The position numbers and the translations under genes are program-made. Under the pieces are notes generated by a model. It had not been told where the DNA came from, searched no databases, and saw only the letters and a program-made list of their open reading frames with translations. Positions 1-64,000 of a DNA stretch of 64,000 bases are shown in pieces. The stretch is from Bradyrhizobium sp. ISRA430 (lineage in GTDB: Bacteria > Pseudomonadota > Alphaproteobacteria > Rhizobiales > Xanthobacteraceae), in NCBI RefSeq assembly GCF_029909975.1, contig NZ_CP094516.1:6736501-6800500 (forward strand), given 5' to 3'. Numbering within the stretch: the stretch's first letter is position 1; each line of letters begins with the position of its first letter.

Positions 1-172
1 AGCGGCCGAAGGTAAGCAAAGCGCCGCAGGCTGGCTGAATTCGAGCCGGGATCCCGGTTCCAGGCCAGAATGAATCTCAGCGTTGCCGGATTTGAGTCGC
101 ATTGCGACCCAGAACGCGGCCAAAGGTCGTGGCTGGGCGGGGCGCAACGCCGGGGGTTTCATGTCCGGTCCT

Positions 173-906
173 TTGTGATTTTGCTTCGCCGCTTTTCTCC
201 TTCTCACAGGTGGCTCGACGTCGCCTGCGTCTTCGAATCCCTTCGCCGCCTTCTTTGGCCAAGCCGCTCCTGTGGAAGCCACCGCGCCGGCGCCCGCCGA
301 AAAGGAATGTTTGCCGCAGCCCGGGAAATCGCCGGCCGAGGGCCAGCACTGGGTCTATCGTTTCGATGGCAACCGCAAATGCTGGTTCCTGGCCGCCGAG
401 GGGACCCCGATGGCAAAGAAGTCGGTTCGTCACCGCGCTGCGAAACAGGTCGCCGCTCCCAAGGAAAACGGCGCCACGCCGCGCAAAAGGCGGTCGTGGA
501 TGCGCGCGCGGAGTTGTTGCGCTCCGCGTCGGCGGAAACGCCCCGGCCGACGCCGCCCGCGCTCGAACTCAAGGTGGTCGATGCCAGTCCCGTCCCCGCT
601 TCGGGGGCCACGGCGCTCGTGCCACCGGCACCCGATATCACCAAACCCGCGACCGATCAGCTCACGCGCGACAATCCCACGCCGCACCAAGTCGACGTGG
701 AGACGCTTCTGGCGGCCGCGCCGACCGCCAGCGACGCGGTTGCCGCCTCTGTACCTCCGGCGACCGCGGTCGCCGTTCCCATCGCCGAGGCGGGCGACGA
801 CGGGCCGGGGTGGACGGCAACCTGGCTCGGCGTGCTGCTGCTGGCGCCGGGCGTCGGTTGTCTTCTCAGCTCGAGCCGGACCCTTCGGGGCGTGCTGGCC
901 GGCTGA
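173..906 (+). pseudogene. Frameshifted hypothetical secreted/envelope protein
   Basis: A single protein can be followed only by changing reading frame. One frame (about 233-510) reads SNPFAAFFGQAAPVEATAPA, then a QHWVYRFDGNRKCWF-like segment with Cys residues. The sense then moves to another frame (about 490-906), giving a long Pro/Ala/Val-rich linker and a C-terminal hydrophobic segment (WTATWLGVLLLAPGVGCLL). Composition is continuous across the shift. Cys-rich N-terminus, Pro/Ala linker and one membrane helix suggest an exported or anchored protein; this type of protein is familiar from bradyrhizobia, but I cannot name a function. No start with a ribosome binding site is clear, because the N-terminal part is itself out of frame. 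Best read as a decayed gene; a sequencing error could also cause the shifts. Confidence 0.45.
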
Positions 907-1148
907 CCGGTCGGGCGATTTCTCGGTCGGAGGATGGGGCGGCAGCCATCGCAGACGAACGATCCGCAACCGTCTTTCGCGGTGGCGCGGGATACGTTCC
1001 GATACGAGCGGCCGAGCCTGGAGCCGTCGTCGACGGCTCGACTGGCCGGATCGGTTCGGAAGGTCGGGCGTCCGCGCGAGTTCGCACGGTCAGGTTTCCG
1101 CAAGAGCGCCTCCACGCGCCCCACTGAGGGGTTTGATGGGCACCGGAT

Positions 1149-1360
1149 TCATTTTCCAAGCTTTGCTGAAGCTCGGTCGATCGCGTCGAACTCGGTCTCA
1201 TACAGGCGCGTGAATCGAGATTGGTCCTGGCGTGATGAGGTTTGGTCGCGCCGGGGATGGGGATCACGTGACTGTCGCGCGCCAACAGCCAGTTCAGGGC
1301 GACCTGGCTGATGCTGCCATCGTGCGCGGGCAATCTCGGCAAGACACGTCAGTAGCGCAT
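1149..1360 (-). pseudogene. C-terminal remnant of an aldo/keto reductase
   Basis: The minus strand reads LAEIARAHDGSISQVALNWL followed by LLARDSHVIPIPGATKPHHA, the characteristic C-terminal part of aldo/keto reductases (NADPH-binding strand with the IPG motif). A frame change then leads to LYETEFDAIDRASAKLGK and a stop. Only about 65 of roughly 300 residues remain and at least two frame changes are needed, so this is a fragment. It abuts a Crp/Fnr-like fragment on the same strand, consistent with a decayed stretch at the edge of an inserted region. Confidence 0.55.
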
Positions 1361-1429
1361 TCGTTTCTATGCTGTTCGACGGCTGCGTGAGGCAGCCGGA
1401 CCGGAGCCGACGAAGGAGCTCTCCGGGAA

Positions 1430-1700
1430 CAGCGCATGGGCAAGTCGCGGCGCGGACAATTCCTGGCAGGACATGCGATCGATCCTGCGCGGACCTCGAC
1501 GAAGTCGCGCCGGTCGGACCTGATGGCCACGCTGCGCGAAGCTTGCTCATCGTCAGCGTCACCGTCGTCTGCCGCACCCCGAGCAATTGGGCAAGTGCCT
1601 CCTGCGTCAGCGGAAGCACGTCGTCAGGAACCTACAGCTCGCTTCCGGCACTGATCCGCATCAGTCTCAAGAGCTTGTTCTCGATGACCCGCGAGTGATT
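1430..1700 (-). pseudogene. Remnant of a Crp/Fnr-type transcription regulator (C-terminal HTH)
   Basis: On the minus strand one frame gives FQTLLNHSRVIENKLLRLMR and, after a frame change near 1635, PLTQEALAQLLGVRQTTVTL. The second piece matches the recognition-helix pattern of Crp/Fnr helix-turn-helix domains (Q-E-x-L-A-x-x-L-G-V-x-x-x-T-V-T). No cyclic-nucleotide-binding domain could be followed upstream to 1990. The piece is out of frame and truncated, so it cannot make a working regulator. It could derive from another winged-helix family; assignment rests on the HTH alone. Confidence 0.45.
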
Positions 1701-1991
1701 GAGGAGGGTCTGGAACAATTCTGATCGCCTGGGACGTTACCCGACAACTAGTGGCGCTGAATTTTCACATTTGTGAGGGGGCCGCGCTGAGGCTAGCAAA
1801 TGGCGCCCTCGCCGCAAGCACAAGACCGCAAAGTCTCCTGCGGCCGCGTCGCGACAAACAGTAGCGCCGCTCGAACTCTGGAAGTGTTGGGCATCGACCT
1901 TGCGCTCATGTGTAGCTGGATGTGGCGCGCCATACAGGAACGATCGTGGCGGGGCTCGGTTTGCATGCAAACTTCAGCAAGGAGACACGAC

Positions 1992-2285
1992 ATGAAAATT
2001 GCAAAGATTGTCTTGGCAGCTGCCTTGGTGTTTGGGTCCATTGCTGCGGCGTCGGCGCAAGGCGGAGGAGCCGGCGCTGGTGCTGGCGGCGCCGGCGGCG
2101 CGGGTGGCGCCGGCGCGGGAGCTGGCTCGGGTGACGGCGGAGCGGGAGGAGCCGGCGGCGCTGCCGGAGCCGGAGGCGGCGGTGATTCGCCAGCTGCTAC
2201 CACTGGTCAGGGTGCGTCTAGCAGCCCAAGTTCGGCAAGTCCCGGGGCGACTGTGAACGATCCAAAAGCCAAGAAGGGGCGTTAG
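1992..2285 (+). CDS. Small exported Gly/Ala-rich protein
   Basis: A 97-residue protein. The start is well supported: AAGGAGA lies 8 bases ahead of the ATG. Residues 1-23 are a clean Sec signal peptide (MKIAKIVLAAALVFGSIAAA, cleavage after ASA). The mature part begins QGGG and is almost pure Gly and Ala repeats to about residue 67, then a Ser/Thr/Pro stretch and a basic tail ending KAKKGR. There are no Cys or aromatic residues in the mature part, which is probably disordered. No recognised domain; such small glycine-rich secreted proteins are common in bradyrhizobia with unknown roles. The repetitive GGCGCCGGC-type DNA could drive length variation between strains. Confidence 0.75.
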   Translation: MKIAKIVLAAALVFGSIAAASAQGGGAGAGAGGAGGAGGAGAGAGSGDGGAGGAGGAAGAGGGGDSPAATTGQGASSSPSSASPGATVNDPKAKKGR

Positions 2286-2399
2286 CAGACGGCAAGCCTG
2301 CCTCAGTCCGACCGAATTGACATCGCCAGTGTGCTCGAACGACCAGAACGGTGCCCTAAGGTGTGAATAGGCTCGAAGCGCTTGGCTCTGTGCCAGAGA

Positions 2400-2432
2400 T
2401 CAAGCACCTCCAGGGAGCGGCCCCGGCCTCAC
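2400..2432 (+). repeat. Short repeat, copy 1 (CAAGCACCTCCA...GCGGCCCCGGCCTC)
   Basis: A block beginning CAAGCACCTCCA and ending GCGGCCCCGGCCTC recurs at about 2730-2757, differing mainly by three extra bases in the middle. Both copies sit in the gene-free stretch 2286-2968. Possibly a REP-like intergenic element. Nothing else recognisable was found in this stretch apart from the copy 2 hairpins. Confidence 0.5.
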
Positions 2433-2710
2433 TCTCCTCTCTTAATCCTCAGCCGGCTGGGGCCGCTCTAGCCCGCGCGCTATTCCGCCAGGATGCGGAT
2501 GCCACCAGGGGGGCGATAGCCGCATAGGACAAGCAGAAATTAGCTTAGCGGCATTCGTCATCAACCCCTGCTCGGCAGGATGATCGGTTCGTCGAAAGGC
2601 CACGCTAGTTCGCTAGTTCGTCGCGCAAGATTTTGCTGTTTCTGATCATAAAAATAGGCAATGTCTAGAAGCGAACAGAAGATTGCTTTCAGCCGGGTAT
2701 GTTCACAATT

Positions 2711-2792
2711 GCTTGGCCCGCCCAAAGGGCCAAGCACCTCCAAGCGGCCCCGGCCTCCCACCTCCTACCCAGGAAACCCCAAGGCCGGGGCC
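2711..2792 (+). repeat. Repeat copy 2 within two successive perfect hairpins
   Basis: GCTTGGCCC at 2711-2719 pairs perfectly with GGGCCAAGC at 2727-2735 (7-base loop). GGCCCCGGCCT at 2746-2756 pairs perfectly with AGGCCGGGGCC at 2782-2792 (25-base loop). The second copy of the 2400-2432 repeat spans the junction of the two stems. There is no T-run, so these are not classical terminators. They lie about 180 bases past the convergent end of the iron-permease-like gene at 2969. Confidence 0.6.
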
Positions 2793-2968
2793 CATTCTTT
2801 GGTCGCTAATTGCATGGCGGCATCCCGCAGCCCCAGTCCGGAGAGGTCGCTTCGTGTGGGAATGCTCGACGAAGCCTTTGATGCGCTGCATCCGATCGGC
2901 TTTGGTCCAAACCCCTCCCGGCAGATATCAGGACAGGTCGCGCCCGAGGCGAGCGAACGGAAGCAATT

Positions 2969-3322
2969 CTATTTGCCTGCTACTTCTTTCCGCACCGACT
3001 TCAACTCAGGTTCGGGCTTCTCTTCGATTCCGATGACATCTCTCGGCGAGTTAGTGGATTTGATCAGCTCGTCTAACTTCAGTTGAAGTGCTTCACTATC
3101 TCTGTTTTGCGCGTTCTGAATGAGGAACACCATCAAGAATGTGACGATGCTGCTCAGGGTGTTCATCACCAACTGCCAAGTATCGGAAAAGCGAAACACT
3201 GGACCAGAGATCAGCCAAACCAACACGAACGCGGCCGCCAATGCGAACGCCCACGGGCGCCCGGCTTGCGTCGCGGTTTCGCGTGCAAGTCGGGAAAAGC
3301 GATATTCGTTCTGGCGTCGCAT
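2969..3322 (-). CDS. Low-affinity iron permease family small membrane protein
   Basis: A 117-residue protein starting MRRQNEYRFSRLARETATQA. A basic amphipathic N-terminus precedes two membrane helices (about residues 25-42 and 52-70) separated by FRFSDTWQLVMNT, followed by IQNAQNRDSEALQLKLDELI. This order (two helices, then the conserved NxQNRDxxAxxxKLDELI signature) is that of the small proteins filed under low-affinity iron permease (PF04120). The name comes from distant yeast homologs; iron transport by the bacterial short form is not proven. The C-terminal tail (EEKPEPELKSVRKEVAGK) differs from the acidic tail I expect in the family. It stands alone among decayed genes and appears intact. 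Confidence 0.7.
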   Translation of the reverse strand: MRRQNEYRFSRLARETATQAGRPWAFALAAAFVLVWLISGPVFRFSDTWQLVMNTLSSIVTFLMVFLIQNAQNRDSEALQLKLDELIKSTNSPRDVIGIEEKPEPELKSVRKEVAGK

Positions 3323-3609
3323 CTGCTGCTAGCGTTCTACAATACCTCCTCAATACGAAGACCCAAATTCGGTTCCATTACGGAGGCCTCTTGGTGCATC
3401 GTATCATTCTCACCGCGGCCTCGGCGCCTCAGCCAACTCTGATTTCGGCAGCCGGATGAACGTCCCGCTTTCATGCAGATCAAGCCAGCCCCGTTCGACA
3501 GCATGGCTTATGCCGCGCCGACCGGCTCTATGCTCTCTGCGAGCTCCACCAGCTTGCGGGCCGCGGCCTCCGGGTTCGCGTGTGGACGTTCGCCTGTCAG
3601 TTTCATTCG

Positions 3610-3828
3610 TTAGCGTTCTCCAGGCCACCAATGCGAGGCCGGATCGCTGACTGAGATCTTGGTGGCCCGCAAGGCGACCAAGTGGCTGCGCTTGAAAGGA
3701 TAGCCCTGTAGTTCCGAGTATTGCCGGCAGCGCAAGTGCCGCTCAAGTTCGTGGACAGGAGTGCTCGGAGCGATCCACACTATGCCGGTGTGCAGATCCA
3801 AACCCCAGACCCCCGGGATCGGAGACAA
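3610..3828 (-). CDS. Hypothetical short protein or fragment, adjacent to integrase remnant
   Basis: The frame reads up to 72 residues; the recognisable part is the C-terminal half (ELERHLRCRQYSELQGYPF, then KRSHLVALRATKISVSDP, ending SHWWPGER). Short proteins with this Cys/Arg-rich start and a terminal W-W-P-G-E-R are familiar from rhizobia, without known function. The first 25 codons look less natural, so the real start may lie further in. It is divergent from the integrase remnant starting at 3831. The rest of 3323-3830 holds only weak frames on both strands. Confidence 0.35.
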   Translation of the reverse strand: MSPIPGVWGLDLHTGIVWIAPSTPVHELERHLRCRQYSELQGYPFKRSHLVALRATKISVSDPASHWWPGER

Positions 3829-3830
3829 GG

Positions 3831-4912
3831 ATGAACACGAAACGGCTGGACGCCAAGAACCTGCATCTGCTCGCCAAGGGCAAGGAGCACAATGACGGCG
3901 GCGGCCTCGGGCTGCAGATCACGCCCAAGGGCTCGATGTGCTGGAAGTTTAAGTTCACCTATGGCGGCAAGGCCGAGAAGATGGGGCTCGGCGGCATCGG
4001 GGCGCGCTCGATCCACGAGGCCCGGGAGCTGGCCGCCAAGTATGGCCGGCTGGTGCGCGACGGCCACGACCCAGCAACGACCGCCCCGACGGCGTCACCG
4101 GCAATGGCCGCTCCTCGCCGCTGTTCAAGGACTTTGCCCAAATGGTGTGCGACGCCGCCTGCAAGGGCATGAAGAACGCCAAGGCCAAGGAGAAGTGGCA
4201 GCTCAACGTCACCGCCTATTTCGCGCCGCTGCACCATAAGCAGGTCCACGAGATCACCACGCAGGACGTCCTCGACGTGCTGCTGGCGATCTGGCTGTCC
4301 ATCCCGTTCGCGGCCGGCGAGGCGCGCGGGCGGCTCCAGAAGATTTTTGACACTGCCGCCGCGCTCGGCCACCGCCCCAAGAACGAGCGCAACATCGCCG
4401 AGCTGGCGCTCTTGAAGCCGCTGCTGCCGAAGCAGCCGAAGAAGGGCAAGGTGCGCGGCGCGCACCCCGCGCTGCCGTTCAAGCTGCTACCGGCGTTCTG
4501 AGTCGAGCTGCGCAAGATCAACACCATGGTGTCCAAGACCCTGCAGATGGTCATTCTGACCTGCGTGCGCGCCGACGAGGGCCAGCATGTGTCGTTTGAC
4601 CAGATCAAGCCCGCCGACGATGGCGGCATGCGCTGGGTGATCCCGGGCAAGGTGATGAAGAACAACCTTGAGGCCGACGTGCCGCTGACCGCGACGGCGC
4701 TCAAGCTGCTCGACGACATGCGCGAGCTGAACGCCCAGTTGTCGGGCGGCAAGGAGACGCTGGTGTTCCCTGGCGAGAGCCGCCCCGGCGTCTACGGCGT
4801 CACGCAGTCGGAGAACACGCTGCGCAAGCTGATCCAGACCCAGATGGGCTATGACGGCGGCGACAAGCCGAAGGCGACCACGCACGGCTTCCGCACCACC
4901 TTCCGCTCATGG
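3831..4912 (+). pseudogene. P4-type tyrosine integrase, broken and truncated
   Basis: The first frame starts MNTKRLDAKNLHLLAKGKEH and carries the N-terminal arm-binding domain of P4-type integrases (GLGLQITPKGSMCWKFKFTY, then a MGLGGIGARSIHEARELA block). After about 4070 sense continues in another frame: core-binding domain (FKDFAQMVCDAACKGMKNAK, then KWQLNVTAYFAPL). A TGA at 4499-4501 interrupts it, and the catalytic domain resumes in the same frame (TLQMVILTCVRADEG, later KATTHGFRTTFRSW with the His-x-x-Arg box). The catalytic Tyr region that should follow is absent: sequence switches to ActC at about 4913. One frameshift, one nonsense codon and loss of the last roughly 60 residues make it inactive. 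Confidence 0.85.
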
Positions 4913-6007
4913 GGCACACTGATCTCGGCCCTCTTGCTCCTGACAGGCAGCGAGTGGCGCAACTCGCTCAACCGCTTTGCCGAGACGATGACGTTGTTTG
5001 CCGTGGTTTGCGCGGGCATCTACCCGATCCTGCATCTTGGGCGGCCTTGGTACGTCTACTGGATGTTTCCATATCCAGCCACCATGGGCGTGTGGCCGCA
5101 ATTCCGCAGCCCGCTCGAATGGGATATCTGGGCGGTGCTGACCTACCTGACGGTCTCGCTGGCATTCTGGTATACCGGCCTGATCCCCGACCTCGCCGCG
5201 GCGCGCGACCGAGCAACTCGTCGCGGCTGGCAGATCTTCTTCGGCATCACGGCACTCGGATGGCGCGGCTCGGCCAGGCATTGGCTGCGCTGGTCACAGG
5301 CGTACCGGCTGACAGCAGCCCTTGCCGTGCCGCTGGTCGTATCCGTCCACAGCGAGGTGTCGCTGCTGTTCGCGGTGGGACAGATCCCGGGTTGGCACTC
5401 GACAATTTTTCCACCCTACTTCGTGCTGGGGGCTGCCTTTTCCGGCTTTGCCATCGTTTCCATCATCGCCGTGGCGCTGCGCTCGTGGTTCGGGCTCGAG
5501 AACCTTGTAACCGACGATCATCTCGATGTGCTCGGAAAGGTCCTGCTCGCGACCGGCCTGATGACGGGGTATGGCTATGTCTTCGAAGTGTTCGACGCCG
5601 TTTATTCCGGGGAGGCTCATGAGCTCCAGACGCTGGCGGATCGTTTCGCCGGCGCTTACGCCTGGACCTATTGGAGCGCGGTCGTCTTCAACTTCATTCC
5701 GCTTCAGGCGTTGTGGTTGCGCACGGTACGACGAAGCGGATGGATGCTGCTGCTGATCTCCGTGTCTGTCGCGATTGGAATGTGGCTCGAGCGCTACATG
5801 ATCCTGGTCACCAGTCTCTATCGCGACTTTCTCGTCTCGTCCTGGAGCCACTTCACGCCGACCTTTTGGGACTGGTCGACCTATTTCGGCACGATCGGGC
5901 TTTTCCTCGTGCCATTCCTCATCGCTATCAGGCTCATTCCCATGATCTCGATCTTCGAGAGCAAGGAGCTTCTCTACGAAGAGAAAGAGGAGCAGCAGCA
6001 TGGCTGA
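4526..6007 (+). CDS. actC: Chimeric ORF: integrase catalytic piece fused to N-terminally truncated ActC (NrfD-like)
   Basis: One open frame of 493 codons. Residues 1-129 are integrase (ending HGFRTTFRSW). From about residue 130 (GTLISALLLLTGSEWRNSLN) the protein is ActC, the NrfD/PsrC-like membrane subunit of alternative complex III, which binds quinol. Visible ActC hallmarks include GRPWYVYWMFPYP, a WDIWAVLTYLTVSLAFWYTG helix and a run of hydrophobic helices to residue 480. The family normally has about 100 more residues (the first helices) before GTLIS, so ActC is truncated. No ActC start codon of its own with a good ribosome binding site is obvious near the joint. It overlaps actD by 8 bases. 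ActA and ActB, usually upstream, are missing. Probably non-functional as a quinol oxidase subunit. Confidence 0.85.
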   Translation: MVSKTLQMVILTCVRADEGQHVSFDQIKPADDGGMRWVIPGKVMKNNLEADVPLTATALKLLDDMRELNAQLSGGKETLVFPGESRPGVYGVTQSENTLRKLIQTQMGYDGGDKPKATTHGFRTTFRSWGTLISALLLLTGSEWRNSLNRFAETMTLFAVVCAGIYPILHLGRPWYVYWMFPYPATMGVWPQFRSPLEWDIWAVLTYLTVSLAFWYTGLIPDLAAARDRATRRGWQIFFGITALGWRGSARHWLRWSQAYRLTAALAVPLVVSVHSEVSLLFAVGQIPGWHSTIFPPYFVLGAAFSGFAIVSIIAVALRSWFGLENLVTDDHLDVLGKVLLATGLMTGYGYVFEVFDAVYSGEAHELQTLADRFAGAYAWTYWSAVVFNFIPLQALWLRTVRRSGWMLLLISVSVAIGMWLERYMILVTSLYRDFLVSSWSHFTPTFWDWSTYFGTIGLFLVPFLIAIRLIPMISIFESKELLYEEKEEQQHG

Positions 6008-6530
6008 GCCGCTCTACGGCGCACTGGCGGAGTTCAGGAGCCCTGACGATCTGCTGGCGGCCACGCGGAAGACGAGGGAAGCCGGCTACCGCCTTCTCGA
6101 CGCCTTTACGCCCTTCCCGGTCGAGGGATTGGACCGCATGCTGCGGCTTCCGCGCCCCACCGTCTCGTTCGTCGGCCTGGCAGGAGCCATCGCCGGAGCG
6201 GGGACAGCGCTCATCCTGCAGTTCTATGTCAACTATGACTACCCGCTCAACGTTGGCGGCCGACCCATCTACGCGATCTCGGCATTCGCTGTCGTGACAT
6301 TCGAGCTGACGATACTGTTTTCGGCGCTCGCCATGCTGATCGGGATGCTATGGCAGAACGGCTTACCGCGGCTCAACTATCCCGTGTTCGGCACCGGGCG
6401 ATTTCACCGTGCCAGCAAGGATCGTTTCTTCCTTTGTGTGAGCGCGGACGACGCGATGTTCGAGGCGGGTAACACCCTGGCATTCCTGAGCGACGCGGGC
6501 GCGTTGTCGGTGGAGCTTGTGCCGGGATGA
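6000..6530 (+). CDS. actD: Alternative complex III subunit ActD (DUF3341)
   Basis: A 176-residue membrane protein beginning MAEPLYGALAEFRSPDDLLA. It has the DUF3341 layout: a soluble start predicted to fold on the membrane surface (AAxxxREAGYRLLDAFTPFPVEGLD), two helices (about 57-80 VSFVGLAGAIAGAGTALILQ and 95-118 AISAFAVVTFELTILFSALA), then a soluble tail with LPRLNYPVF and RASKDRFFLCV. ActD pairs with ActC and ActF in the membrane part of the quinol:cytochrome c oxidoreductase. It overlaps actC and actE by a few bases, showing translational coupling. Length is normal. Partner loss upstream (ActA, ActB, N-terminus of ActC) may leave it orphaned. Confidence 0.85.
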   Translation: MAEPLYGALAEFRSPDDLLAATRKTREAGYRLLDAFTPFPVEGLDRMLRLPRPTVSFVGLAGAIAGAGTALILQFYVNYDYPLNVGGRPIYAISAFAVVTFELTILFSALAMLIGMLWQNGLPRLNYPVFGTGRFHRASKDRFFLCVSADDAMFEAGNTLAFLSDAGALSVELVPG

Positions 6531-7057
6531 GCAGGGTGCTTCTCATTGTTGCGCTTGCAACTCTGCTCGCCGCCTGCGACCAGAACATGGACGTGCAACC
6601 CAGCTATAGCGAATACTCGAGCGCACCGTCGTTTCGTGGTAGCGTGCTGCGCCGGCCGCCGGCGAACACCGTGGCTCGTGATGATCTCGAACGGGAGAAG
6701 GTTGCCACCGCGAAGCCGGCGCTCTCGGCTCAACTGTTGGCGCGGGGACGACAGCGTTTCAGCATTTTCTGCTCGCCATGTCATGGCGCCGGCGGGGACG
6801 GGACCGGCATCATCGTCCAGCGCGGCATGCCGCGCCCGACGAGCTATCACAACGATCGGCTGCTTGCCGCGGACGACCAATACTTTTTTGATGTGATCAC
6901 CAACGGCCATGGCGCGATGTATTCCTATGCCGCGCGTGTGCAGCCGGCAGATCGCTGGGCAATCGTCGCCTATATCCGTGCACTCCAGCTCAGCCGTCAC
7001 GCGTCGCTCGACGACGTGCCGTCGGACGAGCGCGCCAAGCTCGAGAGCTCGCCATGA
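6527..7057 (+). CDS. actE: Alternative complex III monoheme cytochrome c lipoprotein ActE
   Basis: A 176-residue protein starting MSRVLLIVALATLLAACDQN: a lipoprotein signal with lipobox LLAAC (Cys16). The single heme c site is CSPCHG near residue 85 (RGRQRFSIFCSPCHGAGGDG), and the axial Met is probably in one of the later NGHGAMYSY or similar segments (GAMYSYAARVQPADRWAIVA). This matches ActE, which carries electrons from the complex towards cytochrome c or directly to an oxidase. It overlaps actD and actF by 4 bases. With a caa3 oxidase operon downstream, electron flow from complex III to that oxidase would be the natural arrangement if the missing subunits exist elsewhere. Confidence 0.85.
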   Translation: MSRVLLIVALATLLAACDQNMDVQPSYSEYSSAPSFRGSVLRRPPANTVARDDLEREKVATAKPALSAQLLARGRQRFSIFCSPCHGAGGDGTGIIVQRGMPRPTSYHNDRLLAADDQYFFDVITNGHGAMYSYAARVQPADRWAIVAYIRALQLSRHASLDDVPSDERAKLESSP

Positions 7058-8172
7058 GAGTGCGTAGCGGCATAAGAGGCGGGGTGGCGGTGGTGTCGGG
7101 CCTGGTCCTGATCGCCGGATTTGTCGTCGACGCGCGGTCGGCCGTTGCCGCCTATCTCGTCGCTTGGATTGCCTGGGGCGCCGTTCCAATCGGCGCGCTG
7201 ATTATCTTCATGACCAGCTATCTGGTGCGGCGACGCTGGACCGAGGCGTTGCATCCTATCTTCGTCGCGGCCACCGGCATTCTGCCGGTTGTCGCGCTGA
7301 CGTTCATTCCGGTCCTTCTCTTCCTGAAGGATATCTATCCGGCCATCGCCGATGCGGCGTCATTGCCGCCATTCAAGGCGCGCTGGCTTGTGCCTTGGTT
7401 TTTCGTTTTGCGGACCGTGTTCTACTTCGTGGTCTGGATCGGGCTGGCCGAATGGCTACGGCGAGCCTGGCGCAATGACGAAGCCATGGTGCGTGCGGCA
7501 TCGATCGGATCGATCGTGTGGACCCTAACCGTCTCATTCGCCGGGATCGACTGGATGGAATCGCTGGAGCCCGAATTTCACTCCTCGATCTATGGATTGA
7601 TCTATCTCAGTTTCGTGCTGACGAATGGAACGGCCTTCGTCATCGGTGCCAGCCTGCTGTCGATGCGAAGGATCGGTCCGAGCCGCAGCTATAGCGGCCT
7701 GCTGCTCTCGGTTCTCCTGCTCTGGTGCTATCTCCACGCCATGCAGTACATCGTCATCTGGTCGGGAAACATCCCCAAGGAAGTCACCTGGTCTCTGGCG
7801 CGATCGGAAGGCGGCTGGCAGTTCGTGCTGGCGGCGCTCTCTTTCGGGCAGTTCGTGTTCCCATTCTGCGCGATGTTGAGCGCGAGGGTGCGATCGGACC
7901 CGTATTGGCTCTTGGCCTTGTGCGGGCTGACGCTGGCGATGCGGTGGCTCGAATCAGCGATCCTCATCCTGCCGGCAATTCGGGGGCTTTCCGTCGCCAT
8001 GACCGGCGCAATGCTGATCGCCGCGGCGCTCTTTCTTGGCGCGGTGTTGTGGCTGGCGTTCGATGCTGCGCTCGTCGGGAAGGCGGAGGAGAGGGCGCCG
8101 ACCGGCACTATCTGGTGGCGCACTCGCGCCGAAGCAGAAGCCAAATCAGCACAGCAAGAACGATCACGCTGA
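7054..8172 (+). CDS. actF: Alternative complex III membrane subunit ActF (NrfD-like)
   Basis: A 372-residue polytopic protein with about ten hydrophobic segments, first at residues 10-27 and last near 320-345. The sequence has ActF traits: VRRRWTEALHPIFVAATGIL near residue 50, the SFAGIDWMESLEPEFHSSIY segment near 165, and YLHAMQYIVIWSGNIPKEVT near 230. ActF is a structural homolog of ActC that lacks the quinol site in the complexes studied. The start codon overlaps the actE stop by 4 bases. The end overlaps the convergent Sco-like gene by 65 bases. It seems intact, unlike actC. Confidence 0.85.
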   Translation: MRVRSGIRGGVAVVSGLVLIAGFVVDARSAVAAYLVAWIAWGAVPIGALIIFMTSYLVRRRWTEALHPIFVAATGILPVVALTFIPVLLFLKDIYPAIADAASLPPFKARWLVPWFFVLRTVFYFVVWIGLAEWLRRAWRNDEAMVRAASIGSIVWTLTVSFAGIDWMESLEPEFHSSIYGLIYLSFVLTNGTAFVIGASLLSMRRIGPSRSYSGLLLSVLLLWCYLHAMQYIVIWSGNIPKEVTWSLARSEGGWQFVLAALSFGQFVFPFCAMLSARVRSDPYWLLALCGLTLAMRWLESAILILPAIRGLSVAMTGAMLIAAALFLGAVLWLAFDAALVGKAEERAPTGTIWWRTRAEAEAKSAQQERSR

Positions 8173-8965
8173 TCGAGGAGGCAGCGAACAGCAGCCGCCG
8201 TGCCGCGAGCGTATAGGTGCCGCTCGTGGGATCGAAGCCGTAGCAGAGCAGGTGGACTTGGTCGGTCCAGCGCCCGATATGTCCTTGGCCCGCTTCGACC
8301 ACGGCCAGACGCAGGCTCGTGGCATCGACCGCGAGAGCCGAGAGTGTGCGCGAGATCCGCCCGTCAGGCGTGACCACGAAGGCGGCGGCAGGATGGGCGA
8401 ATTGGTCATGCTCGCGATCGCAGATCGTCCGAACTCCAAACGCGTCGGTCAACGAACTAACGTCCGTTGCTGCCGCCCGCAGGAAATAGCTCTGCCCGGG
8501 CAGGCCGCACCTTGTGCTGAGTTGCGCATTCTTCATGACGAGCGCTTGAGCGACGGTGTCCTTGGGATCAAGGCCGGCGACGATGAGCCGAAAGTCCTCG
8601 CCTGCTCTCAGGCCCGTATCGGCCAGGGCGTTCGACACGATCGATATCGCCGGCCCGCAAAGCGTTTCGCAGGTGTAGTCGGCGAGGATCCAGACGGTCG
8701 GGATGCCTGCAAGCCAGCTTTGCAGCGGCGCGGTGCGACCGTCCAAATCGTTCATTAGGGTCGAAAGTGGCAGTTGCGCGTTGTCGCGGGGCACGAGCGC
8801 GACTTGCTCAAGCTGCGAGGCGGTGACGGCCGCCTGCGCCATTAAAGGCATCGTGATGCAAAACATAAGGGTAGTGAGCCACCCCGCGACCAGAACGCGA
8901 GGTCGTTTTGCGGATGCATCAATCGATGGTTGGACGAGCAAGGGGGGCGCACGACGTCCAACCAT
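8108..8965 (-). CDS. Sco/SenC-like copper chaperone (thioredoxin fold)
   Basis: About 285 residues from the ATG at 8963-8965 (MVGRRAPPLLVQ); a longer frame exists to 9184 but those codons give no recognisable protein. A helix at about 26-46 (VLVAGWLTTLMFCITMPLMA) exports the domain. The Cu-binding C-x-x-x-C is seen as YTCETLCGP after VWILADY, and the late His in EHDQFAHPAAAFVVTPDGRI matches the third ligand region of Sco proteins. A C-terminal helix (LLFAASSISVIVLAVLIWLL) anchors it. Sco proteins load the CuA site of subunit II, so its place between alternative complex III and the caa3 operon makes sense. It is convergent with actF. Confidence 0.75.
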   Translation of the reverse strand: MVGRRAPPLLVQPSIDASAKRPRVLVAGWLTTLMFCITMPLMAQAAVTASQLEQVALVPRDNAQLPLSTLMNDLDGRTAPLQSWLAGIPTVWILADYTCETLCGPAISIVSNALADTGLRAGEDFRLIVAGLDPKDTVAQALVMKNAQLSTRCGLPGQSYFLRAAATDVSSLTDAFGVRTICDREHDQFAHPAAAFVVTPDGRISRTLSALAVDATSLRLAVVEAGQGHIGRWTDQVHLLCYGFDPTSGTYTLAARRLLFAASSISVIVLAVLIWLLLRRECATR

Positions 8966-9202
8966 CCCGCAATGCTCCGCCGCGCTCTGAAGCAAGCAGA
9001 TAATCCCGCGACTGCTCGCTTCGCGGACGCGCTCGGCTGCGCTAGGGAGGGCCATGGCGAGGTCGCTTCGGTGTTTGCTGAGGAAATGGATATCAAACTC
9101 ATCGCGCGATCGCGTGTTCCTCGGGGCGCCGGCTGGGCCTGAGGAACCGCGGCCGGACGCGGCACGTTGGTGCAACGAATACATGACCCCTCAGGAGAGA
9201 CT

Positions 9203-10279
9203 ATGGGGAAACCGGACATTCGCAAGGGCATGCCGCCCGTCAGACTGTCGCGCGGCGAGTTCGAAAGCCGCTACCGGAGCCAGTTCATCGATCCCGTTTT
9301 CGCGCCACTGAAGTGCGAACTTGATGCAATCGTTGCCGCCGCCTGGGACGCCTACAGCGATTCGCGCAAGGCGCCGGTGACGAGAAAGGCGGGCGCCGGC
9401 TTTGCCGATCCCGACTACAATCTCGCGGTGGACTGGCTCGACGCGCGCGCCGCGGTCCTCGAGGCACAGCGGCGGCACGACGATGCGGACGCCCCGCCGC
9501 GCATCCTGATCATCAATGGCTCGGCTCGCAGCGAGCACACCTGTCCCGGCGAGATGTCAAAGACCTGGCGGATCGTGAAACTCGCCGAGCCTGTGTTCGC
9601 CGAGATGGGTTTCGTTGTCGATATTCTTGATCTCTCCAGGCTGGCCTCGGAGTTCGGCAAGGCCATCCACCCCTGCAAATCCTGCGTCGCGACCTCGGTG
9701 ACGCTCTGCCACTGGCCGTGCAGTTGCTATCCGAACTATGCGTTGGGACAGAGCGCAGATTGGATGAACGAGATCTATCCGCTCTGGGTGGCCGCGCACG
9801 GCATCCTGATCGTGACACCGGTGAACTGGTATCACGTGCCGGGCGGGCTCAAGGCGATGATGGATCGCCTGGTCTGCGCCGACGGCGGCAATCCTGATCC
9901 GACGTCGACGCACGGCAAGAGGGCCGACGAAGCCAAAGCGCTGGAGCTGAAGGGCTGGCCCTATCCGCGTCATCTCGCCGGCCGTCACTTCGGCTTAATC
10001 GTCCACGGCGACAGCGTCGGCGTCGAAGGCGTCCGCCGGACGTTGTCGGACTGGCTGACGGACATGCGCCTGATCTCGGCCGGCCGCTTCGCCGAGCTCG
10101 ACGGTTATGTCGGCTATATGGAGCCGTACGCCACATCGCACCAGGCGCTGGACCATGATCGCGAGTTTCAGCAGGAGGTGACCAATACGGCCCGCGCGCT
10201 GGGCCGCGCCGTGAAGCTCGCGCGAAGCGGACGGTTTGAGGATCCGGGAGCAGGCCTTTCGGATCCGACTCCGAAGTGA
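9203..10279 (+). CDS. NAD(P)H-dependent FMN reductase / flavodoxin-fold protein
   Basis: 358 residues starting MGKPDIRKGMPPVRLSRGEF. AGGAGA lies just ahead of this ATG, which I prefer over the upstream one at 9167. After about 100 residues of helical N-terminal extension comes a flavodoxin-like domain: RILIINGSARSEHTC (phosphate-binding loop for FMN), CKSCVATSVTLCHWPCSCYP (Cys cluster), GILIVTPVNWYHVPGGLKAM (second FMN contact) and FGLIVHGDSVGVEG. The four closely spaced Cys are unusual for a plain FMN reductase and could bind metal. The substrate is unknown. It is divergent from the Sco-like gene and followed by the cation exporter. Confidence 0.7.
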   Translation: MGKPDIRKGMPPVRLSRGEFESRYRSQFIDPVFAPLKCELDAIVAAAWDAYSDSRKAPVTRKAGAGFADPDYNLAVDWLDARAAVLEAQRRHDDADAPPRILIINGSARSEHTCPGEMSKTWRIVKLAEPVFAEMGFVVDILDLSRLASEFGKAIHPCKSCVATSVTLCHWPCSCYPNYALGQSADWMNEIYPLWVAAHGILIVTPVNWYHVPGGLKAMMDRLVCADGGNPDPTSTHGKRADEAKALELKGWPYPRHLAGRHFGLIVHGDSVGVEGVRRTLSDWLTDMRLISAGRFAELDGYVGYMEPYATSHQALDHDREFQQEVTNTARALGRAVKLARSGRFEDPGAGLSDPTPK

Positions 10280-10322
10280 GAAAGTGCAAAGCCGGTATGA
10301 TCGTCGCGGCACAGGTTCGTCG

Positions 10323-11300
10323 ATGCGAAGCGAGATCTCGGTGAGAGCGGCGGCACAAGGATCGTCGAAGACCATCGTCCGTGCTGCGCTCATCGGCAAC
10401 ATGCTTGTCGCGGCTACGAAGACTGCCGCCGCTTTCTGGACGGGCAGCTCGGCGATGATGAGCGAGGCCGTGCACTCGGTGGTCGATACCAGCAATGAGG
10501 TGCTGCTGCTCTATGGCTACCATCGTGCAAGCCGCCCGCCCGACGAATCCCACCCGCTCGGCTATGGGCGCGAGCTGTATTTCTGGAGTTTCATCGTCGC
10601 GCTGCTGATCTTCGCGCTCGGCTCCGGCGTCTCGCTTTATCAGGGATTGCTGCACGTCGCCGCACCCGAGCCGATTGAGGATCCCATCGTCAGCTTTGTC
10701 GTGCTCGGGCTCTCGTTCCTGTTCGAAGGTGCATCGTGGCTTTTCGCCCTGCGCCGCTTCCGCTCGGAGAGCGAGCGGTTTGGCTATTACCAGGCCTTCG
10801 TCCGCAGCAAGGATCCTCCAGCCTTTATGGTGCTGCTCGAGGACAGCGCGGCGCTGGTTGGCATCGCCATTGCGGCCGGAGCCACTGCGGCGGCGGTGTG
10901 GCTGGCCCAACCGGTCTGGGATGGTGTCGGCTCGATCCTGATCGGCATTCTCCTCGGAATTGCATCGATCGGACTCGCCCGCGAAAGCAAGAGTCTCCTG
11001 ATCGGCGAGCCGGCGCATCCCGAGCTCGCGCGATCGATCCTCGCCATCGCGCGACGCTCACCCGGCGTGCTTCAGGCCAATGGCCTCCTGACGGCACAAC
11101 TGTCGCCATCCGAGGTCGTCGCAGCGCTGAGCGTCGAGTATGCGGACGACAAGCGCGCCGACGACATTGAGCAGTGCGTGATCTCGATCGAGACCGAGAT
11201 CCGCAAGCAACATCCGAGCGTCGCGGCCCTTTTCATCAAGCCGCAAACCGACGCGCGCTACCGTACCGTTCGCGGCAGGCGCTTGGGCCTCTGGTCGTAG
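10323..11300 (+). CDS. Cation diffusion facilitator (CDF) family metal exporter
   Basis: 325 residues from the ATG at 10323 (MRSEISVRAAAQGSSKTIVR). Membrane helices begin with AALIGNMLVAATKTAAAFWT. The CDF metal site in helix II is visible as SEAVHSVVDTSNE (H-x-x-x-D). PPDESHPLGYGRELYFWSFI is the usual H-P-x-G loop, and the second site in helix V is LLEDSAALVG. The C-terminal cytoplasmic dimerisation domain covers about residues 225-310. Members export Zn, Co, Fe or Mn by proton antiport; residues seen do not settle which. It may share a transcript with the FMN reductase-like gene 43 bases upstream. Confidence 0.8.
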   Translation: MRSEISVRAAAQGSSKTIVRAALIGNMLVAATKTAAAFWTGSSAMMSEAVHSVVDTSNEVLLLYGYHRASRPPDESHPLGYGRELYFWSFIVALLIFALGSGVSLYQGLLHVAAPEPIEDPIVSFVVLGLSFLFEGASWLFALRRFRSESERFGYYQAFVRSKDPPAFMVLLEDSAALVGIAIAAGATAAAVWLAQPVWDGVGSILIGILLGIASIGLARESKSLLIGEPAHPELARSILAIARRSPGVLQANGLLTAQLSPSEVVAALSVEYADDKRADDIEQCVISIETEIRKQHPSVAALFIKPQTDARYRTVRGRRLGLWS

Positions 11301-11414
11301 CGCATGAGCGGCTCCTTCTCCGGAGCGGATGACCATTGCCGATAGATTGGAGCCGAGGAGAAGGGCAGTACCATAGGCGACGTTCAGACTAACGATCGAA
11401 CCTGAACGCCAAAG

Positions 11415-12605
11415 CTAAACGATCGGCCGCTTGTCCTTGCGCAATTGCTCAAGCACACTGCGATCGATGTCCAGGTGCGCCGCGACCAGCTCAGGCGGCG
11501 TCAGTGCCATCCATTGCGCGAGGGAAACGTCGATGAAGCGTGGCGCCTTGAACAGCTCGAGGAACCGCAGCGGCTCGCTGCCGGTGTTCTCGATGAAATG
11601 GCTCATCGACATCGGCACGTAGCCGACGTCGCCCGCCCGGTAGTCGAATGTCCGCGCCCGCGCCTCGGCCGCGAATACGGTCATTCTCGCCTGGCCGGAG
11701 ATGTAGTACTGCCACTCGCAGTGCAGTTCACGCATGTGGCCGGGGTTGACCTCGAGCAATGCCGCAGCAACATCGGTCGAAATGGGAAAGTTGCGGGTAT
11801 CGGCGATGCGGACGTTGCCGCCAGGCGACTGGGTCGGAGGCTGCTGCATCAGCCTGAAGACCATATCGAGCGGCACTCCGCCAAGGGGATTGCGAACAGC
11901 GTCCGCCTGTAGCTGTAGCGGCGGTGGTTCGGCTTGAAAGATGAAGCGTTCTTGCTTCGGAATGCGGTCGAGCGCCTTGACGTCGACGGCCAGATTTCTT
12001 GCCAGCACTTCGCGCTCATTGTGTGCGAATAAGTCGGTGATAGCAAAAGTGCTATCTTCCGAGAACTCGCCGTCCGGAAACGCCAGCAGGAACTCGCAGC
12101 CGTCGTCGGGCAGCCCTTGAATCGAGTGCGGAATGCCTGAGGGGAAGTACCAGAGGTCGCCCGGGCCAACATCGGCGATGAAATTGTGACCATCGTTGTC
12201 GACCGCCGTGATGCGCGCCTTGCCGGCCAGCATGAAAGCCCATTCGGCCTGCTTGTGCCAGTGCAACTCGCGGACACCGCCGGAAGTGAGGCGCATGTTC
12301 ACACCGGCCATTGTGGTCGAGAACGCGAGTTCGCGCTGAGTGACTTCGCGCGACCAGCCGCTTTCGCGGATCTTCATGTGGGCATCTGCAAACGAGGACC
12401 GGAGGTTTGGCAGCGAACCATGGTCGGTGGACGGCGGTCGCAGGATATCTGGATTCTGACGCTCCCGGTCCGGGTTACGGGGGCCGATGATCGGAGCGCC
12501 CTTGCTGCCGGACACGGGCTCATTGCCTTGTTGCGCCGAGGCGGCCGCGGTAGCGCCAAGTGCGGCTGCGGCGGCCAGCAAAAATCGTCGGTTCGGAGAG
12601 TTCAT
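11415..12605 (-). CDS. Tat-exported bicupin oxalate decarboxylase with damaged second Mn site
   Basis: A 396-residue protein. The start NRRFLLAAAAALGATAAASA is a twin-arginine-like export signal. The rest aligns well by eye with bacterial oxalate decarboxylases (oxalate to formate and CO2). Cupin 1 is complete: ELHWHKQAEW gives His115, His117, Glu121, with His160 in GIPHSIQG, and the lid S-E-D-S-T at 182-186 keeps the Glu needed for decarboxylation. Cupin 2 should read RELHWHPNxxEWQYY but has RELHCEWQYY, so one metal His and about five residues are lost by an in-frame deletion near 11715-11723. Since the N-terminal site is the main active site in the Bacillus enzyme, activity may survive. Downstream of, and same strand as, the oxidoreductase gene. 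Confidence 0.85.
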   Translation of the reverse strand: MNSPNRRFLLAAAAALGATAAASAQQGNEPVSGSKGAPIIGPRNPDRERQNPDILRPPSTDHGSLPNLRSSFADAHMKIRESGWSREVTQRELAFSTTMAGVNMRLTSGGVRELHWHKQAEWAFMLAGKARITAVDNDGHNFIADVGPGDLWYFPSGIPHSIQGLPDDGCEFLLAFPDGEFSEDSTFAITDLFAHNEREVLARNLAVDVKALDRIPKQERFIFQAEPPPLQLQADAVRNPLGGVPLDMVFRLMQQPPTQSPGGNVRIADTRNFPISTDVAAALLEVNPGHMRELHCEWQYYISGQARMTVFAAEARARTFDYRAGDVGYVPMSMSHFIENTGSEPLRFLELFKAPRFIDVSLAQWMALTPPELVAAHLDIDRSVLEQLRKDKRPIV

Positions 12606-12618
12606 GGCGTGATTCTCC

Positions 12619-13554
12619 TCAACCGCAAATCAGCACGATCTTGCCGGCGGTGTGGCCTTGCTCCACGGTGGCCAGAGCCTGCTTCGCCTGCTCAAGAGGG
12701 AATGTGGTCTGGATATGCGGCTTCAGCTTGCCGGCATCCACCAGTCGTCCAATCTCGGCCAACTCCTCGCCGTCGGGCTCGACAGTGTAGCGCATGGCGG
12801 TCACGCCGAGCGCATTCGCCCGATCTCGCGACGGCTCGGTCAATGTGGAGATCAGGCGTCCGCCCTTTCTGAGCAGCGCCCAGGAGCGTTCGCGTGTCTT
12901 TCCATCGATCAAGTCGAAGACCATATCGAGATCTGTGGCGACTTCTTCGAAGCGCTGGGTCTTGTAGTCGATGACAACGTCGGCGCCGAGCGTTCGCGCG
13001 AGATCGACATGTTCTGTGGAAACGGTTGTCAGCACACGGGCGCCCTTTGCCTTGGCGAACTGAATCGCGAAATGGCCGACGCCGCCCGAGCCGCCGTGGA
13101 TCAGAACGGACTCTCCCGCTTTCAGCTTGCCGTATCGGAATAGGCCTTGATGCGCCGTTTGTCCCGCCAGCGGGACCGCCGCCGCATGGACATGATCAAG
13201 CCCGGCCGGCTTAGAGGCGACCGCTCGCTCTTCCAGGACCACCTGCTCGGCGTAGCCGCCGCCGAACACCGGAACCATTCCGAAGACCTCGTCGCCCGCT
13301 TGAAAGCGCGTTACTTGGGCGCCGCACCTCTCCACGATGCCGGAGACGTCTCTGCCAGGAGTGTAGGGCAGGCGATCCTCCTTCACGGAGGGATACTTGC
13401 CCGACCTGATCTTGAAATCGACGGGATTGACGCTTGCCGCACGGACCGAGACAAGGATCTGACGCGCGTCGGGGCCGGACTGTTCGAGGCGATCGACGCC
13501 GAGCGCGTCATTGTTGCCGAAATGATGAAATCGGATTTTGATGAGCTTTGCCAT
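12619..13554 (-). CDS. Zinc-independent alcohol dehydrogenase/quinone oxidoreductase family enzyme
   Basis: 311 residues starting MAKLIKIRFHHFGNNDALGV; the frame extends to 13635 but homology begins here. It has the medium-chain reductase build: GroES-like half (SVRAASVNPVDFKIRSGKYP, PYTPGRDVSGIV), then a nucleotide-binding fold with IHGGSGGVGHFAIQFAKAKG. No structural zinc Cys cluster is present, placing it with quinone oxidoreductase/zeta-crystallin-like enzymes, which use NADPH. Substrate cannot be told. It lies 14 bases upstream of the oxalate decarboxylase gene on the same strand, so the two probably form an operon. Confidence 0.75.
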   Translation of the reverse strand: MAKLIKIRFHHFGNNDALGVDRLEQSGPDARQILVSVRAASVNPVDFKIRSGKYPSVKEDRLPYTPGRDVSGIVERCGAQVTRFQAGDEVFGMVPVFGGGYAEQVVLEERAVASKPAGLDHVHAAAVPLAGQTAHQGLFRYGKLKAGESVLIHGGSGGVGHFAIQFAKAKGARVLTTVSTEHVDLARTLGADVVIDYKTQRFEEVATDLDMVFDLIDGKTRERSWALLRKGGRLISTLTEPSRDRANALGVTAMRYTVEPDGEELAEIGRLVDAGKLKPHIQTTFPLEQAKQALATVEQGHTAGKIVLICG

Positions 13555-13947
13555 ATCGGCTGACGCATCAGGGCGGAGCGCGTTCCTATTTGTGCAGCCG
13601 CGGGTATCATCTTTTCGAGAGGATAGATAAAGCAACCGCGGAGGTCGCGCTCATGCTCAACAGTCGGTCCCAGATGTTCGACTCTTGCCTCAAATGACAC
13701 ACTCGCTCCCAGGACGACCGTTGCCCAACAGGCGTCCAGCCAAGCGTCTTCATTCCAGGTGGCGTTCACTTCTTCTCGCATCAACTGTCGGTTGAGAGTT
13801 GCGATGAACAAGTTGGATGCTCGACGTTTGATGCGGTGGCCGCGCGGGGGGCGGTGCAAGAACAAATCCTGCTGGCCGGCGTTTCATGGCAAATAGCCCG
13901 ACAATGGCGGACGCCGTTGTTCCACCTTTCCAGCGAGGGAGGAGCCA

Positions 13948-14243
13948 ATGAGCGCAAGCCGCACCAGAACTAGCGACACCGAGGCGCAAGCGACCACCAG
14001 CCACGATATCATCCGCAAATGGGCGGAGGAGCGCGGCGTAAGCCTGCGACCGTCAAGGCAACAGTGGACGACGGTCATGCCGGCATCTTGCGTTTCGACT
14101 TTGATCGCAAAGACGAAGGGCTCGACCGGATCAGTTGGGACCAGTTCTTCCAAAAATTCGACGAGACCGGCATCGCGTTCCTTCATCAGGACCGCACCAA
14201 GGACGGTAAATTGAGCCGGTTCCACAAGTTCATGCGGCGCTAG
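13948..14243 (+). pseudogene. Small conserved hypothetical, single frameshift
   Basis: The first frame reads MSASRTRTSDTEAQATTSHD then IIRKWAEERG; sense continues in the next frame with KPATVKATVDDGHAGILRFD, ISWDQFFQKFDETGIAFLHQ and ends SRFHKFMRR. Together about 97 residues, matching a small protein type common in rhizobia (H-D-x-I-R-x-W-A-E-x-R-G-G-x-P-A ... I-x-W-x-x-F-F-x-x-F-D-E). Loss of one G near 14036-14040 explains the shift. GGGAGGAG sits just ahead of the start. Function unknown. Either a recent pseudogene or a sequencing error. The preceding gap 13555-13947 shows nothing else recognisable. Confidence 0.6.
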
Positions 14244-14430
14244 GCAGGTCGCGGACAGGCGGCCGGGGCCGACGGCCGGACCGATGCAATGCATGTCGGC
14301 GATTTCCAGCGCGCTGTTACCGGCGGCCAGCGAGCGCGTCCGGTTGAGCCGGGAACGGCCAGCCGAAGGAACAGTGACGAACGCTGCCTGTTAGTCCGGT
14401 TGGGCAGGCTGTCGAGGAAAAAGCAAGTGG

Positions 14431-15348
14431 ATGCGCGGCTGGGTCTGGGCGATGACCGGAGTTGGATCGGCCGCGCTGATCGCCGGCGTCATCTGGATGA
14501 TCACCGCGCCCGATCTTTTCGCGAACGCTGATCTCAGCGGGATTTTCGAGGGCGCGGGCAACGCGGAAAGAGGCAAGCTCGTCTTTGCGGCCGGCGACTG
14601 CTCGTCCTGTCATGCCTCCCCAGGACAACCGGACCGTTTGCATCTCGGCGGAGGGCTGGCGCTCGCCTCTCCTTACGGAACGTTTCGCGCGCCGAACATT
14701 TCGATGGATCCCATCGATGGGATCGGCACGTGGACGACCAGAGATCTCGCCAACGCGCTCCTGAACGGTGTCTCGCCAGATGGAAGCCACTACTATCCGG
14801 TATTTCCATATGCGAGTTTCACGCATATGAGCGCCGCGGACGTGGAGGATTTGATGGCCTACTTGCGGACACTCGCGGTGGTGAGGGGCCGTCCTCCGGA
14901 ACACGAGCTCAATCCGGTGTTCGGCATTCGCCGCTTTGTCGGTTTCTGGAAACTTCTCTACTTCAAGCCCGGTCCGCTTTCGCGGGACGCTGCGCGTGAC
15001 GAGAAATGGAATCGCGGGCGCTATCTGAGCGAGGCGCTCGCCCATTGCGCCGAGTGCCACTCATCGCGCGACACGTTCGGCGGCATCGCATCGGCAACGC
15101 GCTACGCAGGTGGGCAGGATCCCGAAGGCGCGGGCTTCTACCCCAATATCACGCCCGAGCGCATCGGTGACTGGTCGGAGCAGCAATTGGCGAACATGCT
15201 GAAAACCGGCACCACGCCGAACCACGGGCGCGTCGGCTCGTCGATGGCCGATGTGGTCACGAACACGGCCATGCTGCCGCAGAGCGATCGCGAGGCGATC
15301 GCAATGTTCATCAAATCACTGCCATCTCGGCCGACTGCCGCACCCTGA
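14431..15348 (+). CDS. Membrane-anchored diheme cytochrome c
   Basis: 305 residues. A single N-terminal helix (VWAMTGVGSAALIAGVIWMI) anchors it, and two heme c motifs follow: CSSCHA near residue 57 and CAECHS near 208. Spacing and surrounding sequence (GTFRAPNISMDP, DLANALLNGVSPDGSHYYPV, FYPNITPERIGDWSEQQLAN) are like the cytochrome subunits of membrane dehydrogenases for alcohols, aldehydes or sugars, which pass electrons to the respiratory chain. No dehydrogenase partner is adjacent, so its donor is unknown. It converges on the minus-strand oxidase operon, whose last gene ends 12 bases away. AGGAAAAAGC upstream is an acceptable ribosome binding site. Confidence 0.75.
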   Translation: MRGWVWAMTGVGSAALIAGVIWMITAPDLFANADLSGIFEGAGNAERGKLVFAAGDCSSCHASPGQPDRLHLGGGLALASPYGTFRAPNISMDPIDGIGTWTTRDLANALLNGVSPDGSHYYPVFPYASFTHMSAADVEDLMAYLRTLAVVRGRPPEHELNPVFGIRRFVGFWKLLYFKPGPLSRDAARDEKWNRGRYLSEALAHCAECHSSRDTFGGIASATRYAGGQDPEGAGFYPNITPERIGDWSEQQLANMLKTGTTPNHGRVGSSMADVVTNTAMLPQSDREAIAMFIKSLPSRPTAAP

Positions 15349-15359
15349 GCGCCTCGGCG

Positions 15360-15764
15360 CTATTGCGCATAGAGGTAGGCTGCAATGTCACGCGCCTCGG
15401 ACTCGCTGATCCCGGTCACCGGCATGGCCGTTCGCGGCGAAAAGGTTTGCGGTGCGACGATCCATTGCACGAGATTGTCGGGCGAGTTGGTCGTGACGCC
15501 GGCGATATAGACGCGCCCCCGAATGCCGGAGAGCGAGCTGCCGACCTGCCCGTTCCCGCCGGGAACGCCGGGGATCGTATGGCACCCCACGCAGCCGTAG
15601 CGGCGCATGAGTACCGGTGCGCGGGATGGATCGCCCCCGGTGATGGCGCGGGCAACGCGATCGGCCTGCACTCGGGACTTCCAAGCGAAGCCACCGGCGC
15701 CAGCCGCAGCGATCAGGAGTCCGGCCACAGCGACGACTGAGCCACGCTTCCTAGACAACAAGGG
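15360..15764 (-). CDS. Small membrane-anchored cytochrome c at the end of the caa3 operon
   Basis: 134 residues from MPLLSRKRGSVVAVAGLLIA. One N-terminal helix (about 9-28) and one heme c site, CVGCHT (RRYGCVGCHTIPGVPGGNGQ), followed by SSLSGIRGRVYIAGV and NLVQWIVAPQTFSPRTAMPV with the axial Met in TAMP. This is a class I type cytochrome and resembles cytochromes found with ctaG in bacterial caa3 clusters. It overlaps the end of ctaG, so it is the last gene of the operon. Likely an electron donor to the oxidase, acting on the periplasmic face. Confidence 0.75.
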   Translation of the reverse strand, partial: PLLSRKRGSVVAVAGLLIAAAGAGGFAWKSRVQADRVARAITGGDPSRAPVLMRRYGCVGCHTIPGVPGGNGQVGSSLSGIRGRVYIAGVTTNSPDNLVQWIVAPQTFSPRTAMPVTGISESEARDIAAYLYAQ

Positions 15765-16641
15765 CATCGGCTTGCTCGCGGTGTTTGCTGGCTCGCCTGA
15801 TCCACAGCGCAATCAGCGCCAGGGCGGCGCCGGCATAGATCGTTCCCGCCGGCACCCACATGATGATGCCGGCCATCTGCTGGTCTTCGAGCGGCGTCAG
15901 GCCCCAGGCGGCCGCCGCAGCCACCTGCTCCTGATAGAGCAGGCGCGGCGCCAGCGCCATCAGGGCGCCCAGGATGGTCGTGTGCAGCATGGTCACGAAC
16001 ACGTGCCAGGCGGCCGTACCGGTCTCGCTGCGCCGAAATACAGACCACCAGAACAGGACAGCCGTCAGGAAGAAACTCAGATGCTGCAGTCGATGCATGG
16101 TGACATTGGTGATCGCTGCATCGAACAGGGGCGGAGCATGCCAGGTCCAGATCGCAACTGCATGCAGGAGTGTGGCATTGCGGCCAGCGCTTAGGAAGGA
16201 CCAGGCTGCATCGATGGCCGAAAATCGCATCCAACGGCCGATCCGCACCCGCGCGCAGCGGGGCATGGACCAGAGCAAGATTCCGACCGGTCGTGCGATC
16301 ACGATCAATGGCGCAGACACCGCCAGCAGGATCTCGTGTTCGATCATGTGAAAGCTGAGCAGCCGCTCGCCGAGCCAGTGCAGCGGCGAGGCCAGCGCCG
16401 CGATCAGAGACAACCAACCGGCCCAGCAGGCGGCAATCTGCCATATCCGGGCCGCGACGATTTGCGCCCGCCGTTTCAGCAGCACCAGCGCACCCATGCT
16501 GTACATCAGTCCGAACGCGAGGAGGGGGACGACGATCCATGGATCAAACGTCCAGCTTGGGCGCAACAGCTCTTGCGCGGGCCCATGCGCGTGCGCCGGA
16601 CTCGCCAGCAGCAGGATCATCGTCGCCGCTATTTTTCGCAT
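15751..16641 (-). CDS. ctaG: CtaG/Caa3-type cytochrome oxidase assembly factor, membrane
   Basis: 296 residues from MRKIAATMILLLASPAHAHG, which has a signal-like first helix; longer frames upstream give nonsense. Seven helices follow. Family hallmarks of the caa3-type CtaG (PF09678) are seen: SWTFDPWIVVPLLAFGLMYS, SPLHWLGERLLSFHMIEHEI, LLAVSAPLIVIARPVG, LLHAVAIWTWHAPPLFDAAI and EDQQMAGIIMWVPAGTIYAG. The conserved His residues (HMIEH, WHAP) could bind copper. The role is maturation of the caa3 oxidase. It is not related to the soluble Cox11 protein that is also sometimes named CtaG. It overlaps the small membrane-protein gene upstream by 13 bases. Confidence 0.85.
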   Translation of the reverse strand: MRKIAATMILLLASPAHAHGPAQELLRPSWTFDPWIVVPLLAFGLMYSMGALVLLKRRAQIVAARIWQIAACWAGWLSLIAALASPLHWLGERLLSFHMIEHEILLAVSAPLIVIARPVGILLWSMPRCARVRIGRWMRFSAIDAAWSFLSAGRNATLLHAVAIWTWHAPPLFDAAITNVTMHRLQHLSFFLTAVLFWWSVFRRSETGTAAWHVFVTMLHTTILGALMALAPRLLYQEQVAAAAAWGLTPLEDQQMAGIIMWVPAGTIYAGAALALIALWIRRASKHREQADALVV

Positions 16642-16973
16642 CCGCTCAGCACCATCGCGGCAATTCCCTGCATCAGGAGTGCAAAGGTGAAGATCGTGGC
16701 GGAGAGGGCACTGACCCCGCCTCCGAAGGAAACTGTGTTCGGCCTGGAGGAGGCGTCCGCCCCTAGTCGCCCCGCGCATCGCCATGAGACTATGCCGGAC
16801 AGACTCGTGATGGCGGCTCCGAGAAACGACGTGATCGCCGCCGCATGCAGCGAGCGGCGGCAGTCGGTGTAGGGCAGGACCTGCCCTAGCTGCATGTTCA
16901 CGGCCCAGATGAGCGGCGCAAGCCAAAGTCCGGCCCAGATCAGGAGGTGTGCGAGAGGTTTTGACATGCTCAT
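16629..16973 (-). CDS. Small membrane protein in the caa3 operon
   Basis: 114 residues from the ATG that overlaps the ctaE stop (ATGA at 16970-16973). Three hydrophobic segments: LAHLLIWAGLWLAPLIWAVN, ITSFLGAAITSLSGIVSWRC and SALSATIFTFALLMQGIAAM. Position between ctaE and ctaG suggests an accessory or assembly role in the oxidase; it could stand in for a subunit IV, but I see no motif to prove that. Overlaps on both sides show tight translational coupling. Confidence 0.6.
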   Translation of the reverse strand: MSMSKPLAHLLIWAGLWLAPLIWAVNMQLGQVLPYTDCRRSLHAAAITSFLGAAITSLSGIVSWRCAGRLGADASSRPNTVSFGGGVSALSATIFTFALLMQGIAAMVLSGCEK

Positions 16974-17572
16974 AGCCGTGCGAGCCAATAGATGCAGCCA
17001 TAGATCGGAAGCCAGGTCGCGACGACAAAGTTCCAATACATCGCGCTATCCTGGACGTCGCCGAGCCGCCGCGGATTGCGGCCGTGCCGCGTGAACATCA
17101 GCGCCGCGAGAACCAAGGTGTCGACGAGCTCCGTGATGATGTGCGTGGTGTGGAGGCCGAGCAGCGTCCAGACCACCGAGCCGTAGGCGTTGGTATCCCA
17201 ACTGACCCTGAGCGCCGGGAACTCGAAGACACGCACGACCAGTGGCGCGATGCCGAAGATCGACATGATGACGATACCGGTCCTGACCTTGCGCAGGTCC
17301 TGCTGCCCGGCCCAGCGCGAGATCAGGATATTCGGGATGAGGCTGGCCAGGAGGATGAGCGTCAGCAGCGTGCCAGGAAGCAGGTCCGGCGGCGGCGCGT
17401 TGATCGGCCAGGTTGCAGCCAGGCTCATCAGATAGAGATAGACGGCGATGACCAGCGCGAAGCCAGTACCTTCGATCAGCATGAACGCGAGGGTGCCCCA
17501 CCAGGTGACGCTGGCTGTGCCCAGGCCATGGAGCGGCAGCTTGCCGAGATCGAGCATGATCCGCTCCCTCAT
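16970..17572 (-). CDS. ctaE: Cytochrome c oxidase subunit III
   Basis: 200 residues starting MRERIMLDLGKLPLHGLGTA. It has the helices of subunit III: WWGTLAFMLIEGTGFALVIA, LPGTLLTLILLASLIPNILI, VRTGIVIMSIFGIAPLVVRV, AYGSVVWTLLGLHTTHIITE and MYWNFVVATWLPIYGCIYWL. The L-G-L-H-x-x-H segment and the Glu in LIEGTGF are typical. This is the five-helix short form usual in caa3 oxidases. The start overlaps the ctaD stop by 4 bases. It stabilises subunit I and supports proton uptake. Confidence 0.8.
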   Translation of the reverse strand: MRERIMLDLGKLPLHGLGTASVTWWGTLAFMLIEGTGFALVIAVYLYLMSLAATWPINAPPPDLLPGTLLTLILLASLIPNILISRWAGQQDLRKVRTGIVIMSIFGIAPLVVRVFEFPALRVSWDTNAYGSVVWTLLGLHTTHIITELVDTLVLAALMFTRHGRNPRRLGDVQDSAMYWNFVVATWLPIYGCIYWLARL

Positions 17573-19482
17573 GCCTCGTCCTCCGGCGTGCCTTTGGGCC
17601 AGAACCAGCCGATCAGTGCAATCGCGACGGGGATCGAGCCCCAGACCACGGCCCAGGGCGAGAAGATCGACCAGATCAGCATCACGGTTGTGGCGAGCGC
17701 GGCCCAGAGCGGCCAGATCGAATGCTGCGGCGAGGCTTCGCGCACCTGCGGCTCGGAGGTCGCGAGCGAGGTCACAAGCAGTTCGCGGCGATCGCTGCGC
17801 AGGCCATCGGCGACGGAGAGCGTGTCGCGGTTTTCCCAGACCGGGTGCAGTCCGCCGACGACCGGGATCAACGCGAAATTGTAACTCGGGGGCGGCGAGG
17901 TTGTTGCCCATTCGAGGGTTGGTGCATCCCAGGGATTGTCCGACGCGGTCACGCCACCGCGCAGGCTGCTAATCGCGTTGACGAAGAAGAGCAGGAAGCC
18001 GATCGTCAGGAAGATTGCGCTCAGGCTGACAAACAGGTTCAGGCCATGCCACGGCAGGTCAGGCTGATAGGTGTAGATCCGGCGCGGCATGCCTTGAAGG
18101 CCGAGGATGTGCATCGGGAAGAAGGTCGCGTTGAAGCCGATGAAGATCAGCCAGAACGACGATCGCCCGAGGCTTTCGCTCATCATCTTCCCAGTAATCT
18201 TGGGAAACCAGTAGTGGATCGCACCGAGCAGCGGAAACACAGCGCCGCCAATCAGCACGTAGTGGAAGTGTGCGACGACGAAATAGGTGTCGTGGACCTG
18301 TGTGTCGAACGGCACGGAAGCCACCATGACGCCCGTGAGCCCGCCGATCACGAAAGTAACGATGAAGCCGATGATGAAGAGGAGCGGTGCCTTGAACACG
18401 GGCTTGCCGTCCCATAGCGTCGCCAGCCAGCAGAACACTTGGATGCTGGCGGGAATGGCGATGGCCATGCTGGATGCAGTGAAAAAGCTGTCGCCGAGCC
18501 GCGGCAGCCCGACGACGAACATGTGATGCACCCACAGGCCGAAGGCGAGAATACCGGTCGCGATCAGAGCCATCACCAGGGGGAGGTAGCCGAAGGCTGG
18601 CCGCCTCGCGAAGGGCTCGATCATGGTCGAGACCATGCCGGCGGCAGGCAGAAAGATGATGTAGACCTCAGGATGGCCGAAGAACCAGAACAGATGCTGC
18701 CAGAGCAGCACGTCGCCCCCTTCGGCCGGATTATAGAAGTGCGTGCCGACGAGCCGGTCCAGGATCAGGCTGCTGCTCGCGACGACGATCGCCGGCATCG
18801 CCATGATGACGAGAAATGACGTCACCAGCATCGCCCATACGAATACCGGAATGCGGTCGAGCGTCATGCCCGGCGCACGCTGCTTGAAGATGGTGACGAT
18901 GAGTTCGACCGCGACGGCGAGCGCAGACAGCTCTGTGAAGGTGATCATCTGCGCCCAGATATCGGCGCGTTTGCCGGCGCCATATTGCGGGCCGGACAGC
19001 GGCACATAGGCGAACCAGCCGACATCCGGGGCCATGTCGAGCGCGAAGGCGATCCAGAGCAGCATGCCGCCGGCGAGATAGATCCAGTAGGAGAAGGCGT
19101 TGAGCCGCGGAAAGGCGATGTTGCGGGTGCCAACCATCAGCGGGACAAGATAGACCGCGACGGCCTCCATCACCGGGACAGCGAACAGGAACATCATGTT
19201 CGCGCCGTGCATGGTGAAGATCTGATTGTAGCGATCAGGCCCGAGCAGGCGCGCTTCGGGTTGCGCGAGCTGGATTCGCATTAGGGCCGCCAATACGCCG
19301 CCAAGCGAAAGGAAGATGAATGCCGTGAAGATGTAGCGCCGGCCAATGATCTTGTGATCAACGGTTGCGAGCGCGCCCAAGAAGCCGGACGGTGTCCTCC
19401 AAGTCTCGGCGAGCGCGCTGGTCAAGCGCGAACGTTCGAGCTCGATGTCGCGCGCATCGGGTGCCGTCGCGGGACCGCTCAT
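17569..19482 (-). CDS. ctaD: caa3-type cytochrome c oxidase subunit I
   Basis: 637 residues. It is the catalytic heme-copper subunit: low-spin heme ligand in FTMHGANMMFLFAVPVMEAV, CuB ligand and cross-linked Tyr in FGHPEVYIIFLPAAGM, CuB His pair in WVHHMFVVGLP, and heme a/a3 ligands in VVAHFHYVLIGGAVFPLLGA. After the standard 12-helix core a tail with two more hydrophobic segments (PLWAALATTVMLIWSIFSPW, SIPVAIALIGWFWPKGTPED) extends it beyond mitochondrial-type subunit I, as in other caa3 enzymes with extra helices. It reduces oxygen to water and pumps protons. Flanked by ctaC and ctaE with 4-base overlaps. Confidence 0.95.
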   Translation of the reverse strand: MSGPATAPDARDIELERSRLTSALAETWRTPSGFLGALATVDHKIIGRRYIFTAFIFLSLGGVLAALMRIQLAQPEARLLGPDRYNQIFTMHGANMMFLFAVPVMEAVAVYLVPLMVGTRNIAFPRLNAFSYWIYLAGGMLLWIAFALDMAPDVGWFAYVPLSGPQYGAGKRADIWAQMITFTELSALAVAVELIVTIFKQRAPGMTLDRIPVFVWAMLVTSFLVIMAMPAIVVASSSLILDRLVGTHFYNPAEGGDVLLWQHLFWFFGHPEVYIIFLPAAGMVSTMIEPFARRPAFGYLPLVMALIATGILAFGLWVHHMFVVGLPRLGDSFFTASSMAIAIPASIQVFCWLATLWDGKPVFKAPLLFIIGFIVTFVIGGLTGVMVASVPFDTQVHDTYFVVAHFHYVLIGGAVFPLLGAIHYWFPKITGKMMSESLGRSSFWLIFIGFNATFFPMHILGLQGMPRRIYTYQPDLPWHGLNLFVSLSAIFLTIGFLLFFVNAISSLRGGVTASDNPWDAPTLEWATTSPPPSYNFALIPVVGGLHPVWENRDTLSVADGLRSDRRELLVTSLATSEPQVREASPQHSIWPLWAALATTVMLIWSIFSPWAVVWGSIPVAIALIGWFWPKGTPEDEA

Positions 19483-20486
19483 TTGAGGCTCGCCAGATAG
19501 GCGGAGACGGCGCGCAGCTCGTCCGGCGTAAGCGGCACCATAGGCATATTGTTGCCGGGCTTGATCGTCTGGGGATCAGCAGTCCAGGCGGAGAGCGAGC
19601 CGCGCGTGGTCTCGAACAGCCCGGCTGCGATGGTGCGGCGGCTGCCGACATGGGTCAGGTCGGGTCCCGTGGTGCCGCCCGCCGCGGTACCACGAATGGT
19701 GTGGCAGGCCGCGCAGGGTTTTGCCAAGAATGTCTGCAAGCCCGCGGCGATCTCCTCTGCCGCCGGTTGGATCGCGTCCCGCCGCTGCGCATTCGCCCAT
19801 CTATCGAAATCGTCCTGCGTCTCTACAAATACGAGCAGCGCCATATGAGCGTGCTGCATGCCGCAAAATTCGGCGCATTGACCGCGGTAGACGCCGGCGC
19901 GTTCGGCGCGAATTGTCAGCTCGTTCGGGCGACCCGGAATAAGGTCCTGCTTGCCCGCGAGGCTCGGCACCCAGAACGAGTGGATCACGTCGAGCCCTTC
20001 GAGCTTGAGACGCACGTTGCGGCCGACGGGAATATGAATTTCGTTCGCGGTTTCGAATCGCTGCGATGGATCGGGGCCGATGTATTCTGCGTCCCACCAC
20101 CATTGCAGGCCGCGCACCCGGATGGTCAGATCGTCCGGTCCTGCGACGCTGAGCGCGCGCGTCGCGAAGAAGCTCATGATAGTGAAGGTGGAGATCATGA
20201 GCACGGTGGCGATGGCAGCGCCGGTGACTGCGATCGTCATACGGCGCTCGTTTTGCGGACCGGGTGACGCCGGGCTGTTGTCGCGATTGCGCCAGAGCGC
20301 AGCGATCAATGCGATCATCACGAGCATCCAGACCACGGAGCAGACGGCAACAATCAGGATGATGAGATGTCTCAGGCTGATTGCGGAGACGCCATGCGGT
20401 TCGAGCACGGATTGCCAGCCGCCGCATCCAGCGAGCAGTGCCGCAAGCACGGCGCAGTGACAGGCTGTTCGAACGTGCCGGATCAC
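19479..20486 (-). CDS. ctaC: caa3-type oxidase subunit II with fused cytochrome c domain
   Basis: 335 residues. A lipoprotein-type signal (AVLAALLAGCGG) is followed by two helices (LRHLIILIVAVCSVVWMLVM and TIAVTGAAIATVLMISTFTI). The CuA domain carries the ligands in QCAEFCGMQHAHM with the upstream His in DVIHSFWVPSL. The C-terminal part is a fused class I cytochrome c: CAACHT near residue 266 and the axial Met in GNNMPMVPLT. Subunit II with its own cytochrome defines a caa3 oxidase. It accepts electrons at the periplasmic face and passes them to subunit I. Overlaps by 4 bases with ctaD and with the upstream cytochrome gene. Confidence 0.95.
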   Translation of the reverse strand: MIRHVRTACHCAVLAALLAGCGGWQSVLEPHGVSAISLRHLIILIVAVCSVVWMLVMIALIAALWRNRDNSPASPGPQNERRMTIAVTGAAIATVLMISTFTIMSFFATRALSVAGPDDLTIRVRGLQWWWDAEYIGPDPSQRFETANEIHIPVGRNVRLKLEGLDVIHSFWVPSLAGKQDLIPGRPNELTIRAERAGVYRGQCAEFCGMQHAHMALLVFVETQDDFDRWANAQRRDAIQPAAEEIAAGLQTFLAKPCAACHTIRGTAAGGTTGPDLTHVGSRRTIAAGLFETTRGSLSAWTADPQTIKPGNNMPMVPLTPDELRAVSAYLASLK

Positions 20487-21049
20487 GGCGTCGGCCCCTG
20501 ATCCGGATGGAGCGGCGTCGGCCCCTGATCGAAGAGGATCTTCGCCGGCGCGCGATTCTCGGCAGGTCGCGTCTGTTTCTCGTCGTTGCGGCTGGGCGCC
20601 GCCGTCTTGCCTTCATAGGATCCGATGGTCTGGACATAGCCTGCGAGCCGCCAGATCTCCTCGGTCGTCATCTTGTCGCGAAAGGCCGGCATGCCGTGCG
20701 GCCGGCCGTCGCGGATCGAGGCGAAGATCGAAACCATCTCGGGACCGTAGTACCACCAGCCGTCGAGGAAGCCCGGCCCGCTGCCGCCCTTGCCGTCGCC
20801 ATGGCAGGCCTTGCAGCCAAACCAGGAATACAGCCGCTTGCCTTGGCTGAGATTGTAGGCGTTGACCTCGTAAGGTCGGCCGAGCGCGTAATAGACATTC
20901 GGTGGCGCGCCGCTGATGCCGTTCGGCATCAGCGCAATCTTGTCCAGCGCATCCGCGACCGGCGGATCGAGCCGCAATTGCCGTTCTTCGCGCTGGCATC
21001 CCGCCAAAGCGGTCGCAAGACCAAGGAGAAGGCCGGTCATCCGCTTCAT
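20483..21049 (-). CDS. Lipoprotein cytochrome c, first gene of the caa3 operon
   Basis: 188 residues. MKRMTGLLLGLATALAGCQR is a lipoprotein signal with Cys18 as lipid site. The heme c motif is CKACHG near residue 81 (YSWFGCKACHGDGKGGSGPG), and the axial Met is likely in PHGMPAFRDKMT. Probably an electron carrier to the oxidase. The last residues contain a duplicated hexapeptide (DQGPTP twice, 9 residues apart), encoded by a 17-base perfect repeat at 20487-20503 and 20514-20530, which runs up to the ctaC start. The tail may therefore be a recent local duplication without function. Confidence 0.8.
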   Translation of the reverse strand: MKRMTGLLLGLATALAGCQREERQLRLDPPVADALDKIALMPNGISGAPPNVYYALGRPYEVNAYNLSQGKRLYSWFGCKACHGDGKGGSGPGFLDGWWYYGPEMVSIFASIRDGRPHGMPAFRDKMTTEEIWRLAGYVQTIGSYEGKTAAPSRNDEKQTRPAENRAPAKILFDQGPTPLHPDQGPTP

Positions 21050-21118
21050 CTGGTCGTCTAGGGGGCAGGCGAGCTATAAACGTCAATCGACATGTCCGGC
21101 CGAAGTTCCTGCCGGCTA

Positions 21119-21590
21119 ATTGACATTGTCGTCCAGCATGTTGCGGAAGGCGGTCGCGACCGCGGCCGTGCCGGTTGCGCATCAGAGCAATCTCGCCTTG
21201 CTGCTCATGGCGGATGGCATGCGCCATGATGCGCAGGCGCGGGTCACCCCGGCTGTGCCACATCTGGTCAGCCATTTTCACCGCGCCCTTGTGAAGACGG
21301 CTCATCGTCTCGATGAAGACCGCGTCGAAGTGCTCGGGCGGCGCGCTCTTGCGGCATCTCGGCCGGCGTCAGAAAGGCCGGCATGACAGCGCGCTCCTCG
21401 GCGCTGCAATCCGGCGTCTCCGTATCGAAACCAGCTCAGCCACCAAGTCTCGAAAAATCCGTTCTTGCCGGTCTGGCTTGCGACCATCAGCATGGCGAGC
21501 TTCTGCAAATGCGGTGTGCGCGCTCGGCCGCGATCCGTACAAGCTCGATGCCTTGCGCATGATGTGGGGTCATGTGCCGGATTAGGCTTG
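21119..21590 (-). pseudogene. DUF305 family metal-binding protein, multiply frameshifted
   Basis: Pieces in different frames add up to a DUF305 protein: MTPHHAQGIELVRIAAERA (the His-His motif), PHLQKLAMLMVASQTGKNGF, SAEERAVMPAFLTPAEM, then MSRLHKGAVKMADQMWHSRG and MAHAIRHEQQGEIALM. At least three frame changes are needed, so no intact product is possible. DUF305 proteins are periplasmic, four-helix bundles often linked to copper handling, which fits its place beside the oxidase operon. The following stretch to 22002 has only weak frames. Confidence 0.65.
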
Positions 21591-22002
21591 GTCCGTGTCC
21601 GCTGGGGGAGCGCCAAGGCGCTAACTATCTGCACCGGCTAGACAATCTTCTTTTCGAAGACTTCGCAGGCTCTCGTGAGCCACCTTCAATGTACCCATCC
21701 GGTAAAGACCCTGGCTAGATCTGTCGTTTCCGTTTGGTCTGGATCTGGCCGCAAAATGGTTCTGGTGTTCAGTCCGGGGTTAGTGGTTCCCTTGGGGGGT
21801 CAGTTTGGGTCAATTCGAGCCGGATAGCTGTGATCGTGTCTCCATCGGGGTCCTTTGAGGTGATCGCGCAAGCGACCCCCGCGGGTTCGGCAGCGTGTTT
21901 TCCGAATTGTTCGTCAGGCCGGGAAAGATTGACGTCTATAGGGCCATAAGGACATTGAACCCGTTGCCAAATCTCTATTTTCCAAGCAGGAGATCTATCA
22001 TT

Positions 22003-22290
22003 TTGAAGTCGACCCGCGAGAGTCCAAGCGGACCGGGACAGCCGAACGTCAGGCGGCGTGCGGTTCTGGAAACGGCACGGAAACTTGGTCTGCTCGGTAG
22101 CGAAAACCGTCGGATAGGCGGCCGCGTTTGCCGAGATCTGGTGGCAGCTGCGAAGAAAAAATCCGGCATAACGTCCGACACCGAGCTTGTCGAGTACGCG
22201 CTGGCGGAGGTGGCGCTCGAAGACGACTTCGGCACGAGACTCATCCGTCGCAAAGGTAGAGTCCCGAACGACGTCGATCTCGAGTTTTGA
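22003..22290 (+). CDS. Ribbon-helix-helix-like, antitoxin-type small protein
   Basis: 95 residues from a TTG with AGCAGGAGA well placed about 10 bases ahead. The recognisable part is the second half: CRDLVAAAKKKSGITSDTEL, VEYALAEVALEDDFGTRLIR and VPNDVDLEF. The order basic helix, G-I-x-S-x-T-E-L-x-E-x-A-L, then A-L-E-D-D-F-G is typical of small RHH-fold proteins often annotated as VapB-like antitoxins or orphan regulators. The N-terminal 35 residues are less conserved in style and the start is not certain. No toxin gene with a PIN or other domain is seen on either side, so it may be an orphan. Confidence 0.5.
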   Translation: MKSTRESPSGPGQPNVRRRAVLETARKLGLLGSENRRIGGRVCRDLVAAAKKKSGITSDTELVEYALAEVALEDDFGTRLIRRKGRVPNDVDLEF

Positions 22291-22598
22291 TCCGCTCCGT
22301 GCGCTGCGGCGGATCAAGCCGCACCGCGACCGCGATTCACCGTCGCCATGCGAGTCGTGGAGACGACGCATCTCTGCGTGCGCCGAACTGCTCTTAGATA
22401 TGTGCGTCTGCATCGATGTGCTTCGAAGTCGCCCTCGGCGTAGTATCCTGCCTTGCTGGCTGGCCGTGCGATGCAGCGGGGCGCACCTGCGGCCGAGCAG
22501 GCAGGGAATAATCGACCGCTGCGGGCGCTAGCCTATTGTTCTCCTCCAGGATGCATGCAGTATCCGGCTTTGGGCAAAATCATTTTCTGGGGGGCACG

Positions 22599-22889
22599 AT
22601 GTGGCAGGGCATCCAGCGCCGCTTTTATTCGATGATGTACTATTTCGGTCGGACGCCGCCGACGTCCGCCGAGATTGATGCGGCTTTCGAAAAAATCGAA
22701 GCAGAAGCGACAGTCTCGGCTGATGATGATCCATGGTGCGATTGCCAGGTGAAGGCAGGCTCCACCACCATTCAATGCAAGACCAGACGGACGTCGGCTT
22801 GCGAGGCGATGGGCGAGGTCAGGCGCGACGTGAACGCGATTCCGCACAAGGTGGGCTTCTGCAGAAGTGTGTCGGAGGGGTCGAGATGA
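22599..22889 (+). CDS. Small Cys-containing hypothetical protein
   Basis: 96 residues from MWQGIQRRFYSMMYYFGRTP with GGGGGGCACG ahead of the ATG. It includes an acidic helix (SAEIDAAFEKIEAEATVSAD) and a Cys-rich region (DPWCDCQVKAGSTTIQCKTR, SACEAMGEV, GFCRSVSEG). Five Cys residues in 96 suggest disulphides or metal binding. No family recognised and no signal peptide. It overlaps the next gene (lipoprotein) by ATGA, so the two are co-translated and probably act together. The 308-base gap upstream (22291-22598) shows nothing recognisable. Confidence 0.5.
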   Translation: MWQGIQRRFYSMMYYFGRTPPTSAEIDAAFEKIEAEATVSADDDPWCDCQVKAGSTTIQCKTRRTSACEAMGEVRRDVNAIPHKVGFCRSVSEGSR

Positions 22890-23692
22890 GGGAGGCTGTG
22901 CGACAATGGAGCGGCTGGCTCTGGATCTCGCTTTCTGGCGTTTTGCTTTCCGGATGTGCGACGGTCGTTCCTAACTTCGATATTCCGGCCGATCAGAACG
23001 GACCGACCATCCATTCGATTTCGCGACGGGTGAGCTGCGAACTGGTGCAGTTGATCGAGCGGGGTGACGCGATGTCGGAGACCTTGCTCGGCGACGACAT
23101 GGTCGTTGCCGTCCAGCTCAATCTGACGGTCAACGATACAGGAGGCCTCAGCCCATCTCTGACTTACGTCAACGCGCCCTTTGCGTTCGGTTTGGGCGGG
23201 GCGCTCAGCCAATCGCGCGAGCAAAACTTCACGCAGAAGTACTATTATTCGGTGCGGGCTCTGCGAAAGGAGGCGGCGGAGGTGAGAAAGCTGGGTGGCA
23301 ATCTGGCGGAATGCTGGCCGACCGATACAAATCTCGCAGGCGAACTCGGTCTCAAACGAACCGTCGAGCTCGCCCTGACTGCGCAGCACGTGGCTTGGGA
23401 CAAGAAGCTTTCCGACGACGGTGGCGTCTTCGGGGGGTACGTCAATTTCGTCGTCACGAAAAATGTAAATGGTGGTCCGATCTGGACGCTCACCAGTTTC
23501 GTCGGACCCGGAAGCACTCTTGGATCGTTCTCGGAGGTCAACACGGACAAGCTGACTTTCGCGTTTGCGCGCGGCGACAAGGCCGGCACGCTGTTCCGGG
23601 AGTCCGGTCGGGTGAAGGCGGATCGGCTCATCGAGCAGATCAATATCAATCAGCTGACGACCCAGTTGTCAGGAGTTCGTCCATTGAGATGA
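22886..23692 (+). CDS. Hypothetical outer-surface lipoprotein
   Basis: 268 residues from MREAVRQWSGWLWISLSGVL; the lipobox is LLSGC with lipidated Cys near residue 25. The mature protein carries FDIPADQNGPTIHSISRRVS, CELVQLIERGD, VAVQLNLTVNDTGGLSPSLT and later NFVVTKNVNGGPIWTLTSFV, GSFSEVNTDKLTFAFARGDK. It is rich in beta-strand-like segments, with DxxGLSPSLTYVNAPFAFGL resembling lipoproteins annotated as hypothetical in many rhizobia. No catalytic motif seen. The start overlaps the upstream small gene by 4 bases. Confidence 0.65.
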   Translation: MREAVRQWSGWLWISLSGVLLSGCATVVPNFDIPADQNGPTIHSISRRVSCELVQLIERGDAMSETLLGDDMVVAVQLNLTVNDTGGLSPSLTYVNAPFAFGLGGALSQSREQNFTQKYYYSVRALRKEAAEVRKLGGNLAECWPTDTNLAGELGLKRTVELALTAQHVAWDKKLSDDGGVFGGYVNFVVTKNVNGGPIWTLTSFVGPGSTLGSFSEVNTDKLTFAFARGDKAGTLFRESGRVKADRLIEQININQLTTQLSGVRPLR

Positions 23693-24151
23693 TCGTGGTG
23701 ATCGAGATCGAGCGATGAACGACATCTTTTTCACCTCGTTAGGGCCACGCCGAGGATCGCAGATTCGGCGGGTTGCGGGCGGAACGCGCCGCGGCAGAGC
23801 GACCGTGGCTGGGAGATCCAGGCGCTCGGGACCGACGCATGGACATCGATCGACCATGCGCCGAAAACCGGCGTGGCGGCGGCATGAGGAGGCTGGCAAT
23901 CCTGGTCCAGATGGACGAACCGAACTTCAAATCCGATCGTCTCATTCGTCGCGGAGTGGACGGTCCCGGTCCCGCCCGCCGTCGCGGAACACCGGACCTG
24001 TATCATAGATTGCGCAGGCTGACATGTGAGATGGGTTACGATTCAAGGTTTTGCTGTGAGTGACATGGAGTTTGCGCCACGGACAACGCGGCGTCTGGCC
24101 GATCACAGATCGCCGGGATCCATGGAGCCCGGCCCGATGCCGGCGGTCGGC
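23693..24151 (+). other. Gene-poor stretch before the integrase end
   Basis: About 460 bases between the lipoprotein gene and the convergent tyrosine recombinase. Frames of 60-97 codons occur on both strands, but they are Arg/Ser/Pro-rich, lack ribosome binding sites and show no domain. I see no tRNA, repeat or terminator-like stem with a T-run. Confidence 0.4.
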
Positions 24152-25876
24152 TCAGGCCTTGCGGAGCAGGTCTCGGCCTTGTTGCCGCTGCCGCCGCTTC
24201 GCCGGCGGTGAGGCGGGTTTGCGGCGAGATCTCGCGGCGGTCGTGCCACGATCCTGCGAACCGAGCGAGGGGCGCAGCCGCGCATCAGGGATCCGCGGCA
24301 GCTTCGGCTGGGGCCAGTTCAGCTTCTCCTTGTCGTTCTCGTCGACTTCGTGCGGCATGGGCAAGGTGCCTCCGGCCCTGACATAGGCGTCGAGCACGGC
24401 GTCGCTCCACAGCTTCATCGCCTGGGTCTTCAAGGGCATCTCTTGGCTGGTGAGGTAGAACTCCCGCGTGACGGCCGACATCTCGTCGTCCGCCTCGTTG
24501 CGGTCGCGCGGCAGAACGTGGCCGAGCAGGGCCGACACGGCGGCCCCGGACACCTTGTCGGGTTGCGCCTTCATGAAGTCCGTCGCAATGGTTCTCACGA
24601 GGTGCGGCCAGAAGCGCGGCAAGCCTTCGAGATAGTTCTTCGTGCGCTCGCCTTTGCGGGTCTTCTTCCGGCCGCCCATGGCGCGCAGATGTCCGTTGAG
24701 GCTGCTCGGAAACAGTCCAGGATCCGAGTTGTCAGGGTGTCCGCGGCGACTCTTCCTGCGCGAGGAGGCAAACAGCCAGCCGCTGATGCTGCGCAGGCCG
24801 CGCTTCCTGGTGACGATCACCTCAAAGTCGCGCTGGCAACACCGCACGATGTGAAGCAAGAACGGCGGGATCGGGAGCATGAAGCGGCGCTTGTTCTTGA
24901 CGCCCTCGGCCGGCCATTCCGCCGTGCCCCATGGTTGAGCGGCCGTGGACAAAGGGTTGAGCGGATCTTGGTACTTCAAGTCGTCGCGCTTGAGCTGGCT
25001 GCAGGTAAACTTCCGGTTCAGCGTGAAGATCAGCCACCAGAGGCCGGCCCGGACCGCGGGCGAGACCTTCCGGTTTCCGCTCCGCTCGGCGCAGTACCGT
25101 TCGTGGATCACGAGCAGCTTGCCGAGCGCGTCGATCTTGAACGCTTCCCGGGCAGCGTTGAAATCGCGGTCGCGTTGCTCCATCTGCTCGATTTCAGCGG
25201 CCGACGGCTGCGGGGGCCTGATCTCCTCCCACCACGGCACGACGCCGACGAGTCCGCTCTCGATGGTTCGTTCGGAACGGGCCCAGGTCAGCGTGGCCCG
25301 AACCCAGGCGAGCGTCTTGCAGCAGGCGCCGTGCCCTCGCTCGCGGTGGACGGCATCGAGCAGCTCGATCAGGTCGACGTCGGTCAGATTGGAGAGCCTC
25401 TTGGCCCGCCAGGCGGCGAACTGGGGCTTGTCGAAGCAGCCCGCGATGTCCTTCAGGGTGGCTGGCGCCGGCGGCCTGACGCGCTTGCCTTTCTTGCGCT
25501 TGACCTGGCGCGAGGCCTGGAATTCGCGGTCAAGGTCGGCCCAGCTCCACCCCTTTGTGTGCGGACGTCTGCCCGATCGCATCGCATAGTAGCGCGCGCC
25601 GGCGCTGTCTCGGGCCTTCGTCACAGTGAGATAACTGTCGTCGCCGGGCTCGCGTTTGGCGTTGCCGATCCGCTTCATCTGGCCGTTGACGCGGACGAAC
25701 CAGCCGACGCGGGACCCGCGCTGGCGCAGGACCAGGTAGCGCAACTGTGTGTCGCAGTAGTCGTAGAACTCATTCGAGTCCTTGGCGCGCGCCGCACGGG
25801 CCAGCGCCTCGGCCACGATCTCGGCGGTGATCAGAACCCGCGTCGACTTCTCAGGCGATTTGCGTGAGCGTGACAT
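24152..25876 (-). CDS. Phage-type tyrosine recombinase (island integrase)
   Basis: 574 residues from MSRSRKSPEKSTRVLITAEI; GGAGGTGGGCC sits ahead of this ATG. The catalytic pattern is in the C-terminal half: FWPHLVRTIATDF (His-x-x-Arg), VSALLGHVLPRD (second His-type position) and AVTREFYLTSQ (nucleophilic Tyr candidate). An N-terminal domain (DTQLRYLVLRQRGSRVGWFV and KRIGNAKREPGDDSYLTVTK) resembles the arm-binding domain of P4-type integrases. Its start is 150 bases from the tRNA-Ile fragment, the standard place for an integrase beside its attachment site. Basic C-terminal tail (RRKPASPPAKRRQRQQGRD) is unusual. A long open frame on the opposite strand is its shadow. Confidence 0.8.
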   Translation of the reverse strand: MSRSRKSPEKSTRVLITAEIVAEALARAARAKDSNEFYDYCDTQLRYLVLRQRGSRVGWFVRVNGQMKRIGNAKREPGDDSYLTVTKARDSAGARYYAMRSGRRPHTKGWSWADLDREFQASRQVKRKKGKRVRPPAPATLKDIAGCFDKPQFAAWRAKRLSNLTDVDLIELLDAVHRERGHGACCKTLAWVRATLTWARSERTIESGLVGVVPWWEEIRPPQPSAAEIEQMEQRDRDFNAAREAFKIDALGKLLVIHERYCAERSGNRKVSPAVRAGLWWLIFTLNRKFTCSQLKRDDLKYQDPLNPLSTAAQPWGTAEWPAEGVKNKRRFMLPIPPFLLHIVRCCQRDFEVIVTRKRGLRSISGWLFASSRRKSRRGHPDNSDPGLFPSSLNGHLRAMGGRKKTRKGERTKNYLEGLPRFWPHLVRTIATDFMKAQPDKVSGAAVSALLGHVLPRDRNEADDEMSAVTREFYLTSQEMPLKTQAMKLWSDAVLDAYVRAGGTLPMPHEVDENDKEKLNWPQPKLPRIPDARLRPSLGSQDRGTTAARSRRKPASPPAKRRQRQQGRDLLRKA

Positions 25877-26026
25877 GGCCCACCTCCGTGGCCCCGTAGC
25901 ATTATCGTAGCATGGAGGGGCGGCGAGGGGACGGAAAATCGCCCCTGCAAGTGCCTGACCGGGTGGGGGTTTCCCGGGCATTTCGGCCCGGGTCGGCGCA
26001 AAAGTCCCGCGCCAAGGACTCAAACC

Positions 26027-26085
26027 GTTAGAGCACGGGAATCATAATCCTGGGGTCGGGGGTTCGAGTCCCTCCCCCGCTACCA
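26027..26085 (+). other. att-like site: 3' fragment of tRNA-Ile(CAU)
   Basis: The 59 bases from GTTAGAGCACGGGA to GCTACCA fold as the 3' part of a tRNA: end of the D stem, an anticodon arm with loop ATCATAA (anticodon CAT), variable loop, T arm with GGGGGTTCGAGTCCCTC, 3' acceptor strand CCCCGCT and ACCA. The matching 5' acceptor strand AGCGGGG and D-loop are absent upstream, so this is not a whole tRNA. Such 3' tRNA duplicates mark the far end of integrated elements. Recombinase genes lie on both sides. Confidence 0.8.
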
Positions 26086-27697
26086 CCTTTCCCCACACTC
26101 CTTTGACTTGGTTGGGATAGGCCATTTCCCCGAGCAGGGCATTTAGCCGGCCTGCTATCTCCACGGCTACACCACCTGGGCGCGCTGGATCGCGGAACAC
26201 AGTGACCGTCTCGACCAGGTCTCTGATGGCTTCGGCGGCCTCTCCGTCGCCTGCACTGGCACCTTTTGCTAGCGCTTCTTCAAGCCGACCGAGTTGCTCC
26301 TCGTATCGTTTGAGGATGGCCGGATGCAGCGCGACTTCCTTCGGGGCGAGCGGTTCACTCTGCAACTCCTCGGATATCCGCTTTCGTTCGGCATCCAGTG
26401 CGGTTGATCGCGGTCCGAGAACAGACGGATCGCCATGTCCTTTTGCAATCGCATCCACCAGTCGTTCGATTTCCCGGTTTAATTGCCCTAGCTGCTGCTC
26501 AAGGCGCTGCCGTTTTGCATTTGATGTAGCTGCGAGGCGCTTCCGCTCCTCTAGATATGTGCGCACGTACTCCGAAAGAACCTTCGGCGCGCGCAATTCG
26601 GTCTTTAGCCCGCTGAGGACTGCACTCTCGACCGTGTCTAAATAGAACGTCTTGGCGTCAGGACACATGCCACTTTCGGTGGCCGCCGAGCAGCGAATCC
26701 GAACGCGCCCCGATTTGTCCCGTCCATTCGTTGCCATACCCGAGCCGCATGAACCGCAACAAGCCAGATAGCATCCGACGGGCCCGACGTTGATGGCTGG
26801 GGTGGCCGTGGCTGCGCTCCCCTTTGCGTTGCTGGGCAGCTGTGAACAACTCTGGACTGACAATTGCAAGATGCGGCACTTCAGCAATCTGCCAGTCACT
26901 CCTCGGATTCGGTCGTGACAGGCGCTTTCCCGAGTCGGGATCTTTCACCATCCTGACCTTGTTCCAGACGAGGCGCCCTACATAAAGCTCGTTCTGCAGA
27001 ATTCCGGCGCCACGCTCAACGTTGCCATTGATAGTTGAAGCATTCCATGCGCGCCCTCGCGGAGGTGATACCCTTTCCTTGTTGAGATCGTGTGCGATCT
27101 CGCGAGGCGTTCGACCGTCCACGTATTCCTGAAAGATGCGCCGGATCACTTGTGCCTCGGCCTCGAGGACGACCCGTTCGCCGCTTTTTCCGGCAACCGC
27201 GGCGTATCCGTATGTCAGGCCACCTCCAGCCAAACCTTGCTTGACCCGCCCTGCTTGGCCACGACGTACCTTGTGAGCGTTGTCTTCACGATAGAGTTGT
27301 CCGACCAAGCCGCGAAGGCCGACCAGCACGGTGTTGACAACACCTTCGTGAACCGCCCGGATCTCGATTCCGAGAAAAGACAGCCGCTTATGGATGCCTG
27401 CGAGATCTTCCATGTCGCGAGAAAGACGATCGAGCGCTTCGACGATTATTACGTCAAAGGATCTCTCCCGCGCTTGGTCCAAATCCGAAGAAGGCCTTCG
27501 CGTCCCATGACTGAGCCACCCGAACGGGCCCGATCCTCATAGGTGCTGATAACGGTTAAGCCTTCCCGTTCGGCATAGCTTTGACAAAGCGAAAGCTGAT
27601 CTTCAATCGAACGTTCATTCTGAAGATCGGATGAGAATCGAGCATAGATCGTCGCTCTCTTCCTTGTCGTCTCTTCGATTGGCGAGCTCTCTTTCAT
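26042..27697 (-). pseudogene. Large serine recombinase, two frameshifts, C-terminus encoded by the tRNA complement
   Basis: Three consecutive frames make one protein. Piece 1 from about 27697: catalytic start RATIYARFSSDLQNERSIED with the nucleophile Ser in YARFSS. Piece 2 (to about 26755): VIIVEALDRLSRDMEDLAGI, then the recombinase domain GLTYGYA and PREIAHDLNKERVSPPRGRA. Piece 3: zinc ribbon CGSCGSGMATNGRD, then C...C and a coiled coil (ERKRLAATSNAKRQRLEQQL). Frame breaks lie near 27485 and 26755. The last codons, EGLEPPTPGL and stop, are read from the reverse complement of the T arm and anticodon arm of the tRNA-Ile fragment, which shows that its element integrated there. Inactive as it stands. 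Confidence 0.85.
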
Positions 27698-28775
27698 GAT
27701 CTTCCCTCGCGGCCACACGAGCAAGTACGCGCGCGAGGCGTAAGATCGCCTTGTCTGGATTCGTCTGCAAGGACAATTTGCGATGTGTGTCCCGCACGAT
27801 TGAACCTCTAGGCCATTGCGCAGCTCAACGAGGTGCACGCACCAGCGCTGGCGGCAATCGATAAGAGGTGGGGGGAAGTGATCATTTCTAGCATCATGCT
27901 CGGATGGTGCCTAAGCGCAACTGTCGCTACGAACTCGTCGTGCAATCGGGTGCCCCGGCGAACAAAAGAGAGGAGCCAACGGCTTCGCTCCCGCCGAAGT
28001 GATGCTGTTGGGCGGCACACCCTTTGCATCTGGCGATTACCTGGATCGAAACCGCCGGGCCCGTCACGAGGAGGACTCCAAGTTATCGATTTCGCTGCCA
28101 GTTCGTCCTGAATGGAATCCGTAGTTAGCCCGTATGATCGAGGCGGTGTTGGAGGACTCAAGTGTCCCTGGACAGGTGGTCGATCCAGGCGAGCGGGACA
28201 TGGTCTCGGCGGTTCTGGCGACGACCAGACTGACCAAAGCATGCTTTTTGCCTGTGTGACCGCTATGGCTCCGACCTATGCGCCTGGAGATTGCGTAAAG
28301 CCGGCGGAACCGGAGGAGAGCAGGCAGCCTGGCCGCGGAGATCTTGCTCGCTTCGTTGCAAATCAGTCTTTAGACATGGATCCGTCCGAGCGGCGACCCC
28401 GTGGTTTCGGTCGGTTCTTCCTGTAGGCGCTGGGCGTCTCCAGCCTCGCCGAGCCGTCGCGCCCGAAGCTTTCGCCTAACCTGGCAGTTCCGCCAGTACG
28501 TGATGGAGTCAAGCTCGGATCCGGAACGATACCATGCGGTCCGGTTACAGCTTCCAAACGGCATCTTGCTCTATGGACCGGACCCACGCGGTCGACACGC
28601 TCGTCGCCGTCCTCCGGAGACCACTTCAGGTTTGACCTGAGCGAATTCGGAGGCCCCCTTCGCCATCAGACGACTGTTTCGATGAGACTGGCGTCGGACC
28701 AAGCGAAGCGCAGCGCGTCGTCGCTGCTGATCTTGGAGCAGATCGATGCCTTTCGCCGGTGCGCGGACCCTTGGC
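27698..28775. other. Long gene-poor stretch
   Basis: About 1.1 kb past the serine recombinase start. Frames up to 144 codons exist on both strands but none has a signal, domain or supported start. One plus-strand piece at about 28138-28245 (IEAVLEDSSVPGQVVDPGER) looks protein-like but stays unidentified. Likely decayed island DNA. Confidence 0.4.
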
Positions 28776-29114
28776 TCACGACCGAAAGGTGGAGGAACTG
28801 ACGGAGATCCACCGGATGGACAGTACAATCCTCTTGCCCTCGTAGCTGCTGAAGGGATCGCAGGCCACATATGAGTAGCGTCCGAGTAATGAGTGTTTTG
28901 CTGCGCTGTCGAGAGCTTGATGTGCGAGACGTCGCATCGCCGTGACCGGCTCGACCAGCGCAATTCGCGGACGTGCATCAGGCTTACGAGCCGACATCCC
29001 CAACGCCGCGAACCGAAGCTCTCGCATTGGTCGTACCCGCTCGATCGATTCTTTGCAAAGATCGTGCGCCCTTATGGGCGAGCTCAGCATCATTCTCGAA
29101 TTCATCGCAAACAA
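28776..29114 (-). pseudogene. N-terminal remnant of a TrpE/PabB-type chorismate-using enzyme
   Basis: Within this frame the segment IALVEPVTAMRRLAHQALDS and AAKHSLLGRYSYVACDPF resembles the N-terminal part of anthranilate synthase component I/aminodeoxychorismate synthase (E-P-x-x-A...L-D-S-A...L-G-R-Y-S-Y-x-A-x-D-P-F). Sense stops shortly after, and the large catalytic chorismate-binding domain is absent. No ribosome binding site or intact start can be shown. Probably a fragment left in the island; assignment rests on about 40 residues. Confidence 0.4.
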
Positions 29115-29978
29115 CGGGTCGATGTCATTACCAAGCTGATCGGCCTTGCGGTTGCGCGCGATCTCGAGCCGGCGTGCATGTGGACGCGTAAGAACGGAGA
29201 GTCTTGTTCTTGGCTGTGAATAGGACGATGCGGCGAACCATGGCTGGCTATGGCTCGTGTGAGATGAAGGCTGATCGCAGGGCTATCATGGCGAATGCGT
29301 AGCCAAACCGTGCGCAGCATATTCAGCTGGAAGAAGTGCTCAAGGCAACTTTTCCGGCAGACCTATCGAGCTGGTAGCAAAGGCCGAACTCCGATCCGAC
29401 GTTGTTCAGCGGGTTAGCGATGCAATAGGGGGTGCTTGCGGAATATTGTGGGACCGAGAACTTTGCGTCTGGTAACCTCACAAGTTTCGCGCGGCTGCGA
29501 CCAGCGCCCATTTCGACAAACCTTAGTATAGGTTTTGCAGCCCATACCATATTGCCCAATTACCTTTGTAGGGTTGAGCACTCGTCAGGTTGTTTGTACT
29601 TTCGATCGACCCTGATCGATGGGGCGGCGCGAGGCCTGAACTGATGCCTTGCTTGAAGTCGTTGCGTTCCAATCAGGTGTGAAGGCGAACATCCTGAGTC
29701 GGACCTTTGGCCGATTGCAAAAGGGCAGGGGCTTTATCTTAAGACACTATTCGAGATCGCGATCAGCGATCAGAACGGCGGAGCCAATATTCATTCGAGC
29801 GACGAGGATGGAGAAGCGGAGGATTGGGCGCGTTATGCTCAGGAACGCGTGAGCTCTTAGAGTAGCCGATAACGCTTCCCTCATACTACGGGCTTTAGCG
29901 CAGTCGCCGCATTGACGATCATTGCCGTAGCGCAAGTTGCTGGCGAATTTGCATCCCCCTCTTGAAATGCGAGTCGAG
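29115..29978. other. Gene-poor stretch upstream of the RND permease
   Basis: Frames here are short (60-80 codons) and carry no recognisable domain. GC content is visibly lower than in the left half of the window. A membrane-fusion partner (NolF-like) would be expected just upstream of a NolG-like permease, but none was found in any frame. Confidence 0.4.
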
Positions 29979-32900
29979 ATGGCATTTACCGAGCTTTTCA
30001 TCAAACGTCCGGTATTGTCGATCGTCGTCAGTTGCCTGATCTTACTGATCGGCTTTCGCGCGGCCACCGTACTGCCGATCCGGCAATATCCCAAACTATC
30101 TAATACGGTCGTCAATATCACGACTTCCTATCCTGGGGCCTCCGCTGACATGATCCAGGGGTTCATCACCACTCCCCTGGAGCAGGCAGTCGCTTCCGCC
30201 GAGGGCGTCGACTACATTAGTTCCTCATCGGTGCTCGGTACCTCCACGATTCAAGTCTACATCAAGCTCAATTTTGATCCCAACGAAGCGCTCACCGAGG
30301 TGCTCTCCAAGGTCAACTCAGTCAAATACTTAATCCCGAAGGAATCAAACGATCCGGTCGTCACTAAGTCGACCGGTCAGGCCACCGCTGTCATGTATAT
30401 CGCCTTTTCCAGCGAGGAACTGGCGGCCAGCGCGATCTCCGACTACCTCTCGCGCGTTGTGCAACCCGTTATGTCAACCGTCGACGGCGTCGCAGCGGCA
30501 GACATCCTGGGCGGCCAGAGTTTTGCGATGCGGCTATGGCTCGATACCGCGAAAATGGCAGGGCACGGCGTGTCGCCGGCTGAAGTTTCGGCTGCAATCG
30601 CCGCTAACAACTTCCAGGCCGCGGCCGGCCAGACCAAGGGCTATTTCACTATCTCCGATGTCACGGCAAACACGGATCTGCGGAGTGTCGATGACTTCAA
30701 GCGCATGATCGTCAAATCCAATGACGGGGGCTTTGTGCGCATGGAGGACATTGCGATAGTCGAGCTTGCCGCGCAGACCACAGACACTAGCGTCGCAATG
30801 AACGGCGAGCACGCGGTCTTTATCGGCGTTCGGGCAAGCCCGCAAGGCAATCCGCTAAACATAGCGCGAGGCGTTCGGGCGCTGTTTCCAGAAATGGAGC
30901 GTAACCTGCCGCCGTCACTGAAGATGAAAGTGGCCTACGACTCCACCAAATTCATTCAATCGTCGCTCGATGAAGTGGAGAAGACGCTCATCGAGGCCGT
31001 AGTGATCGTTGTGGTGGTAATCTTCCTATTCCTGGCCTCGCTGCGGTCGGTCATCATTCCTGTGGTCACTATTCCGTTCTCGCTCGTTGGTGTCTGCAGC
31101 ATGATGCTGGCGCTGGGGTTTTCATTCAATCTCCTGACTTTCCTTGCGATGGTTCTCGCAATCGGTCTCGTGGTCGATGACGCGATCGTTGTGGTAGAGA
31201 ACATTCATCGCCATTTAGAAGAAGGTGCGCCGCCTCTACAGGCTGCTATAAGGGGCGCGCGCGAGATCGTCGGCCCTGTTGTCTCCATGACGATTACCTT
31301 GGCTGCGGTATATGCCCCAGTCGGGTTTCTCGGCGGCCTCACTGGTGCGCTGTTCCGCGAGTTCGCGTTTACGCTAGCGGGAGCGGTGATCGTGTCGGGC
31401 GTGATCGCTTTGACGCTGTCGCCGATGATGTGCTCGGTCTTCCTGAGGCGCGCTGAGGAGGGGCGGTTTGCAAGATTTGTGAACCGCGGCTTCAGCACCA
31501 TGACACGATGGTACGGCCGCAAGCTCGACCGCTCGCTCGACTATCGTCCGATTACCGGCCTGTTTGCGCTGACCATGCTGGGCCTCGTCGGCTTTCTCTA
31601 TATGAACACTTCCAAGGAACTCGCACCCGAGGAGGATCAAGGTATCGTATTCGCTCTAACCAAGGCGCCGAGATACGCCAATATCGACTACCTCAACTAT
31701 TACGGCGCCAAGCTCGAACACGCGTTGCAGAAATTTCCAGAGACTGATTTGAGCTTTGTGCTCAATGGCGTTGGCGGCCAGCAGAGTGGCATGGCCGGAA
31801 TGTTGCTCAAGGCATGGGACGAGCGCAAGCGATCATCGATCGTGCTAAAGTCCCTTGTCCAGGCCGAGCTGTCCAAAATCGAAGGCATCAACGCGTTTGC
31901 CTTTAGCTTGCCGCCACTTCCGGGCGGTTCGGATGGCCTACCAGTGCAAATGGTGATCAATTCGACGCTTGGCTTCCAATCCATCTACGAGCAGATGTCG
32001 AAGCTGAAGGAAGCCGCGCGGAAGAGCGGTCTGTTCATGGTGAGCGACTCCGACCTCGAGTTCAACCAGCCGGTGGTACGAATCAAGGTTGATCGATCCA
32101 AGGCCAACGAGCTTGGCATCACCATGCAGACCATCGGAAACGCGCTCGCCACCTTACTTGGCGGAAACTACGTCAACCGCTTCAATTTGCAGGGCCGCTC
32201 CTACCAGGTGATCCCCCAGGTGCCACGCGAGGAACGCCTGGCGCCGCAAGCAATCGGGAGCTATTATGTGAAGACTGCGGCGGGCTCGATGCTCCCGCTG
32301 TCCACCGTAGTCTCCATCGAGACTGCAACCGATCCGAACGCGCTCACCCACTACAACCAGCTCAACTGCGCGACCTTTCAGGCTGTGCCGATGCCCGGCG
32401 TCACAATCGGTCAGGCTGTGGACTTCCTGGAAGCGGAGGCGAAGAAACTGCCCGCAGGCTTCAGCCACGACTTCCTTGCCGACGCGCGCCAATATGTGCA
32501 CGAGGGCAACCAACTGGCCATTGCCTTTGCATTTGCACTTATAATCATATTCTTGGTGCTCGCGGCACAGTTCGAAAGTCTGCGCGATCCCCTCATCATC
32601 CTAATCAGCGTGCCGATGGCAATCGTCGGCGCCTTGATCCCGCCATTCTTTGGCTGGGCGACGATGAACATCTACACCCAGATCGGACTGTTGACACTGG
32701 TCGGGTTGATTTCCAAGCACGGCATCCTGATGGTTGAATTCGCCAATGAGCTGCAGCTCAAGGAGAGACTTGACCGTCGCTCGGCTATAGAGATGGCGGC
32801 GCGTGTCCGACTGCGTCCAATCTTGATGACCACTGCGGCGATGATCACGGGCTTCATACCCTTGATGACCGCAACGGGAGCTGGCGCCGCGAGTCGCTTC

Positions 32901-33083
32901 TCGATCGGGCTCGTGCTCGTCGCGGGCATGTCTGTGGGCACGCTGTTCACGCTCTTCGTGCTGCCGGCGGTCTATGTCGCGATCGCGTCCGATCATCGTG
33001 CCGATGCGAGCTCCGGCCGCGCGAAGATCGCTGCCGAGCTCGACCTCAGCGGCGCTGCTGATGCCCAGATGGCCAAGCAATGA
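29979..33083 (+). CDS. nolG: RND family efflux permease, NolG/HAE1-like
   Basis: 1034 residues from MAFTELFIKRPVLSIVVSCL (the upstream ATGs at 29937 and 29967 are possible but do not fit the family start). It has the RND layout: first helix, large periplasmic loop, helices 2-6 with the proton-relay Asp pair in GLVVDDAIVVVENI, second loop, helices 7-12 (IAFAFALIIIFLVLAAQFES, LISKHGILMVEFANELQ). It resembles hydrophobe/amphiphile exporters and the rhizobial NolG of the nolFGHI set, proposed to export nodulation-related compounds. No membrane-fusion gene or outer-membrane channel is adjacent. Its place in the symbiosis region supports the NolG name, but the symbol is given with moderate confidence. 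Confidence 0.75.
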   Translation: MAFTELFIKRPVLSIVVSCLILLIGFRAATVLPIRQYPKLSNTVVNITTSYPGASADMIQGFITTPLEQAVASAEGVDYISSSSVLGTSTIQVYIKLNFDPNEALTEVLSKVNSVKYLIPKESNDPVVTKSTGQATAVMYIAFSSEELAASAISDYLSRVVQPVMSTVDGVAAADILGGQSFAMRLWLDTAKMAGHGVSPAEVSAAIAANNFQAAAGQTKGYFTISDVTANTDLRSVDDFKRMIVKSNDGGFVRMEDIAIVELAAQTTDTSVAMNGEHAVFIGVRASPQGNPLNIARGVRALFPEMERNLPPSLKMKVAYDSTKFIQSSLDEVEKTLIEAVVIVVVVIFLFLASLRSVIIPVVTIPFSLVGVCSMMLALGFSFNLLTFLAMVLAIGLVVDDAIVVVENIHRHLEEGAPPLQAAIRGAREIVGPVVSMTITLAAVYAPVGFLGGLTGALFREFAFTLAGAVIVSGVIALTLSPMMCSVFLRRAEEGRFARFVNRGFSTMTRWYGRKLDRSLDYRPITGLFALTMLGLVGFLYMNTSKELAPEEDQGIVFALTKAPRYANIDYLNYYGAKLEHALQKFPETDLSFVLNGVGGQQSGMAGMLLKAWDERKRSSIVLKSLVQAELSKIEGINAFAFSLPPLPGGSDGLPVQMVINSTLGFQSIYEQMSKLKEAARKSGLFMVSDSDLEFNQPVVRIKVDRSKANELGITMQTIGNALATLLGGNYVNRFNLQGRSYQVIPQVPREERLAPQAIGSYYVKTAAGSMLPLSTVVSIETATDPNALTHYNQLNCATFQAVPMPGVTIGQAVDFLEAEAKKLPAGFSHDFLADARQYVHEGNQLAIAFAFALIIIFLVLAAQFESLRDPLIILISVPMAIVGALIPPFFGWATMNIYTQIGLLTLVGLISKHGILMVEFANELQLKERLDRRSAIEMAARVRLRPILMTTAAMITGFIPLMTATGAGAASRFSIGLVLVAGMSVGTLFTLFVLPAVYVAIASDHRADASSGRAKIAAELDLSGAADAQMAKQ

Positions 33084-33799
33084 TGAAAAAATCAATCCAG
33101 GTTCGCTCAGTGTGGTACGCGAAGGAGCCTGCGACCGCTTCACGCTCCCTTACGCATCGAGATCTTCACGCCGGTGGTGCCGAGCTTGGCGACCATCAGG
33201 TGCTCGGCGAAGAGCAACGTCGGTGATACGCGGCTGCTAAGGTGAATTGTACCGGACTTCACGGCAGCGGAGCGCGAAAGCTCGACCTCGCCGGGGGAAG
33301 TAGAATTCATACTCTCCTGTAAGAGATGGCGTTGCCACTTATGCCAAGGGCTCTTGAAGGACAGCTATTTGCTTCCGTCTGACGCGCGTCCGCGTTGCTA
33401 CCTAAAAAAGGTAACGCTGGTTTGAACCGCCTTAGGATTGATCGACACGAGTTCAATTCCGTGGACGAACGCGTCGAGGACGGTCGTTGTCATGAACCCC
33501 CCGCATACATGACCGACGCACTTACGGCTTTCGACACGAAAAACCATTGATCGACAAACCGAACAACAGACTGACACGTAATGGCTGAGTGATCGTAGTC
33601 AGGTACTGGGAAAAGCAGCACCGCTTCTATTGTACGACCGAAGTTGAGAGTAGGACCAACTGCTGAACCTCTGCAGTTGGGGACGGCCACTGCCGTTGTG
33701 ACGGCGGTGGAGCTGGTAAGCGAATGGTCAGACTCTGCCGCAATCCTGATGACCAATGGCGACGCTGGTTCCCTGACGCGTGACCCGACGCCTCCGGCG
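33084..33799. other. Gene-poor stretch after the RND permease
   Basis: About 700 bases. The only protein-like piece is a minus-strand run at about 33400-33492 (MTTTVLDAFVHGIELVSINP then KAVQTSVTFFR, stop), about 31 residues with no known family. Nothing else recognised. Confidence 0.35.
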
Positions 33800-34590
33800 T
33801 GGGAAACTTAAGGAAATGCCTGGGTTTGAGGCTGCTATGCGGTTCTGGCCGCAACGACGTGTTTTGCGGCCTTTGTAAATGGAGCCATCGACAACGGCTT
33901 TTCGTCGCTCACTGTATCCCTTCCGCTGGTGTTCTACATCAATCGGATTCTCAACTCCGCCATTGTGATCATTGCTTCCCGTTTACGTCCTCCTCGTCAA
34001 TCTGAAGGCGTGCCGATGGTTGGAGACGAGTGTTTCCCGTGTTGCCTGTCTTGCCAGGCGTTGCGCCCGGCGGCCATGCCTTGACCTCGCTCCAGCCGGA
34101 CTGGATCAAATTCGCCACCTACACGATCATTTTGCCCGGTGATCCTGCTGCAAGCTGCGGGTTGACGCCGCCCTATCGAAGCAAGTTGGCTGATCCGCCT
34201 GCCATTCGGGTGGATGCTGGGTATCCTCTCGTTCGGTGACGACTACCTCCGGGCCGTCCGTTAGCGATGCGGTTTGACAATCAGGGCCTGGTTAAACACG
34301 AATTTCGCGCCGGCCTAGCCCTGGTTCGCGTGGCGGAATCCAGCGTGACCGCCTTCGTCTATTATCACCTCGGCTTGTTCCCGAATGCGGCAGCTCGCTC
34401 TATGTTTTTATACGTAGTGTCACGCTCGACATCGTGCTGGGGGCATACCGCATGCGCCAGCTTGATCCGGACATATTTTGACGCATCTGCATGAGCTTTG
34501 ATGCGGGCGTCGGTTCACTGGTGCTGATCGAGCTCGATCTAGTGCAGAGCGCCTGGGCTTTTAACGTGAGGGGGCGGCGATACTGATGGA
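33800..34590 (+). pseudogene. TauE/SafE-type membrane permease, shattered
   Basis: A ~250-residue permease can be rebuilt only by repeated frame changes: TTCFAAFVNGAIDNGFSSLT, VSLPLVFYINRILNS, then VFPVLPVLPGVAPGGHALTS, LQPDWIKFATYTIILP, NQGLVKHEFRAGLALVRVAE, SSVTAFVYYHLGLFP and FDAGVGSLVLIELDLVQSAW. The G-x-G-F-S-S-L-T-V-x-L and E-F-R-A-G-L-A pieces are typical of TauE/SafE (DUF81) proteins, exporters of sulfite or related anions. At least five shifts or stops occur, so it is long dead. Its pieces remain in the correct order over about 0.8 kb. Confidence 0.65.
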
Positions 34591-35474
34591 TCTGTGCCTG
34601 CTACACTTGCTCCTTACCACCCAAAGTCCGATTTGGTCATCGCGACGGTCTCGGCGAACTGGGAAGATAAGCGCTTGAACGATGCCGGCGGGCACCTCGG
34701 TATCGAATGCGCGCGCGCAGTGGACCTAAGCGACGCCGCCCTCTTCCGCGGCGCTAATAATGGCATAGAAATCTGGTTGATTGCTCCAAGACAGCCCAGC
34801 GCACCGGCGCCCGGAATTCGGGATCCCAGGACAGCCCTAAACTTTTGAAATTGTCGCCAAGTCACTCGCCGCAGCTGTGGTTGCCGCGGCAAGCGCTAGT
34901 TCAGACAAACGGATGACTCGAGACACGGCACAGCGAGCGCGGCGCAGGGAGCTTTCTGGCCGCCGGAAACCAGGAATAATTCAATATAAAGGTATCGGGC
35001 CACATTGACGGCTTGCGCGTGATAACGGTCTTGTATTGATCTCGTGAGTCAGCGCCGTTACTTGCGATGAGAACTCCCGATTTTGCAAAAGCTGTCGGAA
35101 AACCTAGAGCGGTGTTCGCGCCAAGTACACAGTGGCGTCGGGGGTGCCGTTGGCTTTGCAGGGTTTGTAGGCTTTGCGACAAAGCCATAGTGAGCGTTGC
35201 GCCTCCGGTTGTCGCAGACCAGCAAAAGTTGTCGCCCCTCTTATGGCTAGCTCATCCGGGAAGGATCACCCGAAACACCGAATCCACGGGCTCGACGATC
35301 ACCCCAATTTGTCGCTCGCCCTGTGACGTAGTCCAGTTTTTGTGACGGCATTGCATTTGCAGGGATACAGAATGTCAACTTGAGGCCAACATCGTCGAGC
35401 CGTGGGCCGCTTGCAGCCGACGCACGCAGGATGAGGGGCGCCGCGCTCACGAGCCCGTTCTCTCAGGAGCGCCC
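34591..35474. other. Gene-poor stretch upstream of the MFS transporter
   Basis: About 880 bases. An 84-codon plus frame at 34594-34848 starts MPATLAPYHPKSDLVIATVS but shows no domain and no ribosome binding site. Nothing else recognisable; probably remnant DNA. Confidence 0.35.
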
Positions 35475-36617
35475 GTGATACCATCTGCCAATTGGTCTGC
35501 CGGCCTGCTTGGGACGCGGCTCGCATTTTTTGTGGCCGGATTCGGCCTCGCGGCATGGGCGCCTTTGGTGCCACTCGCCAAGGAGCGGCTCGCGGTGGAT
35601 GACCGCATGCTTGGTCTTCTTCTGCTCTGTCTCGGAACGGGATCCGTCGTCGCTATGCTTTTGACCAGCGTGTCGAATGCGCGGTACGGCAGCAGGCCCA
35701 TTATCCTCGCGGGTGGACTTGGACTCGCGATCATCCTGCCGTGGCTTGCAATTGCCGACACACCTCTCGGGCTCGGTGCCACGCTGTTTGCTTTCGGCGT
35801 TTCACTCGGCTCGATCGATGTAGCCATGAACATTCATGCGATTGACTTGGAGCGCGCCACCGGCCGTCCATTGATGTCTGGCTTCCACGCCCAGTACAGC
35901 ATTGGGGAATTCACCGGCTCTGCCGCCGTGACCTCGTTCCTCTCGCTACAGCTTGGCGCGCGTTCTTCGACGTTGGTCTGCTCAGCGGTAATGACGATCG
36001 CGATTGTGTCGGCCTGGCCGGGCTTGCTCGCGACGGGTTCGAGGCAGCAGGGGCCATTGTTTGTCTTGCCTCATCGCAGTGTGTTGCTAATAGCTGTGCT
36101 CGCGGCTATTACCTTTCTTGTCGAAGGTGCAATGCTCGATTGGAGCGCTTTGCTTCTCGTTGGGCGAAATCTTCTCGCGGAGGCGCACGGGGGCATCGGT
36201 TGTATGCTCTTTTCAATCGCAATGACCGCAGGGCGTCTCAGCGGAGATGCCGTGGTGGCGCGAATCGGGGACCGTGCCACATTGATGCTTGGGACACTGC
36301 CGATCGTGACAGGCTTCTTGGCTGTGGTGGCCGCGCCCGTCGCGTTGATTGCTATGGTGGGGTTCCTGCTTATTGGATTGGGTATTTCAAATGTTGTACC
36401 CGTACTGTGTCGCTGTGCCGGCAAACAGAAAGTGATGCCAGCAGGCGTTGCGATCGCGGTCATCACGACAGGCGGCTACGCGGGTATACTCGTCGGGCCC
36501 GCTGGCGTCGGGCTCGTCGCCTACATCTTTGGCTTGCCCTTGGCGTTCGCGATGTTAGGCGCGCTCATGTCCATCGTTACGCTGTCGGCGAGGATGATAA
36601 TGACAGACCATCGTTAA
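35475..36617 (+). CDS. Major facilitator superfamily transporter
   Basis: 380 residues from a GTG with AGGAG five bases ahead. About 12 hydrophobic helices, the first GLLGTRLAFFVAGFGLAAWA. Segments GASLGSIDVAMNIHAI (here FGVSLGSIDVAMNIHAIDLE), SGFHAQYSIGEFTGSA and AMLDWSALLL are those of the small MFS subfamily related to YbjJ-like permeases. These are often fucose- or drug-transporter-like, substrate unknown. Lies upstream of, and convergent with, the nolK-noeL pair. It looks intact. The following 36618-36930 stretch holds no gene or clear signal. Confidence 0.75.
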   Translation: MIPSANWSAGLLGTRLAFFVAGFGLAAWAPLVPLAKERLAVDDRMLGLLLLCLGTGSVVAMLLTSVSNARYGSRPIILAGGLGLAIILPWLAIADTPLGLGATLFAFGVSLGSIDVAMNIHAIDLERATGRPLMSGFHAQYSIGEFTGSAAVTSFLSLQLGARSSTLVCSAVMTIAIVSAWPGLLATGSRQQGPLFVLPHRSVLLIAVLAAITFLVEGAMLDWSALLLVGRNLLAEAHGGIGCMLFSIAMTAGRLSGDAVVARIGDRATLMLGTLPIVTGFLAVVAAPVALIAMVGFLLIGLGISNVVPVLCRCAGKQKVMPAGVAIAVITTGGYAGILVGPAGVGLVAYIFGLPLAFAMLGALMSIVTLSARMIMTDHR

Positions 36618-36930
36618 CCCTTTGTCGAGAGGAAAGGGACACCAGCACGATTCCGGCTAATGACGGTCCCCGGTCGGCGTTTAGCGGCTTAGAGTCGATG
36701 AGCTCTCAACTTGGTGGCAGCAAGTTTCGATCATGGCCATTCTCCTTTTCCTGCAAGTGGTTGGCCACCTCGTAGCTAGGATACGGCGCGTCACTCGGGT
36801 TCTTGACGTCCGACTGAGCTTGGTTGTTGACAATGAACGCTTGTCACGTGCGAAGCAAAGTAGGTCGTTACGTGAGCGGCAAGTCCGCTAGGCTGGACAT
36901 TCACCGCCGATTGATACCTAGGATTGGCCG

Positions 36931-37908
36931 TTATCCCGAAACAGGCAGATCACTCTGGTGCCGTCCATCGCTGTCGGCGCGATACGCCCGGTATGCCAGC
37001 TGAATGCCGTCCTCAAGCGAGGTCGTGGCGCGCCAGCCGAGCCCGGACAGCCGCGCGACGTCGAGTAGCTTGCGCGGCGTGCCGTCAGGGCGCGACGTGT
37101 CGAAGCTGATCTCACCGCGAAAACCGATGGCGGCCGCGACCATGAGTGCTAACTCGGCGATGGTGATGTCCTCGCCGGTGCCGATATTGATCAGCTCGGC
37201 CCCCGAGTAGGTCTTCATCAGGTGCACGCAGGCATCGGCCATGTCGTCGACATAGAGGAACTCGCGGCGCGGCGTGCCGGTGCCCCAGACCACCACGCTT
37301 CTCGCGCCCGCGAGCTTGGCCTCGTGGAAGCGCCGGATCAGGGCGGCGACCACGTGACTGTACTCGGGATGATAATTGTCGCCGGGCCCGTAGAGATTGG
37401 TCGGCATCACGCTGATGAAGTCGCTGCCATACTGGCTGCGATAGGCCTCCGCCATCTTGATGCCGGCAATCTTGGCAATCGCATAGGGCTCGTTGGTGGG
37501 CTCGAGCGGGCCGGTCAGCATCGAGTCCTCGCGCAGCGGCTGGCTCGCGAGCTTCGGATAGATGCAGGAGGAGCCCAAAAACATCAGCTTCTCGGCGCCG
37601 CTTTGATGCGCGGCGTGGATCACGTTGGCCGCGATCGCGATGTTGTCGTAGATGAACTCGGCGCGCAGCGTGTCGTTGGCGGCGATGCCGCCGACCTTGG
37701 CGGCGGCGAGGAACACCACCTGCGGCCGCATTTTCGCGAACCAGTCGAACACGGCGGCCTGGTTGCAGAGATCGACCTCGCGCCGGTCCACCGTGACCAG
37801 CTTGACGTCCTCCCGCGCCAGCCGGCGCACCAGCGCGCTGCCGACCATGCCGCGATGGCCGGCGACGTAGACGCTCTTGCCCTTCAGTTCAAACGGTGCG
37901 TTTGCCAT
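36931..37908 (-). CDS. nolK: GDP-L-fucose synthase (epimerase/reductase)
   Basis: 325 residues from [24 protein letters not shown]-binding [14 protein letters not shown] lies at the start; the catalytic Tyr-Lys pair is in [20 protein letters not shown], and [20 protein letters not shown] is the conserved Ser/Cys loop. It converts the 4-keto-6-deoxy-mannose product of GDP-mannose dehydratase to GDP-L-fucose. That sugar is used by NodZ to fucosylate Nod factor, which fits nolK in rhizobia; the same enzyme also serves polysaccharides. The start overlaps the upstream noeL end by 20 bases, so the two form an operon. GC-rich codon use is higher than in the flanking island DNA. Confidence 0.9.
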
Positions 37909-38974
37909 TGGCGACGTCCCGTTTGGCCTCGGCCAGATCGCTCGCCATCATCTCCTCGACGAGCTGGGCAAACGTCCGCTTCGGCTTCCAGCCGAGCTTG
38001 TCGCGGGCCTTGCTGGCATCGCCGATCAGGAGCTCGACCTCGGTGGGACGGAAGTAGGTCGGATCGATCCGCACCACAATCTTGCTGCTCTTGGCATCGA
38101 CGCCGGTCTCCTCGACGCCCTTGCCGCGCCATTCGATGCGGCGGCCGACCTGCGCGAAGCAAAGCTCGACCATCTCGCGCACCGAGCGCATCTCGCCGGT
38201 GGCGAGCACGAAATCGTCGGGCGCATCGGCCTGCAGGATCATGTGCATGCCCTCGACATAATCCTTGGCATGGCCCCAGTCGCGCTTGGCCTCGAGATTG
38301 CCGAGATAGAGCGTGTCCTCGAGCCCGAGCTCGATGCGGGCGACGCCGCGGGTGATCTTGCGGGTGACGAAGGTCTCGCCGCGGATCGGGCTCTCGTGGT
38401 TGAACAGGATACCGTTGGAGGCGAACATGCCATAGGCCTCGCGGTAGTTCACCGTGATCCAGTAGCCGTAGAGCTTGGCGACGCCGTAGGGCGAGCGCGG
38501 ATAGAACGGCGTGGTCTCCTTCTGCGGGATCTCCTGCACAAGGCCATAGAGCTCCGAGGTCGAGGCCTGGTAGAACCGCGTCTCCTTCTCCATGCCGAGG
38601 ATGCGGATTGCCTCCAACAGGCGCAGCACGCCGACGGCGTCGGCGTTGGCGGTGTATTCGGGGCTCTCGAAGCTGACCGCGACGTGGCTCTGGGCGGCGA
38701 GATTGTAGATCTCGGTCGGCCGGATCTGCTGCACCAGGCGGATCAGATTGGTCGAATCGGTCATGTCGCCGTAGTGCATCATGAATGGAACCTCGCCGAC
38801 ATGCGGGTCCTGGTAGAGATGGTCGACACGCGCGGTGTTGAACGAGGACGACCGCCGTTTGATGCCGTGAACCGCGTAGCCGAGCGACAGCAGATGTTCG
38901 GCGAGATAGGCGCCGTCCTGCCCGGTGACGCCGGTAACCAGCGCAACGCGCCGCTTTGAGTCCTGAGCCGCCAT
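37889..38974 (-). CDS. noeL: GDP-mannose 4,6-dehydratase
   Basis: 361 residues from [28 protein letters not shown] is just ahead of this ATG, which fits the family better than the one at 39031. Family marks: [20 protein letters not shown] (NADP), [56 protein letters not shown] (Tyr-x-x-x-Lys) and [20 protein letters not shown]. It makes GDP-4-keto-6-deoxy-mannose, substrate of the adjacent NolK. Named noeL in rhizobial nodulation clusters (gmd elsewhere). I could not find a convincing nod box in the 970 bases upstream. Confidence 0.9.
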
Positions 38975-40001
38975 GGTCTCCCTTGGTTGCGCCGCAAAGA
39001 GCCTCGCTTTGAAACACAATTGCGAAGCCATTTCTCGAAAAATCTAGATGCGCACGCGCGCTCCACCCGCAATTAAAGGAAAGCGATCGTTAGCTCCAGT
39101 CATACAGATCGTGCAGGAATGCACACTATATACATTGATTTATATTTGTACTGAAGGATGCCAACACATTGAGCCTCAAAAATGAAGCCCACTAACCCTG
39201 GCAATGCGATAATCCTAAGCAGGCGAGATGGATGGCAAAACGCCGTTACGCGCGCCCGGGGTGCGCTTGCCCCTGGGCGATATTTCCAATGAGATAGAAG
39301 CGACGGTCTGTGCTCCTTATCTATCCTCAGGCGCATGTGTGCATTCGCGTGGTCTCGTCATGGCGTGGGAGAGCGACGAGCTGAGGCCGCATTCGTCAAT
39401 GCATTTGTCGGAATGAGACATGCAAGCCAGCACACGGCCAAGCCTGCTCATAGAGCCTAGTCTACAAAGCGCTGTTAACTTCCGAACAGAACACGCAGTC
39501 TTGCAGGTCGACTCATCAACCATGATCAGCGCCGTTGCCAATATCCAACTCGCGGCAGGCAGTGGATGGTCGACGCGAGACAAAGTGAGAAAGAGTAGCA
39601 AACGTTGGTATAGTTCGTCGAACGTTTCGATATCGAGAGCTTACTTTCGTACAATGGAGCTTCGACGCTAATCCTTTAACCTTGACCGAGCGTAAGTTGC
39701 CTCGGTTCGAGTATGATAAGTCTCTTAAACCCGCGCCGGAAAAATGTCTCCAGTAAGACAGGACAATTCAAGCTAGAGCTGCTGCGCGGTTTGTACTCGA
39801 TCGGCAGCCAAAAGCGGAATGTAGCCGGGCGAAGCGATATGGCTGAAAGAGATCTAACTCACGCTTGTGAATGCGGCGGCGATACAGGCGGCCGCGAAAA
39901 ATCCCGAACTTGACACCTGTTAGCATCGGGCAAGCGAATTTCATGACCGGGTTCCTGTAGGGGGACGTCGGAATCCTTAAACTTGGGCTGCATTGATCGA
40001 T
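38975..40001. other. Divergent intergenic region between noeL and nodM
   Basis: About 1 kb without a gene. A search by eye for the conserved nod-box blocks found none on either strand. Frames here are short and unsupported. The only candidate signal is the tts-box-like sequence at 39624-39651. Confidence 0.4.
39624..39651 (+). promoter_or_regulatory. Weak tts-box-like sequence
   Basis: GTTTCGATATCGAGAGCT followed nine to ten bases later by TA resembles the second half of the rhizobial TtsI-binding box (TCG-A-A-AGCT, spacer, TA); the first half (GTCAG) does not match well. It lies about 350 bases before nodM, which is not a usual type III target. May be chance. Confidence 0.2.
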
Positions 40002-41828
40002 ATGTGTGGAATTGTTGGCATTCTTGGGCGTGGTCCGGTCGTTGGGCAGTTGGTCGCGTCGCTCAAGCGATTGGAATATCGCGGCTACGACTCCGCAGGC
40101 CTCGCGACTCTCGAAGGTCTCCGTATCGAGCGCCGCCGCGCTGAAGGTAAGCTGAGAAACCTTGAGGAGCAGCTGCGCTATTATCCTCCGTCGGGTCATA
40201 CCGGCATCGGTCATACCCGCTGGGCGACACATGGAAAGCCGACCGAGAGCAATGCTCACCCGCATGCGACGGAGAACGTCGCGGTCGTTCATAACGGGAT
40301 CATTGAGAATTTCCGCGAGCTGCGAGCCGAACTGGAGCGGAATGGGGCCCATTTTAACTCAGAGACAGACACGGAGGTGGTGGCGCATCTCGTCGAATCT
40401 TATCTCAAGAAGGGCTACTCGCCGCAGGATGCGGTACAAGCGTCGCTGCCGCGGCTGCGCGGTGCCTTCGCACTGGCATTCCTTTTCAAGGCCCACGACG
40501 ACCTTTTGATCGGTGCGCGTAAGGGGTCGCCCCTTGCGATTGGACATGGTAACGGCGAAGTGTATCTAGGATCGGACGCGATCGCGCTCGCGCCTTTGAC
40601 CGACACCATCACCTATCTTGAGGACGGCGACTGGGCCGTGCTTACGCGCACGATGTGCGTGATTTATAGCTCAGACGGATCTGTCGTCCAGCGGGAAACA
40701 TCAAAGTCTGGCGTATCGTCACTCCTTGTAGACAAAGCGAATTATCGCCACTTCATGGCGAAGGAAATCCACGAGCAGCCGACAGTGGCCGGCAAGACAT
40801 TGGCGCATTATCTCGACATGGCGGCCAAGCGCGTCGCCCTGCCGCTCACATTGCCGTTCGACTTTAAATCCATTCAGCGCATCTCTATTACCGCGTGCGG
40901 CACTGCAAGCTATGCCGGACACATCGCCAAATACTGGTTCGAGCGGCTGGCGCGCTTGCCTGTCGAGATCGATGTAGCGTCCGAGTTCCGCTACAGGGAG
41001 GCACCTTTGCGCCGGGGCGATCTCGCGATCGTCATCTCGCAGTCGGGCGAAACCGCTGACACGCTAGCTGCGTTGCGATACGCCAAGGACCAGGGCGTGC
41101 ACACGATATCTGTGGTCAACGTCCCGACGTCGACGATTGCGCGGGAGAGCGAATCCGTTCTGCCGACGCTGGCGGGGCCAGAAATCGGCGTCGCCTCCAC
41201 CAAGGCGTTCATCTGCCAGCTGATGGTATTGGCGGCGCTTGCCGTCGCAGCGGGAAAAGAGCGCGGTAAGCTGTCTGAGATCGATGAATCGAAGCTTGTG
41301 CGTGAGCTTATCGAAGTGCCGCGGTTGATTGCTGCGGCGCTGTTGATCGAGCCGCAGATCGAGAAGCTCGCGCGTTATATCGCCGATACAAGGGACGTGC
41401 TCTATCTCGGTCGTGGCACATCGGCCCCCCTGGCGTTGGAGGGCGCACTCAAGCTGAAGGAAATTGCCTATATCCACTCAGAAGGTTATGCCGCCGGCGA
41501 GCTCAAGCACGGACCGATCGCACTGATAGATGAGGCAGTGCCTGTTGTGGTGATCGCGCCTTATGACAAGGTCTTCGAGAAGACCGTCTCGAATATGCAA
41601 GAAGTTGCGGCTCGGGGCGGCAAGATCATCCTGATCACCGATTCGAAGGGTGCTTTGGAAGCGACGGTGGACACACTCATGACCATTGTGCTGCCGGAGA
41701 TGGTCGCAAGCTTTACGCCGATGGTCTATGCCATTCCGGTTCAGCTCTTGGCTTACCATACCGCCCTCGTAAGGGGCGCGGACGTGGATCAGCCGCGTAA
41801 TCTAGCAAAATCGGTGACTGTGGAATAA
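40002..41828 (+). CDS. nodM: Glutamine:fructose-6-phosphate aminotransferase (glucosamine synthase)
   Basis: 608 residues. The start at 40002 is set by the family: MCGIVGILGRG, where Cys becomes the N-terminal nucleophile after Met removal. Residues 1-220 are the glutaminase domain (HTRWATHGKPTESNAHPH, VVHNGIIENF). Two sugar-isomerase domains follow (ACGTASYAGHIAKYWFERLA, SQSGETADTLAALRYA; SEGYAAGELKHGPIALIDEA), and the end is DQPRNLAKSVTVE. It makes glucosamine-6-phosphate for UDP-GlcNAc, the unit of the Nod-factor backbone. In a symbiosis region next to noeL and nolK this copy is best named nodM, a paralog of the housekeeping glmS. Ribosome binding site is weak. Confidence 0.9.
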   Translation: MCGIVGILGRGPVVGQLVASLKRLEYRGYDSAGLATLEGLRIERRRAEGKLRNLEEQLRYYPPSGHTGIGHTRWATHGKPTESNAHPHATENVAVVHNGIIENFRELRAELERNGAHFNSETDTEVVAHLVESYLKKGYSPQDAVQASLPRLRGAFALAFLFKAHDDLLIGARKGSPLAIGHGNGEVYLGSDAIALAPLTDTITYLEDGDWAVLTRTMCVIYSSDGSVVQRETSKSGVSSLLVDKANYRHFMAKEIHEQPTVAGKTLAHYLDMAAKRVALPLTLPFDFKSIQRISITACGTASYAGHIAKYWFERLARLPVEIDVASEFRYREAPLRRGDLAIVISQSGETADTLAALRYAKDQGVHTISVVNVPTSTIARESESVLPTLAGPEIGVASTKAFICQLMVLAALAVAAGKERGKLSEIDESKLVRELIEVPRLIAAALLIEPQIEKLARYIADTRDVLYLGRGTSAPLALEGALKLKEIAYIHSEGYAAGELKHGPIALIDEAVPVVVIAPYDKVFEKTVSNMQEVAARGGKIILITDSKGALEATVDTLMTIVLPEMVASFTPMVYAIPVQLLAYHTALVRGADVDQPRNLAKSVTVE

Positions 41829-41899
41829 GGCGGCAGTGTTATATCGGAGCATTGAGGCCACTAATGGAGTGGGCGAGCTCAAGGAGGGCGATCGCAGTA

Positions 41900-42215
41900 T
41901 CAACAGGTCAATCATAGGCCGATCCAGCTCGATGAGCAGAGTCAGTCTTGCTTGCGTCATCATCGTCAACCGACTAACGCCAATGGGAGCGAGCGTTACC
42001 TTCCTGTCGTCAAGCGGACCGGTCGATAACAAGTGGGAATCACGGACAATTGGGAGATCCAAGTCGGCTCTAGGTTACCCAGCCTGCTATCTGCTTTGCA
42101 GGGCCAAATCAGCCTGAAGCTCGATGCACAAAAGATATTCTCTAACTCATCCTCCCACCTTGCCGAAGCCGACGAGCAAGTCGGTGCACACAACAGCTTC
42201 GGGTCGCTCCGTCGT
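41900..42215 (+). pseudogene. Decayed duplicate of the nopP leader and N-terminus
   Basis: This stretch resembles, in order, the region 45106-45470. TCAACAGGTCAATCA at 41900-41914 matches TCAGCAGGTCAATCA at 45106-45120. AACGCCAATGGGAGCGAGCG near 41976 matches AATGCCAATGGCACGAGCG near 45190. GCCTGAAGCTCGATGC matches GCCTAAGCTAGATGC, and then the coding piece SNSSSHLAEADEQVGAHNSF matches NopP residues 8-27 (SSYFQSSHFAETDEQMDADN). Spacings are similar (76 and 84 bases between the first two blocks). The frame has no start and ends soon after, so this is a dead paralog fragment. Confidence 0.6.
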
Positions 42216-42498
42216 GGCTTATTCACTGGGAGCGCATACGCGCGACAACTGACTTTTCTTGATTGCCAGCATCCGCCCCATGTCGGGCACGTTGAGCATG
42301 CACTTCGACCCCCCGGGGACGATAGCTTAGGATTAGCAGTTCGGTTTGTCGCTTAGATCGCGCGTAGCAGCGGCTCACGCAATCCGGTTGGACCATACGC
42401 GCTACCGCGGCCCTCCCAGCTGCTACGTGTCATCAAATGGATTGTTAGAAACCTGACATTCCCGCGCAAGTTCGAGGGCCTAAAACTGAGTGCAGGGC

Positions 42499-42525
42499 GG
42501 CGCCGCACCGGAAGGACGCGGCGCC
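42499..42525 (+). repeat. Perfect GC hairpin
   Basis: GGCGCCGC at 42499-42506 pairs with GCGGCGCC at 42518-42525 across an 11-base loop. No T-run follows. It sits in the gene-free stretch 42216-42946 before the GH127 gene; the rest of that stretch shows no supported frame. Confidence 0.55.
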
Positions 42526-42946
42526 CCCGGCTGTAGCGGCAGGAGAGTACTATTAGTCATTATATACTCCAGCGGCCGACCCGCTCGTATAGCAGGATCT
42601 ACCAGCCTAGCTGGCGACGCGGGATTTAGCGCGACTGGCAACTCCGGTTGGTGGGCCAGCGATCGCATCCGGTTCCTACCGAGGAGCCGCAGATCTGGTT
42701 GACCAGAATAACCGCTCCTCATTCTGGGCACGGGATTTGCTGTCCCGCTCCTCGAACGTGCTGTCAACGCATGTCTGGGAGGACCGCGCCTTAGGGCAGC
42801 CTCTCCATTTCTATCGTTTTGAAGCCTCGCACCGAGAGTACGAGTGTGCAGCCGCAAATCTCAGGGCGACAAGCTCAACAACGCAATCGTGGTGAGGTGG
42901 CTTGGCAGGCTAGGTCTCCGCTCGCCACACTCCAAGGAGGAACGCG

Positions 42947-44911
42947 ATGAATGATCGCAATGTGGCCGAAGTCGATCTTCACAACCTACAGGTCTCGGAT
43001 CCACTGATTGGGCAATGCCAGCAGTTGGTCAGGGAAGTGGCAATTCCCTACCAATGGGAGGTACTAAACGATCGCAATCCCGAGGTGATACCGAGTCACG
43101 CGGTAGAGAACTTCCGCCTTGCTGCAGGACGTGCGAGGGGCGAGTTCCATGGCACGGTTTTTCAGGACAGTGACGTCGCAAAATGGCTTGAGGCGGCTGC
43201 ATGGTCGCTGTGCCAGGCACCAAATCCAGACCTGGAGAAAGCCGTCGATGAGCTGATTGAATTGATTGCGGCCGCCCAAGGCGGCGACGGTTATCTCAAC
43301 ACTTATTTCATACTGAACGCGCCTCAGGAGCGCTGGACCAACCTAACGGAGTGCCACGAGCTTTATTGCGCTGGCCACTTGATTGAAGCGGGTGTCGCAT
43401 TCTTTCAGGGGACTGGCAAACGGCGATTGCTGGAGGTCGTTTGCAGGCTTGCTGACCACCTCTGCACAGTTTTCGGCCCAGAGCGCGATCAGTTGCACGG
43501 CTATGATGGCCATCCGGAAATCGAACTTGCGTTGGCACGCCTCTACGAAGCGACAAAGGAGCAGCGATATCTCACGCTAGCCAATTATTTCTTGGAGCAA
43601 CGTGGCACGGAGCCACACTTCTACGACATTGAGTACGAGAAGCGCCAGCAATCCTGCGTGCCCAAATCCGATGGCACGCCTTGGATGATAAAGAACAAAG
43701 CGTATAGCCAAGCGCACTTGCCCCTTTCGGAGCAGCGGACTGCAACCGGTCACGCGGTTCGTTTTGTATACCTCATGACGGCAGTAGCTCATCTCGCGCG
43801 TCTGCGCCAGAACGAGGAGCAGCGCAAAACTTGCCTACGGCTATGGCAAAACATGGTCCAGCGCCAGATCTATATTACCGGAGCCATCGGCTCGCAAGGC
43901 GCCGGCGAAGCGTTCAGCAGCGATTACGATTTGCCAAATGACACGGCATACGCGGAAAGTTGCGCGTCGATTGGCCTGATGATGTTCGCGCGCCGTATGC
44001 TGGAGATGGAACTGGACGGTCGCTATGCCGACGTGATGGAGCGTGCGCTCTACAATACCGTTCTCGGCAGTATCGCGTTCGACGGGCGTCACTATTTCTA
44101 TGTTAACCCGCTCGAAGTGCATCCCAAAACGCTGAGGTCTAATGGCATCTACAATCACGTCTCGCCGGTGCGACGACGCTGGTTTGGCTGCGCGTGCTGT
44201 CCACCGAACATCGCACGCCTTTTCACATCGATTGGTCATTACATCTACACGCCCAGCACCGACGCGCTCTATGTAAATCTCTACGTTGGTAATAGGGTGG
44301 CAATATCCGTCGACGGACATGCGCTGCGGTTGCTCATAAGCGGCAGCTATCCCTGGAGAGACGAGGTGGAAATCGCCGTCGAATCTGCGCCGCCAATTGC
44401 CCACACGCTCGCCCTGCGCCTGCCGGAATGGTGCAGCGCGCCGCAGGCGAGCGTGAACGGCGAGCCTGTGAATTGCGAGCCGCGCAAGGGCTATTTGCAC
44501 ATTCACCGAACCTGGCGGCAGGGAGATCGCGTCAAACTATCGCTGCCAATGCAAGTGCGTCGCGTATACGGCCATCCACAACTTCGCAATTTGGCCGGCA
44601 AGGTGGCCATCCAGCGTGGCCCCTTAATTTATTGTCTGGAGGAGGCCGACAACGGGAACGAGTTGCACAACGTTTGGCTTGGTGCAGACAGTCAGTTTTC
44701 CCTTATCGAAGGAACTGGTCTCTTTAGTGGCAAGATCTTGCTGCAGGCCGGCGGGGCGCGGTTGCAACACACGCATTCTGAAGAAGCGGCGCTTTATCAA
44801 TACGACAAAATGCCTGGACAGCTAGAACCGCAGCGGCTGACATTCATTCCGTGGTTCAGCTGGGCTAACCGCGGCGAAGGCGAAATGCGGATTTGGGTAA
44901 ATGAGCGTTGA
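42947..44911 (+). CDS. GH127 beta-L-arabinofuranosidase
   Basis: 654 residues; AAGGAGGAACGCG gives a strong ribosome binding site. The protein fits glycoside hydrolase family 127 (old DUF1680) along its full length; the type enzyme HypBA1 has 658. Zinc-thiolate active-site residues are all present at nearly the same numbers as in HypBA1: Glu321 (acid/base; GEAFSSDYDL), Glu337 and Cys339 (AYAESCA), Cys417 (nucleophile) and Cys418 in FGCACCPPNIARLF. The enzyme removes terminal beta-L-arabinofuranose, as found on hydroxyproline-rich plant glycoproteins and on arabinosylated signalling peptides. No signal peptide, so it acts in the cytoplasm or is exported by another route. It stands alone, followed 450 bases later by nopP. 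Confidence 0.9.
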   Translation: MNDRNVAEVDLHNLQVSDPLIGQCQQLVREVAIPYQWEVLNDRNPEVIPSHAVENFRLAAGRARGEFHGTVFQDSDVAKWLEAAAWSLCQAPNPDLEKAVDELIELIAAAQGGDGYLNTYFILNAPQERWTNLTECHELYCAGHLIEAGVAFFQGTGKRRLLEVVCRLADHLCTVFGPERDQLHGYDGHPEIELALARLYEATKEQRYLTLANYFLEQRGTEPHFYDIEYEKRQQSCVPKSDGTPWMIKNKAYSQAHLPLSEQRTATGHAVRFVYLMTAVAHLARLRQNEEQRKTCLRLWQNMVQRQIYITGAIGSQGAGEAFSSDYDLPNDTAYAESCASIGLMMFARRMLEMELDGRYADVMERALYNTVLGSIAFDGRHYFYVNPLEVHPKTLRSNGIYNHVSPVRRRWFGCACCPPNIARLFTSIGHYIYTPSTDALYVNLYVGNRVAISVDGHALRLLISGSYPWRDEVEIAVESAPPIAHTLALRLPEWCSAPQASVNGEPVNCEPRKGYLHIHRTWRQGDRVKLSLPMQVRRVYGHPQLRNLAGKVAIQRGPLIYCLEEADNGNELHNVWLGADSQFSLIEGTGLFSGKILLQAGGARLQHTHSEEAALYQYDKMPGQLEPQRLTFIPWFSWANRGEGEMRIWVNER

Positions 44912-45364
44912 CGCCGAACGCGCGGTCGCGCTTCCACGAGTCGACGTTAGGCTATGTTTCTGGGGCAGGCGATATCGTTGCTCAAAGTCTGGAAATCGGC
45001 CAATCTATGGAAGGCGGTCCGCGAGCTCCACTGGAACGTTGAAAAGAAAACCTGGATATGAGGCGGCCGCGGCGGAACTCCGAAAAGAGTACGATCCGAT
45101 TGGCGTCAGCAGGTCAATCAGCGATCAACCAAATTCCTAATAGAGGCGCTTCCTCGGAGCTGTTCGCGGCCTCTCATCAAAACCTGATGAATGCCAATGG
45201 CACGAGCGTGTGCCGCCGTGTCGTTCAGAAGGAAGCCCTATGACAAGCCAACGTGAGGGCGGCCACGTCAGGTTTTGGTAAGCCAAGCTCCCTATCAGCG
45301 CCGCTGGGCTTAACAAGCCTAAGCTAGATGCGGAAATGTATGTCCGACGGGAGCACCAATCGCC
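44912..45364. other. nopP leader region
   Basis: About 450 bases between the arabinofuranosidase and nopP, with no supported gene; a 79-codon plus frame at 44901-45140 has no recognisable domain. It contains the TtsI-box-like candidate at 45105-45122 and the blocks shared with 41900-42215. Confidence 0.45.
45105..45122 (+). promoter_or_regulatory. Possible divergent tts box of nopP
   Basis: GTCAGCAGGTCAATCAGC starts with the GTCAGC of the TtsI box and has TC at the right place, but the TCGAAAGCT half is poor. It is 243 bases before the nopP start, a normal distance, and its core (CAGGTCAATCA) is kept in the decayed copy at 41900-41914. Support comes from conservation between copies rather than from the consensus match. 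Confidence 0.3.
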
Positions 45365-46192
45365 ATGTATAATCGGATCAATGGCTCGTCCTACTTCCAA
45401 TCCTCTCACTTTGCCGAAACTGATGAGCAAATGGACGCAGACAACTTTGCGGATGCGTTCGCCAATATGCGCTTAGCCGAATCTGGCTCGAGTGGCAGTT
45501 CATCTTCGGCAACAAGACCGTATTCGCTCGTTTCAACCCCTCCCATCATAGAGTTCAGGGATCGTCAGTCATTCCGAAAAGCCGCGGAGGCCTATCACGG
45601 CGACGAAATCAATTACATCGCCGACAACCCCCAAGAGTACTCCGACTTCGTGTCCGCCAAGGCAAGGCGAACTGCAGAAGTTGCCAAAGACTACGGGACA
45701 ACCCGAGATTCCGAGAATGCGCGATACTTCAGCTACCAATTGGGCAACAAGAGTGTCGGACTTCTAAGAATGGAAGGCGGTGACAGCATGACCGAGTTCG
45801 ACGTCAAAAGGTGGAAGAAGCTATTTCCTGGACGCCACGGGACTACCTCTACTGTGGATCTTCAAGTCGTTCATCCGCTTGTCGAGAACGCTGGCGATAT
45901 CCTCCTCGAGCATCAGCTTCGAATAGACGGCGAACAGCCGCTGCTGAATTTGCGTCCGGCCAATCCCGAAGCAAGAGCCCGTGCGGCAAAGATGGGATTC
46001 GTCGAGGTTGACGCCGACAACATGGTTCTCGACCCAGAGAAGTCAGACAAGTGGGTAAGGAATAGCGACGGCGACTGGCAGCGAAAAGGCACTGCCGCGC
46101 GGTATCTTTCCAAAGCTGACGACAGTGAAGGTAGTGATACCGAGATCCCAGCGAGCCCCTCAACGTACGATTATGAGGATGATTTTATGTGA
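45365..46192 (+). CDS. nopP: NopP-like type III secreted effector
   Basis: 275 residues beginning MYNRINGSSYFQSSHFAETD, which I recognise as the NopP type of nodulation outer protein. Residues 1-55 are Ser/Gly-rich, as expected for a type III secretion signal. The C-terminal half reads like a GNAT fold: YFSYQLGNKSVGLLRMEGGD (strands 2-3), VDLQVVHPLVENAGDILLEH (strand 4 and a degenerate acetyl-CoA loop), LLNLRPANPEARARAAKMGF and VEVDADNMVLDP (motif-B-like). The tail is acidic (SEGSDTEIPASPSTYDYEDD). NopP proteins are phosphorylated by plant kinases, and in soybean bradyrhizobia they set compatibility with Rj2 hosts. The secretion machinery itself is not in the window. Confidence 0.8.
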   Translation: MYNRINGSSYFQSSHFAETDEQMDADNFADAFANMRLAESGSSGSSSSATRPYSLVSTPPIIEFRDRQSFRKAAEAYHGDEINYIADNPQEYSDFVSAKARRTAEVAKDYGTTRDSENARYFSYQLGNKSVGLLRMEGGDSMTEFDVKRWKKLFPGRHGTTSTVDLQVVHPLVENAGDILLEHQLRIDGEQPLLNLRPANPEARARAAKMGFVEVDADNMVLDPEKSDKWVRNSDGDWQRKGTAARYLSKADDSEGSDTEIPASPSTYDYEDDFM

Positions 46193-47113
46193 CCATGGGA
46201 TCACCGGTGATTGGGCCCGATGGAGTAGACTAATCTAGCCTGCTCCGGGCTCCTCTGTGTTTATAGCCTTTTCGGCTGAGAGTTCCTCTGAGTTGGCTCA
46301 GAAGACTGCCAGTGCTCCTTGGCTTAGCGGTTGCTGAGTTGTTTGAGCGTTGGAAGTAGGGGCTCACTGCGCAAGCAATTGCGACAATGCTCGCTGCGGC
46401 GAGGACCCGCATCGGGTGCCACCAAAGTGCGCCCGGCCGCCGAGGGGCCGGGCGTGTTGCGCCGAGCACGTTGGACGGCTTGGAGGCAGAAGTCTCCTAC
46501 AGATGACGGCCTACGAAGTGGTAAGGGCATGGGAGCCTGCCGTGAGTCGGTGGGCAAGGAAATGCACCGCGAAGCGGCGCCCGATGGACAAGACGACCGG
46601 CATGCGTTAACGGACATAGCGACGCCGTGAGCACGAGCGTCGTGCAGAGCTCTTTCGCCAGAATAGCCTCAACACAAGACGCGAGGCGGTTGTGCTGGGC
46701 GAAGCTGCGTTATCATCGTCACTGCAGTCGGGCTGCGAACAGCCACTCTCTTGTTTTGTCGAGGGCTCTCGCGCCAGCTCCATTCTGGAATGGAGCATAT
46801 AGCCGTGATCCAGACGAGTTAAGAAGTGCTTAGGGTCGTCGATTGCTTTGGGTGAGCATTACCTTGAACGTCGACCTACAGTATGAGTCGAGCTGACTGC
46901 CCTTCCGGCCCTCGCAGCGATAAAGTTGTTCTGCACCACGGTAGCCGCCCGGCGATAGTCGGTAAAGCATCGATCAGGCAACAATTGGCAATTGGCCTCT
47001 CGCTCGCGTTTTCGAGCAAGTAGCGTGTTTGACTGCGAAAAGCTAGACCGGCGGCGAGATCGACGCGTGGACCGTTTAGATCGGACATCAACTCAAGCCG
47101 CAGGTTGATTGCA
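46193..47113. other. Gene-poor stretch between nopP and the receiver gene
   Basis: About 920 bases with no supported gene. A minus-strand frame containing MRVLAAASIVAIACAVSPYF looks like a signal peptide, but the rest is basic and Ser-rich and there is no ribosome binding site. No repeat, tRNA or terminator stem stands out. Confidence 0.4.
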
Positions 47114-47500
47114 TCAGATGCCGCCTCGGCCGTCATACGCGTTCAGCGCGGTGTCGAGGCACTCGATTAACGCTCGTCCGGCAAAGGGCTTGGCGAGGAA
47201 GCCAATGGCGCCGGCGCCCAGCGCTGATGCGCGCACGCGGTCGTTGGGGAAAGCCGTAATGAAAATGAATGGTGCATCGTAACCACGTGTCCGCATCTCT
47301 GCCAACAGCTCCAGACCGCTCATAGCCGACATCTGCACATCGGTAATGACACAGGATGTCTCATTCAATTGCGGGGACCTCAGGAGTTCCTCGGCCGACG
47401 CAAATATTTGGGCGATGTAGCCACGCGATTTCAAAAGATTCTCTGTCGCCGCACGGACTGAGGCGTCATCGTCAACGACGGAAATCAAAGGCGTGGGCAA
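47114..47500 (-). CDS. Single-domain receiver (CheY-like) response regulator
   Basis: 128 residues from a TTG preceded by AGGAGGG at good spacing (LPTPLISVVDDDASVRAATE); an ATG 39 bases further up is possible. It is a complete FixJ-type receiver: acidic pair VVDDD, phosphorylation Asp in VITDVQMSAMSGLELL, Thr in FIFITAFP and Lys in GFLAKPF. There is no output domain. It lies 85 bases downstream of nodW on the same strand, so it may share signals with NodV as a phosphate sink or branch regulator. Confidence 0.75.
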   Translation of the reverse strand: MPTPLISVVDDDASVRAATENLLKSRGYIAQIFASAEELLRSPQLNETSCVITDVQMSAMSGLELLAEMRTRGYDAPFIFITAFPNDRVRASALGAGAIGFLAKPFAGRALIECLDTALNAYDGRGGI

Positions 47501-47585
47501 GACGAGCCCTCCTGAAGGGGGAATAGCGGCTGCAAGCATTAGCCACCTTCGGCGAAAAGTGGGCTCGACCGATGAAATTGTAAAA

Positions 47586-48269
47586 TCATACTTGGGTTTG
47601 TTCAGGACGATTGGCGCGAATTCCCAACGTCTCAGTCATTCTGATCAAGTCGGCCAGCGACCGTGCACGCATCTTCTTCATTACGTGTCCCCGGTAGATC
47701 TTGACCGTAATCTCGGCGAGCCCAAGCTCGGCGGCGACCTGCTTATTCATCAGGCCGGCAGCGACCAGTTTCATCACCCCCTGCTCGCGCGGGCTTAAGC
47801 TCTCAAATCGAGACTGTAGGTTCGCGACGATCTGCTGAGCCTCCCGTCTTTTGCGATCGCGTTCGGTCGCCGCAACCACGGCATCAAGCAGTTCCTGATC
47901 GCGAAACGGTTTGCTGAGAAAATCGACCGCTCCTTCCTTCATGGCCCTGACAGTCATTGGAATGTCGCCATGGCCGGTAATGAAAATGATCGGAATATGT
48001 ATGTTCAACCTTGCGAGCTCGGTCTGGTAGTCAAGGCCGCTCAAGCCCGGCAGCCGGACATCAAGAACCAGACAGCTAATAACGTCCGGAATTGTGCTCT
48101 GCAGCATTTCGCGCGCCGATCCGAATGCAATGACGTCTAATCCTACCGATTGAAAAAGGTTCGTAAGCGAGCGACGCATGGAGATGTCATCCTCGACGAC
48201 GAAGACGATCGCCTTTGTCGAGGCCTCGGCATTGCTGGCTTCACCTGGCGAGTCAAATCGTCCTGTCAC
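47586..48269 (-). CDS. nodW: NodW-like response regulator (FixJ/NarL family)
   Basis: 227 residues, the length of NodW of soybean bradyrhizobia. The receiver covers residues about 18-135 with [20 protein letters not shown], phosphorylation site Asp70 in [38 protein letters not shown] and [12 protein letters not shown]. Asp70 is the residue known to be phosphorylated in NodW. The C-terminal LuxR-type HTH is [20 protein letters not shown] and [20 protein letters not shown]. It overlaps the nodV stop by 4 bases. With NodV it responds to isoflavones and activates nod genes in hosts where NodD alone is not enough. The paralog NwsB is an alternative name. Confidence 0.8.
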
Positions 48270-50941
48270 GAGACGGCTTCCTTATGCAGCGGCAGGGCAA
48301 ACTCGAAGGTCGCGCCCGGTCCATTTTTGTGGACCATTGACAGCCGTCCTCCGTGAGCTTCCACGATCGACCGGCAGATCGAAAGACCCATTCCAAGGCC
48401 ACTCGATTTGGTGGTGAAGAAAGGATCCAAGACGCGGTCCGCGTCGTCCTCGGCGATGCCGACGCCGCAATCGGTCACGGCAAGCTGGACGTGCCCCACA
48501 TCGTCCTTTGATGATTGAATCAGCAGTTCGCGCGTCCGATCGGTAACCGCGTCCATGGCTTCGATTCCGTTCATCACCAGATTGATGATTACCTGTTGTA
48601 GCTGAATCCGATCGCCGAGGATCGTAGGCAGCCCTGCCGTCAACTCGGTTCGTAACGTCACTCGGTGGCTCACCAGCTCTCGTGTTACCAGCGCAATGAC
48701 CTCCTTAACGACCTCATTGATGTCGAGCGGCACCATCTCAATCTCGCCTTTCTTCGCGAGCGCGCGAATACGACGGATCACCTCGCTTGCCCGGATTGCG
48801 TCTTCGATGATCCACTCCACCGAAGAGCGCGCAGCGGAAAGATTAGGAGCTTCCCGCCCCATCCAACCGAGGCACGCATCGGCGTTGCTGATAATAGCGG
48901 CGAGTGGCTGGTTTATTTCGTGGGCGATGGAAGTTGTCAGCTCTCCTAAGGTCGTTACACGCGTTACATGCGCAAGCTCCGCTTGTGCCTTTCGTAGCTC
49001 TTGTTCGGCTTGATCGGCGCGAATGGTAGCGGTGATGTCAGTGCTGACGCCACGATAGCCGAGAAAATTGCCCTTTCCATCGAAAAAAGGCTTGCCACTC
49101 GTGCGGACATAGATCGGAGATCCTGTCCGATTCACGGTGCGGTAGACGAGATCCCGAAATGGAAGATGGGCCTCCAACGTCGCCCGATGCTGCCGCCACT
49201 TCTCGGGCTCCTCTTCGACGTCGCACGCAATGTCCCAGCGAAGCAGGCCCATCAATCCTGTCGCCAAAATTCCCGCAGCGCTGGTGTGCTCGGATAAGTG
49301 AGTGACCTGATGATCCGGCCCGGTCTCCCAGAGCCAGTCGGAAGCTGTTTCGGCGTAGTCGCGAAAGCGCTGTTCGCTTTCGCGCAGCGCGGCAAGTGTG
49401 TTTTCCAGGCGTTCCCTAGCTGCGTGTTGCTCGGTGACATCCATATGTGTTCCGATCAGCTCGCTGACGTTACCATCGCTGCCGACCACCACATGTGCAA
49501 CGGAGTGTATGCGTCTTATCCCGCCATCCGGTAGAAGGATACGAAAATCATATTCGAACCGCCCCTCCTTGTGTTCAATCGCTTGGCGCTGCACCTCCTG
49601 TAGCCGCGGCAAGTCGTCCGGATGGATGCGCGATCGAATGGTCTCGATCGATACCGGCTCTCGTGGGCTAAAGCCAAACAGACGATCGACCTCGGCGGAG
49701 CGATACACGAAATCTAGACCGTAGACGTCCCAGGACCAGCTGCCCGTGTGACTGAGATGCTGGGCTTCGGCCAGATAGGCCTCGCTGCGGCGCAGCTGCT
49801 GTTCTGCTCGCCTCGCCGCCGTAATATCCGTAGCTGCCCCAACAAACTCGATGTCACCAGAGGCTGTTTTCGTCGCTCGTGCCTGCGCATGGATGTGCTT
49901 TACCGAGCCGTCCGGTAGCAGAAGCCGGTATTCGTGCTCGAAATCGCTCGGGTCTCGCATCGCGCGATCGATAATCTCTTTAACCGAAGCCCTATCATCT
50001 GGATGAGTGCGCTCAACGACGAGCTGCGGCCCCGGCGCCACTGTCTGAGGATCTAATTGGAAAATGCGAAATGTTTCCTTTGACCAGAAGGCCTCGCCCG
50101 TAGTGGTGTTCCAGCTGAAGCTGCCTGTGTGACTCAACTCCTGCGCCTGGGCCAAATGTGCTTCGCTCCGCTGCAGGGCAAGTTCGGTCCGCCTTCGCTC
50201 CGTGATATCTTCGCAGGCGATAAGGACAATGGGCTGCTCATCGGCCCAGAGCATGGCTTTGGCGTTTTCACGTACCCACAACACCGAGCCGTCCTTCCTG
50301 ACTTTCTGGACGTCCCACGTGCGCGTTTGTCCGACATCCTCAAGGCACGTCCGAACGCATTCGCGAACGAACGCGCGATCCTCCTCGAGAAATACGTCCA
50401 GCACGGATCGACCGATCAGTTCAGCACAAGCATAGCCGAGTTGTGTGGCGCCGAATGTATTGACGTTGAGGACAGTGCCGGCTTCATCGACCATGAAGTA
50501 CATGGCCGGATTGTGCTCGAAGATGGCGCGCCACCGTTTTTCGCGATCCTCCAAATCGGCCGCACTCCGCTGAAGCTTGGCCGCAGCCACACGCGCAGCC
50601 TCTCTTTCCTGGCGGAGCTTTCCGATCAGGTGCGCTCCCACAATCGAGGCAATAAAGAATGCAACAACCACCGGCAGATCTTGGGGGTCACCGATTCGTA
50701 GGCTGAATGCCGGCGGCGCAAAGTAGTAAGCGAGAGCAGCGATGGCTACGATGCAAAGCGCGGACGACGCGATGAAGCTGCCCATCACAGAAAGCAGCAA
50801 TACCACTAACAAATAGGCGAACGCCGTCGCGGCGAAATGCGCGTGAAGGTACAAGCAAGCCAGTGTTACCACGGCCAGCGTTATGCTGCCGAAGGTAAAC
50901 TGAAGGGCAGAATGTTCTAAACTGCTGATTTGGCTACGCAT
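48266..50941 (-). CDS. nodV: NodV-like multi-PAS sensor histidine kinase
   Basis: 891 residues (NodV about 889). About residues 14-110 form membrane helices ([60 protein letters not shown]) like the DUF4118 sensor module. Four PAS/PAC repeats follow, each with a W-R-x-x-F/W-S-W and D-I-T-x-x-x-x-A type ending. The kinase core has the phospho-acceptor His in [21 protein letters not shown]-box [13 protein letters not shown], and G-boxes [20 protein letters not shown] and [20 protein letters not shown]. It acts with the adjacent NodW. NwsA is the close alternative. An opposite-strand 190-codon frame at 50129-50701 is a shadow. Confidence 0.8.
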
Positions 50942-52059
50942 TCTGATACCGTCCGGCCTGTTCTCCGGCGGGAGAGCTATAACATTTTAGGCAAAAATAG
51001 GGCGATACTCGGCACCAGCACCCGCTGGCGAGCGCTTCCGAGATCGATTGCTTGGTGCTGAACTGAGCACGCGCGGAGAAAAAATGCATCACAGACCTAC
51101 GTATAGTTGTCCTAAACCTTTCAATATGGCGTGCTGACACGAGGGCAATCGAAGCTCAGATGTCTGCTTTCTTCCGCTGGCGATTACTCCGGTTTCTTCC
51201 GCTGGCGATTACTCCGGGCAGGCGCTCGAGGCTGCTGCCGAGGACAACGCCCTTACGCCAGCCGCACGAGGACAGCGGCTGCAGTTCAGTCAAGACATTG
51301 AGCCGGAACAATCAGGCGCGCCTCGCCGAACCGGAAACAAAGACAAGCTGCCGGACCACTCATCTCGCCGGTACGATCGGTCACGCGGAAGAAAGCGCAA
51401 TGGTCATGTGCCGAGATACGAAGGCGAAGTTGCGCGACTGCTTTGTATGCCCTAGGGCCATCACGCCTAAGTGCGAAGGACTTGTCTCCGAGTCGTTGGC
51501 CGGAATCGAGCGCGCGCAGCGACGCCGAACCGACACTAGCCGTGTGCGAGCCGCCACGGCTCTGTCGAGGCGCCATCTTATCCGTGCTGATCACACCCAT
51601 CACGATCTGAGGCGGCAGCGCGGACCGTAACAAGGGATGACGAGTTGCGTCAGCAAGATCGCTACCACGTCGTTGGTCGGACGAGGCAAACGCAGTGACC
51701 GCGCACATGGGCAATTGTGGGCGGACCAACGCCTAGGTCCGTCCGGCTAAACACGTTCTGTCGCAGTCCTGTTATCTGGCCCGGCAAAATGTTGCAGAAG
51801 CGTTCAGATGGCCAGGAGCGAGGCGACGAAAGACGCGCTTGAAAATGACTGTTAAAAACTCCTACTCTTTTGCTAGGCTAGCATGTTTTTGAGGGCGGCT
51901 GCCGGGGGGCGACGCGGGGCAAGGGTTGCCCACTGGAGATCGCGCGAGAAAGTTCCGGCTCCTGTCAAGTCGGCTGTGTCGATTCGAACCACGAGAAATG
52001 TGGCTGCGCTTGCATTCGATGCGTCTTCGAACGGCGGCGGTTAACATCCGGGGCCTATC
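50942..52059. other. Gene-poor stretch between nodV and dctA
   Basis: About 1.1 kb. A 156-codon plus frame (51160-51630) includes the tandem repeat at 51168-51217 and is Arg/Thr-rich without a domain, so I do not call it. No promoter for the minus-strand nodV could be recognised near 50942-51100. Confidence 0.4.
51168..51217 (+). repeat. Perfect 25-bp tandem duplication
   Basis: The 25 bases at 51168-51192 (TTTCTTCCGCTGG...ACTCCGG) are repeated exactly and directly at 51193-51217. The unit is not a multiple of three and no gene covers it. Confidence 0.9.
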
Positions 52060-53370
52060 TCATCGTGTGTCGATAGTGTTGGAAACAGTGGGCTGGTTGA
52101 GCCGAGCCTGCAGCGTCGCGTGCTCGAGCTCGTCCTCCCACCAGGATACGAACACGGCGGCGATGCCATTGCCGGTGATGTTAGTAAGGGCGCGCACCTC
52201 GCTCATGAACTTGTCGATCGAAAACACGATTGCCATGCCCGGCACCAGCGCTGGGTTGACCACCGATAACGTCGCAGCGAGCGTGATGAAGCCCGCGCCG
52301 GTGACGCCGCTTGCTCCCTTCGACGTTAGCATTGCCACGAGCAGGATCGTGAGCTGCTGGCCAAAGGTGAGATCGACCCCGAGTGCCTGGGCAATGAACA
52401 ATGTCGCAAGTGTCATATAGATATTGGTGCCGTCGAGGTTGAAGGAGTAGCCAGTTGGCACCACCAGGCCGACCACGGGCTTGGAGCAGCCCAGCCGTTC
52501 GAGCTTCTCCATTAATTGCGGCAGCGCGCTTTCAGAGGACGATGTGCCGAGCACGATCAGAATCTCGTCCTTGATATAGACAATGAATTTGAAGATTGAA
52601 AAGCCGACGAGGCGCGCGATCAAACCGAGCACCACCAAGACAAATAACGCCGCCGTCGCGTAAAACAGCGCGATCAGACCGATCAAATTGCCGAGTGCTG
52701 CCGGCCCGAACTTGCCTATAGTGAAGGCCATGGCGGCGAAGGCACCGATCGGAGCCGCTTTCATGATGATAGCGATCACGCCGAACACCGCGTGCGCGAC
52801 GTCGTCAATCATGCCTCGCAGCCGCTCCCCACGGTTTCCCAACGCCATCAGCGAAAAGCCGAATAGGATCGCGAACAGGAGAACCTGCAGAACATCGCCG
52901 CGGGCGAAGGCGCCGACCACGCTATCGGGAATGATGTTGAGAAAGAAATCGACGGTCTTCGAGGCTTCCGCCTGCTTGACGTAATTGGCGACCGCCGCAG
53001 CATCCGGCTTGACAGCAAGGCCATGACCGATTTGGACCAGATTGCCCATAAGAAGGCCCAACACCAAGGCAAAGCTGGAGACGATCTCGAAATAGACCAG
53101 CGCCTTGACGCCGACGCGCCCGACTTTCTTCGCATCCTGAATATGCGCAATACCAGATGTGACGGTGCAGAAAATAATCGGCGCGATCACCATCTTGATG
53201 AGCTTGATAAACCCGTCACCGAGCGCCTTGACCCAGTCGTTGGTCGCGACAGACGGCCATAAGCAACCGACCATGGCGCCAATCAAGATCGCGATCAGCA
53301 CCTGCACGTAGAGAATCTTATACCAAGCTTGCGACGCGCGTGCGGGCGCCGCAGTTGCCATGGTGGTCAT
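52060..53370 (-). CDS. dctA: C4-dicarboxylate/proton symporter
   Basis: 436 residues from [33 protein letters not shown] is a good ribosome binding site for this ATG. It is a full DAACS family carrier: [20 protein letters not shown], helical hairpins with the Ser-rich [40 protein letters not shown] (substrate/cation motif) and [20 protein letters not shown]. DctA imports succinate, malate and fumarate, the carbon feed of bacteroids, and is needed for nitrogen fixation. The C-terminus ([18 protein letters not shown]) is normal. A sigma-54 type promoter lies 165 bases upstream. Next to hup and nodVW as in soybean bradyrhizobia (from memory). Confidence 0.95.
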
Positions 53371-53534
53371 GACGCTTCCTTCCCGAATATACTCGAATGT
53401 GAGCCGCCGCGTCGTGAGAGACGACAGCGTCATACGAGACTCATCATTTTAGCCATGTCCGATTGAAGGACGGTTCCGAGAGCCGGCGCGTCGTTCCAAA
53501 GGCAGGCGTTCAGTTGCGTTATCCTTTCTCGTTA

Positions 53535-53550
53535 AGCAAGATATGCACCA
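53535..53550 (-). promoter_or_regulatory. Candidate sigma-54 (-24/-12) promoter of dctA
   Basis: Read on the minus strand: TGGTGCATATCTTGCT. It keeps the invariant GG and GC spaced by exactly ten bases, and TTGCT at -12. It stands 165 bases before the dctA start. DctD/RpoN control of dctA is well known in rhizobia. Confidence 0.55.
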
Positions 53551-54540
53551 GATGCCCAAAGTGCGCCCGATTAGGCAGTCTCGGACAATCCGTCTGTCTC
53601 CGGGCGGCATCGGTTTGAGTGCTCGGGCCGCGTTCGCAAGGTCGAACAAAAAGTTGCAGCGAGACGCGTAACTTGATCGCTGGGCGCATTAGCGGAGTCA
53701 CGTCTCGGGATGGAGGCCCGAGCGTGATCGATATGCGCCGACTGCTGAGATGGATGCAACAGTAGGTGACATTGGTAAAATTGATAGTTTGGATTGTACT
53801 CATCCACGCGATGGAAGCCTGGTTTAGGAGCTCGATTGCGCGGCAATAATCTTGAATCGATGCACTGCGTTGTCGCTAGCGGCAAAGCTCGTTCGTGCAC
53901 GGGGCATTTGTCGCCAGGCCTGTGCTAACGATGCGCATTAGGCAGATTGGTCGAGAGGCGGCCTTCGCTCTCGGCTCCTCGCGCCTTTTGCCGCGTCGCA
54001 GAAGCAGCGTTACGATGATTGCTCAGCTAGATCGTTCGTTGCTGCCAAAGAGCAGGGTTCCTACGATCCGTTCCATTACCGGCGCGGCGAGTGCGGCGTT
54101 TGAGTCGCCGACAAACCAAATAGGCATCTCTCGCGGCGTCAAATTCTGCCGTTTCGTTGCGCGGCTTCGCTGTCTGCTCGGCAACAAAGATGCCAGAAAT
54201 CTGACACAGCGTTAGGTCCACGCCACAGCGACGTCGACGTGTATGCGAATTTCTCTCACGTTGAGCATAGAGCGCCACAGTTCGCGCGCGGCACAGGAAT
54301 TGCTGATGACGAACGAGGAGGTGCCGCCGTCAGATGGATGCAAGCGGCCCTGTCACAGGAGTTGCCGATGAGACTTGCGATGCTGCTCTTGCTCGCAGAA
54401 ACGACGCGCGAGAATGTGGCGGCCGCCACGAAGTGCGGCGCGACTAAAGGTCGATCCGCGCCACATACCTGGACGAGTCGGACGTGCAGGCGATCACTGG
54501 GCCCGTAAGGCGACCTGCTTTCACTTCTAGGCTGACGCAC
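53551..54540. other. Gene-poor stretch between dctA and modB
   Basis: About 990 bases. Frames of 89-109 codons occur on both strands but are Arg/Ser-rich and unsupported. No ModA (periplasmic molybdate binder) or regulator could be found in any frame. Confidence 0.4.
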
Positions 54541-55230
54541 ATGGATGTCTTTTCGGCAGAGATCTCGCAATCCGTTGCGCTCACGATTGAGCTTGCCAGC
54601 GTGACGACCGTGATCCTCCTCGTGATTGGTGTGCCCCTCGCTTGGTGGCTAGCGCGCTCAAAGACTCTTTTGAGCGAGGCGGTGGCGACGATGATCGCCC
54701 TACCGCTAGTGTTACCGCCGGCGGCTCTCGGTTTTTGCGTACTCGTGTTGCTCGGCCCCAACGGGCCGGGTGGCGTTCTCGCCTCTTTGTGGGGCGAGCG
54801 CACGCTCGCTTTTACCTTCGCAGGAATCGTGATCGGATCGGTCCTATCGGCGCTGCCGTTGGTGGTGCAGCCGATCCGTAACGCCTTTGTTGCAATAGGC
54901 GATCGCCCGTTGAAAACTACGGGGCGCGTTTCGTCGTTGTATGCCTTCATTACCATCAGCGGGCCGCTGGCGCGATTGGAGTTTGTCAAAGCCGCCGTGG
55001 TTGGCTTTTCTCATACGATCGGCACATTCGGCGTCGTGATGATGATCGGCGGCAACATTCCTGGGCGCACCAAGGTGTTGTCAGCTTACGTCGTAGACTA
55101 CGTCCAAGCATCGCGCTGGCGCGAGGCGAGTGTGGTTGCCGGCGGTATGGTGATGTTCGCCTTTGCGGCAATCTTCACCCTAGCCCTCATCGACAGACAC
55201 TGTGCCAGGAGAGGCACCGAACCGTCTTAG
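54541..55230 (+). CDS. modB: Molybdate ABC transporter permease, solitary and slightly degenerate
   Basis: 229 residues from MDVFSAEISQSVALTIELAS. Five helices are visible (VTTVILLVIGVPLAWWLARS, MIALPLVLPPAALGFCVLVL, FTFAGIVIGSVLSALPLVVQ) with ModB features LPLVLPPAALGF, LVVQPIRNAFVAI and IGTFGVVMMIGGNIPGRTKV. The loop that should hold E-A-A-x-x-x-G for docking to the ATPase reads PLKTTGRVSSLYAF, so the EAA motif is poor and the loop a few residues short. ModA and ModC are absent on both sides; a serine hydrolase follows. Molybdate supply matters for nitrogenase, but this copy may no longer work. Confidence 0.75.
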   Translation: MDVFSAEISQSVALTIELASVTTVILLVIGVPLAWWLARSKTLLSEAVATMIALPLVLPPAALGFCVLVLLGPNGPGGVLASLWGERTLAFTFAGIVIGSVLSALPLVVQPIRNAFVAIGDRPLKTTGRVSSLYAFITISGPLARLEFVKAAVVGFSHTIGTFGVVMMIGGNIPGRTKVLSAYVVDYVQASRWREASVVAGGMVMFAFAAIFTLALIDRHCARRGTEPS

Positions 55231-55308
55231 GCTTGCCGGCCGGACATATCCGATCACGACCGAGCAGCAGTATTGCAAGCCGGATCCATCCATTCTTGCG
55301 AGGCTACA

Positions 55309-56571
55309 ATGAACAAGCTTGTTATGGCCGTGGCGGTTGCTGGAATCGGCTTCAATTCAGTGCACTCCTCGCCTCTGCCCGAAGCGACGGCCGATGACGT
55401 CGGCGTTTCTCAGCAGCGCCTCACCAAGCTAGACGAGTTCTTCGCTCGCGAAATCGCGAGTAAACGCGTGCCGGGTGCGGTGGTTGCAATCGCCAGAGAC
55501 GGCAAGCTGATTCACTACAAGGCGTACGGGCAACTCGATCCTGCAAAAGGAAAGTCGATGCGGCTCGACGCGATGTTCGCGCTTGCGTCTATGACCAAGC
55601 CGATGGTGGCCGTTGCGGGGCTTATCCTCATGGAGCAAGGTCGCCTGCCTCTACAGGCCAAGCTTACGGATTACTACCCGGAATTCGCAAACATGAAGGT
55701 GGGAGTGCCACAGCATGACGGCTCATTGGAATTTCAAACGCAGAGTTCTCCGATCTACATTCACGATCTATATCGCCACACATCCGGGCTCACCTATGGC
55801 GCGCCCCCCGACAGCTCAGACCAAGTGGCGCGTCTCTATCCCGATTTCGCCGCTCCGCCACTAAGGGGCGATAAGCAGGCGTTCATCGAAGCCATTACCA
55901 AGCTGCCGCTGGCGCACCAACCGGGGACGGAATTCGAATACGGCTTCTCGACCGATGTGCTGGGAGCTGTCGTGGAACAGGTCAGCGAACAGCGATTGGG
56001 CGACTATCTTGCCAGCAACCTGTGGAAGCCCATCGAAATGCAGGATGCCACTTTCCATTTGTCGGAATCACAACGCGAGCGCCTCGCGCATCCATTTCCA
56101 GACGACCCGCTGACAGGAAAGCCACAAGGCATCGAACTCCTCGAAAGTCCGACGAAGTTTGACTGCGGGGGAGCCTGCGCATTTGCGACAGTCGGTGACT
56201 ACGTGCGCTTTGGACAAATGCTGCTCAACGGCGGGGAGCTCGATGGGCAGCGCATTCTCGGTCCGAAGACGGTGCGCCACATGATCTCCGACCACCTCGG
56301 GCCAGAGATCAAAAATAAGGTCGCCAATGTGGAGGCGCACCGTGCCGGCTTCGGCTTCGGGCTCGGAGTGGCTGTACGCATAAACGAGGGTTTCTCGGCG
56401 GTTCCGGGCAATCCTGGTGAGTTCACCTGGACCGGCGCCTACGGGACACAATTTTTCTGCGACCCAAAGGAGCGTCTCGTCGTGGTGGTCGGAACGGCGG
56501 CGCCCGGAGAAATCCGGAAGTATTACCGCGAACAAGTCCAATATATCGTCTATGCTGCAATAATCCGATAA
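55309..56571 (+). CDS. Serine hydrolase of the class C beta-lactamase/esterase family
   Basis: 420 residues from MNKLVMAVAVAGIGFNSVHS, an export signal with likely cleavage before SPLPE. The family nucleophile motif S-x-x-K is ASMTKPMVAVAG; the second motif Y-x-N is replaced by Y-G-F in EFEYGFSTDVLGAVVEQVSE, as in many esterases of this fold; the third is WTGAYGTQFFCDPKERLVVV. RVPGAVVAIARDGKLIHYKA is the typical N-terminal strand pair. Such proteins are periplasmic esterases or peptidases rather than true beta-lactamases. It follows modB by about 80 bases on the same strand. No link to hydrogenase or symbiosis is evident. Confidence 0.8.
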   Translation: MNKLVMAVAVAGIGFNSVHSSPLPEATADDVGVSQQRLTKLDEFFAREIASKRVPGAVVAIARDGKLIHYKAYGQLDPAKGKSMRLDAMFALASMTKPMVAVAGLILMEQGRLPLQAKLTDYYPEFANMKVGVPQHDGSLEFQTQSSPIYIHDLYRHTSGLTYGAPPDSSDQVARLYPDFAAPPLRGDKQAFIEAITKLPLAHQPGTEFEYGFSTDVLGAVVEQVSEQRLGDYLASNLWKPIEMQDATFHLSESQRERLAHPFPDDPLTGKPQGIELLESPTKFDCGGACAFATVGDYVRFGQMLLNGGELDGQRILGPKTVRHMISDHLGPEIKNKVANVEAHRAGFGFGLGVAVRINEGFSAVPGNPGEFTWTGAYGTQFFCDPKERLVVVVGTAAPGEIRKYYREQVQYIVYAAIIR

Positions 56572-57284
56572 TCCGCTTTCCGTCGAAAGTCTCGTCAACC
56601 GTTTTGGGTGGTAGGCAGACAGTGTTGCTAGTACGCATCGATGTCGACTGAAAGTCGGCGCCGTCACCTGCTATCCGCGTTGGCCGGATCGCGCCAGTGC
56701 TTCAACAACGAGATCGCCTCCGCTATCGCGAAGAAGCTCTCGCAAGCGGGTTTGGTGTCGCGATGCGCCAAGACGATCGCGCATTGCTATCGATCGGCTC
56801 GCGCGATGAACGCTCCTGTGATAGCTCTGCACGTCTAGGCTCACGCCCACGATCCTGTAGCGATGCCATGCGGCGAGCCGCTTTGAATCAAAGGCGGTCG
56901 GATCGATCAGACCTAAAAAGAAGGCAGTGTGGCATCCCGGCTCACATTGCGGCTTCTCTTCGTCGCTCGCTTGCGCAGTTGCGACTATGAGCGGCTTTAA
57001 CGCTCCATTTGGTCAGCAATCGGCAAGTCTGATTAAGACTGGAGGGCAGTCCGGACGCCCGTCAACTGCACCAATTCTATTCAACAATCGGCATGACGCG
57101 TCAGTGTCGCGCTCGTGCAAGAGCGGGCATGACGTAGTCGCCGTTCAGTAGTGAACCATCGTTCTGCTCTGTTGAAGTGCTCACATCGACGTCCAAAACC
57201 GGACACCATTAGCATGACAGATCAATGGCGCAGCTCGTGGCTCGCTGGCTGGTTTCGACAGTCCGCAAATCCCCAAGCGGTGGC
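56572..57284. other. Intergenic region upstream of hupS
   Basis: Roughly 700 bases. A plus-strand piece near 56697-56830 (RDRLRYREEALASGFGVAMR then QDDRALLSIGSRDERS) resembles the end of a GAF-like or DUF484 domain but is too short and out of context to call. hupUV or hoxA-like genes were not found here. Confidence 0.35.
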
Positions 57285-57298
57285 TTGGTATTTATCAA
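57285..57298 (+). promoter_or_regulatory. FixK/FNR-type box upstream of hupS
   Basis: TTGGTATTTATCAA matches the FixK/FNR consensus TTGAT-N4-ATCAA with one mismatch. It ends 14 bases before the sigma-54 element. FixK2 is reported to be involved in hydrogenase expression in B. japonicum. Confidence 0.55.
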
Positions 57299-57312
57299 GT
57301 GTTTCGCTTCGG

Positions 57313-57328
57313 TGGCTTGTTTCTTGCT
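57313..57328 (+). promoter_or_regulatory. Sigma-54 (-24/-12) promoter of hupS
   Basis: TGGCTTGTTTCTTGCT keeps GG and GC ten bases apart, TGGC at -24 and TTGCT at -12. Transcription would begin near 57340, about 40 bases ahead of the hupS start. Rhizobial hupSL is known to use RpoN with HoxA or NifA. Confidence 0.65.
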
Positions 57329-57377
57329 GAACGTCAGTAATTCGTTACGGCCGACGACAACTCACATGGAAGGCTTC

Positions 57378-58478
57378 ATGGGTGGTGCAACGGAAACGTT
57401 CTACAGCGTGATCAGACGTCAGGGTATGACGCGTCGTAGTTTCCACAAATTCTGCAGTTTGACTGCCGCGAGCTTGGGACTTGGTCCGCTCGCCGCAAGC
57501 AGTATTGCCAACGCTCTGGAGACAAAACCGCGTGTGCCCGTCATCTGGCTGCACGGGCTCGAGTGTACCTGCTGCTCGGAAAGCTTTATCCGCTCGGCCC
57601 ATCCCTTGATCAAGGACGCGCTGCTCTCGATGATTTCGCTCGACTATGACGATACGATCATGGCGGCAGCGGGACACCAGGCCGAAGCCATCCTGGAGGA
57701 AACTCGTGCCAAGTATAAAGGCAGGTATGTGCTCGCCGTCGAAGGCAATCCGCCGCTGAACGAGGGGGGTATGTTCTGCATTGACGGCGGCAAGCCGTTC
57801 GTTGAAAAGCTCAGGTCCATGGCGGAAGAGTCCATGGCGATCATCGCTTGGGGCACGTGTGCGTCATGGGGATGCGTGCAAGCGGCCAAGCCAAATCCGA
57901 CTGGCGCGGCGCCGATCGATAAGGTGATCACCAACAAGCCGATCATCAAGGTGCCCGGGTGCCCGCCTATCGCAGAGGTCATGAGTGGCCTCGTGACTTT
58001 CATCACCACGTTCGGAAAGCTTCCGGAGCTCGATCGCCAAGGGCGTCCAAGTATGTTCTATTCCGAGCGCATTCACGACAAGTGCTATCGGCGTTCCCAT
58101 TTCGACGCTGGCCAATTCGTCGAAGAGTGGGACGATAAGTACGCACGCAAGGGCTATTGCCTGTACAAGATGGGCTGCAAGGGGCCAACCACCTACAATG
58201 CCTGTTCGGCCCTTCGGTGGAACGGCGGCGTTTCATTTCCGATTCAATCCGGCCACGGCTGCTTCGGCTGCTCCGAAGACGGCTTCTGGGATAAGGGGTC
58301 GTTTTACGACCGACTTACAACCATCAAGCAGTTCGGCATCGAGGAGAACGCCGACCAGATCGGCATGGCCGCTGCCGGCGTAGTTGGGCTAACCGTCGCT
58401 GCCCATGCGGCGGTCACCGCCGTGAAGCGGTTGACCCACAAGCCGGATCGCTCAGCCCACAAAAGCGAACCGAGTTGA
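57378..58478 (+). CDS. hupS: Uptake [NiFe] hydrogenase small subunit
   Basis: 366 residues from [26 protein letters not shown] is just upstream. The ATG at 57366 adds four residues, and a frame open from 57225 starts before the promoter and is ignored. The twin-arginine signal is [10 protein letters not shown]. The mature subunit binds three Fe-S clusters: [15 protein letters not shown] (proximal), [26 protein letters not shown], then [27 protein letters not shown] and [14 protein letters not shown] (medial/distal). The C-terminal helix ([20 protein letters not shown]) anchors it. It passes electrons from H2 oxidation to HupC. First gene of the hup operon. Confidence 0.95.
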
Positions 58479-58490
58479 GGAGGGGCGACG

Positions 58491-60281
58491 GTGGCCGTCC
58501 AGACACCGAATGGGTTCAATCTCGATCGTTCAGGCAGGCGAATCGTCATCGATCCGCTGACGCGGATCGAAGGCCACCTGCGTGTCGAAGCCAATCTCGA
58601 TTCCGACAATGTGATCCGCAATGCGGTCTCAAGCGGGACGATGTGGCGTGGCATCGAAGTCATCCTGCGCGGGCGCGATCCGCGCGACGCCTGGGCGTTC
58701 ACCGAGCGGATTTGCGGGGTCTGCACCGGCACCCATGCGCTCACCTCCGTGCGCGCGGTTGAAAATGCACTAGGAATTGCGATTCCGCAGAATGCCAATT
58801 CGATCCGCAACATCATGCAGCTGTGCCTGCTCGTGCATGATCACCTCGTACATTTCTATCACCTGCACGCGCTGGATTGGGTCGACGTGGTCTCCGCGCT
58901 CAAGGCCGATCCCAAGTCGACCTCCGCGCTCGCGCAGTCTATCTCGCCCTGGCCCCTGTCGTCCCCTGGCTATTTTAAGGATTTGCAGATCCGGCTCACC
59001 AAATTCTTCGGATCAGGGCAACTCGGTCCGTTCAAGAATGGCTATTGGGGGCATCCGGCCTACAAGCTGCCACCGGAAGCGAACCTGATGGCTGTAGCGC
59101 ATTATCTGGAAGCGCTGGACTTCCAGAAGGAGATCGTCAAGATCCAAGCTATCTATGGTGGCAAGAACCCGCATCCGAACTGGCTGGTCGGCGGCGTGCC
59201 CTGCGCGATCAACATCGACGGAACTGGTGCGGTGGGTGCGATCAATATGGAGCGACTGAACATCGTCTCCTCGATCATCGACCGTTCGATCGAGTTTGTC
59301 GAGCAGGTCTACCTGCCCGACATTGTCGCGATCTGCTCGTTCTATAAGGACTGGCTCCATGGCGGCGGACTTTCGAGCAAGAGCGTCATGTCCTATGGCG
59401 ACATCCCCGAAAACGCAAATGACTGTTCCGCCAAAAGCTTCAAGCTGCCGCGCGGGGTCATTCTTGGTGGCAATCTCAGGGAGATACTGCCGATCGACCA
59501 TGGTGATCCCGAGCAGATCCAGGAATTCGTCTCGCATGCATGGTATAAATACCCCAGCGATTGCTGTGGACTGCATCCCTGGGACGGTATCACCGAGCCG
59601 CGTTTCGAACTTGGGCCGAAACTCAAAGGCAGCAAGACAGATATCAAGGAACTCGACGAAGGCGGCAAGTATTCCTGGATCAAAGCGCCGCGCTGGCGCG
59701 GCCACGCCGTGGAGGTCGGGCCGTTGGCGCGATACATCATCGGTTATGCGCAAGGCAAAGCCGAGTTCAGGGAGCCGGCCGAGAGACTGCTCAAGGGGCT
59801 CAATCTTCCCCTGACTGCGCTGTTCTCGACGCTTGGCCGTACTGCGGCGCGGGCGCTCGAATGCCAGTGGGCGGCGCGTCAGATGCGTTATTTCCAGGAT
59901 AAGCTGGTAATCCACATCAAGGCAGGCAATACGGCAACTGCCGATGTCAGCAGGTGGAAGCCGGAAAGCTGGCACAAGGAGGCCAAGGGCTACGGGTTCA
60001 GTGAGGCCCCGCGCGGTGCGCTTGGGCACTGGATCAAGATCAAGGGCGCCAAGATCGACAATTATCAATGTGTCGTGCCGACGACGTGGAACGGATCTCC
60101 TCGCGATCCCAAGGGCAATATTGGCGCTTTTGAAGCCTCGCTGATCGGTACCCCGATGGCCGATCCGCAGCGGCCCCTGGAGATCTTGCGCACGATCCAT
60201 TCCTTTGATCCGTGCTTGGCTTGCTCGACCCACGTGATGAGTCCCGACGGCCAGGAGATGGCTTCAGTCAATGTTCGTTAA
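58491..60281 (+). CDS. hupL: Uptake [NiFe] hydrogenase large subunit
   Basis: 596 residues from a GTG with AGGAGGGG ahead, 12 bases after hupS. Ni-Fe ligands are the two Cys pairs: [12 protein letters not shown] (Cys75, Cys78) and DPCLACSTH (Cys575, Cys578), with [13 protein letters not shown] as the conserved L0 segment. The 15-residue tail after His581 ([15 protein letters not shown]) is the peptide removed by HupD after nickel insertion. Length and motifs are those of an active enzyme. It oxidises H2 made by nitrogenase. The stop overlaps the hupC start by 11 bases. Confidence 0.95.
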
Positions 60282-60995
60282 CGACATGCTGGACAGAGCT
60301 CGGAAGCTCCTTGCCGCCGTCGATGCGGAACCGACTGAACGGAGCATCGGCGCTGGCATCGCCTACGCGCCGGTGCGACTGTGGCATTGGGTTAATGCGG
60401 CGGCCATTCTGATGCTGAGTTTAACCGGCTATGTCATTGGAACCGGGACACCGGCGATGTCGGGAGAGGCAAGCGGCAATTTCCTGTTCGGCTATATCCG
60501 CTTTGCTCATTTCTCGGCGGGATATGTGCTCAGTATCGGCTTTCTTCTGCGGATCTACTGGGCGTTAATTGGAAACGCGCATGCCATGCAGATCTTTTGG
60601 GTGCCGCTCTGGCGCAGGTGCTTTTGGCGCGAAGTGTACCACGAGATTCGCTGGTATGCGTTCCTTACAGTTGAGCCCGAGAGGCGCGTCGGGCACAACC
60701 GTCTTGCTCAGCTCGCAATGTTCTTCATGTTTACGCAGACGATCACGTTCATGGTCGTCACAGGCTTTGCACTTTATGGGCAAGGTGCCGGTACTGACAG
60801 CTGGCAGCACAAGCTATTCGGCTGGGCATTTTCAATTTGGCCGAACAGTCAGGACGTCCATACCTGGCATCATCTCGGCCTGTGGGTGATCGTGACTTTT
60901 GCGCTGGTCCACATCTACGCGGTGGTCCGGGAAGACTCATGTCGCGCCGGAGCATCTCTTCTATGATATCGGGTGAGCGCGGGTTTCGCGATTGA
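60271..60995 (+). CDS. hupC: Hydrogenase b-type cytochrome, frameshifted near the C-terminus
   Basis: Residues 1-225 read normally: [69 protein letters not shown], with the His residues that bind two b hemes in the membrane. The open frame stops at 60966 as SCRAGASLL. In the next frame, from 60939, the normal family tail is intact: [18 protein letters not shown], stop 60993-60995. Loss of one base in GAAGACTCATG (expected GAAGACATCATG) near 60936 explains it. HupC takes electrons from HupS to quinone. The core is whole, so partial function is possible; the change may also be a sequencing error. Feature end includes the shifted tail. Confidence 0.85.
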
Positions 60996-61006
60996 CTGGG
61001 AAACGG

Positions 61007-61591
61007 ATGCTGAATCCGGAAAACAAGAAAAGGATCCTGGTGCTCGGCATCGGCAATATCCTGTGGGCCGATGAGGGATTCGGCGTGCGGGTGGTCGAGG
61101 AGTTTCATCGCCGCTACGCCATCGATGACAACGTAACCGTCCTCGATGGCGGCACACAGGGGCTCTACCTCGTCAGTTTTCTTGAGCAGGCCGATTGCCT
61201 GATCGTGTTCGATGCCATCGACTATGGATTGCTGCCCGGGCAGTTGAAGCTTGTGCGAGATGACGAAGTGCCAAAATTTACCGCCGCCAAGAAGGTGAGC
61301 CTGCATCAGACCGGCTTTCAGGAGGTCTTGAGTGCGGCCGACCTGCTTGGCCGCCGCCCGCGAGAGCTCGCTCTCATCGGGTGTCAGCCGCTGGACCTGG
61401 AGCATTGGGGCGGTCCGCTGACCGCCCCGGTACGCTTTCAGATTGCGCCTGCGATTGAACTGGCTTGCAAACTTCTGGCGCAGTGGGACTCGCCGGCAAA
61501 GGCGCGGACCGCGCCGCTGCCTGCATCAGAACGGCTGTTGGCGAACAATATCGACCATGCAAATTATGAGATGAGGGCGCAGCCGATCTAG
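61007..61591 (+). CDS. hupD: Hydrogenase maturation protease
   Basis: 194 residues from MLNPENKKRILVLGIGNILW; a TTG at 60992 overlapping the shifted hupC stop is also possible. The nickel-binding residues are in NILWADEGFGVRVVEEFH (Asp/Glu), IVFDAIDYGLLPGQ (Asp) and VSLHQTGFQEVLSAADLLG (His). It cuts the C-terminal peptide of HupL after nickel is inserted. ALIGCQPLDLEHWGGPLTAP is the usual C-terminal block. In order after hupC and before hupF. Confidence 0.9.
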   Translation: MLNPENKKRILVLGIGNILWADEGFGVRVVEEFHRRYAIDDNVTVLDGGTQGLYLVSFLEQADCLIVFDAIDYGLLPGQLKLVRDDEVPKFTAAKKVSLHQTGFQEVLSAADLLGRRPRELALIGCQPLDLEHWGGPLTAPVRFQIAPAIELACKLLAQWDSPAKARTAPLPASERLLANNIDHANYEMRAQPI

Positions 61592-61607
61592 CGGCCCGCG
61601 ACTGACC

Positions 61608-61898
61608 ATGTGCCTTGGCTTGCCAATGACGATTGTCGAGACCGACGGCATCACGGCGCTGTGCGAGTATGGCAATGAACAGCGGCGCGTCTCGGTCGTG
61701 CTGCTCTCCGACGCCTCGGTCGGTGCCAAGGTGCTCGTTCATATCGACAGCGCGGTGCGGCTTTTGGACGAAAATGAAGCAAGGCTGATCTCGGAAGCAC
61801 TTGACGGGCTTGAGGCCAGCCTCAACGGCCAGGACTGCGATCGCTTCTTTGCGGACTTGATCGGTCATGAGCCGCAATTGCCGGAGCACCTACGCTAG
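61608..61898 (+). CDS. hupF: HypC-family hydrogenase chaperone
   Basis: 96 residues starting MCLGLPMTIVETDGITALCE. The N-terminal Met-Cys of the HypC/HupF family is present; that Cys contacts the nickel site during assembly. The rest is the small beta-barrel (RRVSVVLLSDASVGAKVLVH, IDSAVRLLDENEA). It holds the immature large subunit, and HupF is thought to help assembly in the presence of oxygen. The C-terminal helix is longer than in HypC, as expected for HupF. 16 bases after hupD. Confidence 0.9.
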   Translation: MCLGLPMTIVETDGITALCEYGNEQRRVSVVLLSDASVGAKVLVHIDSAVRLLDENEARLISEALDGLEASLNGQDCDRFFADLIGHEPQLPEHLR

Positions 61899-62088
61899 CA
61901 GTTCCGCTCGCGGGTTGCGCCGACCAGGCTTGCTCACAAATCGAATTCCAGCCGCACGTAACCTTTGCATGGAAAATGTCAGGCGCTTCGAGCCGTTGGT
62001 TCGAGCAGAAGTCGCGGCCAGACGGTGATTGGCATGCGCCTTGCTATTACCCTGCCAGCAGAACCGAACATTATCAGAAAGGCGTGTG

Positions 62089-62535
62089 ATGAAGCTGCAG
62101 CCGGCGCAGCATCGTCTGGCGCGGCCCGCTCCGTCCGACGTGGAGAGCGTCGGCGTCGATGCGCGCCTGGTCGCGCACGCTCCCGTGAGGGCGGCCGTGA
62201 TGCCGCAGTCGGCAGCCGATCCCCTATATTTGCTCCGGATCATCCAGCCCGCGTTCTTCCGTCCTGAAATGGTCAAGGCGTTTCGGCGGCGCATGCAAGG
62301 TGCAGTGCCTGCACGCGGCGTAGGTGGCGAACTGGTTGAGTGGCTCGGCCTGCCTGGCCCGTCGACGCCGATCCTGTGCCATCGGCACGATAAACTCCGC
62401 CTGATCGGCAAGAGACCGGTTCGTTTGGTCACCATCAATCGCATCTCGGTACCGATGGTTCGGCCACATGCCGGCAGCGCTTGTGTTGGCAAGTGCATTG
62501 CCTCTCGATACAGCCAACGGAACATCGCATCATGA
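62089..62535 (+). pseudogene. hupG: HupG-like (HyaE family), degenerate
   Basis: A 148-codon frame in the hupG position whose stop overlaps the hupH start (ATGA). The middle reads RPEMVKAFRRRMQGAVPARG, VGGELVEWLGLPGPSTPIL and LRLIGK, comparable to HupG/HyaE (L-P-E-x-x-x-A-F-x-x-R-x-x-G-A-V-x-A-R...G-V...P-x-L). The part before fits better in another frame (PIFAPDHPARVLPS, like F-F-A-G-D-P-A-R), and the part after LIGK lacks the expected R-D-W-x-x-Y. So at least one and probably two frameshifts exist. HupG is a thioredoxin-fold chaperone for HupS. The 190 bases before it (61899-62088) show nothing. Confidence 0.45.
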
Positions 62536-63389
62536 AAACAGCGATCCGCGTTGTGTCCGACGCCGCCGACTGGGCGGCGAGTGATCTTGCCACGGGCTCT
62601 GGAAGTCTCGATGTATTCCATAGCGGGTTGACGAGTGCGCTCGCCAAGCGCGCCTGGCGCGATGGCGACGAGCTTGCAAGGAACTATCCGAATGCCACCG
62701 CGCTGTTATCGAATGCCGCTGCTGCCGTTGGCAGCCAGAGAAGCGGCGCTCGGACGCAGCTGTACGGACTCGCGAATCTCAGCGATCCCGAGCGCAAGCT
62801 GATTGGCGAAGTGCTCGGAGAAGGTGAGGTCGGCGGAGCGGTTGCGCTGCCAGATGGTTCTTTGGCGCAAATCCGGGAGTCCGTGCTTGCGGGAATCTGG
62901 CGCGTGCGCATCGGGAGCGATCCGGCGCACGAATATCTTGAGGTCGGGGCGATTCCGCAGATTGTCCGGCGCGCCGCAACTGACCTGACGTCCGCCGATA
63001 TTGTGATCGGCGCGGCGCCGGACGGCGCGATGAACGTGCAACCAGTGCTCGCCGAAATACGCGAGCGGGCGCGCGTCTGGCGCTTTGGCATGCGCGCGCA
63101 TGTCATCAATCTCACCTTGCTTCCGATGAGCGTTATTGACCTGGCATTCCTGCAGCAAAGCGTGGGCAATGGCCCGGTCCAACTCATCTTCCGCGGCTAC
63201 GGCACGTGCCGAGTGCAGGCGACCGGGATCAGGAACGTCTGGTCGGTGCAGTTCTTCAATTCTACGGACAATATCATCCTTGATACGCTGGAGGTCGGCA
63301 GCGTGCCGATTTTTGCGTTGGCTGCCGACGAGGATTTTCAGGACTCTGCCGAGCGCATGCAGGAAATTATTAAGGTGTACTTCACATGA
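62532..63389 (+). CDS. hupH: Hydrogenase expression/formation protein HupH (HyaF family)
   Basis: 285 residues from [20 protein letters not shown]; the ATG overlaps the upstream stop. It has the two-part HupH build: a first half with [40 protein letters not shown] and AGIWRVR, and a C-terminal part with RLF-type pieces [40 protein letters not shown] and [20 protein letters not shown]. The family helps mature the small subunit, particularly under oxygen. Intact length (usual about 280). Confidence 0.85.
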
Positions 63390-63493
63390 AGAGCCTGGAG
63401 AACACTCGGCGTCAGATGGGATGCCGTAGACGGCGCGTGCGCAGCGACCGCCGGCATACCTTGCGCAGGATGTTGGCGGAGCGGTGCGCATGA
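63386..63493 (+). pseudogene. Short remnant where hupI and hupJ are expected
   Basis: The 35-codon frame [20 protein letters not shown]...AERCA lies between hupH and hupK with ATGA-type overlaps at both ends. hupI (rubredoxin, with two Cys-x-x-Cys) and hupJ normally occupy this place, and neither is present. Allowing two small indels, the first codons read S-L-E-N-L-G-V-R, similar to a HupI start (S-x-E-N-F-G-x-x). A deletion joining the hupI start to the hupJ end is the simplest reading; low certainty. Confidence 0.35.
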
Positions 63494-64000
63494 GCCTCGC
63501 TGCCCGCAACAAAATCGATGTCACCGTATCGCTAGCTGCCGACGTAGTCGCCGCGGTCGAGATCCTGCCGCGAGTCCGGCCGCCGCTGGCGCGGCTGTTC
63601 GCTGGCAAACAAGCCTCGTCGCTGCTCAAGGTTCTGCCGCGGCTCTTCGCGTTGTGTGCCGCTGCGCAGCAAACCGCACTGCTGTCCGCGGTCGAGGCGG
63701 CGCGCGACGAAGTGATCACCCGCACAACAAAACAGCATCGTATTGCGCTTATCGTTACCGAGCGCATCGCGGATTTGCTACGGGGCCTCTTTGTCGGACA
63801 TCTTGCGCAAGACATCGCCAGTGCGGCGGCAATCCGCTCCCTAATGCGGGGAATGTCAGCGCTTCTCGGCAGCGCACAGCCAGCCTGGGGCTCCGCTCAA
63901 TGCGAAGCAACAGCGCGGATTGTGGCTGCGCTGACCTCGCTCGGCATGTCAAATGAGGGGGACGCGTTGAGGTCCGGTAGCCCATTGGCGCTTCGCATTG
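63490..64000 (+). CDS. hupK: Hydrogenase expression/formation protein HupK, cut by the window edge
   Basis: 170 codons from MSLAARNKIDVTVSLAADVV to the right edge, open throughout. AAVEILPRVRPPLARLFAGK, QASSLLKVLPRLFALCAAAQ, QTALLSAVEAARDEVITRTT and RIADLLRGLFVGHLAQDIAS match HupK, a distant relative of the hydrogenase large subunit with the L-C-A-x-A-Q segment in place of the first Cys pair. It is thought to help build the Ni-Fe site. The C-terminal half is outside the window. Confidence 0.8.
   Translation, partial: MSLAARNKIDVTVSLAADVVAAVEILPRVRPPLARLFAGKQASSLLKVLPRLFALCAAAQQTALLSAVEAARDEVITRTTKQHRIALIVTERIADLLRGLFVGHLAQDIASAAAIRSLMRGMSALLGSAQPAWGSAQCEATARIVAALTSLGMSNEGDALRSGSPLALRI

Follow-up and report, generated by a model that had tools for sequence, protein, structure and literature searches.

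A GH127 beta-L-arabinofuranosidase gene of nodulating Bradyrhizobium with a probable sigma54 promoter

The symbiosis island of Bradyrhizobium sp. ISRA430 carries a GH127 beta-L-arabinofuranosidase gene that, to judge from its phylogeny, came from gammaproteobacteria and was fixed in the island, and that would be expressed in the nodule from a sigma54 promoter to give a cytoplasmic enzyme splitting imported beta-L-arabinofuranosides. This reading as a whole is given a probability of about 0.62. The gene lies in a stretch of 64,000 nucleotides from contig NZ_CP094516.1 (positions 6,736,501 to 6,800,500), hereafter the window, to which the coordinates refer unless another locus is named. The enzyme family is already known; what appears to be new is its capture by nodulating Bradyrhizobium and its apparent sigma54 control. 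No description of GH127 in Bradyrhizobium, of its capture or of its sigma54 control was found in the open-access literature, as judged by titles and the beginnings of abstracts. Since beta-L-arabinofuranose on hydroxyproline is a mark of plant extensins and signalling peptides, a captured, selected and apparently nodule-controlled GH127 offers a direct way to ask whether bacteroids use host glycopeptides as food or disturb their action.

The gene and its surroundings

The features of the gene and of its immediate neighbours were as follows.

39993..41828, + strand: nodM (glmS-type), the upstream neighbour of GH127
42149..42194, + strand: decayed piece of nopP in the nodM-GH127 interval, identical at 36 of 46 nt to nopP positions 45400-45445
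42935..42940, + strand: ribosome-binding site AGGAGG of the GH127 gene, from the sequence
42947..44911, + strand: GH127 beta-L-arabinofuranosidase coding sequence, 654 residues, ATG start and TGA stop; predicted to be cytoplasmic
43907..43909, + strand: codon of E321 (E322 in HypBA1), from the alignment; invariant in 35 of 35 copies
44195..44200, + strand: codons of C417, which aligns with the nucleophile of HypBA1, and of the zinc ligand C418, with roles as given in an excerpt of PMC10728902
45365..46192, + strand: nopP, a type III effector gene and the downstream neighbour of GH127; its relatives are named NopP by their sources

The start of the open reading frame was well defined, with an in-frame stop at 42911 and no other start codon between 42911 and 42947. 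All three GH127 Pfam domains (catalytic, E 4e-107, middle and C-terminal) scored above their cut-offs. The chemistry of the family, according to an excerpt of PMC10728902, depends on C417 as the nucleophile, a carboxylate pair, and a zinc site of three cysteines and one glutamate. The first-pass annotation had listed the zinc-thiolate residues at positions 321, 337, 339, 417 and 418, and the alignment to HypBA1 (3wkw) agreed at each, with E321, E337, C339, C417 and C418 falling on E322, E338, C340, C417 and C418. By alignment, the cysteine nucleophile, the zinc site of three cysteines and one glutamate and the second glutamate are thus all in place. The gene is, as judged from its domains and these residues, that of an intact and catalytically complete beta-L-arabinofuranosidase. 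A self-search of the genome at E up to 0.001 returned no second copy. The name aceric acid hydrolase (NCBIfam NF049879) was also considered and found unsuitable, since the score of 424.6 bits was far under the curated cut-off of 950 bits.

The order of the genes was nolK, noeL, nodM, GH127, nopP, a receiver protein, a FixJ-like regulator, a PAS kinase, dctA and a hydrogenase small-subunit gene, the products of nolK and noeL being a GDP-fucose synthase and a GDP-mannose dehydratase. The FixJ-like regulator and the PAS kinase downstream of nopP are NodW/NodV-like. nopP itself (45365..46192) matched no Pfam or NCBIfam model. The earlier statement that GH127 lies alone between nodM and nopP is correct for intact genes; it overlooked the decayed nopP fragment in the same interval, which matched nopP with E 1e-6 and was equalled by none of 100 shuffles. 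The fragment looks like the remnant of a second nopP copy, and a fuller, divergent nopP (56-58% identity) was seen 4.6-6.6 kb upstream of GH127 in loci L003, L013 and L119.

In L112, L113 and L115 nopP was broken and the adjoining GH127 intact, so GH127 is more than a passenger of the effector gene. As a separate observation, the nopP downstream of an intact GH127 was matched in pieces or partly in these three loci and also in L013 and L119.

No transporter or sugar regulator gene adjoined GH127, and the genes inspected between 35475 and 53433 included neither partner glycosidases nor a dedicated importer of the kind found in the Bifidobacterium-type HRGP arabinoside cluster. The MFS gene at 35475 was considered as the transporter for GH127 and rejected, having no similarity to the E. 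coli MFS partner. In a search of the whole genome, run without a positive control, the MFS transporter of the E. coli operon was not found.

Distribution, selection and origin

A GH127 orthologue or remnant was present in 51 of 265 Bradyrhizobium genomes, as an open gene in 35 and as fragments only in 16. Matches were obtained in 57 of the 265, and six with remote homologues only were set aside: G218 (44%) and G077, G087, G177, G213 and G215 (24-31%). The fragments ranged down to 55 residues and include possible contig-end cases; the most decayed remnant, in G107, was 51% identical at best, and the open copy in G043 had an altered C-terminus. For nodA, 163 genomes gave matches, 160 of them above the Pfam cut-off, and 139 were retained once 24 with weak matches (best E between 1e-7 and 1e-3) had been dropped.

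All 51 carriers of GH127 were nodA-positive, as against 139 of the 265 genomes overall (hypergeometric p 2e-17, a naive value that ignores relatedness), and none of the 126 genomes that lack a strong match to nodA carried GH127. In 17 genomes, four of them with a broken GH127, both genes were on one contig, and the distance between them was 31-733 kb in all except G099, where it was 3.6 Mb. GH127 is, on this distribution, really a symbiosis gene of nodulating Bradyrhizobium. It is dispensable in some strains, since 16 of the 51 carriers hold fragments only.

The catalytic residues were kept in all 35 open copies. The dN/dS ratio (NG86) was 0.126-0.258 in each of 19 pairs, which were selected out of 595 possible. 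GH127 is kept functional by purifying selection.

The nearest relatives outside Bradyrhizobium, among the best 80 loci kept from a collection of 84,980 species, were from Enterobacterales and Xanthomonas. A maximum-likelihood tree was built from 44 proteins, including 16 of the 35 Bradyrhizobium rows, with its long outer branches flagged. The Bradyrhizobium proteins formed one group (100/100), a fork with 100/98 support united them with Enterobacteriaceae and Pantoea, which grouped with each other less firmly (93/69), and all of these fell with Erwinia and Xanthomonas within one group (100/100). The GH127s that Sinorhizobium, Rhizobium and Devosia carry on plasmids were distant from the Bradyrhizobium group. 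An origin from rhizobial plasmids was rejected, because the identity was only 38.7-42.7% (in 40 of 269 rhizobial records) and the tree was also against it. Among 397 sampled Hyphomicrobiales genomes, 66 outside Bradyrhizobium had a match (E up to 1e-100), at 46% identity or less. As read from the tree, GH127 entered Bradyrhizobium from gammaproteobacteria, and probably by a single transfer, since one gammaproteobacterial transfer fits its topology.

Promoter motifs and the question of export

Three sites are relevant to the expression of GH127 and its neighbour.

42443..42458, + strand: TGTTAGAAACCTGACA, candidate NifA-type upstream activator site; all 15 strains share its TGT and ACA
42726..42741, + strand: GGGCACGggatTTGCT, sigma54 -24/-12 promoter-like site; of 579 windows in 15 strains, the one with the highest conservation overlaps it
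45267..45284, + strand: tts-box-like site with 2 mismatches, belonging to nopP and not to GH127

The consensus is TGGCACG-N4-TTGCW for sigma54 and TGT-N10-ACA for NifA in the portion of PMC4999443 consulted, while the NifA site is printed as TGT-N10-AGA in that of PMC3538637. GGGCACGggatTTGCT has one mismatch to the sigma54 consensus, conforms to the -24/-12 pattern, and keeps its GG and GC in all 15 strains. TGTTAGAAACCTGACA is an exact TGT-N10-ACA in which the six key letters, and 10 of the 16 columns, are invariant. Its distance of 267 bp from the sigma54 site downstream is longer than usual for a NifA activator.

The upstream alignment comprised 560 nt from 15 strains (11 of clade A and 4 of clade B1) and gave 579 windows of 16 nt, against a background in which 47% of the gapless columns were invariant. 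The best window, with 14 invariant columns, was one base off the sigma54 site, which itself has 13 of 16, and nine of the ten best windows overlapped that site, the tenth being a stretch near -324. Motif counts in the 64,000-nt window were near chance (14 vs 13.4 expected and 10 vs 6.7 expected), and the sigma54 pattern with one mismatch occurred 131 times genome-wide vs 75 for the reversed control. Because motif counts alone prove little, the argument for a promoter is based on conservation. The Nod-box half-pattern was at chance level in the window (47 matches vs 44 expected).

The eight strains of clade C have different upstream DNA and a sigma54 site of their own, CGGCACRRAAATTGCW, present in all eight between -305 and -332. 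Thirteen of its 16 columns were invariant, other clade C upstream stretches being better conserved. The TGT-N10-ACA common to the eight is on the downstream side of the promoter and therefore does not count as an activator site; a further one occurs at -947 in L129. L109 and L123-L129 also had a highly conserved stretch, some 280 to 250 nt ahead of GH127 and hence on the gene side of the sigma54 site, that could start a short open reading frame. The clade B2 upstream stretches that were scanned had neither the sigma54 nor the NifA motif, save for a sigma54-like match with 2 mismatches in L120. The possibility that the upstream region had been copied from another gene was discarded, as no second copy was found of the 527-nt stretch of the window or of that of clade C (5 of 5 genomes). 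On the conservation of these motifs, the GH127 gene of the window is probably under a sigma54 promoter and NifA control, and the motifs suggest expression in the nodule phase rather than under flavonoid/TtsI induction.

The first-pass annotation had also pointed to the lack of a signal peptide, in agreement with the absence of a hydrophobic signal at the N-terminus, and had named type III secretion or lysis as the routes that any delivery would need. No tts box was detected upstream of the GH127 gene of the window at up to 3 mismatches, and none at up to 4 within 700 nt. The one tts-box-like site of the area was that in front of nopP; with up to 3 mismatches allowed, 5 of 100 shuffles of the window equalled its number of matches. 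When 10 other GH127 loci were scanned, only L127 had a match, with 4 mismatches and 435 nt above the gene; the weak tts-like matches in clade B2 were inside a peptidase gene. The protein has no N-terminal extension relative to four enterobacterial homologues, which begin at the same point. HypBA1 of Bifidobacterium longum acts inside the cell (PMC7263609, in excerpt), so that a missing signal peptide calls for no special export route, and an excerpt of PMC13304739 on Salmonella places an induced GH127 gene among those for enzymes that are likely cytoplasmic. Export of GH127 by the type III route is thus not supported by the sequence features, and nothing found here favours release by lysis or editing of CLE signals.

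Proposed role and known GH127 systems

In the proposed mechanism, GH127 would be made in the low-oxygen nodule from the sigma54 (probably NifA-dependent) promoter, small beta-L-arabinofuranosides from the host cell wall or symbiosome would reach the bacterial cytoplasm via an importer, and the zinc-cysteine mechanism of the enzyme would cut them to free L-arabinose. The likeliest substrates are, most plausibly, arabinosides released from hydroxyproline-rich glycoproteins or peptides. This mechanism, which parallels that of Bifidobacterium, would require no export to the host. The sequences show the enzyme family, the intact residues, the selection, the confinement to strains with nodA, the origin and the conserved promoter motifs, whereas nodule expression, substrate, uptake and benefit to the symbiosis are what we infer.

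Neighbouring genes in other strains bear on the nature of the substrate. A gene for an S9 prolyl oligopeptidase lies directly upstream of GH127, on the same strand, in 10 of 12 clade B2 loci, the exceptions being L092, with other DNA upstream, and L103, where the contig ends. The gap was about 260-290 nt in four measured loci, and the peptidase was intact in all four inspected.

L118:6306-8402: S9 prolyl oligopeptidase gene, intact, upstream of GH127; same place in L120, L121 and L122

S9 or S10 peptidase genes were also seen near GH127 in L117, where a DPP-IV-type S9 gene split over two overlapping open reading frames lies between GH127 and nopP, and in L122, with a carboxypeptidase-like gene downstream of GH127. 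G106 (L125) has a full GH51 alpha-L-arabinofuranosidase gene 0.8 kb upstream of GH127 and, on the opposite strand some 6-9 kb upstream, genes for part of a peptide-type ABC importer, and G262 has a GH51 fragment near GH127. The neighbours in clade B2, L117, L122 and G106 would suit an enzyme that acts on arabinosylated proline-rich peptides, but are no proof of it. A further-reaching version of the proposal, in which bacteroids would turn on the captured enzyme along with nitrogen fixation and strip L-arabinose from Hyp-arabinosylated host peptides imported across the symbiosome, one lineage adding the prolyl oligopeptidase to cut the bared peptide, and would so consume and perhaps silence host glycopeptides, is speculative and distinctly doubtful.

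In the genome of the window, the nearest prolyl oligopeptidase relative (76%) is at 5.07 Mb, 1.7 Mb from GH127, and 794 kb separate GH127 from a GH51 alpha-L-arabinofuranosidase gene. A prolyl-oligopeptidase-like sequence at 7338324-7340341 of the genome, matched in two pieces and perhaps a broken gene, was noted about 80 kb from nodA. The GH51 gene at L135:9991-11649 (7572997-7574553 of the genome, - strand) is about 155 kb from nodA and some 8 kb from a C58 (YopT/NopT-type) peptidase gene. GH51 was rejected as a general partner of GH127: it was matched in 40 of the 265 genomes, of which 28 have nodA and 14 have GH127.

The leading alternative, itself unlikely, is ordinary scavenging of plant debris in the soil or rhizosphere, with GH127 hitch-hiking in the island and having no nodule-specific role. 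The homologues do resemble general catabolic genes, a GH51 gene is present in the same genome, and 16 of the 51 carriers have fragments only. However, free-living scavenging does not predict the absence of carriers from the 126 genomes that lack a strong match to nodA, and the conservation of a sigma54/NifA-type promoter also argues against it. A bacterial substrate, such as an arabinoside of a surface glycan or lipo-oligosaccharide made by island genes and trimmed by GH127, is the least probable of the readings. It is brought to mind by the neighbours nolK, noeL and nodM, which make sugar parts of Nod factors, but GH127 has promoter motifs to itself in the interval after nodM, and the copies of clades B2 and C that were viewed in 20-kb surroundings have none of these three genes beside them. 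Moreover, we know of no Bradyrhizobium glycan with beta-L-arabinofuranose.

Editing of host signals, as the first-pass annotation envisaged, is very unlikely. GH127 would have to reach the plant, by type III secretion or lysis, and remove arabinose from CLE peptides or extensins, thereby weakening the autoregulation of nodulation. The restriction to nodA-bearing strains and the adjacent effector gene are compatible with such a role, as is the negative regulation of nodulation in Lotus by a hydroxyproline O-arabinosyltransferase (PMC6322572, in excerpt). Against it are the copy in the window, which lacks a tts box, a signal peptide and an N-terminal addition, the intact GH127 beside a broken nopP in the three loci named above, and the intracellular action of HypBA1 described in the excerpt of PMC7263609. 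Intracellular cleavage of imported arabinosides in the nodule remains the preferred reading.

Among the known systems, the best solved relative is 4qjy/4qk0 (729.7 bits over residues 13-654), with which the domains and catalytic residues are shared. We take 4qjy to be Ara127N of Geobacillus stearothermophilus T6. The 4qjy enzyme differs in coming from a Firmicute, and to our knowledge has no link to symbiosis. The name Ara127N is that used for the G. stearothermophilus T6 enzyme in an excerpt of PMC7889515. Sinorhizobium meliloti and Devosia isolates from legume nodules have a GH127 of the same family in a LacI-sugar ABC operon; these proteins are about 40-42% identical, lie outside the gammaproteobacterial-Bradyrhizobium group and are not the source.

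The nearest group in the tree, the enterobacterial and Xanthomonas GH127s, has 62-70% identity and nearly equal length. The GH127 genes of E. coli, Enterobacter and Xanthomonas follow an MFS transporter gene and are accompanied by a divergent helix-turn-helix or AraC-family regulator gene, whereas the Bradyrhizobium loci inspected were without both. The E. coli gene is also near araD-type genes, and that of Xanthomonas was unannotated and matched in two pieces. Transporter neighbours are as expected of cytoplasmic enzymes. The HypBA1 locus differs in having HypAA, HypBA2 and an ABC importer, none of which adjoins GH127 in Bradyrhizobium, but the catalytic set of HypBA1 (3wkw, 494.3 bits) is identical to that of the Bradyrhizobium enzyme, and HypBA1, according to the excerpt of PMC7263609, splits beta-Ara2 from plant hydroxyproline-rich glycoproteins inside the cell, behind its importer.
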